A stretch of 35,348 nucleotides of DNA from positions 3,848 to 39,195 of the forward strand of contig JAGRPC010000045.1 of assembly GCA_020439925.1 (NCBI GenBank), given 5' to 3'. Source of the stretch: Verrucomicrobiia bacterium (GTDB taxonomy: Bacteria > Verrucomicrobiota > Verrucomicrobiia > Verrucomicrobiales > DEV007). A model generated the notes under the pieces. That model did not search any database. It was not told the DNA's origin and saw only the letters and a list, made by a program, of their open reading frames with translations. The translations under genes were made by a program, and so were the position numbers. How positions within the stretch are numbered: the stretch's first letter is position 1; each line of letters starts with the position of its first letter. Positions 1 to 35,348 of the stretch are shown here, in pieces.

Positions 1-1791
1 GCCCGCGACCTCGACTACGCCGATCACTGGCTGACCTTCTGGAACGACCTCCTCCGCAACGACTACGCCGGCACCGGTTTCATCACCGGAGGCCGCAGCC
101 AGGTGAGCCGATGGCTCTACGACGCGCTGAAGGAGAACCGGCCCTTCGACGCGATGGTGCGCGAACTCATCGCTCCGCCCACCCCTGAGAGCGAGGGTTT
201 CATCAAGGGGATCGAGTGGAGGGGTGATGTCAGTGCGGGCCAGACCCTGCCGATCCAGTTCGCCCAGAGCCTCTCTCAGTCGTTTCTCGGCATCAACATG
301 AAGTGCGCCTCGTGCCACGACAGCTTCATCGACCGTTGGAAGCTCGGTGAGGCCTACGGCCTCGCGGCGATCTACTCGGAAACGCCCCTGATGATCCACC
401 GCTGCGACAAGCCCACTGGCGAGACGGCAGAGGCGGCCTGGCTGTTCCCGGAGATTGGCCAGGTCGATCCTGCGGCGGCCAAGGGGGAGCGCCTCAAACA
501 GCTCGCCGCCCTCATGACCCACCCGGAGAACGGTCGCGTCACCCGCACCATCGTGAACCGACTCTGGGGACAAATGATGGGCCGCGGACTCGTCCACCCG
601 CTCGATGCCATGCAGACGGAACCCTGGCACGAAGACCTGCTCGACTGGCTCGCGAGCGACTTCCACGAGCACGGCTGCGATCTCAAGCGCACCCTCCGTC
701 TCATCGCCACCTCCGAAGCTTACGGAAGCCGCGCCGAGGTGACCGAGGGAGAAGATGAGGGAACCTCCTATGTCTATGCCGGCCCCCGCGCCAAGCGCCT
801 CACCGCCGAGCAGTTCGTCGACCTGATGTGGAGCCTGACCGGCACGGCGCCACGTGCGTTCGACGCCCCTGTCGTCCGTGGGAAGGGCGATCCCGCAACC
901 GCGGCCAGGCTGGCCCGGAAATCGTCTTGGATCTGGGGCCCTTCGGCGGCGGCCGGCCCGGTTCCCGGAGGAGAAAAGGTCCTGCTGCGAAAGGATTTCA
1001 AACCGGCCAAGCCCGTAGAGTCGGCCGGGGTCGTCGCGACAGCGGACAATGAGTTCGTACTTTACCTGAATGCCCAGTCGGTTCTGACCGGTAACGATTG
1101 GACCAGGCTCGAATCCGCTCCCGTGACCGTGAAGGCGGACGGGGTCAACCGACTCCTCCTTGTCGCGACAAATGGAGCGAAGGATCCGAACCCCGCCGGA
1201 GCCTTCGCGGCGATACGACTTGTCTACGAAGACGGCAGTGACGAGATCATCGCCACGGACGAGAGCTGGACCGTCTCCACGAAAGTGCCGTCCGGCGACA
1301 AGCACGCCCAGTGGAAAATCGCCGAACTCACCTGGGAGCCGGCCACTTCCGTGCCGCCAACCTCGTGGGCAGGATCGATCGATCCGCAAATCGGAATGGC
1401 ACTGGCCTCCTGCTCCGTGTCGGCTCCCCTCATGGTCCGAGCCGCGCTCGTCAAGAGCGACTTCCTCATGCGCAGCCTCGGACGTCCCAACCGCGACCAG
1501 ATCGTGACCTCTCGTCCCGGCGAACTCACCACCCTCGAGGCAATCGATCTCTCGAACGACGCCAACGTCGCGAAAGCCCTCGAAGCCGGTGCGGCAAAAC
1601 TCGTCGCCACTCATGCCAAGGCTCCCGACCGTCTCATCGAGGAACTTTACCTTTCCACCCTGACAAGACTGCCGACGGAGGACGAACTGACCCTCCTCCG
1701 CGATGTCCTCGGTGAAAACCCCGCTCCCCAGACCGTAGCAGACCTCACCTGGGCACTCTGGATGATGCCGGAGTATTTGTTGATTCGTTAA
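1..1791 (+). CDS. DUF1549/DUF1553 (PSCyt2/PSD1-type) protein, 5' partial
   Basis: The frame is open from base 1, so the N-terminus lies outside the window; a GTG at 103 is internal. Residues 1-100 carry the DUF1549-type sequence (YADHWLTFWNDLLRND). One CxxCH heme-like motif follows (Cys102, Cys105, His106; bases 304-318). The DUF1553 signature is split: the first part contains TIVNRLWGQMMGRGLVHP and the C-terminal part contains LYLSTLTRLPTEDEL. Between them, roughly bases 960-1340, lies a beta-rich stretch resembling a galactose-binding-like jelly roll. Proteins of this family are abundant in Planctomycetes and Verrucomicrobia, usually exported and next to a DUF1501 gene, as here. The biochemical role is unknown; a link to polysaccharide breakdown or periplasmic electron transfer is often suggested. 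The family call is firm, the function is not. Confidence 0.9.
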   Translation, partial: ARDLDYADHWLTFWNDLLRNDYAGTGFITGGRSQVSRWLYDALKENRPFDAMVRELIAPPTPESEGFIKGIEWRGDVSAGQTLPIQFAQSLSQSFLGINMKCASCHDSFIDRWKLGEAYGLAAIYSETPLMIHRCDKPTGETAEAAWLFPEIGQVDPAAAKGERLKQLAALMTHPENGRVTRTIVNRLWGQMMGRGLVHPLDAMQTEPWHEDLLDWLASDFHEHGCDLKRTLRLIATSEAYGSRAEVTEGEDEGTSYVYAGPRAKRLTAEQFVDLMWSLTGTAPRAFDAPVVRGKGDPATAARLARKSSWIWGPSAAAGPVPGGEKVLLRKDFKPAKPVESAGVVATADNEFVLYLNAQSVLTGNDWTRLESAPVTVKADGVNRLLLVATNGAKDPNPAGAFAAIRLVYEDGSDEIIATDESWTVSTKVPSGDKHAQWKIAELTWEPATSVPPTSWAGSIDPQIGMALASCSVSAPLMVRAALVKSDFLMRSLGRPNRDQIVTSRPGELTTLEAIDLSNDANVAKALEAGAAKLVATHAKAPDRLIEELYLSTLTRLPTEDELTLLRDVLGENPAPQTVADLTWALWMMPEYLLIR

Positions 1792-1834
1792 ACCTCTTAT
1801 CACCCACACCAACTTCCACACCCTCATCAGGTAG

Positions 1835-1855
1835 CACCGCGCGACCCGCGCGGTG
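1835..1855. repeat. Perfect 9-bp GC hairpin between two paired genes
   Basis: CACCGCGCG (1835-1843), a 3-base ACC loop and CGCGCGGTG (1847-1855) form a perfect inverted repeat 44 bases after the upstream stop codon. No T-tract follows directly, so it is not a classic intrinsic terminator. A run of ten T (1934-1943) lies about 80 bases further, just before the next gene. It could attenuate transcription between the two genes or stabilise an mRNA end. Confidence 0.5.
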
Positions 1856-1957
1856 GCGAGCCCAGCGAGCGCTGAATCCATCACACGCCTTACACCCCGC
1901 CCCGGGCCGGGCGAGGCTACCCTTGACTCCTTCTTTTTTTTTTCACCGTTTACTCCG

Positions 1958-3406
1958 ATGAACTTCCCCTTCGACCCCGAAGCCCCCGATCCCATCGTCA
2001 GGCGCGACTTCCTCAGGCAACTCTCCGCCGCCGGCGCCGCCGCCTGGATGAGCGGGGAACCGCAACTCGTCCGCGGCAAGGAGATCCAGCATCCCGAGGC
2101 GAAAGCGGACGCCTGCATCCTCCTCTGGCTCGCGGGAGGAATGGCCGCTCCGGAGACCTTTGACCCGAAGCGATACGCGCCCTTCTCCAAGGGGATGAAG
2201 GTCGACTCGGTCCTCTCGACCTTCCCTGCGATCCCGACCTCGGTCGATGGATTGCAGATCTGTCAGGGCATGGAAAGCATCGCCGGGATCATGGACCGTG
2301 GCACCCTCATCCGCTCCGCGGTGCAGCCAGATCTCGGCAGCATCCTCCATTCGCGCCACCAGTATCACTGGCACACCGGCTACGTCCCTCCGCAGACCGT
2401 CGCATGCCCGCACCTCGGGGCTTGGTTCGCGCGGGTGCTGGGACCGAACAACCCGGTGATGCCGCCCTTCATCAACATCGGACAGCGCCTCGAGGGTGTC
2501 GGGGAGAAGGAAGAACTGAAGGCCTTCACCACGGCCGGTTTCTTCGGCAGCGAATACGGCCCCATGAACCTGCCCTTCCCCGAAGAGGCCGCCAAATCGG
2601 TGCAACCGCCCGAGGGCATGACCTCCGAACGTTTCGCCAACCGAGATAAGCTCTACCGAAAGCTTGTCGACCGGAGTCCGCATCGCGACTACGCGAGCGA
2701 CTACCAGCAGGAGTCACTGGTGCGCTCGATGGACAACGCCTACCGCCTCCTCGCTTCGGACGAGCGCAAAGCCTTCGACCTGAACGAGGAACCCGATGAG
2801 GTGCGCAAGATCTACGACACTTCGCGTTTCGGCCGCGGGTGCCTTCTCGCCCGCCGCCTTGTCGAGAACGGGGCACGCTTCGTCGAGGTGACGACCGAGT
2901 ACGTGCCCTTTCTCCACTTTGACACCCACGCCGACGGGAACAAAACCGTGGCCCGTCTCCACTCCGAAATCGACCGTCCCATCGCCCAACTCATTCTCGA
3001 TCTCGAGGAGCGCGGGCTGCTCGACCGCACCCTTGTCATCATCGCCTCCGAGTTCAGCCGGGACGCCCTCATCGAGGGCAAGCCAGGATCGAACGCCCGC
3101 GACCAAGCCACCCACAAGGTCGACGTCATCACCGAGGAAAAACACTACGGCCTCCATCGCCATTTCACCGGGGGGACGAGCGTGGCGATGTTCGGCGGAG
3201 GGGTGAAGAAAGGATTCGTTTATGGCAAGACGGCCGATGAACGCCCCCTCGTTGCGGTGGAGAATCCGGTCACCGTGACCGACCTGCATGCCACCATCAT
3301 GACCGCAATGGGGGTAAGCCCGAAGACGGAGTTCACGATCGAGGGACGCCCCTTCTACGTGACCCAGGACGGCAAAGGCAAACCGGTGATGGAGATTTTC
3401 GGGTGA
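1958..3406 (+). CDS. DUF1501 domain protein with Tat-like signal
   Basis: The product is 482 residues, a member of the DUF1501 group of the alkaline phosphatase/sulfatase-like fold. The ATG at 1958 is chosen because it places a twin-arginine-like signal (VRRDFLRQLSAAGAAAW, residues 14-30) at the N-terminus; a GTG at 1853 in the same frame lies inside the hairpin and would bury the signal. Typical family features are the early LWLAGGMAAPETFDPK segment, FDTHADG (a probable metal-binding segment) and ASEFSRD, in place of the more usual SEFGRTP. The family regularly sits next to DUF1549/DUF1553 genes, and here it follows one by 166 bases on the same strand, so co-expression is likely. The predicted location is periplasmic through Tat export. 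The substrate is unknown. No Shine-Dalgarno sequence is visible; a T10 tract precedes the start. Confidence 0.9.
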   Translation: MNFPFDPEAPDPIVRRDFLRQLSAAGAAAWMSGEPQLVRGKEIQHPEAKADACILLWLAGGMAAPETFDPKRYAPFSKGMKVDSVLSTFPAIPTSVDGLQICQGMESIAGIMDRGTLIRSAVQPDLGSILHSRHQYHWHTGYVPPQTVACPHLGAWFARVLGPNNPVMPPFINIGQRLEGVGEKEELKAFTTAGFFGSEYGPMNLPFPEEAAKSVQPPEGMTSERFANRDKLYRKLVDRSPHRDYASDYQQESLVRSMDNAYRLLASDERKAFDLNEEPDEVRKIYDTSRFGRGCLLARRLVENGARFVEVTTEYVPFLHFDTHADGNKTVARLHSEIDRPIAQLILDLEERGLLDRTLVIIASEFSRDALIEGKPGSNARDQATHKVDVITEEKHYGLHRHFTGGTSVAMFGGGVKKGFVYGKTADERPLVAVENPVTVTDLHATIMTAMGVSPKTEFTIEGRPFYVTQDGKGKPVMEIFG

Positions 3407-3433
3407 TTCCGTCTCGCCCCGTCACCGAGGAAA

Positions 3434-3505
3434 TACACCCACCAGGAATTGAACCTGGACCTTCGGCTTCGGAGGCCGACGTAATATCCATTTTACTATG
3501 GGTGC
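3434..3505 (-). tRNA. tRNA-Arg (anticodon CCG)
   Basis: The minus strand folds as a full cloverleaf. The acceptor stem is GCACCCA with TGGGTGT (one G-U pair), the D stem GTAA/TTAC, the anticodon stem TCGGC/GCCGA with loop CTCCGAA, the variable loop AGGT, and the T stem CCAGG/CCTGG around TTCAATT. The anticodon CCG (complement at 3470-3472) reads CGG arginine codons. The discriminator base is A and the 3' CCA is not encoded. The gene lies between the convergent DUF1501 gene and the divergent proB. Confidence 0.93.
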
Positions 3506-3704
3506 GTCACAGCGGATCCCGGTGCATGGCACGGGGGCAGGTCCGCAGGGCGGGTAAGATGCGACCAACCCGGGAGAAGCGCAAGTGGGAAGCTGAACCG
3601 GAAGAGTGGCCGGCCACAAAGGCCCCTTTACACCCCCCGGCCAAGGCCCTATCGTCCCGGCCCGCTGCAAATCCGGGGTGCAATCCCCCCGGGGCGAAAT
3701 TTTC

Positions 3705-4505
3705 ATGGGCTCCGACACCCGCAAACGCATCGTCATCAAGATCGGCACAGGCGTCCTCACGCGAAACGCCGGGGGCGGCATCCACCATGCCATGATCGCC
3801 CGACTCGCCCAGGCCATCGCCGACATCCACGCGGCCGGCCACGAGGTCATCGTCGTCTCCTCAGGCGCGGTCGGTGCCGGCATTTCGTCGTTCGGTCTGG
3901 AGAAGCGCCCCACCGAGATCGAGATGCTCCAGGCCTGCGCGGCAGCGGGACAGGCCCGGCTCATGCATCTCTACGAGAGCCAGTTCGGGCACCACGGGCT
4001 GAACGTCGCCCAGCTCCTCGTGACTCACGAGGATCTGCAGGACGAACGGCGCAGCGGCAACGTCCTTGCGACCCTGAACGCGATCCTCGGACACCGGGGC
4101 GTCGTCCCGATCATGAACGAGAACGACTCGGTCTCGGTCTACGAGCTGAAAGTCGGCGACAACGACACCCTTTCCTCCATCGTAGCCCGCCTCGCCGCGG
4201 CCGACATGCTCATCCTGTTGACGAGCGTCCCCGGTCTCACCGGTCCCGACTCGGTCTCGGAAGACGACATCATCACCCATGTCGAGGATGTGGAAACCGT
4301 TCTCCACTTTGCCCGCGATGAGAAAGGCGCCCTCTCCGTCGGCGGCATGGCCAGCAAGCTGAGAGCGGTCGAGGCGGCAGTGAACGCCGGAATCGAAACC
4401 TTGATCGCGAGCGGCCTCAAGCCCGAGCAACTCCCCGATCTCGTCGAAGGCCGTGGGCTTGCCACCCGCTTCCGCCCGAAAGCCAAATCCTCCACTCTCT
4501 CCTGA
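3705..4505 (+). CDS. proB: Glutamate 5-kinase, short form
   Basis: The product (266 residues) phosphorylates glutamate in the first step of proline synthesis. It shows the amino acid kinase fold: KIGTGVLT near residue 13, SSGAVGAG in the nucleotide/substrate region, the substrate-loop sequence NENDSVS and the GDNDTLSSIVA segment. The ATG at 3705 is chosen because the kinase fold starts within a few residues of it; upstream in-frame codons are not protein-like. The protein ends just after the kinase domain, so it lacks the C-terminal PUA domain of the longer E. coli type (about 367 residues). proA follows after 13 bases, forming a two-gene operon for glutamate semialdehyde. Confidence 0.95.
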   Translation: MGSDTRKRIVIKIGTGVLTRNAGGGIHHAMIARLAQAIADIHAAGHEVIVVSSGAVGAGISSFGLEKRPTEIEMLQACAAAGQARLMHLYESQFGHHGLNVAQLLVTHEDLQDERRSGNVLATLNAILGHRGVVPIMNENDSVSVYELKVGDNDTLSSIVARLAAADMLILLTSVPGLTGPDSVSEDDIITHVEDVETVLHFARDEKGALSVGGMASKLRAVEAAVNAGIETLIASGLKPEQLPDLVEGRGLATRFRPKAKSSTLS

Positions 4506-4518
4506 CCTCCCCGACTCC

Positions 4519-5790
4519 ATGACTCCGGACGATATCGGCAGCGAAATCAACCGCATGGGCGAGCAGGCCCGCGCCGCCGCCCACGCTCTCACGAAGCTCT
4601 CCACGGAGGAGAAGAACGCCATTCTCCTCGCCATGGCCGACGCCCTCGTCACGCGCGAGAAGGAGATTCTCGAAGCCAATGCGCTCGACCTTGCCGCCGC
4701 CGCGGAAGCCGGGCTCAGCAGTGCGATTCAGGATCGCCTCCGCCTCGATCCCGCGCGTGTCGTGGCCATGGCGAACGGCATCCGGGAAGTCGCAGCCCTC
4801 CACGACCCGACGGGGGAGGTCCTCCGGGAGTGGACCCGGCCCAACGGACTGCGCCTCCAGAAAAAACGCACCCCCATCGGCGTGATCGGCATCATCTTTG
4901 AAAGCCGCCCCAACGTCACTGCCGACGCTGCCGTCCTCTGTTTCAAGACCGGCAACGCGACGATCCTTCGCGGAGGCAAGGAGGCGATCCACTCGAACCG
5001 CGCCATCGCCGCCGCCCTCCAGGAAGGGGGCGCTCCCGCCGGGCTGCCGGACCACAGCATCCAGCTCATCCCCTTCGTTGACCGGGAAAGTGTTCGCCAT
5101 CTCTGCGAGATGGACCGGTGGCTCGACCTCATCATTCCCCGCGGCGGAGCCGGGCTCATCGAAGCGGTGGTGAGCATGGCCCGCATGCCGGTGATCAAAC
5201 ACTATGACGGCATCTGTCACGTCTACGTCGACAAGGAAGCCGATGCGGACATGGCCGAGGCGATCACGATCAACTCGAAGACGCAGAAACCCTCGGTTTG
5301 CAACGCCGCCGAGACCCTTCTGGTGCATCGGGAGATCGCTCCCTCCTTTGTTCCCCGCATCGCCGCCGCCCTCGCGGCCAAGGGCGTGGAAGTGCGCGGC
5401 GACGAGGAGTTTCGCCGCCTCGCGGGGACTGCCCCGGTGACTCCGGCCTCCGAAGCCGACTGGACCACGGAATACCTCGACTACATCCTCTCGGCGAAGG
5501 TTGTCGACGACTTGGACGCCGCCATCGCCCACATCAACCGCTACGGATCCCATCACACCGACTCCATCGTGACGCAGGACGAGGCCGCGGCCGCAAAATT
5601 CCAGCTTGAGGTCGACAGTGCCTGCGTTTTCTGGAACTGCTCGACACGCTTCGCGGACGGAGGCGAGTTCGGCTTCGGGGCCGAGATCGGGATCAGCACC
5701 GACAAACTCCACGCCCGCGGCCCCATGGCCCTCGAGGAACTCTGCAGCTACAAATATCTCGTTTTCGGCAACGGGCAGTTGAAGGGTTGA
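4519..5790 (+). CDS. proA: Gamma-glutamyl phosphate reductase
   Basis: The product (423 residues) reduces glutamyl 5-phosphate to glutamate semialdehyde with NADPH, the second step of proline synthesis. It belongs to the aldehyde dehydrogenase superfamily. The catalytic cysteine is Cys261 in the motif SVCNAAE (codon at 5299). IGIIFESRPNVTAD and LRGGKEAIHSN mark the nucleotide-binding part, and the C-terminus has the conserved GADGGEFGFG-like segment (here FADGGEFGFGAEIGIST). The length is typical. The ATG at 4519 follows proB by 13 bases with a pyrimidine-rich spacer and no Shine-Dalgarno sequence, so translation may depend on coupling to proB. No proC is present in the window. Confidence 0.97.
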   Translation: MTPDDIGSEINRMGEQARAAAHALTKLSTEEKNAILLAMADALVTREKEILEANALDLAAAAEAGLSSAIQDRLRLDPARVVAMANGIREVAALHDPTGEVLREWTRPNGLRLQKKRTPIGVIGIIFESRPNVTADAAVLCFKTGNATILRGGKEAIHSNRAIAAALQEGGAPAGLPDHSIQLIPFVDRESVRHLCEMDRWLDLIIPRGGAGLIEAVVSMARMPVIKHYDGICHVYVDKEADADMAEAITINSKTQKPSVCNAAETLLVHREIAPSFVPRIAAALAAKGVEVRGDEEFRRLAGTAPVTPASEADWTTEYLDYILSAKVVDDLDAAIAHINRYGSHHTDSIVTQDEAAAAKFQLEVDSACVFWNCSTRFADGGEFGFGAEIGISTDKLHARGPMALEELCSYKYLVFGNGQLKG

Positions 5791-5812
5791 TACCCCCGAT
5801 TCCCGCCGTCGC

Positions 5813-6712
5813 TCACTCCTTCCAGAGCCAACGCATCGAGTCCGGAAAGATCGCCCCGCCGTGGTTGCCGTTGTGGGCGCCTTCGCCGAAGACAAATTCG
5901 AGGTCGTAGCCCGCGAACGTCAAGGCTGCGGCCATCTCCCGGTTGGCGAGGGGCCAGTTGCCATGCTCGTTGTCGAGGTCGTTCGAACCATCCTGGAGGA
6001 ACACCCTCAGCGGCTTCTTCTCCGTCTTCCGGATCAGTGCGGGATAGACGTGCCCTCCGCGGATGTTCGTGAAGCTGCCGATGTGACTGAGAACCTTGCC
6101 AAAGAGGTCGGGCCTTTCCCATGCCACGGTGAAGGCGCAGATTCCTCCCGAACTCATCCCGCAAATGGCGCGCCGACCGGGGTCGTCGGTGAGGCGCAGG
6201 GTTTTCCCGACTTCGGCGAGGATTTCGGTTTCGAGAAACTTCGCATAGTTCCCGTCAAGGGTGTCATACTCGACGGACCGGTTGCTCCCCACGCCTTCCG
6301 GTGCCTTCCATTTCTGCGGCTCCTTCAGTTCCTTTGCAAACCAGCCCGGGTTGACAAATATCGCGATCATCACCGGCAATTCGCCCGAGGCGATGAGATT
6401 GTCGAGTACCACGGGCACGCGGATCTGACCGTTTTCATCGACGTAGGCGTGCCCGTCCTGGAAAACCATCACCGCCGCCTTCTCCGATCCCTTCGGGTCA
6501 TACTGGGCCGGGACGTAGACGTAATACTCCCGGATCGTGCCCGGATAGATCGTGCTTTGCCAGAGGTGCCTGTTGACCGTTCCCCGCGGAATTCCTTCCT
6601 TCTGCTCCGAGTCCGGACCAAAGGGATATTCCCTGGGCTTGGCCCCTTCGTCCTGAGCAACGAGCGGCGATACCAGCGAGAGAAGACAGAGAACCAAAAA
6701 GGGGAGTTTCAT
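5813..6712 (-). CDS. Secreted esterase, enterochelin-esterase-like (PF00756)
   Basis: The product is 299 residues, an alpha/beta hydrolase of the putative esterase D group. A Sec signal peptide spans residues 1-20 (MKLPFLVLCL..., likely cleaved near VAQ). The nucleophile elbow is GMSSG with Ser187; likely acid and base are Asp241 or Asp245 (LQDGSND) and His280 (GEGAHNGNHGG). In this family, an alpha/beta domain like this hydrolyses ester bonds in siderophores or acylated carbohydrates; which applies here cannot be told. The start at 6712 is preferred over 6748 because it begins the signal peptide directly. It converges with proA, 22 bases away, and is divergent from the HAD gene with about 100 bases between them. 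No sugar or iron genes are adjacent. Confidence 0.88.
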   Translation of the reverse strand: MKLPFLVLCLLSLVSPLVAQDEGAKPREYPFGPDSEQKEGIPRGTVNRHLWQSTIYPGTIREYYVYVPAQYDPKGSEKAAVMVFQDGHAYVDENGQIRVPVVLDNLIASGELPVMIAIFVNPGWFAKELKEPQKWKAPEGVGSNRSVEYDTLDGNYAKFLETEILAEVGKTLRLTDDPGRRAICGMSSGGICAFTVAWERPDLFGKVLSHIGSFTNIRGGHVYPALIRKTEKKPLRVFLQDGSNDLDNEHGNWPLANREMAAALTFAGYDLEFVFGEGAHNGNHGGAIFPDSMRWLWKE

Positions 6713-6812
6713 GATGCGGACTATGCCCATGAGGATCGATCCCGGCAAGGAAGGAGAAGAAGGATTCCGGGCCCCTTGCCCTTTTCAGGCATCTCGCGAT
6801 AGTGGCGGCGCC

Positions 6813-7502
6813 ATGGCAACTCCCCCCTCCTTCTCCCAAATCGGCGTCGTCTTCGATCTGGATGGCGTCCTCATCGACTCGCACGACCAACACGAGCGCA
6901 GCTGGTTCCAGCTCGCCGTGGAAATTGGCAAACCGCTGACGAAAGAGCAATTCAAGGAGTCCTTCGGCATGCGAAATGTCATGTGCATCCCCCATGTCTT
7001 CCGCTGGGCCGCCCCGGAGGATCACGAGACGATTCATGCCCTCGGCGAACGCAAGGAGGCCCTCTACCGGGAACTGCTCGCCGTCGACGGCATCGATCCG
7101 CTTCCAGGGGTTGTGGCCCTTCTCGAATCACTTGCCGCGGCAGGGGTCCCGGTGTCCCTCGGTTCATCGACCTCACGAAAAAACATCGAGGTCTGTTTCG
7201 CGACGACGGGACTCGCTCCCTACTTCGGACCGAACTACACCGGGGCGGAGGACGTCTCCCGCGGCAAACCCGCCCCCGATGTCTTTCTCGAAGCCGCAAG
7301 GAAGATCGAGCGGGACCCCGCGAACTGCCTCGTGATCGAGGACGCCCACGTCGGCATCGAGGCCGCCCTCGCCGCCGGAATGCGTGCCCTCGCCGTCACC
7401 ACGACCCACCCGCGGGAGAGCTTTCTCGAAAGCGGAGCCGCGCACATCGTGGACTCCCTCGCCGAGGTCGACGCGGAGACGGTCAGGGCCCTGCTCTCTT
7501 GA
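6813..7502 (+). CDS. HAD-superfamily phosphatase/phosphomutase (beta-PGM-like)
   Basis: The product is 229 residues, a HAD subfamily I hydrolase with an alpha-helical cap. Motif I is FDLDGVLIDS (Asp15 nucleophile, Asp17 acid/base). LGSSTSR is motif II, RGKPAPDVF carries the motif III lysine, and VIEDAHVGIEAA is motif IV. This pattern is shared by beta-phosphoglucomutases, phosphoglycolate phosphatases and sugar-phosphate phosphatases, so the substrate is not assigned. The ATG at 6813 is chosen because motif I starts soon after it; upstream codons to 6711 would overlap the divergent esterase start. The spacing to the next gene (74 bases) permits co-transcription. Confidence 0.9.
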   Translation: MATPPSFSQIGVVFDLDGVLIDSHDQHERSWFQLAVEIGKPLTKEQFKESFGMRNVMCIPHVFRWAAPEDHETIHALGERKEALYRELLAVDGIDPLPGVVALLESLAAAGVPVSLGSSTSRKNIEVCFATTGLAPYFGPNYTGAEDVSRGKPAPDVFLEAARKIERDPANCLVIEDAHVGIEAALAAGMRALAVTTTHPRESFLESGAAHIVDSLAEVDAETVRALLS

Positions 7503-7576
7503 CTGAATGAATCCCGCTTGTGATCGCGTGACTTCCGTGTAGCAGTGTCCCCTCTTCCAACCCATCCCTTCCATCC

Positions 7577-8806
7577 ATGCGAGTGAAAGCCTTTCCCGCC
7601 CTCGTGCCCGCCCCCGGGCAAGCCCCGTCCATCGCTTCCGTTCCTTACGATGTCGTCAATACGGCGGAGGCGCGGGCTCTCGCCGAAGGACGCCCCAACA
7701 GCTTCCTCCGCGTGGTACGCGCCGAACTCGAACTTCCCGAAGACACGGACCCCTACAGCGACGCGGTCTACGAGAATTCCAGGCGCAACTTCGAACGACT
7801 CCAGAAAGAGGGCCTCTTTGTCCGCGAACCGGAGCCCTGCGTCTATCTTTACCGCCAGATCATGGATGGACGTGCCCAGACAGGCATCACCCTCTGTTGC
7901 CACATCGAGGACTACGAGAATGATCTCATCCGCAAGCACGAAAAGACACGCAAGGTCAAGGAGGATGACCGCACCCGCCTCACGGACGTGCTCAGCGCCA
8001 ATACCGGACCGGTCTTCCTCACCTACAAGGACGTCGACGCGGTCGATGCCTTCGTTTCCTCCTGGTGTGCCGACCATGAACCGTCCATCGATTTTGTGGA
8101 CGACGTGAACGTCCGGCACACGGTCTGGCGCGTCACCGCGGACGAGGCCTCACCCATTCTCGAAGCAATCGGGGAAGTGCCCCTCTCCTACGTCGCGGAC
8201 GGCCACCACCGCAGTGCCAGCGCCGCCCGTGTCGGAAAGGAACGGCGCGACGCGAATCCCGATCACGACGGCACGGAAAACTACAACTGGTTTATGGCGG
8301 TGATGTTCCCTGCAAGCCAGCTCAAGATCCTTCCCTACAACCGCGTCGTGAAGGACCTCAACGGCATGTCTGCCGACGGGTTCCTCAAGCGTCTCGCCGA
8401 CGGGTTCCGTCTCGATTCCAACGGGAAGAAGTCCCCTGACGGACCGGAATCGGTCTGTGTCTATCTCGACGGGAAATGGCACACCCTGGGCTGGGATCCG
8501 GTGGAATCGGAAAGCCCTATCGATCGTCTCGACGTGTCTTTTCTCCAGGACCATATCCTCACTCCCCTCCTCGGCATCGGCGATCCCCGCACGGACGAGC
8601 GGATCGACTTCATCGGGGGAATACGCGGGACAGCCGAACTCGAAAAGCGCGTCGACAGTGGAGAGTGGGCGGTGGCCTTCTCGATGTATCCGACCACGGT
8701 GCAGCAACTCATCGACATCGCCGACGCCGGCGAGATCATGCCGCCGAAATCGACCTGGTTCGAACCAAAACTGCGTTCGGGCCTTTTCGTCTACACGCTG
8801 GATTGA
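7577..8806 (+). CDS. DUF1015 family protein
   Basis: The product is 409 residues and matches DUF1015 (PF06245), an uncharacterised soluble family. Recognisable parts are the N-terminal segment with VPYDVVNTAEAR, the central HEKTRKVKEDDRTRL, the ADGHHRSASA motif and the C-terminal AGEIMPPKSTWFEPKLRSG. The conserved HEKT and GHHR segments look like a catalytic or ligand-binding site, but no reaction is established. In other genomes the family often lies near serine biosynthesis genes; none is present here, although a SerB-like phosphatase lies 14 kb away. The leader before the ATG is pyrimidine-rich and contains CTTCCAACCCATC (7554-7566), with no Shine-Dalgarno sequence. Confidence 0.93.
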   Translation: MRVKAFPALVPAPGQAPSIASVPYDVVNTAEARALAEGRPNSFLRVVRAELELPEDTDPYSDAVYENSRRNFERLQKEGLFVREPEPCVYLYRQIMDGRAQTGITLCCHIEDYENDLIRKHEKTRKVKEDDRTRLTDVLSANTGPVFLTYKDVDAVDAFVSSWCADHEPSIDFVDDVNVRHTVWRVTADEASPILEAIGEVPLSYVADGHHRSASAARVGKERRDANPDHDGTENYNWFMAVMFPASQLKILPYNRVVKDLNGMSADGFLKRLADGFRLDSNGKKSPDGPESVCVYLDGKWHTLGWDPVESESPIDRLDVSFLQDHILTPLLGIGDPRTDERIDFIGGIRGTAELEKRVDSGEWAVAFSMYPTTVQQLIDIADAGEIMPPKSTWFEPKLRSGLFVYTLD

Positions 8807-8863
8807 GGGGACCAGACAGGGTCGGGTCGGCGACCTGCCCCTCTCCGCTTCGCGAAAGTCCCA

Positions 8864-9340
8864 TCACATCCCGGGGAACTCCTCGTCGGACTCGTTGTTG
8901 GCATCCTGCATCTTTTTCAGGACCTCCGACATGTCTTCGACGGACTCCCACACGTGGTGGGCGACGTAGATCGGAGCCCCGGCCTGCACGGCAAGAGCGA
9001 TGCTGTCGCTGGGACGGGCGTCCAGTTCGACGATTTTGCGTTCTTCGAGCTCGTTTTCGGCAACAATGATGAGACGCGCGAAAAACACCGTATCGGTGAA
9101 ATCATTGATCACGACCCGGTCGACGCGGGCCCCAAGGGCGGTGAGCACGTCAGCGAAGAGGTCGTGGGTCTGCGGACGCGGTTTCGGGGTGCCGTGGAGG
9201 AACATGTTGATCGCGGATCCGACCGAATGGTCCACGTAGATCACGAAGACCTTTTCCTCATTTCCAAGGAAGACTGCCGAACCCGCGCTCGTCGCGAGGA
9301 CACTCTTCACTTCCACTTGGACCACGGGTTTACCAATCAT
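8864..9340 (-). CDS. Bifunctional nuclease family protein (DUF151)
   Basis: The product is 158 residues and spans one DUF151/BFN domain over about residues 8-135. Family hallmarks are the early VEVKSV segment, a phrase of the type FLGNEEKVFVIYVD, a DLFADVL segment, and DARPSDSIALAVQAGAPIYV, the conserved core. Members have been described as having DNase and RNase activity in plants, and the Thermotoga structure is known; bacterial functions are mostly unproven. There is an acidic tail after residue 140. The ATG at 9340 is chosen over an upstream codon at 9412 because the conserved domain begins right after it. It converges with the DUF1015 gene (57-base gap) and lies 106 bases downstream of the carbonic-anhydrase-like gene on the same strand. 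Confidence 0.9.
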   Translation of the reverse strand: MIGKPVVQVEVKSVLATSAGSAVFLGNEEKVFVIYVDHSVGSAINMFLHGTPKPRPQTHDLFADVLTALGARVDRVVINDFTDTVFFARLIIVAENELEERKIVELDARPSDSIALAVQAGAPIYVAHHVWESVEDMSEVLKKMQDANNESDEEFPGM

Positions 9341-9446
9341 GCCTGAACGAGGGGCCACTATGGCGAGGATTTCGCTGCTTGGCAACGGCCCTTTCCTTGA
9401 AGGGCGACACACGACCCGGCCTCATTCCGGAATGTTTCCCGACACG

Positions 9447-9977
9447 TCACGTTCCCTCGTGGCGGGCACGGTGCTCGGCCGCGACCCGGATATATTTCTC
9501 CGCCCAGTCGCGGATGGAGCCTTGCTCGGAGGCGTCCAAAGATCTCACCACCTTCGCCGGAGAGCCCATCACCAGCGATCCCGGAGGAATAATTCTGCCC
9601 TTGGGAACGAGGGAACCTGCCGCCACGATGGAACGCGAACCGACCCTGGCTCCGTCCATGACGATCGCCCCCATCCCGACGAGAACCTCGTCGCCGATCT
9701 CGCAGGCGTGGAGCAGGGCACGATGCCCGACCGTCACATAAGCCCCCACCACGGTGCCGAGATCGCTCGCCAGATGGACGACCGTGGCATCCTGGATATT
9801 CGTTCCCTCCCCTATCTCAATCCGTTGAATATCAGCACGTAACACGCATTGATACCAAACGCTGGAGAGTGGCCCGAGAATGACATCCCCCATGACGGAG
9901 GCGTCGGGTGCGACCCACGCGCTTGGGTGTATGTCAGGGTCACGGGAAAGGTGAGTGCAGACCGTTGGAACCATCAT
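9447..9977 (-). CDS. Gamma carbonic anhydrase-like hexapeptide-repeat protein
   Basis: The product (176 residues) is a left-handed beta-helix of hexapeptide repeats (for example VMGDVILG and VGMGAIVMDGARVGSRSIV), followed by a C-terminal helix. The three zinc-ligand positions of the gamma class are present: His68 (DATVVH), His85 and His90 (GHRALLH), with the canonical spacing of five between the last two. The archaeal Cam acidic loop is absent, as in the CaiE/PaaY/YrdA-like subgroup, whose carbonic anhydrase activity varies, so activity is uncertain. Two adjacent ATGs (9977 and 9974) are possible starts. The in-frame region upstream to 10139 overlaps the HU promoter region and is not protein-like. 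Confidence 0.92.
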   Translation of the reverse strand: MMVPTVCTHLSRDPDIHPSAWVAPDASVMGDVILGPLSSVWYQCVLRADIQRIEIGEGTNIQDATVVHLASDLGTVVGAYVTVGHRALLHACEIGDEVLVGMGAIVMDGARVGSRSIVAAGSLVPKGRIIPPGSLVMGSPAKVVRSLDASEQGSIRDWAEKYIRVAAEHRARHEGT

Positions 9978-10050
9978 GAGCGGGCAATTTCGAGGGCGGA
10001 GATCGGGGACCGACGGGCTGGAAACCCGTGAGATTCCTTGAAATTTAAGC

Positions 10051-10079
10051 TTGCCAAACAATTTTTCTCTTCGTATTTG
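10051..10079 (+). promoter_or_regulatory. Candidate sigma70-type promoter for the HU-like gene
   Basis: TTGCCA (10051-10056) and TATTTG (10074-10079) are separated by 17 bases in an AT-rich stretch that stands out from GC-rich surroundings. It lies about 100 bases upstream of the ATG at 10183. The -10 match is imperfect, so this is a sequence-based candidate only. Confidence 0.35.
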
Positions 10080-10182
10080 GGTGCGGAAGAGAGGCGGAAA
10101 CCGTTGATTTACGGAGGTTTCAAGGTGACTCCACCGCAAAGAACGGTTAGACTGGCCTCCTCACTCAAACCTCAAAAACGTG

Positions 10183-10458
10183 ATGAACAAGGGAGAACTT
10201 ATCGATGCAGTCCAGAAAGCGCTTGGTGGCGAAACCTCCAAGAGAGCCGCAGAAGAATCCGTGAAAGCGGTTCTTGAATCCATTGCCAAAGGCATCAAGA
10301 AGGACGGCAGCGTCCAGCTGATCGGCTTCGGCACCTTCGAAGTGCGCAAGCGCGCCGCCCGTACCGGCCGTAACCCCAAGACGGGCGCGACGATCAAGAT
10401 CGCCGCTTCCAAGACCGTTGGCTTCAAGCCCTCCTCCGCTCTCAAGGGTAAGCTCTGA
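10183..10458 (+). CDS. HU/IHF-family histone-like DNA-binding protein
   Basis: The product is 91 residues, the usual length for HU. It shows the N-terminal dimerisation helices (MNKGELIDAVQKAL), GFGTFEVRKRAARTGRNPKTG, which forms the DNA-binding arm including the Arg-Asn-Pro that intercalates into DNA, and a C-terminal Lys-rich end (SSALKGKL). It bends and compacts DNA in the nucleoid and often aids replication and recombination. HU and IHF subunits cannot be separated with certainty by eye. The ATG at 10183 is preferred over an overlapping GTG at 10180. No Shine-Dalgarno sequence is visible. It is monocistronic, with its own candidate promoter and a strong terminator. Confidence 0.96.
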   Translation: MNKGELIDAVQKALGGETSKRAAEESVKAVLESIAKGIKKDGSVQLIGFGTFEVRKRAARTGRNPKTGATIKIAASKTVGFKPSSALKGKL

Positions 10459-10500
10459 GATCCGGACAGGGAAGTTGTTTCAACCCCAATTCAAAGAAGA

Positions 10501-10534
10501 AGCGTGGCAGGTCACCTGCCGCGCTTTTTTGTTT
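10501..10534 (+). terminator. Rho-independent terminator after the HU-like gene
   Basis: AGCGTGGCAGG (from 10501) pairs with CCTGCCGCGCT (to 10525), an 11-bp stem with one G-U pair and a TCA loop, followed by TTTTTTGTTTT. It lies about 40 bases after the stop codon. This is the clearest intrinsic terminator in the window. The T-run is only on the plus-strand side, so it serves the HU-like gene rather than the facing Cys-cluster gene. Confidence 0.88.
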
Positions 10535-10541
10535 TCCCTTT

Positions 10542-10922
10542 TCACTCGTCGAGTTTATCGCTCTCACCGGATTCCCGCCCCCCGCGCGGGACGGGCACCG
10601 CCTCACAGGTGTCGCGCCAGCCAGGAAAGTTCCAGAGGTTCGGAAATCCAGCGCATTGGACGGGCTTCACCGGCTGAATGCGGCAGTCGATGCCGTCGAG
10701 AAAAATGCACTCGTGGTCTGGTTTGGAAATCAGGGTCAGTCCGGTCCGGTTGAGCCTCACCTCGGTGTAACGCTCGATGAAATCCGCCTCTTCCAATCCC
10801 AGGAAAGCCGCGATGCCAGAAATTTCCGCATTCGAAACCGGAACCTCTCCGGGCCACCTGCAGCAGTTGCCACAGCGCTGGCAGAGGTAATACATGCCGG
10901 GTTCCATATCGTGGAGGCTCAT
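10542..10922 (-). CDS. YkgJ-type cysteine cluster protein
   Basis: This small protein (126 residues from 10922) has the YkgJ/CxxCxxCC pattern: CQRCGNCC near the start, a central [13 protein letters not shown] and a later VQCAGFP. The conserved cysteines probably bind a metal ion or an iron-sulfur cluster; the family reaction is unknown. The second half contains the usual phrase on residues PVKPVQC. Start choice is uncertain: ATGs at 10922, 10907 and 10895 are in frame, none with a good Shine-Dalgarno sequence, and the conserved domain begins right after the last. Upstream codons to 11198 lie in the mreB promoter and start region and are not used. It ends a few bases from the HU terminator. 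Confidence 0.85.
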
Positions 10923-11015
10923 TCCGGCACGATGCCCCTCTCTCGGGACTTTTTCATCCCTGAATCCCCTCCCATCCCGGGTCCGCGCGAATTTCCTCCC
11001 GGATTCACCGGCTCC

Positions 11016-11044
11016 TTGGCAAAAAGGATGCGATGTGTTAGTTT
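11016..11044 (+). promoter_or_regulatory. Candidate promoter of the mre operon
   Basis: TTGGCA (11016-11021) and TAGTTT (11039-11044) are separated by 17 bases, about 90 bases before the mreB start. The -35 match is good and the -10 weak. The position fits the divergent arrangement with the Cys-cluster gene, but the site is only a candidate. Confidence 0.35.
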
Positions 11045-11133
11045 TACGGTTTTTGGAATCGTTCCGGCAGATGCCCGCCCTGAGAGGATGGCGTCGATCC
11101 CCGTTATCCTCCCGACCCCTTGTTTCAGACTGC

Positions 11134-12165
11134 ATGATTGGCAAACTTATTGGAGCCTTCTCGAGCGACATTGGCATCGACCTCGGAACGGCCAACACGC
11201 TCGTCTATGTCCGGGACCACGGCATTGTCTTGCGGGAACCGTCCGTCGTCGCAGTGAAATCGGGGACCAACCTTGTCCTCGCAGTCGGAGACGATGCCAA
11301 GAGGATGCTTGGCCGCACTCCCGGAAACATTGTGGCAGTTCGCCCTCTCCGAGACGGAGTCATCGCCGACTACGAGGTGACCGAAGCGATGTTGAGGCAC
11401 TTCATCCGAAAGGTCCACAATCGTCGTCGCTGGATCCGCCCGCGCATCGTCATTGCCGTACCCTCCGGAATCACGGAAGTGGAGAAACGCGCCGTGAACG
11501 AATCGGCCGTCGCTGCCGGTGCGCGGGAGGTGCATCTCATCGAGGAACCGATGGCAGCCGCCATCGGAGTCGGTTTACCGGTTCAGGAAGCCGCCGCCAA
11601 CATGATCGTCGACATCGGGGGGGGCACCACGGAGGTGGCCATCATCTCGCTCTACGGGCTCGTCTACAGCCGCAGCGTGCGTGTCGCGGGAGACGAACTC
11701 GACGAAGCCATCATCAATTACCTGCGCCGAGCCTACAATCTCCTGATCGGCGAGCGGACGGCCGAGGAAATCAAGATTCGCATGGGTTCGGCCTTTCCGC
11801 AGCCCAAGGAAACCTCCGTGGAGGTAAAAGGGCGCGACCTTATCGCCGGACTACCCAAAACGGTCAAGGTCACCTCCTCCGAAATCCGGGAGGCCCTCAT
11901 GGATCCCCTCGGGGTCATCGTCGACTCGATCCGAGTGACCCTCGAACGTTGCCCTCCCGAACTCTCCGCCGACCTGGTCGACAGGGGCGTTGTCCTCGCC
12001 GGAGGAGGTGCCCTTCTCAAAGGCATCGACCAGCTTATTTCCGATGAGACGGGCCTTCCCGTTCATATCGCCGAGGATCCCCTGAGTGCCGTTGCGGAAG
12101 GGACTGGAAAGCTTCTCGACGAGCTTGATTTCCTTAAGAAAGTCACGCAACCGGCGCGTCATTGA
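11134..12165 (+). CDS. mreB: Rod shape-determining actin homolog MreB
   Basis: The product (343 residues) is the bacterial actin that organises elongation-type cell-wall synthesis at the inner membrane. The ATPase motifs are visible: phosphate 1 ([13 protein letters not shown], about residues 14-26), phosphate 2 ([14 protein letters not shown]) and the adenosine loop near the C-terminus ([11 protein letters not shown]). The N-terminal [11 protein letters not shown] can act as the amphipathic membrane-binding helix. The length is canonical. The ATG at 11134 is chosen because upstream codons to 10894 are not protein-like. It is the first gene of the mreB-mreC-mreD-PBP2 operon; the gap to mreC is 42 bases. 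Confidence 0.97.
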
Positions 12166-12207
12166 CGCCACCATGATCGACGCGGATTTCCCGGCGGAGA
12201 ACCTGGC

Positions 12208-13092
12208 ATGAGCCGACTGAACCTCACCTTCCTGATCGCCTTCATCGGCCTGCTCATCTGGATCACCCTGTTTGATCCAGGAGCCGTCTCAACGATCCAG
12301 CGTGGAGCTCAACAAGCAATGCGCCCTTTCATCAAGGCCTCGAACGCGGTCGACAACACAGCCGGGGAGGTTGGAGGAGAGTCGCTCAGTATTCCCCAAC
12401 TGCGGGCCAACCTCTCGAAGGCGGAGCAGGAACGGGACCGGCTCAAGCTCGAGGTCATCCAACTCGACGAACTCCTCGAAGAAAACAACCAGCTTCGCAA
12501 GGCGCTGCAGTACCGGGAGCGCTCTCCCCGCTCCCTGATCGCGGCCCGCGTCATCAGCCGGAAGCCCTCCCAGTGGTACAGCACCCTCATCATCGACAAA
12601 GGCAGCGATGCGGGAATCGCCGTCGACAGCCCGGTGATTGTTCCTCTCGGTGAAGAAGCCGGGCTCGTCGGAAAGGTTTCCGAGGTTATCGGGCCGGAGT
12701 CGGCTGTTGTCCTCCTGTTGACCGACGAAATGTGCCAGGTCTCAGCTCGACTCGGAGAAACCCAGGAACAAGGCATCCTCAGCGGCCAGCGGGGTGCCTT
12801 GCGCAATCTTCCCAATCTGAGGCTGCGCTACCTGTCCAAAGAAGTCGAAACCGTTCCCGGAACCCGTGTCTACAGCTCCGGCACCGGCGAATTGTTCCCC
12901 CCCGACCTCTATCTCGGAGATGTCATCAGTCTCTCGACCGGCGTGATCGACGCGGAAGCTTCGATAAAACCCGCTGTCAACTTTGATGAACTGACTGATC
13001 TATTCATCATTCTCCCGGCCGACCGGGAGGGAGAAGGCCCACCGAATCCACCTGCGGAAAAACTCCCTGAAAAGCCCGTCTCCGCCCAATGA
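12208..13092 (+). CDS. mreC: Rod shape-determining protein MreC
   Basis: The product is 294 residues. One N-terminal membrane segment (residues 4-22) is followed by a coiled coil at about 65-100 (LRANLSKAEQERDRLKLE, ending in ENNQLRKAL), then the periplasmic beta-barrel domain with the family-type phrases ARVISRKPSQWY, IDKGSDAGI and GLVGKV. MreC connects the MreB filaments to PBP2 and activates its transpeptidase. The C-terminal tail after about residue 275 is Pro/Glu-rich and likely disordered. The stop overlaps the mreD start by four bases (ATGA), suggesting translational coupling. Confidence 0.95.
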   Translation: MSRLNLTFLIAFIGLLIWITLFDPGAVSTIQRGAQQAMRPFIKASNAVDNTAGEVGGESLSIPQLRANLSKAEQERDRLKLEVIQLDELLEENNQLRKALQYRERSPRSLIAARVISRKPSQWYSTLIIDKGSDAGIAVDSPVIVPLGEEAGLVGKVSEVIGPESAVVLLLTDEMCQVSARLGETQEQGILSGQRGALRNLPNLRLRYLSKEVETVPGTRVYSSGTGELFPPDLYLGDVISLSTGVIDAEASIKPAVNFDELTDLFIILPADREGEGPPNPPAEKLPEKPVSAQ

Positions 13093-13682
13093 GGTTCTTC
13101 ATTTTCCTGGGATTCCTCCTTTCCCTCTCCTTTGTCCTCCAGGAGTTCCTCCCCGTTTTTGACTGGGCATATGGTTCGAGGCTCCTGCTCGTCCACACGG
13201 TCTTCCTGACCTGTGCCGTGGCGGTCCCTTTTCCCGCGATGCTGGTCATGGCCTTGACCGCCGGATTCTGCTGGGACGCCCGTTACCATGTGCCCATCTA
13301 CCCCGACGACGCCACTCTCGGCATTCTCACCCAGGCGGAATTGCCCTTCGGCTTCACCATTTTCCTCTTTGGCATCACCGGGGCACTTATCCAGGGGGTG
13401 AGACCCCTGTTCCGACGGGGCCGCTGGGAACTGCCGGTCCTCATGATCGGACTCTGCACCGGGATCACTCTTCTCCTCGAATATCTCGTCATCAGCTTTC
13501 ACCGTGGAGAGCTCGAGGTCCCGCCGGAATTCTGGTGGAAATTGCTGATGACGTGCCTGTTTTCTTCTCTCGTTTCACCTTTTTTGCTGCTACTGTTGAG
13601 CCGCGTCGCGGGACGCCTTCGGTATCGCATCCGCACGGAAGGCCTGAAACGACGCCATACCTACGATGGTGACGCACTTTAG
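13089..13682 (+). CDS. mreD: Probable rod shape-determining protein MreD
   Basis: The product (197 residues) is a polytopic inner-membrane protein with about five hydrophobic segments (starting at residues 2, 30, 90, 118 and 154). The sequence is divergent, as MreD proteins usually are, so the call rests mainly on size, topology and location between mreC and PBP2. One loop contains WDARYHVPIYPDDATLG, which resembles a membrane-proximal family feature. It overlaps mreC by four bases and the PBP2 gene by 17, so it is firmly embedded in the operon. Confidence 0.8.
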   Translation: MRFFIFLGFLLSLSFVLQEFLPVFDWAYGSRLLLVHTVFLTCAVAVPFPAMLVMALTAGFCWDARYHVPIYPDDATLGILTQAELPFGFTIFLFGITGALIQGVRPLFRRGRWELPVLMIGLCTGITLLLEYLVISFHRGELEVPPEFWWKLLMTCLFSSLVSPFLLLLLSRVAGRLRYRIRTEGLKRRHTYDGDAL

Positions 13683-15837
13683 GTTCCGACTCTATCTCCT
13701 CGCCGTGGTGGTGATGGCGGGTTTCGGCCTGCTTGTCTACCGTCTCTACCAGATCCAGGTCACGGAATATGCGAGTTGGGCCGCGCGCGTGCCTGGGAGC
13801 AAACTGGAATCGGTGCGCATCCCCGGAATTCGCGGGGAAATCCGCGATCGCAACGGTTTCACTCTGGTCGACAGCACCCCCACCTACGAACTCCAGTTCG
13901 ACCTCCGGGAGATCGTTGCCGCCTACCTCAAGATCTATGGCAAGCTTCCGGAACCCCATGTCTGGGAACGCTTCGACAGTCGCGGCCAGCGTGAGGAAAA
14001 GAGCGAGACCGACATCGTCGCCATCGTCGAAGCCACGGTTTTTCCGGGCTTGCAGGAACTGGGCCTCCTCGCCGACTACAGCACCAATGCGATGAGGGTG
14101 CACTACCGATCGAACCGCGGCATCGTTCCCTTCACTTTCCGGCGCGACCTAAGCTTCAAGGAATTCGCCCGCTTTGCGGAAAACAACATCGGGATTCCGG
14201 GCGTCACCGTCACCCGGGCAGGACGACGCCGGTATCTCTATGATTCGGTCGCCTGCCACGTCCTCGGCTACATGAATCTCGCCGATCCGGATCAGGTCCC
14301 GGCCGAAAGAAAGCGGGAATTCAACTACTACGTCGGCGACGACTACGGGGTGATGGGAATCGAGAAGACCATGGATCACTATCTCCAGGGCAAACCCGGC
14401 AAGCTCATCATCGAAAAGGATGAGAAGGGCAAGTTCGTCGGGGAGGTCAGCCGCACCGAACCCGAACCCGGTTCCGACGTCTACCTCACCATCGACGCCC
14501 GCATCCAGATGGTGGCGGAGCAGAGCCTCCGCAAGGTCGGAAGAGGTGCCGCGGTGGTCATCGACCCGAGAAACGGAGATGTCCTGGCCATCGCCTCGGT
14601 TCCTTCCTTCAATCCGAACGTTTTCATTCCCGAAGTCCAGATCGACGACTGGAAACGCTACACCGAAGATCCCACAAGCCCCATGTTCAGCCGGGCGATC
14701 AACCCTTACGCCCCGGGTTCAACCGGAAAAATCCCGGTCGCCCTCGCGGGTTGCCTCTCGGGGTCCTGCAATCAACGTTTCAACTGCGGCGGCGGTGCCC
14801 AATACGGGAACAAATTCATGAAATGCTGGTCGTCCGGACACGGTACCCTTGATCTCAGTTCCGCGATCAAGGTCAGCTGCAACGGCTTCTTCTACCGGTA
14901 TGCCAATCACACCGGCATCCGCAACATCCAGACCATGACCAGCCTGCTCGGACTCGGACGGCTCACGGGGATCGAGTTGACCGGCGAAAATCCGGGAAAT
15001 ATCCCGAACCCCGAATGGCTCCGGATGCAGGGACTGCTCTGGAGCGACGCTTTCACCGCTCTCGTCTCCATCGGTCAGGGAGCGACCGAGGTTACCCCGC
15101 TGCAGATGGCCTCGGTCACCGCCACGGTGGCCAACGGAGGCAAGGTTTATCAGCCACGCATCGTCCGCAAGGTCGTCGACAAGGACGGGACGGTGGTCAA
15201 GGACGACACGCCTGTGCTTCGGGCCGACCTCACCCGCGAAGGTCTCACCCCCGAGCACATCGAACTCGTCAAGCGGGGCATGTGGCGGGTCGTCAACGAG
15301 GGAGGTGGAACGGCGGGACGCGCCAAGTCCGAACTGACGGTCATTTCCGGTAAAACCGGCACGGCCCAGACCGCCAATCCCCGCCAACCGACGAATGCCT
15401 GGTTTACCTGTTTCGCCCCCTACGATGAACCGGAACTCGCCGTCTGTGTGTTTGTCGAAAACGGCAATTCCGGCGGCGGTGCGGCCTCCCCCATCGCCAA
15501 GAACATCATCGACAACGTCATGGCCATGCAGAAGGGCGCCGAGATCGAGGTCACGGCCGTTCCCGAGGCCATCGGTCACACCGATCGGATCATGAGTGTC
15601 GCCTTTGAGGGAAGTGACGTTGCGGCCTTCGCCCAGGTAGACGAGGCCTCCGAATCCGCCGTCGACGTTGCCGCCTTCGTTCCCGACTCTCTTCAGGAGC
15701 GGAATTTCAGGCCGCTCAGCGGCCTTGCCCAGCCAACCATCAAACAAACCTCCGACAACCGGGGTCGAGTCGGGCAGCTCAATTCCACCCCGACTCCCAA
15801 ATTCCGTCCTTTCCAGTGGCTGAAAAAGAAGCGATGA
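13666..15837 (+). CDS. mrdA: Penicillin-binding protein 2 (elongation transpeptidase)
   Basis: The product is 723 residues, a class B PBP that cross-links peptidoglycan during side-wall growth. It has one membrane anchor (residues 9-28), a pedestal domain beginning with IRGEIRDRNG at 55-64, and a transpeptidase domain. The three catalytic motifs are STGK (Ser352 to Lys355), SCN (404-406) and KTG (563-565). Between the first two lies a Cys/His-rich segment: Cys363, Cys368, Cys374, Cys387, His391 and Cys405. Four of these fall where a metal site has been described in PBP2 of other bacteria. The tail after about residue 625 is a lineage-specific extension of about 100 residues, rich in Val, Ala and Asp and then basic. 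The start overlaps mreD by 17 bases. No rodA is adjacent. Confidence 0.95.
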   Translation: MVTHFRFRLYLLAVVVMAGFGLLVYRLYQIQVTEYASWAARVPGSKLESVRIPGIRGEIRDRNGFTLVDSTPTYELQFDLREIVAAYLKIYGKLPEPHVWERFDSRGQREEKSETDIVAIVEATVFPGLQELGLLADYSTNAMRVHYRSNRGIVPFTFRRDLSFKEFARFAENNIGIPGVTVTRAGRRRYLYDSVACHVLGYMNLADPDQVPAERKREFNYYVGDDYGVMGIEKTMDHYLQGKPGKLIIEKDEKGKFVGEVSRTEPEPGSDVYLTIDARIQMVAEQSLRKVGRGAAVVIDPRNGDVLAIASVPSFNPNVFIPEVQIDDWKRYTEDPTSPMFSRAINPYAPGSTGKIPVALAGCLSGSCNQRFNCGGGAQYGNKFMKCWSSGHGTLDLSSAIKVSCNGFFYRYANHTGIRNIQTMTSLLGLGRLTGIELTGENPGNIPNPEWLRMQGLLWSDAFTALVSIGQGATEVTPLQMASVTATVANGGKVYQPRIVRKVVDKDGTVVKDDTPVLRADLTREGLTPEHIELVKRGMWRVVNEGGGTAGRAKSELTVISGKTGTAQTANPRQPTNAWFTCFAPYDEPELAVCVFVENGNSGGGAASPIAKNIIDNVMAMQKGAEIEVTAVPEAIGHTDRIMSVAFEGSDVAAFAQVDEASESAVDVAAFVPDSLQERNFRPLSGLAQPTIKQTSDNRGRVGQLNSTPTPKFRPFQWLKKKR

Positions 15838-15925
15838 CTCTCGGTTTCCGCCCCTATCCTTTTTTTCAACGCTCCCTCGACAGGGTGAAATCCCCCTTCC
15901 AACCCATCACCGTCTTTACCACATC

Positions 15926-17521
15926 ATGTTCGCCAGACTCCGCAAACTGTTCGGATCCAAGAAACTCAACGAAGGTATCAAGATCGTCGTCAACTGCGAG
16001 AAACTCGAAACCCGGGTGGCCCTGCTCGAGAACGGGTCCCTCGAGGAATACACCGTCGAGCGGAAGAACGACGAGAGCATCGTCGGCTCCATCTACAAGG
16101 GTGTCGTCCGCAACATCGAGCCCGGCCTGAACGCGATGTTCGTCGACATCGGTCTCGAGAAAAACGCCTTCCTCCATTTCTGGGATGCCATTCCCGAGGC
16201 TCTTGACTCCGGTCTCGAGGAGATCCAGCGCAACAGCAAGAAGGGCGGCGGCGAGGGCGACGGCAAGGGCAAGGGCAAAAAGCGGATCCAGTCGAAGGAC
16301 ATTCCCGATCTCTACCCGGTCGGATCCGAGGTCCTCGTCCAGGTCACGAAGGGCCCCATCGGAACCAAGGGCCCCCGCATCACCACGAACATCTCCCTGC
16401 CCGGTCGATACATGGTCCTGATGCCGCGAAACGACCAGCTTGGCATCTCGCGAAAAATCGAGGATCCCAAGGAGCGCACCCGCCTCCGCAAGATCATGAG
16501 CGAAAAGCTCACCATCCCTGAAAAGATGGGGGTGATTCTCCGGACCGTTTCCTCGGGTCAGAAAGTCCGCTATTTCGTCCGCGACCTCGCAATCCTCGTC
16601 GACGAATGGCGCGGGATCGAGGAAAAGGCGGCCGCCAAGAAGGCTCCCGTCTGCGTTTTCAAGGAACCCGATCTCATCGAGCGCACCGTCCGCGATTTCC
16701 TCACCGACGAGATCGACGAGGTCCTCTGCGACGACCAGGCCTCCGCCGAGCGGATGAAGGACCTTATCGGCGTCATTTCCCGCCGGTCCCGCAAGCGCAT
16801 CCAGTACTTCCACACCACCACGCCCATCTTTGAAAAACTGGGCATCCAGCGCCAGATCGACGACGCCTTCTATCGCCAGGTCTGGCTCCCCAGCGGTGGT
16901 TATCTGGTGATCGACGAAACCGAGGCCCTCATTGCCATCGACGTCAACACGGGCCGTGCCAAGACGCAGGACAAGATGATCCTCCAGACGAACATCGAGG
17001 CCGCGGAGGAAGTGGCCAGGCAGGTCCGTCTTCGCAACATCGGAGGCCTCCTCGTCATCGACTTCATCGACATGAAGTCGCGCCGCGACCAGATGGCGGT
17101 CTACAAGGCCATGAAGGAGCGGCTCAAGCATGACAAGGCCAAGACGCAGATCCTCCAGATCTCTCCGCTCGGGCTCATGGAGATGACCCGTCAGCGCCTC
17201 CACGAAAGTCTCAATATTACCGTCAACGAGCCGTGCCATCACTGCCAGGGGCGGGGCATGGTCAAGAGCGCCGAATCCATGAGCGTGGAGCTCCAGCGGC
17301 GCCTCAATTCCATTCTGGGCAAGGCGGAGACGCCGGGGCGCGAACTCCTCGTCATTGTAAACCCGGACGTGATGGAGCGGCTCCGCACCCACGATGGAGA
17401 ACTCTTTGTCGAACTCGAACGGCGCCACAACGCCCGGCTCACCTTCCGTAGCGATGCCTCCTACCACCGCGAACAAGTGGTGGTCGCCGATGCCCGGACC
17501 CAGAAAGAGATTCGGGAATGA
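15926..17521 (+). CDS. rng: RNase E/G family endoribonuclease
   Basis: The product is 531 residues, similar to the RNase G-type core with no long C-terminal scaffold. The S1 RNA-binding region spans about residues 45-155 (GSIYKGVVRNIEPGLNAMFVD). Catalytic aspartates are Asp339 (LIAIDVNTGR) and Asp379 (GLLVIDFIDM), and the zinc-link cysteines are Cys437 and Cys440 (CHHCQGRG). It cleaves single-stranded RNA in rRNA maturation and mRNA decay. A low-complexity Gly/Lys insert (about 106-120) interrupts the S1 region. Adjacency to mreBCD and PBP2 mirrors the E. coli mreBCD-yhdE-rng locus. The leader contains CTTCCAACCCATC (15896-15908) and no Shine-Dalgarno sequence. Confidence 0.95.
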   Translation: MFARLRKLFGSKKLNEGIKIVVNCEKLETRVALLENGSLEEYTVERKNDESIVGSIYKGVVRNIEPGLNAMFVDIGLEKNAFLHFWDAIPEALDSGLEEIQRNSKKGGGEGDGKGKGKKRIQSKDIPDLYPVGSEVLVQVTKGPIGTKGPRITTNISLPGRYMVLMPRNDQLGISRKIEDPKERTRLRKIMSEKLTIPEKMGVILRTVSSGQKVRYFVRDLAILVDEWRGIEEKAAAKKAPVCVFKEPDLIERTVRDFLTDEIDEVLCDDQASAERMKDLIGVISRRSRKRIQYFHTTTPIFEKLGIQRQIDDAFYRQVWLPSGGYLVIDETEALIAIDVNTGRAKTQDKMILQTNIEAAEEVARQVRLRNIGGLLVIDFIDMKSRRDQMAVYKAMKERLKHDKAKTQILQISPLGLMEMTRQRLHESLNITVNEPCHHCQGRGMVKSAESMSVELQRRLNSILGKAETPGRELLVIVNPDVMERLRTHDGELFVELERRHNARLTFRSDASYHREQVVVADARTQKEIRE

Positions 17522-17523
17522 TG

Positions 17524-17536
17524 TGGCCTGAGGCCA
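17524..17536. repeat. Short hairpin immediately after the RNase E/G gene
   Basis: TGGCC, TGA and GGCCA form a 5-bp hairpin starting three bases after the stop codon. The T-tract needed for a strong intrinsic terminator is absent. It may stabilise the mRNA 3' end or do nothing. Confidence 0.35.
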
Positions 17537-17589
17537 TCTGAGGGCGAGCCTGACGCTCCAGCGCCACCCGATCGTGGGATACCCGTTCC

Positions 17590-18738
17590 ATGCCGGTTAA
17601 CCGCAAACGTGTTGCCCTGCTCGTCGAGACTTCGCTCGGATCGGGACGCGAGATCCTGCGCGGCATCGCCCGTTATGCGAGGCAGGCCGGCGACTGGCAG
17701 CTCTTTCATGCGGCCGGTGGGCTTCCCGAGGCCTTTCCAGGCTGGATGGAGTCATGGGAAGGCGACGCCGTCATTGCCCGTATCCAGAACGAGACGACAC
17801 GCGAACGGCTCGAGTCGCTTTCCCTGCCCGTGATCGACGTTCTCGGAGTCTGCGAGAATCGTTTCCCCCTCGTGCATGTGGACGATGCCGCGATCGCACG
17901 GTCGGTGGCCGAACATTTCCGCTCGCGCCATTTCGTCCACTACGCCTTCTACGGAATCGCCGGCGAAAACTGGTCGCAAAGGCGCGCCTCCGCCTATCGG
18001 GAAGCCTGCAGGGGAGCAAAGAGCTTCTCCCTGCTCGAGACTGCTCGCGAAAGCGCCGGCTCGAAGGGCGATGCCACCCGTCAGCTGCACGAGTGGTTGC
18101 GCAATCTCCCCAAGCCAGCTGCGATGATGGTCTGCAGTGATCAGCGAGGTCTCGAGCTGCTTGAGGCCTGCCTTGCCGAAAACCTCTCCGTTCCCGAGGA
18201 GATCGCGGTGATCGGTGTGGACAATGATACCGCTCTCTGCGAAATCAGCGCACCGCCGCTCAGCAGTGTGCGAGGAGGCCACTTCAATGTCGGATTCGAG
18301 GCAGCAAAACTGCTCGATGCCATTCTCGGAGGGGAGCCCCCGCCGCAAACCTCTCTGCTGGTCAGGCCCAATGGCCTCGTCGAACGCGATTCGTCGAACC
18401 TGCAGGCCATTGCCGATCCGCTCGTGGCGAGAGGGGTGCGCTACATTCGCGAGCACCTCGCCGACTCCATCACCAACGACACCATTTCGAGAGCCGCGGG
18501 ACTTTCGCGCACCCTCTTTCAGAAGCGCTTTCGCGAGGCGACGGGCCAATCGGTGCGGGAGTTCATCCTCGGACGCCGGATCGAGCGGGCACTGCTCCTG
18601 ATACGCGACACCGATCTTCCCCTCGCGGAAGTCGCCATCCTGTGCGGCTTCCGGCACCAGGAATACCTCGGCCAGGTCGTGAAGCAGGCAACCGGAGACA
18701 CACCCGGCACCATCAGGAAAGCGGTGCGAAGCCAGTGA
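17590..18738 (+). CDS. XylR-like AraC-family regulator with LacI-type sensor
   Basis: The product is 382 residues with the layout of E. coli XylR: a periplasmic-binding-protein-like sugar sensor over residues 5-270, then a C-terminal AraC DNA-binding domain at about 283-380. The sensor starts with VALLVETSLGSGREILRGIARYA and includes IGVDNDTALCEISAPPLSS. The AraC part has two helix-turn-helix segments, NDTISRAAGLSRTLFQKRF and LAEVAILCGFRHQEYLG. It probably controls carbohydrate genes in response to a sugar, but no sugar transport or catabolism gene flanks it, so its targets lie elsewhere. It sits alone on the plus strand with no visible operator. Confidence 0.93.
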   Translation: MPVNRKRVALLVETSLGSGREILRGIARYARQAGDWQLFHAAGGLPEAFPGWMESWEGDAVIARIQNETTRERLESLSLPVIDVLGVCENRFPLVHVDDAAIARSVAEHFRSRHFVHYAFYGIAGENWSQRRASAYREACRGAKSFSLLETARESAGSKGDATRQLHEWLRNLPKPAAMMVCSDQRGLELLEACLAENLSVPEEIAVIGVDNDTALCEISAPPLSSVRGGHFNVGFEAAKLLDAILGGEPPPQTSLLVRPNGLVERDSSNLQAIADPLVARGVRYIREHLADSITNDTISRAAGLSRTLFQKRFREATGQSVREFILGRRIERALLLIRDTDLPLAEVAILCGFRHQEYLGQVVKQATGDTPGTIRKAVRSQ

Positions 18739-18783
18739 TTCGAGTCACGCCTCGGTAGAAATCCACCTCTTTCCCTGTTGATT

Positions 18784-19392
18784 TCAGGGATTGGAATCCC
18801 CTTCCACGGACTCGGGCTGAGCAGGGATCTTTTTCAGATACGTTTCCCCGGCCCCGACGAGGACAACCCTGTTTTCCTCAGCGACGGGGGCCGAAAAGGG
18901 CGAGCCTGCACGGAAAAAACCCGAGCAGGCGGATACGACCACCGCAAGAACGAGAGTGACGAGATTGGCGGTGAGGATGCCGGAAACCAAGAGAACAACA
19001 CTGACACCGAGCATCGACCAGGTCAGGGCCACGGCAATCGCATGGTCTTCCCGGTGCTTCCTGCACAGGCCCGCCATTATCCGCGGGCGAGCCCCAAACC
19101 AGGATCGTGGCCGCCGCCGGTCGCGTAGTCCACAGGACAGGACAACGGCAGAAGGTCGACCGCATTTCACGCAACTTCCCGATGGCAGCACGGCACCGTT
19201 CTCGAGGACAAGCTCCCCGCCAGTGCGAAAGATCAAGGGCGTTGCGGAACCGGCACCCTCCTTGTCTGCGAACTTGTTTTCCGGCAGCGAAAGCGACGAA
19301 TAATCCGGCGGAACCGGAACGATGATCCGTTCGCGGACAACAGTGGGCGAAGACGATGACATTGTCTTGGGAGCTTGGGCAGGAGCACTCAT
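18784..19392 (-). CDS. Small membrane protein with Cys/His-rich zinc-ribbon-like region
   Basis: From the start at 19392 the product is 202 residues. I do not recognise the family. Residues 74-113 carry CVKCGRP (Cys74, Cys77), Cys87 and LCRKH (Cys110, His113), which could form a metal site. Two hydrophobic segments follow (about 118-137 and 140-157). The tail after them is polar and Glu-rich. The start is uncertain: ATGs at 19392 and 19362 fit, and an open stretch upstream to 19584 overlaps the ABC-F gene. It lies 146 bases downstream of the ABC-F gene on the same strand. Confidence 0.7.
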   Translation of the reverse strand: MSAPAQAPKTMSSSSPTVVRERIIVPVPPDYSSLSLPENKFADKEGAGSATPLIFRTGGELVLENGAVLPSGSCVKCGRPSAVVLSCGLRDRRRPRSWFGARPRIMAGLCRKHREDHAIAVALTWSMLGVSVVLLVSGILTANLVTLVLAVVVSACSGFFRAGSPFSAPVAEENRVVLVGAGETYLKKIPAQPESVEGDSNP

Positions 19393-19538
19393 CTGTGGCC
19401 TCGAAGAGAGCATCTGCGGTGCCAGAATCGAGGAGAAGTCAGTCACACTCTCGTGGCAAAAACTGCCATCCTGACTCGATTTGCACTTAAAGCATTTGAG
19501 AAAAGGCTGCCCAGCCTGCCAAGACACTTCCAGCGAAA

Positions 19539-21515
19539 TCAGACCTTCTCGAGTTCCTCGATCTTCTCGCTCAACTCCGCCCATCTGGTGAAGCGCTTCT
19601 CAAGCTGCTCCTCGATCTCGGAATACCTCTTCATCGCCGCCGACGATTCCTCGCCGTTCTTGAAGAACTCGGGATCGGCAAGCTTCGCGTCGAGACGGAC
19701 TTTCTCCTCTTCGAGTTGTGCGATCTCCGCCTCGAGAGCCTCGAAATCTTTCTTCAATGGTTTCAGTTTGGCGGCGCGCTCCTCGCGTGCCTTCGCCTCG
19801 ATCCGCCGCTGTTCCTTGCGATTCACCCCGCTCTCCGCCTCGGAACCTGCCGGAACTTTTGCTCCCGACGAGTTTGCTGACCCTGCCTTCCCTGCCTCGA
19901 GTTCGAGATCTGCTTTCTTTTTTTCGAGGTAATCGCTGACGTTGCCGTAATAAAGCTTCGGCTTCTGACCCGGAATGAACTCGAGTACCTTCGTGACGAT
20001 GGGATCGAGAAAGGCGCGGTTGTGCGAGACGATGGCAAAGGCACCGGTGTAATCAGCGAGGGCTCGCTGCAGGACCTCCTGCGATTGCAGGTCGAGGTGA
20101 TTGGTCGGCTCGTCGAGGATGAGAAAGTTGGCGGGTTGCAACAGCATGCGGGCGAGTGCGAGGCGCCCGCGCTCGCCTCCCGACAAAACACTGACCGATT
20201 TGAACACATCGTCCCCCCGGAAAAGAAAGGCCCCGAGGAGGGTGCGCAGATTGCCGGCGGCTGCGGCCGTGACACTTCCCTCCAGCGTGCCCAGGACCGT
20301 TTTGGTGGGATCGAGTTCGTCGGCGTGCGTCTGCGAGAAATAGGCGATCCCGACCTTGTGCCCCTCGGTGATCGTGCCCGAGGTCGGTTCCTCGATGCGT
20401 GCGATGAGACGGGAGAAGGTCGACTTGCCCGCCCCGTTCACGCCGACGATGGCGATCTTGTCGCCCCGCTCGATGGCGAAGTCGAGGTTCTCGATGACCT
20501 TCTTTTCGCCGTAGTGCTTGCAGACCTTTTCCAGTTTGAGCACGGTCTGGCCGCTGCGCTCGGGCTGGGGAAAGCGAAAGTCCATCGCAGCCGCGTCTTG
20601 CTCCAGCTCGATGCGCTCAATCTTGTCGAGCTGCTTGATGCGCGACTGCACCATGCGCGCCTTCGAGGCTTTGGCGCGGAAGCGGTTGATGAGCTTCTCG
20701 GCCTTCTCGATCTCGCGCGCCTGGTTCTTGAAGGCGCGCTCGGCCTGCTCGCGGCGGGCGACTCGCTCGGCGAGATAGAAGGAATAGTTTCCCGAATACT
20801 GCTGCACACCGCCATTCTCGAAGGCGAGGGTGCGATTGGTGAGATTGTCGAGCATGCTGCGGTCGTGCGAGATCAGGATGATCGCGCCTCCGTAGTTCCG
20901 CAGCCATTGCTCGAGCCACTGCACCGTCTCGATGTCGAGGTGGTTGGTCGGCTCGTCGAGGAGGAGCACGGAGGGCTCGCGCAGGAGCAGCTTCGCCATG
21001 GCGATGCGCATCTGCCAGCCGCCGCTGAACTCGCCCGTCTGGCGCTCGAAATCGGCCTTGGAGAACCCGAGCCCGCCGAGCACGGTGGCGATGCGGGGTT
21101 TCATCTTGCTGACATCGTGGTGGTCAAGCCTCAGGGTGAGATCGCCGAAGACCTCGAGAAGGTCGCCATAGTCCTCGCTTTCCGGGTCCGATTTCTCGAG
21201 CTCGGCCTCGACCTCCTTCAATTCGGCCTCGAGTTGAAGCACATCGTCGAAAGCTTTTGCGACCTCTTCGAAAACCGTCGTGCCCTTGTGCTGGACTCCC
21301 TCCTGGGGAAGATAACCAACCGTGGTCTGCTTCGCCTTGATGATCCCGCCCGTGTCGGGATGCTCGATCCCGGCGATGATTTTCATCAGGGTCGATTTTC
21401 CGGCACCGTTGGGTCCGGCGAGCGACCAGCGCTCCTTCGCCCGCACGGTGAAGGAGAGGTCCCGGAAAAGACTCCGGGCCCCGTATTGGACACTGACTCG
21501 ATCGACGGCGAGCAT
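19539..21515 (-). CDS. ABC-F family ATPase
   Basis: The product is 658 residues with two nucleotide-binding domains in one chain and no membrane segments. Walker A motifs are at 34-42 (GPNGAGKST) and 358-366 (GVNGAGKST), signatures at about 164-168 (SGGWQ) and 445-449 (SGGER), and Walker B motifs at 184-190 and 465-471 (LDEPTNHLD). The linker between domains, about 251-310, is charged and helical, as expected for contact with P-site tRNA. A C-terminal coiled coil (about 565-658) resembles the Uup/YheS group. ABC-F proteins act on the ribosome in translation or antibiotic resistance. A housekeeping role fits better here; I do not assign a symbol. Confidence 0.95.
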   Translation of the reverse strand: MLAVDRVSVQYGARSLFRDLSFTVRAKERWSLAGPNGAGKSTLMKIIAGIEHPDTGGIIKAKQTTVGYLPQEGVQHKGTTVFEEVAKAFDDVLQLEAELKEVEAELEKSDPESEDYGDLLEVFGDLTLRLDHHDVSKMKPRIATVLGGLGFSKADFERQTGEFSGGWQMRIAMAKLLLREPSVLLLDEPTNHLDIETVQWLEQWLRNYGGAIILISHDRSMLDNLTNRTLAFENGGVQQYSGNYSFYLAERVARREQAERAFKNQAREIEKAEKLINRFRAKASKARMVQSRIKQLDKIERIELEQDAAAMDFRFPQPERSGQTVLKLEKVCKHYGEKKVIENLDFAIERGDKIAIVGVNGAGKSTFSRLIARIEEPTSGTITEGHKVGIAYFSQTHADELDPTKTVLGTLEGSVTAAAAGNLRTLLGAFLFRGDDVFKSVSVLSGGERGRLALARMLLQPANFLILDEPTNHLDLQSQEVLQRALADYTGAFAIVSHNRAFLDPIVTKVLEFIPGQKPKLYYGNVSDYLEKKKADLELEAGKAGSANSSGAKVPAGSEAESGVNRKEQRRIEAKAREERAAKLKPLKKDFEALEAEIAQLEEEKVRLDAKLADPEFFKNGEESSAAMKRYSEIEEQLEKRFTRWAELSEKIEELEKV

Positions 21516-21566
21516 AAAGGGCGCGAATCTAGCGCACTTTTCCGGCGTCGCCAGCGGAGAGGCGGG

Positions 21567-21848
21567 TCAAGAGAAGGCGGAGCGAGCCTTTTCCTTCGCC
21601 GTCTCGCATTCCCCGTTGAGGCTCTCGACCTCGCGGGCCAACTGGGTCTTCAGCTCGGGCACCTCGTGGTAGCGCCCTTCGGCAATGGCCTTGGCAACGA
21701 GATCGTTCAGGAAAAGCTCCCGTTCGGCGATCTTGGCTTTGAAACGGTCCGCGATCGCCGCCAGTTCGGCCTTCTGCTCATCGGTCAGGGTCGGCAACGG
21801 TTCGGTCTGCCCGAAACGTTCCATGGCTCTTTCGTAGGCGCTTTTCAT
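21567..21848 (-). CDS. Small helical protein of unknown function
   Basis: The product is 93 residues, almost entirely alpha-helical by composition, with heptad-like Leu/Ala/Glu/Lys spacing (for example DEQKAELAAIADRFKAKIAE). No signal peptide, membrane segment or metal motif is visible. The ATG at 21848 is the only plausible start. It lies 51 bases upstream of the ABC-F gene and 34 bases downstream of another helical protein, all on the minus strand, so these may form one transcription unit. I do not recognise the family. Confidence 0.75.
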   Translation of the reverse strand: MKSAYERAMERFGQTEPLPTLTDEQKAELAAIADRFKAKIAERELFLNDLVAKAIAEGRYHEVPELKTQLAREVESLNGECETAKEKARSAFS

Positions 21849-21882
21849 GAAGAGGTCCTTCCTTCCAAATGCCGCGGTCTTG

Positions 21883-22530
21883 TCAGGCCTCTTCTTCCGA
21901 GGCTTCCTCTGCGGCAGGTTCGGCCGCCTCCTTCTCCGCAGCAGCTTTCTTGGCCGACTTCTCCGGAGCAGGAGCCTCGCCGAACTGAAGCTCGGGAGTT
22001 CCCTCGATAAGGGAGGTAAGTTCAGGCCATCCCCCGCTGCGCTGCAGCTGGAAAATGTGGAGGTAGATTTTCACCACCTCCGGTTCGTGTTTCTTGAGCA
22101 AGCCCGTGACCGTGCTCTTGAGCTTCTTGGCATCGAATTCCTCGGGAATGTCCTCGGCGGCACCTTCGCCGTCGTGTTCGATACCGAGCCCGTCGAGAAA
22201 GGCCTTGAGCAACTCGGTGTGTCCCTTGAGAAGCCAGAGCTGCAGCACCTGGGAGGCAATCTCGCCCGACCCGCGGAGTTTCACGTTCTTCAGCATCCAG
22301 TCGATCTGCTCGCCAACGGGTTTGCGCTGGATGATGACCGGGCGGAATTTCTTGTTCGCGGCGAGGGAGTTGATCGTCGCCTTATAGACCTCGCGCTGTT
22401 CGTCACGAAGATACTGGAAAACGGAAAGAGCCGTCTCCGGCTTCATTTCCTGGAAGAGCTCATGGGCCTGTTTCATGGAGAGGAAGGATTTTGTTAAGAA
22501 ATCCGAAGTATCGGCGTTCTCAAGCGGCAT
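21883..22530 (-). CDS. Helical protein with acidic Ala/Glu/Lys-rich tail, unknown function
   Basis: The product is 215 residues from the ATG at 22530; an internal ATG at 22476 is an alternative. Residues 1-165 look like helical-repeat packing (for example AHELFQEMKPETALSVFQYL and VLQLWLLKGHTELLKAF). From about residue 170 a low-complexity tail alternates Ala, Glu and Lys and ends EEASEEEA. No enzyme motif, signal peptide or membrane segment is seen. It is probably a cytosolic scaffold or regulator. It begins the minus-strand group that continues into the ABC-F gene. I do not recognise the family. Confidence 0.75.
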   Translation of the reverse strand: MPLENADTSDFLTKSFLSMKQAHELFQEMKPETALSVFQYLRDEQREVYKATINSLAANKKFRPVIIQRKPVGEQIDWMLKNVKLRGSGEIASQVLQLWLLKGHTELLKAFLDGLGIEHDGEGAAEDIPEEFDAKKLKSTVTGLLKKHEPEVVKIYLHIFQLQRSGGWPELTSLIEGTPELQFGEAPAPEKSAKKAAAEKEAAEPAAEEASEEEA

Positions 22531-22758
22531 TTTGCCAGCATTACGCCGATGTGCCAAACGGAAAGGCTGGTCCTTTCGGGTTCCCGAGAGGATCAGATCG
22601 GAGACTCGACCCTCTCGGATACGTTTCCGTCCGGTTCCGACGGCAATTGACGGCCATGACTGAGTTCAGATAACCTCGGCCCGATGTTCAAGAAACTCGA
22701 TGCCTCCTTTGAGCGCGCCGCCTGAGACCGGGCGGAACGAGACAAGCTGCTGAAACGA

Positions 22759-23019
22759 TTGAAGCGCAAACGCAAGTTGGCGGTCACTCTGCTGTTCCTC
22801 ACTCTTTTTGTGGTTGTGGCGGCTCCGTTTCTCCTGTTATCACCTGCGCTAATCTCCCGGGAGAGCCTGACGTGGTTGAATGCCTTGCTCCCTCTCGCGG
22901 GAGGTTTTTTCATTGGATCGGTAGCTGCCACGCTCCTCATCCAGCAGGACATCAAGATGTTGATCCTCTGCCATGGAGGGACTGACGATCCGGGGATGGA
23001 CACAGAGCCGCCAGCCTGA
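22759..23019 (+). CDS. Small two-helix membrane protein; reading frame interrupted upstream
   Basis: From a TTG at 22759 the frame gives 86 residues with a basic N-terminus and two hydrophobic segments (about 8-28 and 42-60). The same frame is protein-like further upstream: an ATG at 22684 begins MFKKLDASFERAA, followed by an in-frame TGA at 22723-22725 and then DRAERDKLLKRLKRKRK. The charged helix is continuous across the stop. Either translation starts at the TTG or another non-ATG codon, or the gene carries a recent nonsense change (for example CGA to TGA) or a sequence error. The family is not recognised. It lies 51 bases before a HAD phosphatase gene. Confidence 0.6.
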   Translation: MKRKRKLAVTLLFLTLFVVVAAPFLLLSPALISRESLTWLNALLPLAGGFFIGSVAATLLIQQDIKMLILCHGGTDDPGMDTEPPA

Positions 23020-23070
23020 GCGGCGCCTCCCGTTCTGGCTGTCCGGGGAATCCGCGCTAAAGTGGTCCCG

Positions 23071-23820
23071 ATGTCCCGCGCCTTCGCCTTTTTCGACCTC
23101 GATCACACTCTCCTGCCACACGACACGCAGGCTTTGTTCTGTAACTACGTGTTAAAACGCGAAGGCTGGCGGCGGGTCTGGTTGCTCTGGTTCCTGCCCT
23201 GCGTGCCTCTGGCGGTCATGCGCCTTCTTTCGCTACGGACGATGAAGCGACTTTTCCTCGGCTATCTCTGGGGTATGCGGAAGGAAACCCTCGAAGCTCA
23301 CGTGGCGGACTTCCTCGAGGGCGACTTTGCGGCAGCCCTCTATCCGGAGGTGGTCGCGGAAGTGGAGCGCCATCGTGAGGAAGACCGCATCCTCGTCCTC
23401 AACAGCGCCAGCCCCGAATTCTACCTGCGTGGAATCGCCGAGAAACTTGGATTCGATCAGGTCTTCGGCACCCGGCTGGTGGTATCGGACCGGATGCCTT
23501 TTCTTCCCCGCATCGAGGGCCCGAACAACAAGCACGGGGAAAAGATCACCGCGATGCGCGAGCGCGGGCTCATTCCTGATGAGCCGCCCGTGCTCCCGAA
23601 TGCTTGGTCCTACTCCGACAGTTCCGCCGATCTGCCCCTGCTCGAACTCGCAGAACACGCCGTCATGATCCACCCGGGTCCCCGGCTTTCCGCGATCAGC
23701 GATGCACGGGGTTGGCGGACGATGACCCCCACTCGCCCCTACGCGGGGAAGTGGGGAGGTCGGGCGACCATGGCGTTGCAGGTGCTGGGGCTCTACCGGG
23801 TGCCACCTCGCCAAAACTGA
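23071..23820 (+). CDS. HAD-IB family phosphatase, SerB-like
   Basis: The product is 249 residues, a HAD hydrolase of subclass IB. Motif I is FFDLDHTLL (Asp9 nucleophile, Asp11), motif II is LNSASPEFY, KHGEKI supplies the lysine, and motif III is YSDSSADLPLLE. Subclass IB includes phosphoserine phosphatases and phospholipid phosphatases. A hydrophobic stretch at about residues 30-52 (VWLLWFLPCVPLAVMRLLS) suggests a membrane-associated cap and makes a lipid-related substrate possible; the LplT/Aas-like pair downstream is consistent with this. The ATG at 23071 is chosen because motif I follows eight residues later. Confidence 0.88.
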   Translation: MSRAFAFFDLDHTLLPHDTQALFCNYVLKREGWRRVWLLWFLPCVPLAVMRLLSLRTMKRLFLGYLWGMRKETLEAHVADFLEGDFAAALYPEVVAEVERHREEDRILVLNSASPEFYLRGIAEKLGFDQVFGTRLVVSDRMPFLPRIEGPNNKHGEKITAMRERGLIPDEPPVLPNAWSYSDSSADLPLLELAEHAVMIHPGPRLSAISDARGWRTMTPTRPYAGKWGGRATMALQVLGLYRVPPRQN

Positions 23821-23868
23821 AGAAGTCTGGACAATCTGTTCGCCGCAGCCCGTGAAATCGGTTATCCA

Positions 23869-25182
23869 ATGCCCATGAGTGAAGCATCCGAACCGGAAGT
23901 GGTCTCCTCCAGAGCCTGGTGGTCCCTCGGGGCCGTCCTCGTGGTGCAGGCGCAGAATGCCTTCAACGACAACTTCGTGAAGTTCGTCCTCATGGGCCTG
24001 GCGATGTCCGTGGCCGCCGGTACGGCGATCGGGGAAAACATCGAGTTCCTTCTCGCCGCGATGATTCCTCTGCCTTTCATCCTTCTCGCTCCGGTTTCGG
24101 GTTATCTTTCAGACCGGTTCTCCAAAAGCCGGGTCATCTGGCACTGTCTCGTCCTGCAGCTGATTCTGTTCATCTTGATCGGCGTGTCCATTTTCTTTCG
24201 ATCGGTCGAGGCGGCAGTCTTCGGCTTTTTCCTCCTCGCGGTCCAGTCGACGCTCTTCTCTCCTGCCAAACAGGGCATCCTCAAGGAAATCGTGGGTTCC
24301 CGACGCCTGGGCCTCGCCAACGGACTGATGTCCATGCTCACGATGGTCGGCATCCTCGGGGGAATGTGGCTGGCCGGACGCTGGTTCGACACCCTCCTCG
24401 CGCGCTACAACGAAGTCTACGGGGTGCAGCCCGAGAATGGCTGGCGCGCCGCCCTCGTACCCGTGATCGGAGCCGGCATCGCCTGCATCGTCGCCCTCGC
24501 CATTTCGCGGATCGTCTCCCGCACTCCCGATCATCCGGGCGAGAAGTTTTCGAAAGGCGTGTGGCTGCGGCACTTCCGTCACCTCAGGGAACTCTTCGGA
24601 GAACCGATCCTTCGCACGGCGGCGCTCTACATCACCTTCTACTGGCTTGTCGCGAACTTCCTTGGGCTCGGCTTTGTACAGTTCGCCAAGGAGATCTTTC
24701 CCGAGGCGGGCCAGGCCGGTCGCATGAGTGCCACGGCAGAGATGCTCTTCTGGGTCGGTGGAGGACTCATTGTCGGCAGTTCCATCGTCTCCCTGCTCTC
24801 GCGGAAAGGTCTCCGCCTCGGCCTCGCACCGCTAGGCATCCTCGGCATGGCTGCCGGGCTGGCCGGGACAGGACTCTTTCAACCGGTGAGCCTGTGGTGG
24901 AATCTGAGTGTCGGTTTTGTCGGTTTCGCGAGCGGCTTTTATGTCGTGCCGTTGAATGCGTGGCTGCAGGACAGCGCCCGGGACGACCATCGCGCCCGGG
25001 TCATCTCCGCGTTGAACCTGATGACTTCCTTTTCCGGTATCGTGGCCATCTTCGTGGGATTCCTCCTGAAGAAGGCCGGGCTCAACGCCGGAGGTCAGAT
25101 GCTCGTCTTTGTCCCCTGCCTCGCACTCGTGGCCGCCGTGTTGATCCGCCGTCTCGGCAAACTGCGTTCCGCCACCGCATGA
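23869..25182 (+). CDS. MFS transporter, LplT-like lysophospholipid transporter
   Basis: The product is 437 residues with about 12 membrane helices. The N-terminus reads NAFNDNFVKFVLMGLA, and the loop SPAKQGILKEIVGSRRLGLANG resembles the LplT signature. E. coli LplT flips lysophospholipids inward for re-acylation by Aas. Here the stop overlaps the start of a PlsC/Aas-like gene by four bases (ATGA), the same arrangement as lplT-aas, which supports the call. A second ATG lies two codons after the first; either may be used. No Shine-Dalgarno sequence is visible. Confidence 0.85.
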   Translation: MPMSEASEPEVVSSRAWWSLGAVLVVQAQNAFNDNFVKFVLMGLAMSVAAGTAIGENIEFLLAAMIPLPFILLAPVSGYLSDRFSKSRVIWHCLVLQLILFILIGVSIFFRSVEAAVFGFFLLAVQSTLFSPAKQGILKEIVGSRRLGLANGLMSMLTMVGILGGMWLAGRWFDTLLARYNEVYGVQPENGWRAALVPVIGAGIACIVALAISRIVSRTPDHPGEKFSKGVWLRHFRHLRELFGEPILRTAALYITFYWLVANFLGLGFVQFAKEIFPEAGQAGRMSATAEMLFWVGGGLIVGSSIVSLLSRKGLRLGLAPLGILGMAAGLAGTGLFQPVSLWWNLSVGFVGFASGFYVVPLNAWLQDSARDDHRARVISALNLMTSFSGIVAIFVGFLLKKAGLNAGGQMLVFVPCLALVAAVLIRRLGKLRSATA

Positions 25183-26984
25183 AGTCTCTCGCGAGAGCCT
25201 TTTTCCGTTTCGCCTTCGCTCCCCTCGTCTGGTTGATCTACCGGATTCGGAAGATCGGTCGTGAGAACATTCCTCGCCACGGCGGCGTCCTCCTCCTGAG
25301 CAATCATGTCAGCTACATCGATTCCTTCATCCTCTACCTTTCGTGCCCGCGCCCGGTTCGCTTTGTCGTCCTCGAGAGCTACACGAGGGTGAAAGCCATC
25401 GCCTGGTTTCTCAAGCTTTTCGGGGCGATCCCGATCCGGCCGGAAAAGGCGAAAGAGGCCATCGTGAGGACTGTCGCGGCTCTCGACGAGGGGGATGTGG
25501 TGTGCCTCTTCCCCGAAGGCGGCCTCACCCGGCTCGGGGTGACCACGGAATTCAAGAAGGGTTTCGAACTGATCGTCAGGAAGGCGAACTGCCCTGTCGT
25601 GCCGGTCTACATGGACGGGCTCTTCGAGTCGATTTTTTCCTTCGAGCGGGGACGCTATTTCAAGAAACGACCACAATCCCTGGTCTGCCCCCTGCAGGTC
25701 GCCTTCGGACCGGCCATTCCTGCGGACGAAGCGACCGCCGAGAGCGTGCGCCTCGCGGTGTGGGAGCAGTCCGCCATCGCCTTCTCACAACGCCGTGAGT
25801 TCCGAACGAATCTGGAAGTGAGGACGATACGGTCCCTGAAAAGACGCCGAAGATCCACCCTCTTCGCGGAATACGGTCGCAGTGGAACTCGGGAATGGTC
25901 GCGCTCGCAGATTCTGGCAGTGGCCATTTCGATCGCGCGCCGGTGGATGAATCACCCCACCGAGAGAGGCGACCGCATTGGAATTCTCCTCCCCCCGGGC
26001 CCAATGACCTCGGCTCTCAACCTCGGGCTCACCCTCGCGGGAAAGGTGCCGGTCAATCTTCCCTTCACGATCGACCAGCACGAAACCGAGCGAATTGCAG
26101 CAGGCGTCGCGCCGCTCGGCATTCGCACGGTCATTACCTCCAGGGCGTTCATGCCCCACCTGATGGATTTCTGGGAGGGGGATGAGGGGGGGTTCATCGA
26201 TATGAAGTCGGTCGTCTCGCCGACAGGTTCCCTCATGACCCTGTTTGAACGGATACGGGCTGTCTTTGAGCCTTCCTGGATGACCTGCTGGAGACTTGAC
26301 CTCCATCGTCGGGATCCCGATCGCGAGGCGGCAGGACTGATGCCGGAACCCGGAGACACGCCTGTCTTTCTGACCTCGCGGGACCTCCTCCGTGACACCC
26401 GCCGGGTCTACGCCGCGAATTTCGTCAGGCAGGAAGACTCGGTTTTCACCGAAGATTCGCCGTCCCGCCCCGAAGGATTTGTCTTCGGGTGCTGGGGGGC
26501 CATTCTCGGCCGTGGTCGCGCTGTCTCCCGTTCCCTCTCCCTTCGCGAGGACGGAGAACTCCTCGAACGGGCTCTTCTCGAGCAGATCGTGACCCTGCTT
26601 TGCGGGTCCGAGTCATTCTTTGAGAGAATCGGCCCCCCCCTCGCCGTTCGCTCCGTGAAATACGGATTCGTTTTTGGTTCCAAGTCCCCGAGGTCTCTGC
26701 GCGATCTGGAGAAGCGACTCGACCTGCCCCTCGCCCGTTGCTGGTCATTCCAGGGCCGCATCGTCACCATGAGCCGGACCGACCCCAATATTGAGGACTC
26801 CGAAAGGCATCAGGGCCAAAAGGGCCGGGATTTTGAGTCCGTCGGACGCCTCCTTCCCGGTTATTCGGGAAAGATCGAGAACGGAGCGCTGAAAATCAGG
26901 CTTTCCCCGGACGGCCCCTGGTTAAACGGCCCGGAGCAGGCCAGAATCTCCGCGGACGGCATGCTTTATCTGAGCGAGGCCTGA
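25179..26984 (+). CDS. PlsC-type acyltransferase fused to a degenerate acyl-ACP-synthetase-like domain
   Basis: The product is 601 residues. Residues 1-205 are a PlsC acyltransferase: the catalytic NHVSYID (His43, Asp48, HX4D), the GAIPIRP segment and FPEGG at 111-115. From about 220 the sequence follows the outline of an AMP-binding (adenylate-forming) domain: [14 protein letters not shown] is like [23 protein letters not shown] is present, and [13 protein letters not shown] is like the SVGRPLPG segment near the end. The canonical nucleotide loop (TSGTTGxPK) is replaced by [14 protein letters not shown], with no Gly or Lys where expected, and the C-terminal lid with its catalytic lysine is missing, as the protein ends soon after. 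E. coli Aas is about 719 residues. The acyltransferase half is likely active; the synthetase half may be non-catalytic or structural. Confidence 0.88.
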
Positions 26985-27065
26985 AGGCAAAAGCCAGCCT
27001 TTCGCATTTTTAAAAAATCGCTTGCCGATCCGCGTGTCTGGTGGCACTTTCCCGGCCCTCAAAAC

Positions 27066-27073
27066 AGGAAGAG
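27066..27073 (+). promoter_or_regulatory. Strong Shine-Dalgarno site of rplU
   Basis: AGGAAGAG ends four bases before the ATG at 27078. It is noted because nearly all other starts in the window have pyrimidine-rich leaders with no such site, so this ribosomal protein gene stands out. Confidence 0.75.
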
Positions 27074-27077
27074 AACC

Positions 27078-27386
27078 ATGGCCTACGCAATCATCAAGAC
27101 CGGTGGAAAGCAATACCGCGTCGCCGCCGGCGACAAGATCGACGTTGAGAAACTCGACGTCGCAGTGGGTGATACCGTGACCTTCGACGAGGTTCTCGCC
27201 TCCGGGGACGGTGATTCCATCAGCGTGGGTGCTCCCTTCATCGAGGGCGCCAGCGTTACCGCCAAGGTGGTTAGCCAGTTCCGTGACAAGAAGGTTATCG
27301 CCTTCAAGTTCAAGCGTCGCAAAGGCTTCCACAAGACAAAGGGGCATCGCCGCCACCTGACTCGCCTTGAGATCGTCTCCGTCTGA
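27078..27386 (+). CDS. rplU: 50S ribosomal protein L21
   Basis: The product is 102 residues, the usual size. It begins [15 protein letters not shown] and ends with the RNA-binding basic region [15 protein letters not shown], both hallmarks of L21, which binds 23S rRNA in the large subunit. The start is certain from the conserved N-terminus and the Shine-Dalgarno site. rpmA follows after 43 bases, the order seen in most bacteria. Confidence 0.98.
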
Positions 27387-27429
27387 TTTCTCAATTTCTC
27401 TTTCCCCCACCCCATCCCTCTTTACCGTC

Positions 27430-27681
27430 ATGGCCCACAAGAAAGGACAAGGAAGCGTCAAGAATGGTCGCGACAGCCAAAGCAAACGCCGCGGTGTGAA
27501 GTGTTTCGGCGGCGAGAAAGTCGTCCCCGGCAACATCATTCTCCGCCAGTGCGGGACCAAGTGGCATCCCGGCAAGAATGTCGGCATGGGACGTGATTAC
27601 ACGATTTACTCCCTCGTCGAAGGTGCCGTGCGCTTCGACCAGAACGGCCGCCGCGTCAACGTCGACCCGGTTACGGCCTGA
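27430..27681 (+). CDS. rpmA: 50S ribosomal protein L27
   Basis: The product is 83 residues. It begins [20 protein letters not shown], with the flexible N-terminal tail that reaches the peptidyl transferase centre, and contains the conserved [20 protein letters not shown]. The native sequence appears to begin directly at Ala after Met removal, with no processed N-terminal extension of the Firmicutes type. The leader between the two ribosomal genes is pyrimidine-rich with no Shine-Dalgarno sequence. It is followed by trmL after 23 bases. Confidence 0.98.
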
Positions 27682-27704
27682 TCGAAGGAAGGCGCTGACG
27701 TTCC

Positions 27705-28154
27705 ATGCTGAACGTCGTCCTCTACCGTCCCGAAATTCCCCCGAACACGGGAAACATCGGACGTCTGTGCCATGCCACGGATTCGGCTCTGCATCTCATC
27801 GGGCCGCTTGGCTTTTCCCTCGATGAACGTGCCCTGCGCCGCGCCGGATTGGATTACTGGCAGGAACTGAGGCCTCGCCTCTGGGACAGTTACCAAGAGT
27901 TCCGGGCATCCGTGGCCGATTCCTCCCGGGTTTACCTGCTGACCACCAAATCGGAACGACGCTATTGGGATGCCTCTTTCCGCGACGGCGACTACCTCGT
28001 CTTCGGACCGGAGACGCGCGGACTCCCCGAAAGCCTTCTGGAGAACCATCGCGAGGACTGCCTGACGATCCCACAAGTCGCGGGAAGAAGTCTGAATTTG
28101 TCCACCGCAGCAGGAATTGTGCTGTATGAGGCCATCCGCCAGCTCGCCGTGTGA
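27705..28154 (+). CDS. trmL: tRNA (cytidine/uridine-34 2'-O)-methyltransferase TrmL
   Basis: The product is 149 residues, the size of TrmL, a SPOUT methyltransferase that methylates the wobble ribose of tRNA-Leu using SAM. It starts LNVVLYRPEIPPNTGNIGR and includes the knot elements FGPETRGLP and RSLNLSTAAGIVLYEA, which bind SAM. GAAGGAAGG lies about 12 bases before the ATG, further away than usual. It probably shares a transcript with rplU and rpmA. Confidence 0.95.
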   Translation: MLNVVLYRPEIPPNTGNIGRLCHATDSALHLIGPLGFSLDERALRRAGLDYWQELRPRLWDSYQEFRASVADSSRVYLLTTKSERRYWDASFRDGDYLVFGPETRGLPESLLENHREDCLTIPQVAGRSLNLSTAAGIVLYEAIRQLAV

Positions 28155-28182
28155 CATTTTTGGGTAAAAACAGCCCGTTTTC

Positions 28183-28216
28183 CCTTGTCGCACTTTTTAA
28201 AAAACGATAGACAAGG
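28183..28216 (+). promoter_or_regulatory. Candidate promoter overlapped by a 7-bp inverted repeat
   Basis: TTGTCG (28185-28190) and TAGACA (28208-28213), 17 bases apart, make a candidate promoter for the AP2-like gene. CCTTGTC (28183-28189) and GACAAGG (28210-28216) form a perfect inverted repeat over both elements, with a TTTTTAAAAAA core between. This arrangement would suit an operator, perhaps for autoregulation. It is a sequence-based candidate only. Confidence 0.4.
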
Positions 28217-28276
28217 TCGGTCTAACCGCTTGCGAATTGATTTCGCTGATCCCAACTACCGATCCTGAGCCCCCTC

Positions 28277-28711
28277 ATGAGTGATCCCCGACCGAACTAC
28301 GGTATTACCCGAATCGATCAGCCCGAGAAAAAGAATCATGGCTTTTACGTGCGCATCACCCACCGGGGCAAGGGATTTCAGAAGTATTTTCCTGACAAAT
28401 CACTCGGAGGAAAGACCAAGGCACTGAAGGCGGCAAAGGATTATCGCGACTCGCTCCTCGTGAAAATGCCGCGTTACAAACAGGAGGCGGCGGCGCGGAA
28501 GAAGCGCAAAATCAAACAGTCGGGAGTTGTCGGAGTGACTCACGTCGTCTCCAAATCCCCGAAGGGAAAAGTCTACGAATACTGGCAGGCTGCCTGGGTC
28601 GACAAGGAGGGCCACCGTCGCACCGCCAAGTTTTCCATCGCCCGCTATGGTGATGCGAAAGCGATGGATATGGCGAAGAAAGCGCGTCGTGACGGTCAGA
28701 AGGGGAAGTAG
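28277..28711 (+). CDS. Small basic protein with two AP2-like DNA-binding units
   Basis: The product is 144 residues and strongly basic. Residues 8-60 (YGITRI, GFYVRITHRGKGFQKYFPD, LKAAKDYRDSLL) and 82-137 (SGVVGVTHV, YWQAAWVDKEGHRRTAKFS, YGDAKAMDMAKKAR) each have the shape of an AP2/ERF domain: three beta strands ending in an aromatic/basic strand, then an Ala/Lys-rich helix. A basic linker joins them (AAARKKRKIKQ). Bacterial AP2 domains are usually joined to homing endonucleases or integrases; here no nuclease or recombinase part is present, so a small DNA-binding regulator is more likely. The call is by pattern, not by search. Confidence 0.75.
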   Translation: MSDPRPNYGITRIDQPEKKNHGFYVRITHRGKGFQKYFPDKSLGGKTKALKAAKDYRDSLLVKMPRYKQEAAARKKRKIKQSGVVGVTHVVSKSPKGKVYEYWQAAWVDKEGHRRTAKFSIARYGDAKAMDMAKKARRDGQKGK

Positions 28712-28824
28712 TCCGCTTTCGGGGCCTCAGCCCTTTCACCTCTTCTCCACATTCGCGGCAAACCAGGAAAAATCGTTCGTCGCGAGAACGAAGCGGGGCG
28801 AAGGTAGCGTCCTTCCAACTGCTC

Positions 28825-29505
28825 ATGCCTGCACCGGATCCCGAAGTTTCCGTCTCCGCCCTCGATCTTGTCAGAACGTTCCAGATCGGGGAGAATTCCA
28901 TCGAGGTGCTCAAGGGAGTTTCCCTTGATGTTCTGCAAGGGGAAACCCTGTTCCTCGTCGGCCCGTCCGGAGCCGGCAAGACTTCACTGCTCTACACGCT
29001 CGCAGGGCTGGAGAAACCCAACGCGGGAGAGGTCTTCATCAATGGCAAGTCCCTCTATCGTCTGGGTCGCCACGAACAGGCACGCGTTCGCAATACCAGT
29101 CTCGGTTACGTCTTCCAGAGTTTCTTTCTCCTTCCCGAATTGACCGCTTTGGAAAACGTGCTCGTGCCGGCTCTCATTCGCGGCAGGCAAGCCAGATCCC
29201 GGGCGCAGGAACTCCTGGAGCGTGTCGGCTTGGAGGGACGTACTGGTCACCTTCCCAGCGAACTTTCCGGAGGCGAGCAACAGCGCGTCGCTATCGCGCG
29301 CGCGCTCATCAACGATCCGGCCATCCTCTTCGCCGATGAACCCACCGGTAACCTCGATACCGCCACGGGAGCCTCGGTAATGAATCTCCTGATGGAACTC
29401 GTCAACGAGAGACGACGCACTCTACTCGTCGTGACTCACGACCAGACCCTCGCCCGTGCCGGAGACCGGAAGGTAACTCTCATCGACGGGCGTATCGTCG
29501 ATTGA
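28825..29505 (+). CDS. LolD/MacB-type ABC transporter ATP-binding protein
   Basis: The product is 226 residues, the size of LolD. Walker A is GPSGAGKT (46-53), the Q-loop is at Gln98, the signature [15 protein letters not shown] starts near 148, Walker B is ILFADEPT (167-174), and the switch His lies in VVTHDQ. LolD powers lipoprotein release from the inner membrane with LolC/E permeases; MacB-type exporters use similar ATPases. No permease is adjacent, so the partner must be encoded elsewhere. It overlaps or nearly overlaps the next gene. The leader contains CTTCCAAC just before the ATG. Confidence 0.92.
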
Positions 29506-29522
29506 GCCGGACCACGGAAAGG

Positions 29523-30902
29523 ATGAGGCGCCGCCTGACAGAGATGGCTGTTCTCGCGGGCCTCCTTTGCCCTCCGGGAGGAGTCGCTCCTGAGGCATCC
29601 GGCCACCCCGCTCACGCCAAGCCTGTCAATTATCCCTTTGTTGTCGGCTTCGAACGCTTTCACAGCAGCCTCGACGACGAGGAGTATCTCGCTGAAGGAG
29701 GATTCCTGCTCCTCAACGAACTGAACTGTGTCGCCTGTCATGCTCCTCCCCCGGAACTCGCCGCCCAGCTCCCCGGCATCCTGGCCACCAATCTGGAGGG
29801 AGTGGCCTCGCGGCTCTCACCTCTCGAACTGGAGATTTTCATCCGGAATCCACGCTTCGCCAAGCGTGACACGATCATGCCAAGTCTCTTCGCGGGACCT
29901 GATCGCGACCTCGACGAAGTGACCGCTCTTCGCGCCTGGCTCGAGAGTCTCTCTACCCCGATTCCCGATCATCCCGTTGGCGACATCGAACGGGGGCGCT
30001 CCCTCTACCACCGTATCGGATGTGTCGCCTGCCACGCACCCGAAGTCGGCTACCGCCCTCCGGGAGTGCCCGACAACGCCGAGATCGAGTTGACGGGGCT
30101 GGCGAGCGTTCCGATGAACCTCGCCGACTTGTACGACCTCGGCGCGCTGACGGACTTTCTCCTCCGCCCCAACGATCATCGCCCCTCGGGACGCATGCCC
30201 GATTTCCGGCTTTCTCTTTCCGACGCCTCCGATCTCTCGGCCTATCTCAAGGCGGGGCCGGATTTGATCCTGCCCGAAAACCTGACCGAGGCTCTCGCTC
30301 CGGCCGACCAGCCGACGAACGTGGACCTGGTCTCCCGGGGAAAGGAACTTTTTGTTTCAAAGCAGTGCCACGCGTGTCACGCCAAGCCCGGAGGAAACGG
30401 TAACCGTCTCATGAAATCGTCGGCAAAGCCCCTTGCCAATCTTGCTCCCGACGCGGCGAACGGGTGTTTCTCGGAGCGTCCGATTGGAGGAATCGTTCCC
30501 TTTTACGGTCTCGATCTCGTTCAGAAACGCGCCATCGCCGCCGCACTGCGCCGACTCGGCGAACGAACGGACCTCGATCCGGCGCGCGAGCTCGACTTGC
30601 GTATGAAACAGCTCAACTGCTACGCCTGTCACGAGTTGGCGGGAACCGGTGGTCCGGAAACCTCGCGCGAAGTGTATTTCGGTTTCCGCGACGAAAGCGC
30701 GGTCACCATGGGACGCGAAGGACATTTGCCGCCCGCCTTGGACGGAGTGACCGAACGCCTCCCCCGCGGGCAGCTCGAATCCATCCTTTCCGGAACTGGG
30801 GGGAACCCACCGATCCGCACGCACCTTCTTGTACCCATGCCAGGGTTTCGCAAGGAGGCGACCGCCGGGATACCGGAGCTTTTCTTTGCACCGGCTCCGT
30901 GA
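29523..30902 (+). CDS. Exported tetraheme cytochrome c
   Basis: From the ATG at 29523 the product is 459 residues. Four CxxCH heme c sites are seen: 69-73 (CVACH), 167-171 (CVACH), 282-286 (CHACH) and 366-370 (CYACH). Met residues in IMPS, RMPDF and PMPGF are candidate axial ligands for some hemes. The basic start followed by a Leu/Ala segment and Ala-rich end by about residue 33 suggests a signal peptide. An upstream TTG at 29502 overlaps the ATPase stop; 29523 is preferred because it has GGAAAGG just before it and gives a better signal peptide. It likely carries electrons in the periplasm. Its specific partner is unknown. Confidence 0.88.
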   Translation: MRRRLTEMAVLAGLLCPPGGVAPEASGHPAHAKPVNYPFVVGFERFHSSLDDEEYLAEGGFLLLNELNCVACHAPPPELAAQLPGILATNLEGVASRLSPLELEIFIRNPRFAKRDTIMPSLFAGPDRDLDEVTALRAWLESLSTPIPDHPVGDIERGRSLYHRIGCVACHAPEVGYRPPGVPDNAEIELTGLASVPMNLADLYDLGALTDFLLRPNDHRPSGRMPDFRLSLSDASDLSAYLKAGPDLILPENLTEALAPADQPTNVDLVSRGKELFVSKQCHACHAKPGGNGNRLMKSSAKPLANLAPDAANGCFSERPIGGIVPFYGLDLVQKRAIAAALRRLGERTDLDPARELDLRMKQLNCYACHELAGTGGPETSREVYFGFRDESAVTMGREGHLPPALDGVTERLPRGQLESILSGTGGNPPIRTHLLVPMPGFRKEATAGIPELFFAPAP

Positions 30903-30913
30903 CCGGATCCACC

Positions 30914-31384
30914 TCACTCCTGGAATCCTTCGTCGACGACGAGTCCGCCCCGTTTTCCATCCGCCGCCTCGGTCGCGAGCAAGTCACAACGCTCGTTCAT
31001 TTCGTGCCCATCGTGCCCCTTCACCCAGATCCACTCGACACGGTGAGGGGCAGCCGCGCGCTCGAGACGCATCCAGAGATCGACATTTTTTACCGCCGAC
31101 TTGTCCGCCTTGCGCCAACCCTGCTGCTTCCACTTCGAAATCCACCCCTTGCTCTGAGCGTCGACAAGATAGCGGGAATCGGAATGAATCTTTACCTGAC
31201 AGGGTTCCTTGAGAATCTCGAGTCCGGCGATGGCAGACAGAATCTCCATCCGGTTGTTCGTCGTCTTCACAAATCCCTGGGCAAGTTCCCTGAGGTGGGC
31301 TCCATATCGCACCACGGTCCCATAGCCCCCCGGACCCGGGTTTCCCCTAGAGGATCCATCCGTGTAGATATGGACTAGCTTCAT
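30914..31384 (-). CDS. rnhA: Ribonuclease HI
   Basis: The product is 156 residues, the usual length, and removes RNA from RNA-DNA hybrids. The DEDD active site is complete: Asp9 (YTDGSSRGNPG), Glu47 (NRMEILSAI), Asp69 (HSDSRYL) and Asp134 (ERCDLLA), with His124 in the flexible loop (VKGHDGH). The ATG at 31384 overlaps the stop of the upstream glycosyltransferase gene by four bases (ATGA), so the two are probably co-translated. It converges with the cytochrome gene, separated by 11 bases. Confidence 0.97.
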   Translation of the reverse strand: MKLVHIYTDGSSRGNPGPGGYGTVVRYGAHLRELAQGFVKTTNNRMEILSAIAGLEILKEPCQVKIHSDSRYLVDAQSKGWISKWKQQGWRKADKSAVKNVDLWMRLERAAAPHRVEWIWVKGHDGHEMNERCDLLATEAADGKRGGLVVDEGFQE

Positions 31385-32424
31385 CTGGAAACGTCGCCGG
31401 ACGTGCCTATGTGGCACCGGACATGATCAGCGATGCGCTCGAGATCCCCCGGATCGAGGAGACGGGCCCGCGAGTGAAACCGGAGGGCAAGGGCTCGCCG
31501 TTCGGGAAAGGCTTCTGGATCGAGATCGCCTACCCGCAAGATGCGGGAGTCTCGGAACACCCAAGCTCCGGGACGCCGAGGCCCTACCATGGCGGGATTT
31601 GACCAGGTGTGTATGGAGAGAATCCGATCCGATATCCCCGCGGCGAGATGCATCGGTCCACTGTCGACACTGATGGTCCAATCGGCGAGACGGAGAAGAT
31701 AGATCAGGCCGGAGAGGTCGGTTTTCCCCAGCAGATTGACGACGTTGGCCGGCCAGGTTTCCGGGAGCGAACAGGCCGGCACCCCCGCGAGCAGCACCTT
31801 CCAAGGAGCGAGCCGCTCGCACAGTTCGCATACCTCCTCCGCCGAGAGCGACTTTCCCGCCCCCCGCGAAAAGGGATGGAGAACCACGACGGGACCGCTC
31901 AAGCCCGGGAGTCCCTCGGGAACCTTGCCGGTAGGCAGGACAAAATCGGGATCGCCGACCGTAGCCCCAAGGGCTTCCGCGAGAACGAGATTCCGGTCGA
32001 CAGCATGACACCGATCCCACTCCCTCACATCAACACGCTCACGATAGAAAAGTCCGGCTCCTTCCCTCGTTCTCTGGAAACCGGCTACCGACGGAGTCGC
32101 CTGCCGGGCTAGCCAGGCGCTGCGGAAAAGCCCTTGGAAATCGATCGCCAGGTCATACCCGACAACCTTCAGCTCTCGAGCCGCCCATTTCCGCGCCTCG
32201 AAGAGTCCTTGAACACCGCGGAACCGACGTCGCGGAAAGGGAATGACACGACTCAGAAAGGGAACTCCTTCAAGAAGAGGACTCCACTCCGTATTGACGA
32301 GCCAGTCGATCTTCGCAAGGGGAGCGGCACGGGCGATCGCGGCAGCCGCCGGGAGGGTATGAACGATGTCACCCAGGGAACTCGGCTTGACGAGGAGGAT
32401 GCGCTCACAATCGGAGACTTTCAC
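31381..32424 (-). CDS. Glycosyltransferase family 9, heptosyltransferase I-like
   Basis: The product is 347 residues with the GT9 two-lobed fold. The N-terminal VKPSSLGDIVHTLPA (about residues 12-26) contains the acceptor-side Asp, and SVDSGPMHLAAG holds the sugar-nucleotide-binding motif. These features match WaaC-like ADP-heptose:LPS heptosyltransferases, which build the LPS inner core at the cytoplasmic membrane. A WaaC or WaaF assignment cannot be made, and other GT9 substrates are possible. It overlaps rnhA by four bases and follows a metallophosphoesterase gene after 14 bases, in the same minus-strand group. Confidence 0.9.
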   Translation of the reverse strand: MKVSDCERILLVKPSSLGDIVHTLPAAAAIARAAPLAKIDWLVNTEWSPLLEGVPFLSRVIPFPRRRFRGVQGLFEARKWAARELKVVGYDLAIDFQGLFRSAWLARQATPSVAGFQRTREGAGLFYRERVDVREWDRCHAVDRNLVLAEALGATVGDPDFVLPTGKVPEGLPGLSGPVVVLHPFSRGAGKSLSAEEVCELCERLAPWKVLLAGVPACSLPETWPANVVNLLGKTDLSGLIYLLRLADWTISVDSGPMHLAAGISDRILSIHTWSNPAMVGPRRPGAWVFRDSRILRVGDLDPEAFPERRALALRFHSRARLLDPGDLERIADHVRCHIGTSGDVSR

Positions 32425-32438
32425 CGGGAAGAAGCGCG

Positions 32439-33161
32439 TTATTTGCCGAGGGACAGTCGGTGGGCAAGCATCTCGGGAAGTCCCGCGTCGATGATTTTGT
32501 CCTGGGCTGTCTGGATGTCGTATTCGATCCGGTGGATCACCACCTCCTGGCTGGGGGCATCGTAGGTTGCGTAGGAAGCCCTCCAGTCTCCGTCACGCGG
32601 CTGACCGGCACTTCCGGTGTTGATGAAATACTTTCGGCCCATTTCCAGTTTGACGGACATGGCCTCAAGCGGCTCAACCGTGTCCCCCTTCACGTAGATC
32701 CGGGGGGTGTGGGTGTGCCCGTAGAAGCAAAGCTGGGTAAACTGGTAACTGAAGCTCGCCATGGCATCGAACTTGTTCGTCACATAGGTCCAACTCCCCG
32801 GCGTGTCGAGGGTGGCATGCACAATGGTGAAATCACGAACCTGCCGGACCAGCTTCAAACTCTTGAGGAAAGCCCGGTCATCGGCATCCAACTGGGCCCG
32901 AGTCCACTCCATGGCCTGGCGCGCGAGCGGATTCAGGCCCTCGAGCGAAGTCTCGAGAACGGCCTCCTCGTCATGGTTTCCCTTCACTACCGGACATCCC
33001 ATTTGGCGGACGATGTCGAGACATTCCCTCGGATTGGCCCCGTAGCCGACAATGTCTCCGACACACACGTAATCGGTACACCCCTGCTGGGCAGCGTGCT
33101 CGAGAACCGCCTGAAAGGCCTCGAGGTTGCCGTGGATGTCTCCAAAAATGGCGTACTTCAT
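32439..33161 (-). CDS. Calcineurin-like metallophosphoesterase (YfcE/ApaH-type)
   Basis: The product is 240 residues with the complete metal site: Asp8 and His10 (FGDIHGN), VCVGDIVGYG, VVKGNHDEEA, IVHATL and YGHTHTPRIY. It hydrolyses phosphate esters or nucleotides; the natural substrate is unknown. Size and sequence suit single-domain phosphodiesterases acting on small molecules. The ATG at 33161 is chosen because the DIHGN motif starts eight residues later. It is the first gene of a minus-strand run with the GT9 and rnhA genes; a function in LPS precursor processing is possible but unproven. Confidence 0.93.
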   Translation of the reverse strand: MKYAIFGDIHGNLEAFQAVLEHAAQQGCTDYVCVGDIVGYGANPRECLDIVRQMGCPVVKGNHDEEAVLETSLEGLNPLARQAMEWTRAQLDADDRAFLKSLKLVRQVRDFTIVHATLDTPGSWTYVTNKFDAMASFSYQFTQLCFYGHTHTPRIYVKGDTVEPLEAMSVKLEMGRKYFINTGSAGQPRDGDWRASYATYDAPSQEVVIHRIEYDIQTAQDKIIDAGLPEMLAHRLSLGK

Positions 33162-33291
33162 TCTCAAGCAGGGTGCCGGAGAAATCCGGCCCGGGGGAAG
33201 GGTCAACTAAACACAGTTGACCAGAATCGCAAACCTGCTGGCGAAAAACCTAGGATGCTAAAAATGCGCCTCCAAATGATTGTTCTTCCCG

Positions 33292-34164
33292 TTATCGGCG
33301 CAGCAACTGCAGCTCCCTCTGGTTGAAGGGAATGAGTATTTCGCCGGGGAGCAGATTCGGAGGCCGCTTCGGAGTCTTTCTGGGACGGTCGGGATCGGCG
33401 TCGGGAATGCGTTGTGGCCCGGGAATGCCCAGCTTTTCCTCAAGATTCTTAATTTCCTTGATCAGCGTAGGCAGATGCTGCTTTTCCCCCTCTCGATAGA
33501 GCGCCATGAGGTAGGCATAGGCTTCCTTTTCCTTGCCTGGACAACGGGCCATGAAGTAACCGTGAAAGCGTCTGGCGTAGGCCGGTGCTCCAGGAAGTCC
33601 GATGATATCGCCATAAACCCGGGATACGGCGCAGTCGTCTTTCAGCTTTTCTCGGTAAACTTCCGCCAGCTGAACGCGGATCGCCGCGGACTCGGGGAGC
33701 TGCTCGATACCCCGTTCCGCGAAGGCGATGGCCTCGAAAGCGTACTCCTTGAACCGCCGGTCACGCTCGAACGCGGGCAAACGCTCGTCTACCTCCATAT
33801 TCGCTGTTGCATTGATCCCGAGGTGCCAGACCACCGACACCCAGTGCGTCTCGTCGCGAGGCTCGAGGGCGGTGATGATCTCATAACCACCCCGCAGGTC
33901 ATCCCAGGACTTCGTGCTGAAGTACTCGAAGGTGACCAAGGTGAAATAGCTCGCCACAAGTGTGCGAAGTCCACCCAGCGTGCCCATCAGGGCGGACTGG
34001 CGCATTTGCTCCAAAGCACCGCTCGCCGGCGGAGGAAAGAGAAGATTCGCCCCTACGAGGCGTTCCCGCAGACCGTCCTCGACCGGCCCTCGCACAAGCC
34101 CGAACACGGCGAGCAGAGCGATCACGAGGACCGTCCGGGGGATTCTCTGGAAAAATGCTTTCAC
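33292..34164 (-). CDS. Membrane-anchored protein of unknown function, TPR-like body
   Basis: The product is 290 residues with one N-terminal hydrophobic segment (about 11-26) and a mostly helical body. Segments such as AFEAIAFAERGIEQLPESAAIRVQLAEVYREKL resemble tetratricopeptide packing, but no clean repeat is counted. The C-terminus is basic and Pro-rich (about 250-275). It lies 15 bases after the ABC permease gene on the same strand, so it may be an accessory part of that exporter. No family is recognised. Confidence 0.75.
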   Translation of the reverse strand: MKAFFQRIPRTVLVIALLAVFGLVRGPVEDGLRERLVGANLLFPPPASGALEQMRQSALMGTLGGLRTLVASYFTLVTFEYFSTKSWDDLRGGYEIITALEPRDETHWVSVVWHLGINATANMEVDERLPAFERDRRFKEYAFEAIAFAERGIEQLPESAAIRVQLAEVYREKLKDDCAVSRVYGDIIGLPGAPAYARRFHGYFMARCPGKEKEAYAYLMALYREGEKQHLPTLIKEIKNLEEKLGIPGPQRIPDADPDRPRKTPKRPPNLLPGEILIPFNQRELQLLRR

Positions 34165-34179
34165 TGAAGGAGCACCGCT

Positions 34180-35115
34180 TCAGAATTCCTTGTCGACAAA
34201 AACGAGGAGAGAGAGAAGGAGGAAAACGACGAGGTAAGCGAGGGTAAGCAACGCCATCTGCCAGACCAGTGCGTAGATCACCGGTTCACCGAGGACAATG
34301 CCCTCACTGAACGAGAACAGCGAATAGTCGGGGATGAGAATCTTGACGACCTTCACAAGCATCTGCACAAGCATGCTGTTGTCCGACTGGTGAAGCCAGA
34401 AACTCGAGGCCATCGCGTGAAAGTGTCCCACCAGGAAAACGAGGATGCTGATGATGATCGAAAACAGCGAACTCGAGGCGAAGGTGGAAAGAAATATCGT
34501 CACCACAGCCACGACGGCGGCCTTGAGGAAGGAAGCAAGCACCGCGATGCCCAGTTCGGGGCGCAAGCCCTGAACGCGTATCAGATCCAGCTGTGCCTCG
34601 ATCTCGTCGGGCGAGAAACGAGTATCGGCGGACATTGCCTCCCGCTCCGCTTCGACAAAAAGGCGTTCCCGGGCTCCCAGCATGAGAGCGCAGATCAGAT
34701 ACATGGTCACGAGGGATACCGCCACCACCACGAGCACGCCGACCAGTTTGCCCAGCAGGTATTCGATCCGGCGGACCGGTTTCGAAAGGATCGTGTAAAG
34801 GGTGCGGTCCTCCTGGTCACGGGGAATGAGCAGCGCGGTGGCGACGATGGCGAAAAGCCACGCGAAAAGGTCCATCGTTCCGAAAGAGACCTTCTTGATG
34901 GTCGAGAGTTCCTGGGCTGGCGTCGCGGGCAGATTGAGATCGCCTACGGCGACGACAACGACGGCGAATGCGAGCAGGAAATAAAAAGTCTTCATCCGCA
35001 CGAGCTGAGTCACCGTACCGGAGGCAATGGTGGCTACACGCCCCGGCGAGAAGAGGGGCACGCGCCGGGGCGGAAGCCCGTTCGTGCTGCTTGATGCCTG
35101 GTCGGTAAAATTCAT
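34180..35115 (-). CDS. ABC-2 type transporter permease
   Basis: The product is 311 residues with about six membrane segments in pairs: two early (around 45-62 and 80-100), one near 120-142, then 190-235 and two at the C-terminus. A conserved cytoplasmic segment reads PRDQEDRTLYTILSKPVRR, typical of ABC-2 permeases such as those of the NosY/Nod type. A central soluble insert follows at about 147-185. It overlaps the ATPase stop by four bases (ATGA). The substrate is unknown. Confidence 0.9.
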   Translation of the reverse strand: MNFTDQASSSTNGLPPRRVPLFSPGRVATIASGTVTQLVRMKTFYFLLAFAVVVVAVGDLNLPATPAQELSTIKKVSFGTMDLFAWLFAIVATALLIPRDQEDRTLYTILSKPVRRIEYLLGKLVGVLVVVAVSLVTMYLICALMLGARERLFVEAEREAMSADTRFSPDEIEAQLDLIRVQGLRPELGIAVLASFLKAAVVAVVTIFLSTFASSSLFSIIISILVFLVGHFHAMASSFWLHQSDNSMLVQMLVKVVKILIPDYSLFSFSEGIVLGEPVIYALVWQMALLTLAYLVVFLLLSLLVFVDKEF

Positions 35116-35348
35116 TTCGGTTCTTCGCGGCTCCGGTCCGCAATCTGGATGAAGAGATGTTCGAGACTGGTCCTGGGATGACCCTCCGCGACAATCTCGG
35201 CACCGGACTCTTCGTCAACGAGCGCGCGGATACGCGACAGCAGATCCGGAGAGGCCCCTTCGAGAGTCAGGGTGGTCTGTCCCTCGATCGAGATGAGATC
35301 CTCGAGCTGGCCTTCGCGCCGCATGCGCCCTCGGAAGAGGATGCCGAC
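35112..35348 (-). CDS. ABC transporter ATP-binding protein, C-terminal part only
   Basis: This is the C-terminal 78 residues of a gene whose remainder lies beyond the right edge. The open frame continues to base 35348 without a start. The sequence GILFRGR and DLISIEGQTTLTLEG is typical of the regulatory C-terminus of ABC-2 exporter ATPases. The catalytic domain is outside the window. Its stop overlaps the permease start by four bases, so it is the ATPase of that exporter. The ATG at 35324 is internal to the larger frame. Confidence 0.8.
   Translation of the reverse strand, partial: VGILFRGRMRREGQLEDLISIEGQTTLTLEGASPDLLSRIRALVDEESGAEIVAEGHPRTSLEHLFIQIADRSREEPK

Follow-up and report, generated by a model that had tools for sequence, protein, structure and literature searches.

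The penicillin-binding protein 2 (PBP2) encoded in the window, that is, in the whole stretch of 35,348 nucleotides analysed here, very probably carries the structural zinc site already known from class B penicillin-binding proteins (PBPs), with Cys374, Cys387, His392 and Cys405 as the ligands, and this Cys-Cys-His-Cys (CCHC) arrangement is the commonest form of the PBP2 site in every sample taken. By analogy with the characterised relatives, the four residues of the window PBP2 would bind a metal, this metal would be zinc, and it would contribute to the stability of the protein and to the rod shape of the cell. Homology suggests that one zinc would link the hairpin lying over the active site with the loop of the SxN motif, and that this link would stabilise the transpeptidase domain.

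The protein in question is the elongasome transpeptidase MrdA. In the profile search it scored 512.2 bits against the TIGR03423 model (curated cut-off, 455); both the PBP dimerisation domain (PF03717) and the transpeptidase domain (PF00905) are present, as are all three active-site motifs, SxxK, SxN and KTG (Table 1). The context of the gene is that of the elongasome, with mreB and mreC situated upstream and two matches to the FtsW/RodA family found elsewhere in the genome. The gene order is mreB, mreC, probable mreD, PBP2, and then a gene of the RNase E/G family; the probable mreD had no matches in Pfam or NCBIfam. In the mreB open reading frame (10894-12165), approximately 85 residues precede the match to MreB, hence the true start of this gene is probably internal. 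Positions 17590-18738 encode an XylR-like regulator comprising a periplasmic-binding-protein-like sensor domain and an AraC-type DNA-binding domain. The source assembly (5.97 Mb in 607 contigs) is 93% complete, and the closest named relatives, at 79% identity, are metagenome-assembled genomes (MAGs) of Verrucomicrobiales.

Table 1. Genes of the mre region and residues of PBP2 considered in the text (window coordinates; fractions are counts in the cross-phylum sample unless the genus is named).
Feature	Position	Strand	Basis
mreB	10894..12165	+	TIGR00904 and NF010539 over cut-off; match begins at residue 86-89
mreC	12208..13092	+	PF04085 over cut-off; TIGR00219 at 88.4 bits, slightly below 92.75
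Probable mreD	13089..13682	+	Position (between mreC and PBP2) and hydrophobic sequence only
mrdA/PBP2, class B penicillin-binding protein, elongasome transpeptidase, 723 aa	13666..15837	+	TIGR03423, PF00905, PF03717, model match
SxxK motif STGK, catalytic Ser352 and Lys355	14719..14730	+	Both 80/80 across phyla
Cys363, lineage-specific, not a conserved ligand	14752..14754	+	7/80 across phyla; 27/29 in genus
Cys368, lineage-specific, not a conserved ligand	14767..14769	+	0/80 across phyla; 11/29 in genus
Predicted zinc ligand 1, Cys374, end of strand 372-374	14785..14787	+	Cys in 71/80; model topology
Predicted zinc ligand 2, Cys387, loop 387-392	14824..14826	+	Cys in 66/80; model topology
Predicted zinc ligand 3, His392, loop 387-392	14839..14841	+	His in 77/80; model topology
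Predicted zinc ligand 4, Cys405, x of SxN (S404-C405-N406)	14878..14880	+	Cys in 77/80; loop 403-405
Third active-site motif KTGT (563-566)	15352..15363	+	Lys563 79/80 across phyla

Five of the eight cysteines of the protein fall within 54 residues (p = 1.1e-4 under uniform placement). A chance cluster was ruled out by conservation, which we consider a better test than the placement probability; the three remaining cysteines (197, 582 and 594) are conserved in only 11-15 of the 80 cross-phylum loci. The first-pass annotation had located Cys363, Cys368, Cys374, Cys387, Cys405 and the serine of STGK correctly, and the SCN motif does comprise residues 404-406, although its last nucleotide is 14883 rather than 14884. 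The histidine had been placed one residue too early: it is His392, at Ser+40, and not His391 at Ser+39. The candidate ligands are thus spaced as C374-x12-C387-x4-H392-x12-C405, and they show the features of the zinc class, that is, a cysteine as the x of SxN, a histidine and two Cys/Asp residues in the hairpin, and twelve residues between this histidine and the SxN cysteine. The zinc sites seen in crystals of Clostridioides difficile PBPs have the form C-x12-C-x6-H-x12-C and C-x14-C-x5-H-x12-C (PMC9974482, PMC9334274), and that of Acinetobacter baumannii PBP2, D-x14-D-x5-H-x12-C (PMC9974482).

The sampled homologues are spaced in a comparable way. The gap between ligands 3 and 4 equals twelve residues in 97 of the 98 aligned CCHC rows from the phylum of the window and in all 75 rows with an intact site across phyla; x12 is also the most frequent gap from ligand 1 to ligand 2, and the loop from ligand 2 to ligand 3 ranges from 3 to 9 residues. 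This loop likewise varies among the published motifs (PMC9974482).

The correspondence with the known metal site had originally been argued from distances to the active-site serine, quoted as +20, +35, +41 and +54. These values do not hold: in A. baumannii PBP2, where the serine is Ser326, the ligands lie at +24, +39, +45 and +58 (PMC9974482). Following this recomputation we rejected the offsets as a test of equivalence and used the alignment and the spacing between the ligands instead, both of which bear the equivalence out; in the alignment of homologues across phyla, the three cysteines and the histidine do occupy the known ligand positions. The residues D350, D365, H371 and C384, previously ascribed to E. 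coli, follow the numbering of A. baumannii PBP2, and an E. coli zinc site has to be withdrawn, as motif 2 in the solved E. coli sequence is S-A-D and the protein is classed as hydrogen-bonded (PMC9974482).

An AlphaFold2 model of the window PBP2 built from 79 sequences (pLDDT 90.5, pTM 0.88) was compared with A. baumannii PBP2 (7zg8), yielding Z = 44.9 and 3.9 Å over 513 residues. In the model, Cys374 terminates strand 372-374, Cys387 and His392 are situated in the loop 387-392 flanked by strands 383-386 and 393-395, and Cys405 is in the loop 403-405 flanked by helices 397-402 and 406-416. In A. baumannii PBP2, the corresponding residues sit where beta12 ends, in the loop joining beta14 to beta15, and in the one between alpha11 and alpha12 (PMC9974482). 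Hence, as far as the topology of the model is concerned, the four predicted ligands occupy the same secondary-structure elements as the A. baumannii zinc ligands, and spacing, cross-phylum conservation and topology agree in pointing to these four residues, among those initially proposed, as the metal site.

Two groups of characterised proteins are relevant here. In C. difficile, crystal structures of PBP3 and SpoVD show zinc bound by three cysteines and a histidine in the order CCHC, and mass spectrometry detected zinc in Bacillus subtilis SpoVD (PMC9334274). C. difficile SpoVD (7rcz) and PBP3 resemble the window PBP2 in the CCHC set, in the fourth ligand being the x of SxN and in the twelve residues between His and Cys; SpoVD, in addition, has the same x12 gap between the first two cysteines. 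They differ in being class B PBPs that act in the sporulation of a Firmicute, whereas the window protein is the PBP2 of an mre operon, and in the loop from ligand 2 to ligand 3, which has 6 and 5 residues in SpoVD and PBP3, respectively, compared to 4 in the window PBP2. A. baumannii PBP2 belongs to the same family as the window protein and shares with it the ligand topology, the SxN cysteine and the histidine, but has Asp at ligands 1 and 2, where the window PBP2 has Cys. Its site holds one zinc; changes of the ligands decreased the melting temperature by 8-18 °C and abolished the rod shape, and the thiols reacted with DTNB only once the metal had been chelated (PMC9974482). The solved PBP2 of Campylobacter jejuni (8yjx) has the CCHC set in its sequence, aligned as C-x12-C-x5-H-x12-C; we found no paper on 8yjx in the open-licence PMC literature. 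The E. coli (6g9p) and Pseudomonas aeruginosa (7kis) PBP2 share the family and the fold with the window protein, yet are described as lacking zinc, with Ala or Asn in place of the SxN cysteine and hydrogen bonds holding the loop (PMC9974482).

Among 144 other genomes of the window's phylum, 129 best hits were considered; the 15 left out comprised three with in-frame stops, one partial, seven unselected and four unlisted. In the aligned columns, 98 of the 129 are CCHC, a count that may lean high, as some of the seven unselected loci score like the rows without the site; nine are CC.C with a histidine outside the aligned column, and the site is absent from 22. All nine CC.C rows (L068, L073, L076, L089, L099, L109, L112, L132, L138) lack His at the aligned column and have another His 3-5 residues past the second Cys, as if the ligand had shifted along the loop. 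In the genus, where the gene was recovered from 29 of 32 other genomes, all 29 are CCHC (ligand 1 counted, ligands 2-4 read from printed segments).

The cross-phylum sample (n = 80, 18 named phyla) was collected with patterns outside the site. It comprises 61 CCHC, 9 CDHC, 4 DCHC and 1 DDHC loci, one locus cut by the contig end and four without the site; thus, [CD][CD]HC is found in 75 of the 80, each named phylum has at least one intact site, and ligands 1 and 2, when not Cys, are mostly Asp. The TIGR03423 model supplied two more samples. In Pseudomonadota (the phylum of L217), where 68 of 80 genomes reached the family cut-off, 48 of 68 loci are CCHC, seven are DDHC, one is CDHC and 12 have no complete set. 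In Acidobacteriota (the phylum of L213), 52 loci were fetched of the 57 over the cut-off, and 51 are CCHC, the remaining one (L342) being unreadable across the site because of an in-frame stop. These samples consist of best hits subject to the family cut-off and are not a census, and the tree is unrooted; we infer that CCHC would be ancestral in PBP2.

As the site was lost in 22 of 129 rows of the phylum and 4 of 80 rows across phyla, not every PBP2 needs it. Joint loss of ligands in the phylum set gave Fisher test p values down to 2.5e-20 with kinship ignored; however, since the tree provides only three well-supported independent pairs, too few for significance, we set this evidence aside and dropped joint loss as a proof that the ligands form a single functional unit. 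The residues S-D-R-C replace the site in a Methylacidimicrobium and a Methylacidiphilaceae MAG (L158, L159), and also in four genomes from one family of the window's class (L015, L016, L017, L020). The two named organisms are acidophiles, and an acid periplasm may preclude a thiolate-histidine site.

Of the five clustered cysteines listed in the first-pass annotation, Cys363 and Cys368 are not conserved across phyla and lie outside the conserved site. There is a modest chance that Cys363 and Cys368 (or Cys354 in the sister species) form a second, lineage-specific pair, additional to the zinc site and not replacing it. In the genus (n = 29), Cys363 occurs in 27 genomes, partnered by Cys368 in 11 and by Cys354 in 13, never by both (kinship uncorrected), although it is unpaired in 3 of the 29 and in L141-L144, and two of the 29 have none of the three cysteines. 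The window protein and 11 relatives have Gly354 with Cys363 and Cys368, and 13 relatives (L232-L235, L237-L244, L248) have the motif STCK, in which Cys354 is the x before the Lys of SxxK, together with Cys363 and Trp368. As Cys354 and Cys368 are mutually exclusive in the genus, again with kinship uncorrected, positions 354 and 368 may touch.

Two other readings concern the conserved residues themselves, which, as a Cys/His set, could also serve as a redox switch. The cysteines could form disulfides instead of binding metal, for instance Cys374-Cys405 linking the hairpin to SxN, or a thiol-disulfide switch of the SpoVD/StoA type. A disulfide is indeed found at the corresponding place in Mycobacterium tuberculosis PBPa (PbpA) (PMC9974482), an interaction of B. 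subtilis SpoVD with StoA is cited (PMC9334274) and such a switch has been proposed, and the sets found in the genus paralogues (Cys at ligands 1 and 4, Asn and Glu at 2 and 3) and in Thermus thermophilus PBP2 (6pl5; C, N and C at ligands 1, 2 and 4) would suit a disulfide. However, a disulfide needs no histidine, yet the histidine is conserved to the same extent as the SxN cysteine (77/80 each); Cys is replaced by Asp at ligands 1 or 2 in 14 of the 80 loci; and zinc was observed in the CCHC relatives (PMC9334274). The profile search yielded no family matches to DsbA, VKOR or DsbD in the 93% complete genome of the window, which argues weakly in the same direction; in the genus, DsbA and VKOR were each found in 2 of 33 genomes. 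Hence we consider disulfides improbable here. Still less probable is that the site holds another metal (Fe, Co or Cu) or mainly serves wall synthesis as a sensor of oxygen or redox state. Three thiolates should oxidise more readily than one, and a redox sensor was a speculation of Sacco et al. (PMC9334274); nevertheless, the metal was established as zinc in both A. baumannii and C. difficile (PMC9974482, PMC9334274), and an anaerobe-only feature would fit poorly with the spread of CCHC over Acidobacteriota, Nitrospinota and Pseudomonadota, as judged from the phyla.

The window's genome encodes two more PBP2-like proteins (L003, L004), both below the TIGR03423 cut-off, which keep the SxN cysteine and lack ligands 1-3. 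Among 20 paralogous loci from the genus (L251-L270), four have no readable motif, and the 16 readable by eye include 12 with C-N-E-C, three like L003 and L004, and one CCHC (L251). One could imagine two kinds of PBP2, a zinc-dependent CCHC protein from the mre operon and paralogues without the site, together acting as a switch by which the wall-elongation machinery would spare zinc. Zinc-containing and zinc-free paralogues of ribosomal proteins are a known parallel. Ten proteins selected from the open reading frames listed near L003 and L004 included none related to zinc; the only matches were to a PhoX phosphatase, a UDP-sugar dehydrogenase, VanZ (weakly), an AP-endonuclease-like TIM barrel, PSCyt2/PSD1 and a sigma-54 response regulator. 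We regard such a switch as quite unlikely.

The reading we retain for the window PBP2 is thus the structural zinc site. The CCHC set had been highlighted as a notable variant of a DDHC norm, an opinion that cannot be kept, as CCHC zinc structures have been published and CCHC prevails in all our samples; the window PBP2 itself is ordinary for its family, and its CCHC arrangement is real but known. Given the C. difficile structures and the remark in the A. baumannii paper on Cys at the first position, CCHC is an already published state of the site. In the A. baumannii paper, a search with its own DDHC motif confined the site to beta- and gamma-proteobacterial PBP2, with sporadic cases elsewhere, and the possibility of Cys at the first position in other phyla was named as a limit of that search (PMC9974482). 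The C. difficile paper places most zinc PBPs in Firmicutes and considers the motif convergent and, in its PBP2 clade, exclusively anaerobic (PMC9334274). Our search of the open-licence PMC literature found no paper on zinc binding by a verrucomicrobial PBP2. Hence, as far as these searches show, only the breadth of CCHC in PBP2 is new.

Together, the sequences suggest that PBP2 usually has a [CD][CD]HC site, mostly CCHC, in many phyla. If so, rod-shape synthesis would depend on zinc in a wide range of bacteria, and the zinc-free enzymes of E. coli and P. aeruginosa would be departures from this state.
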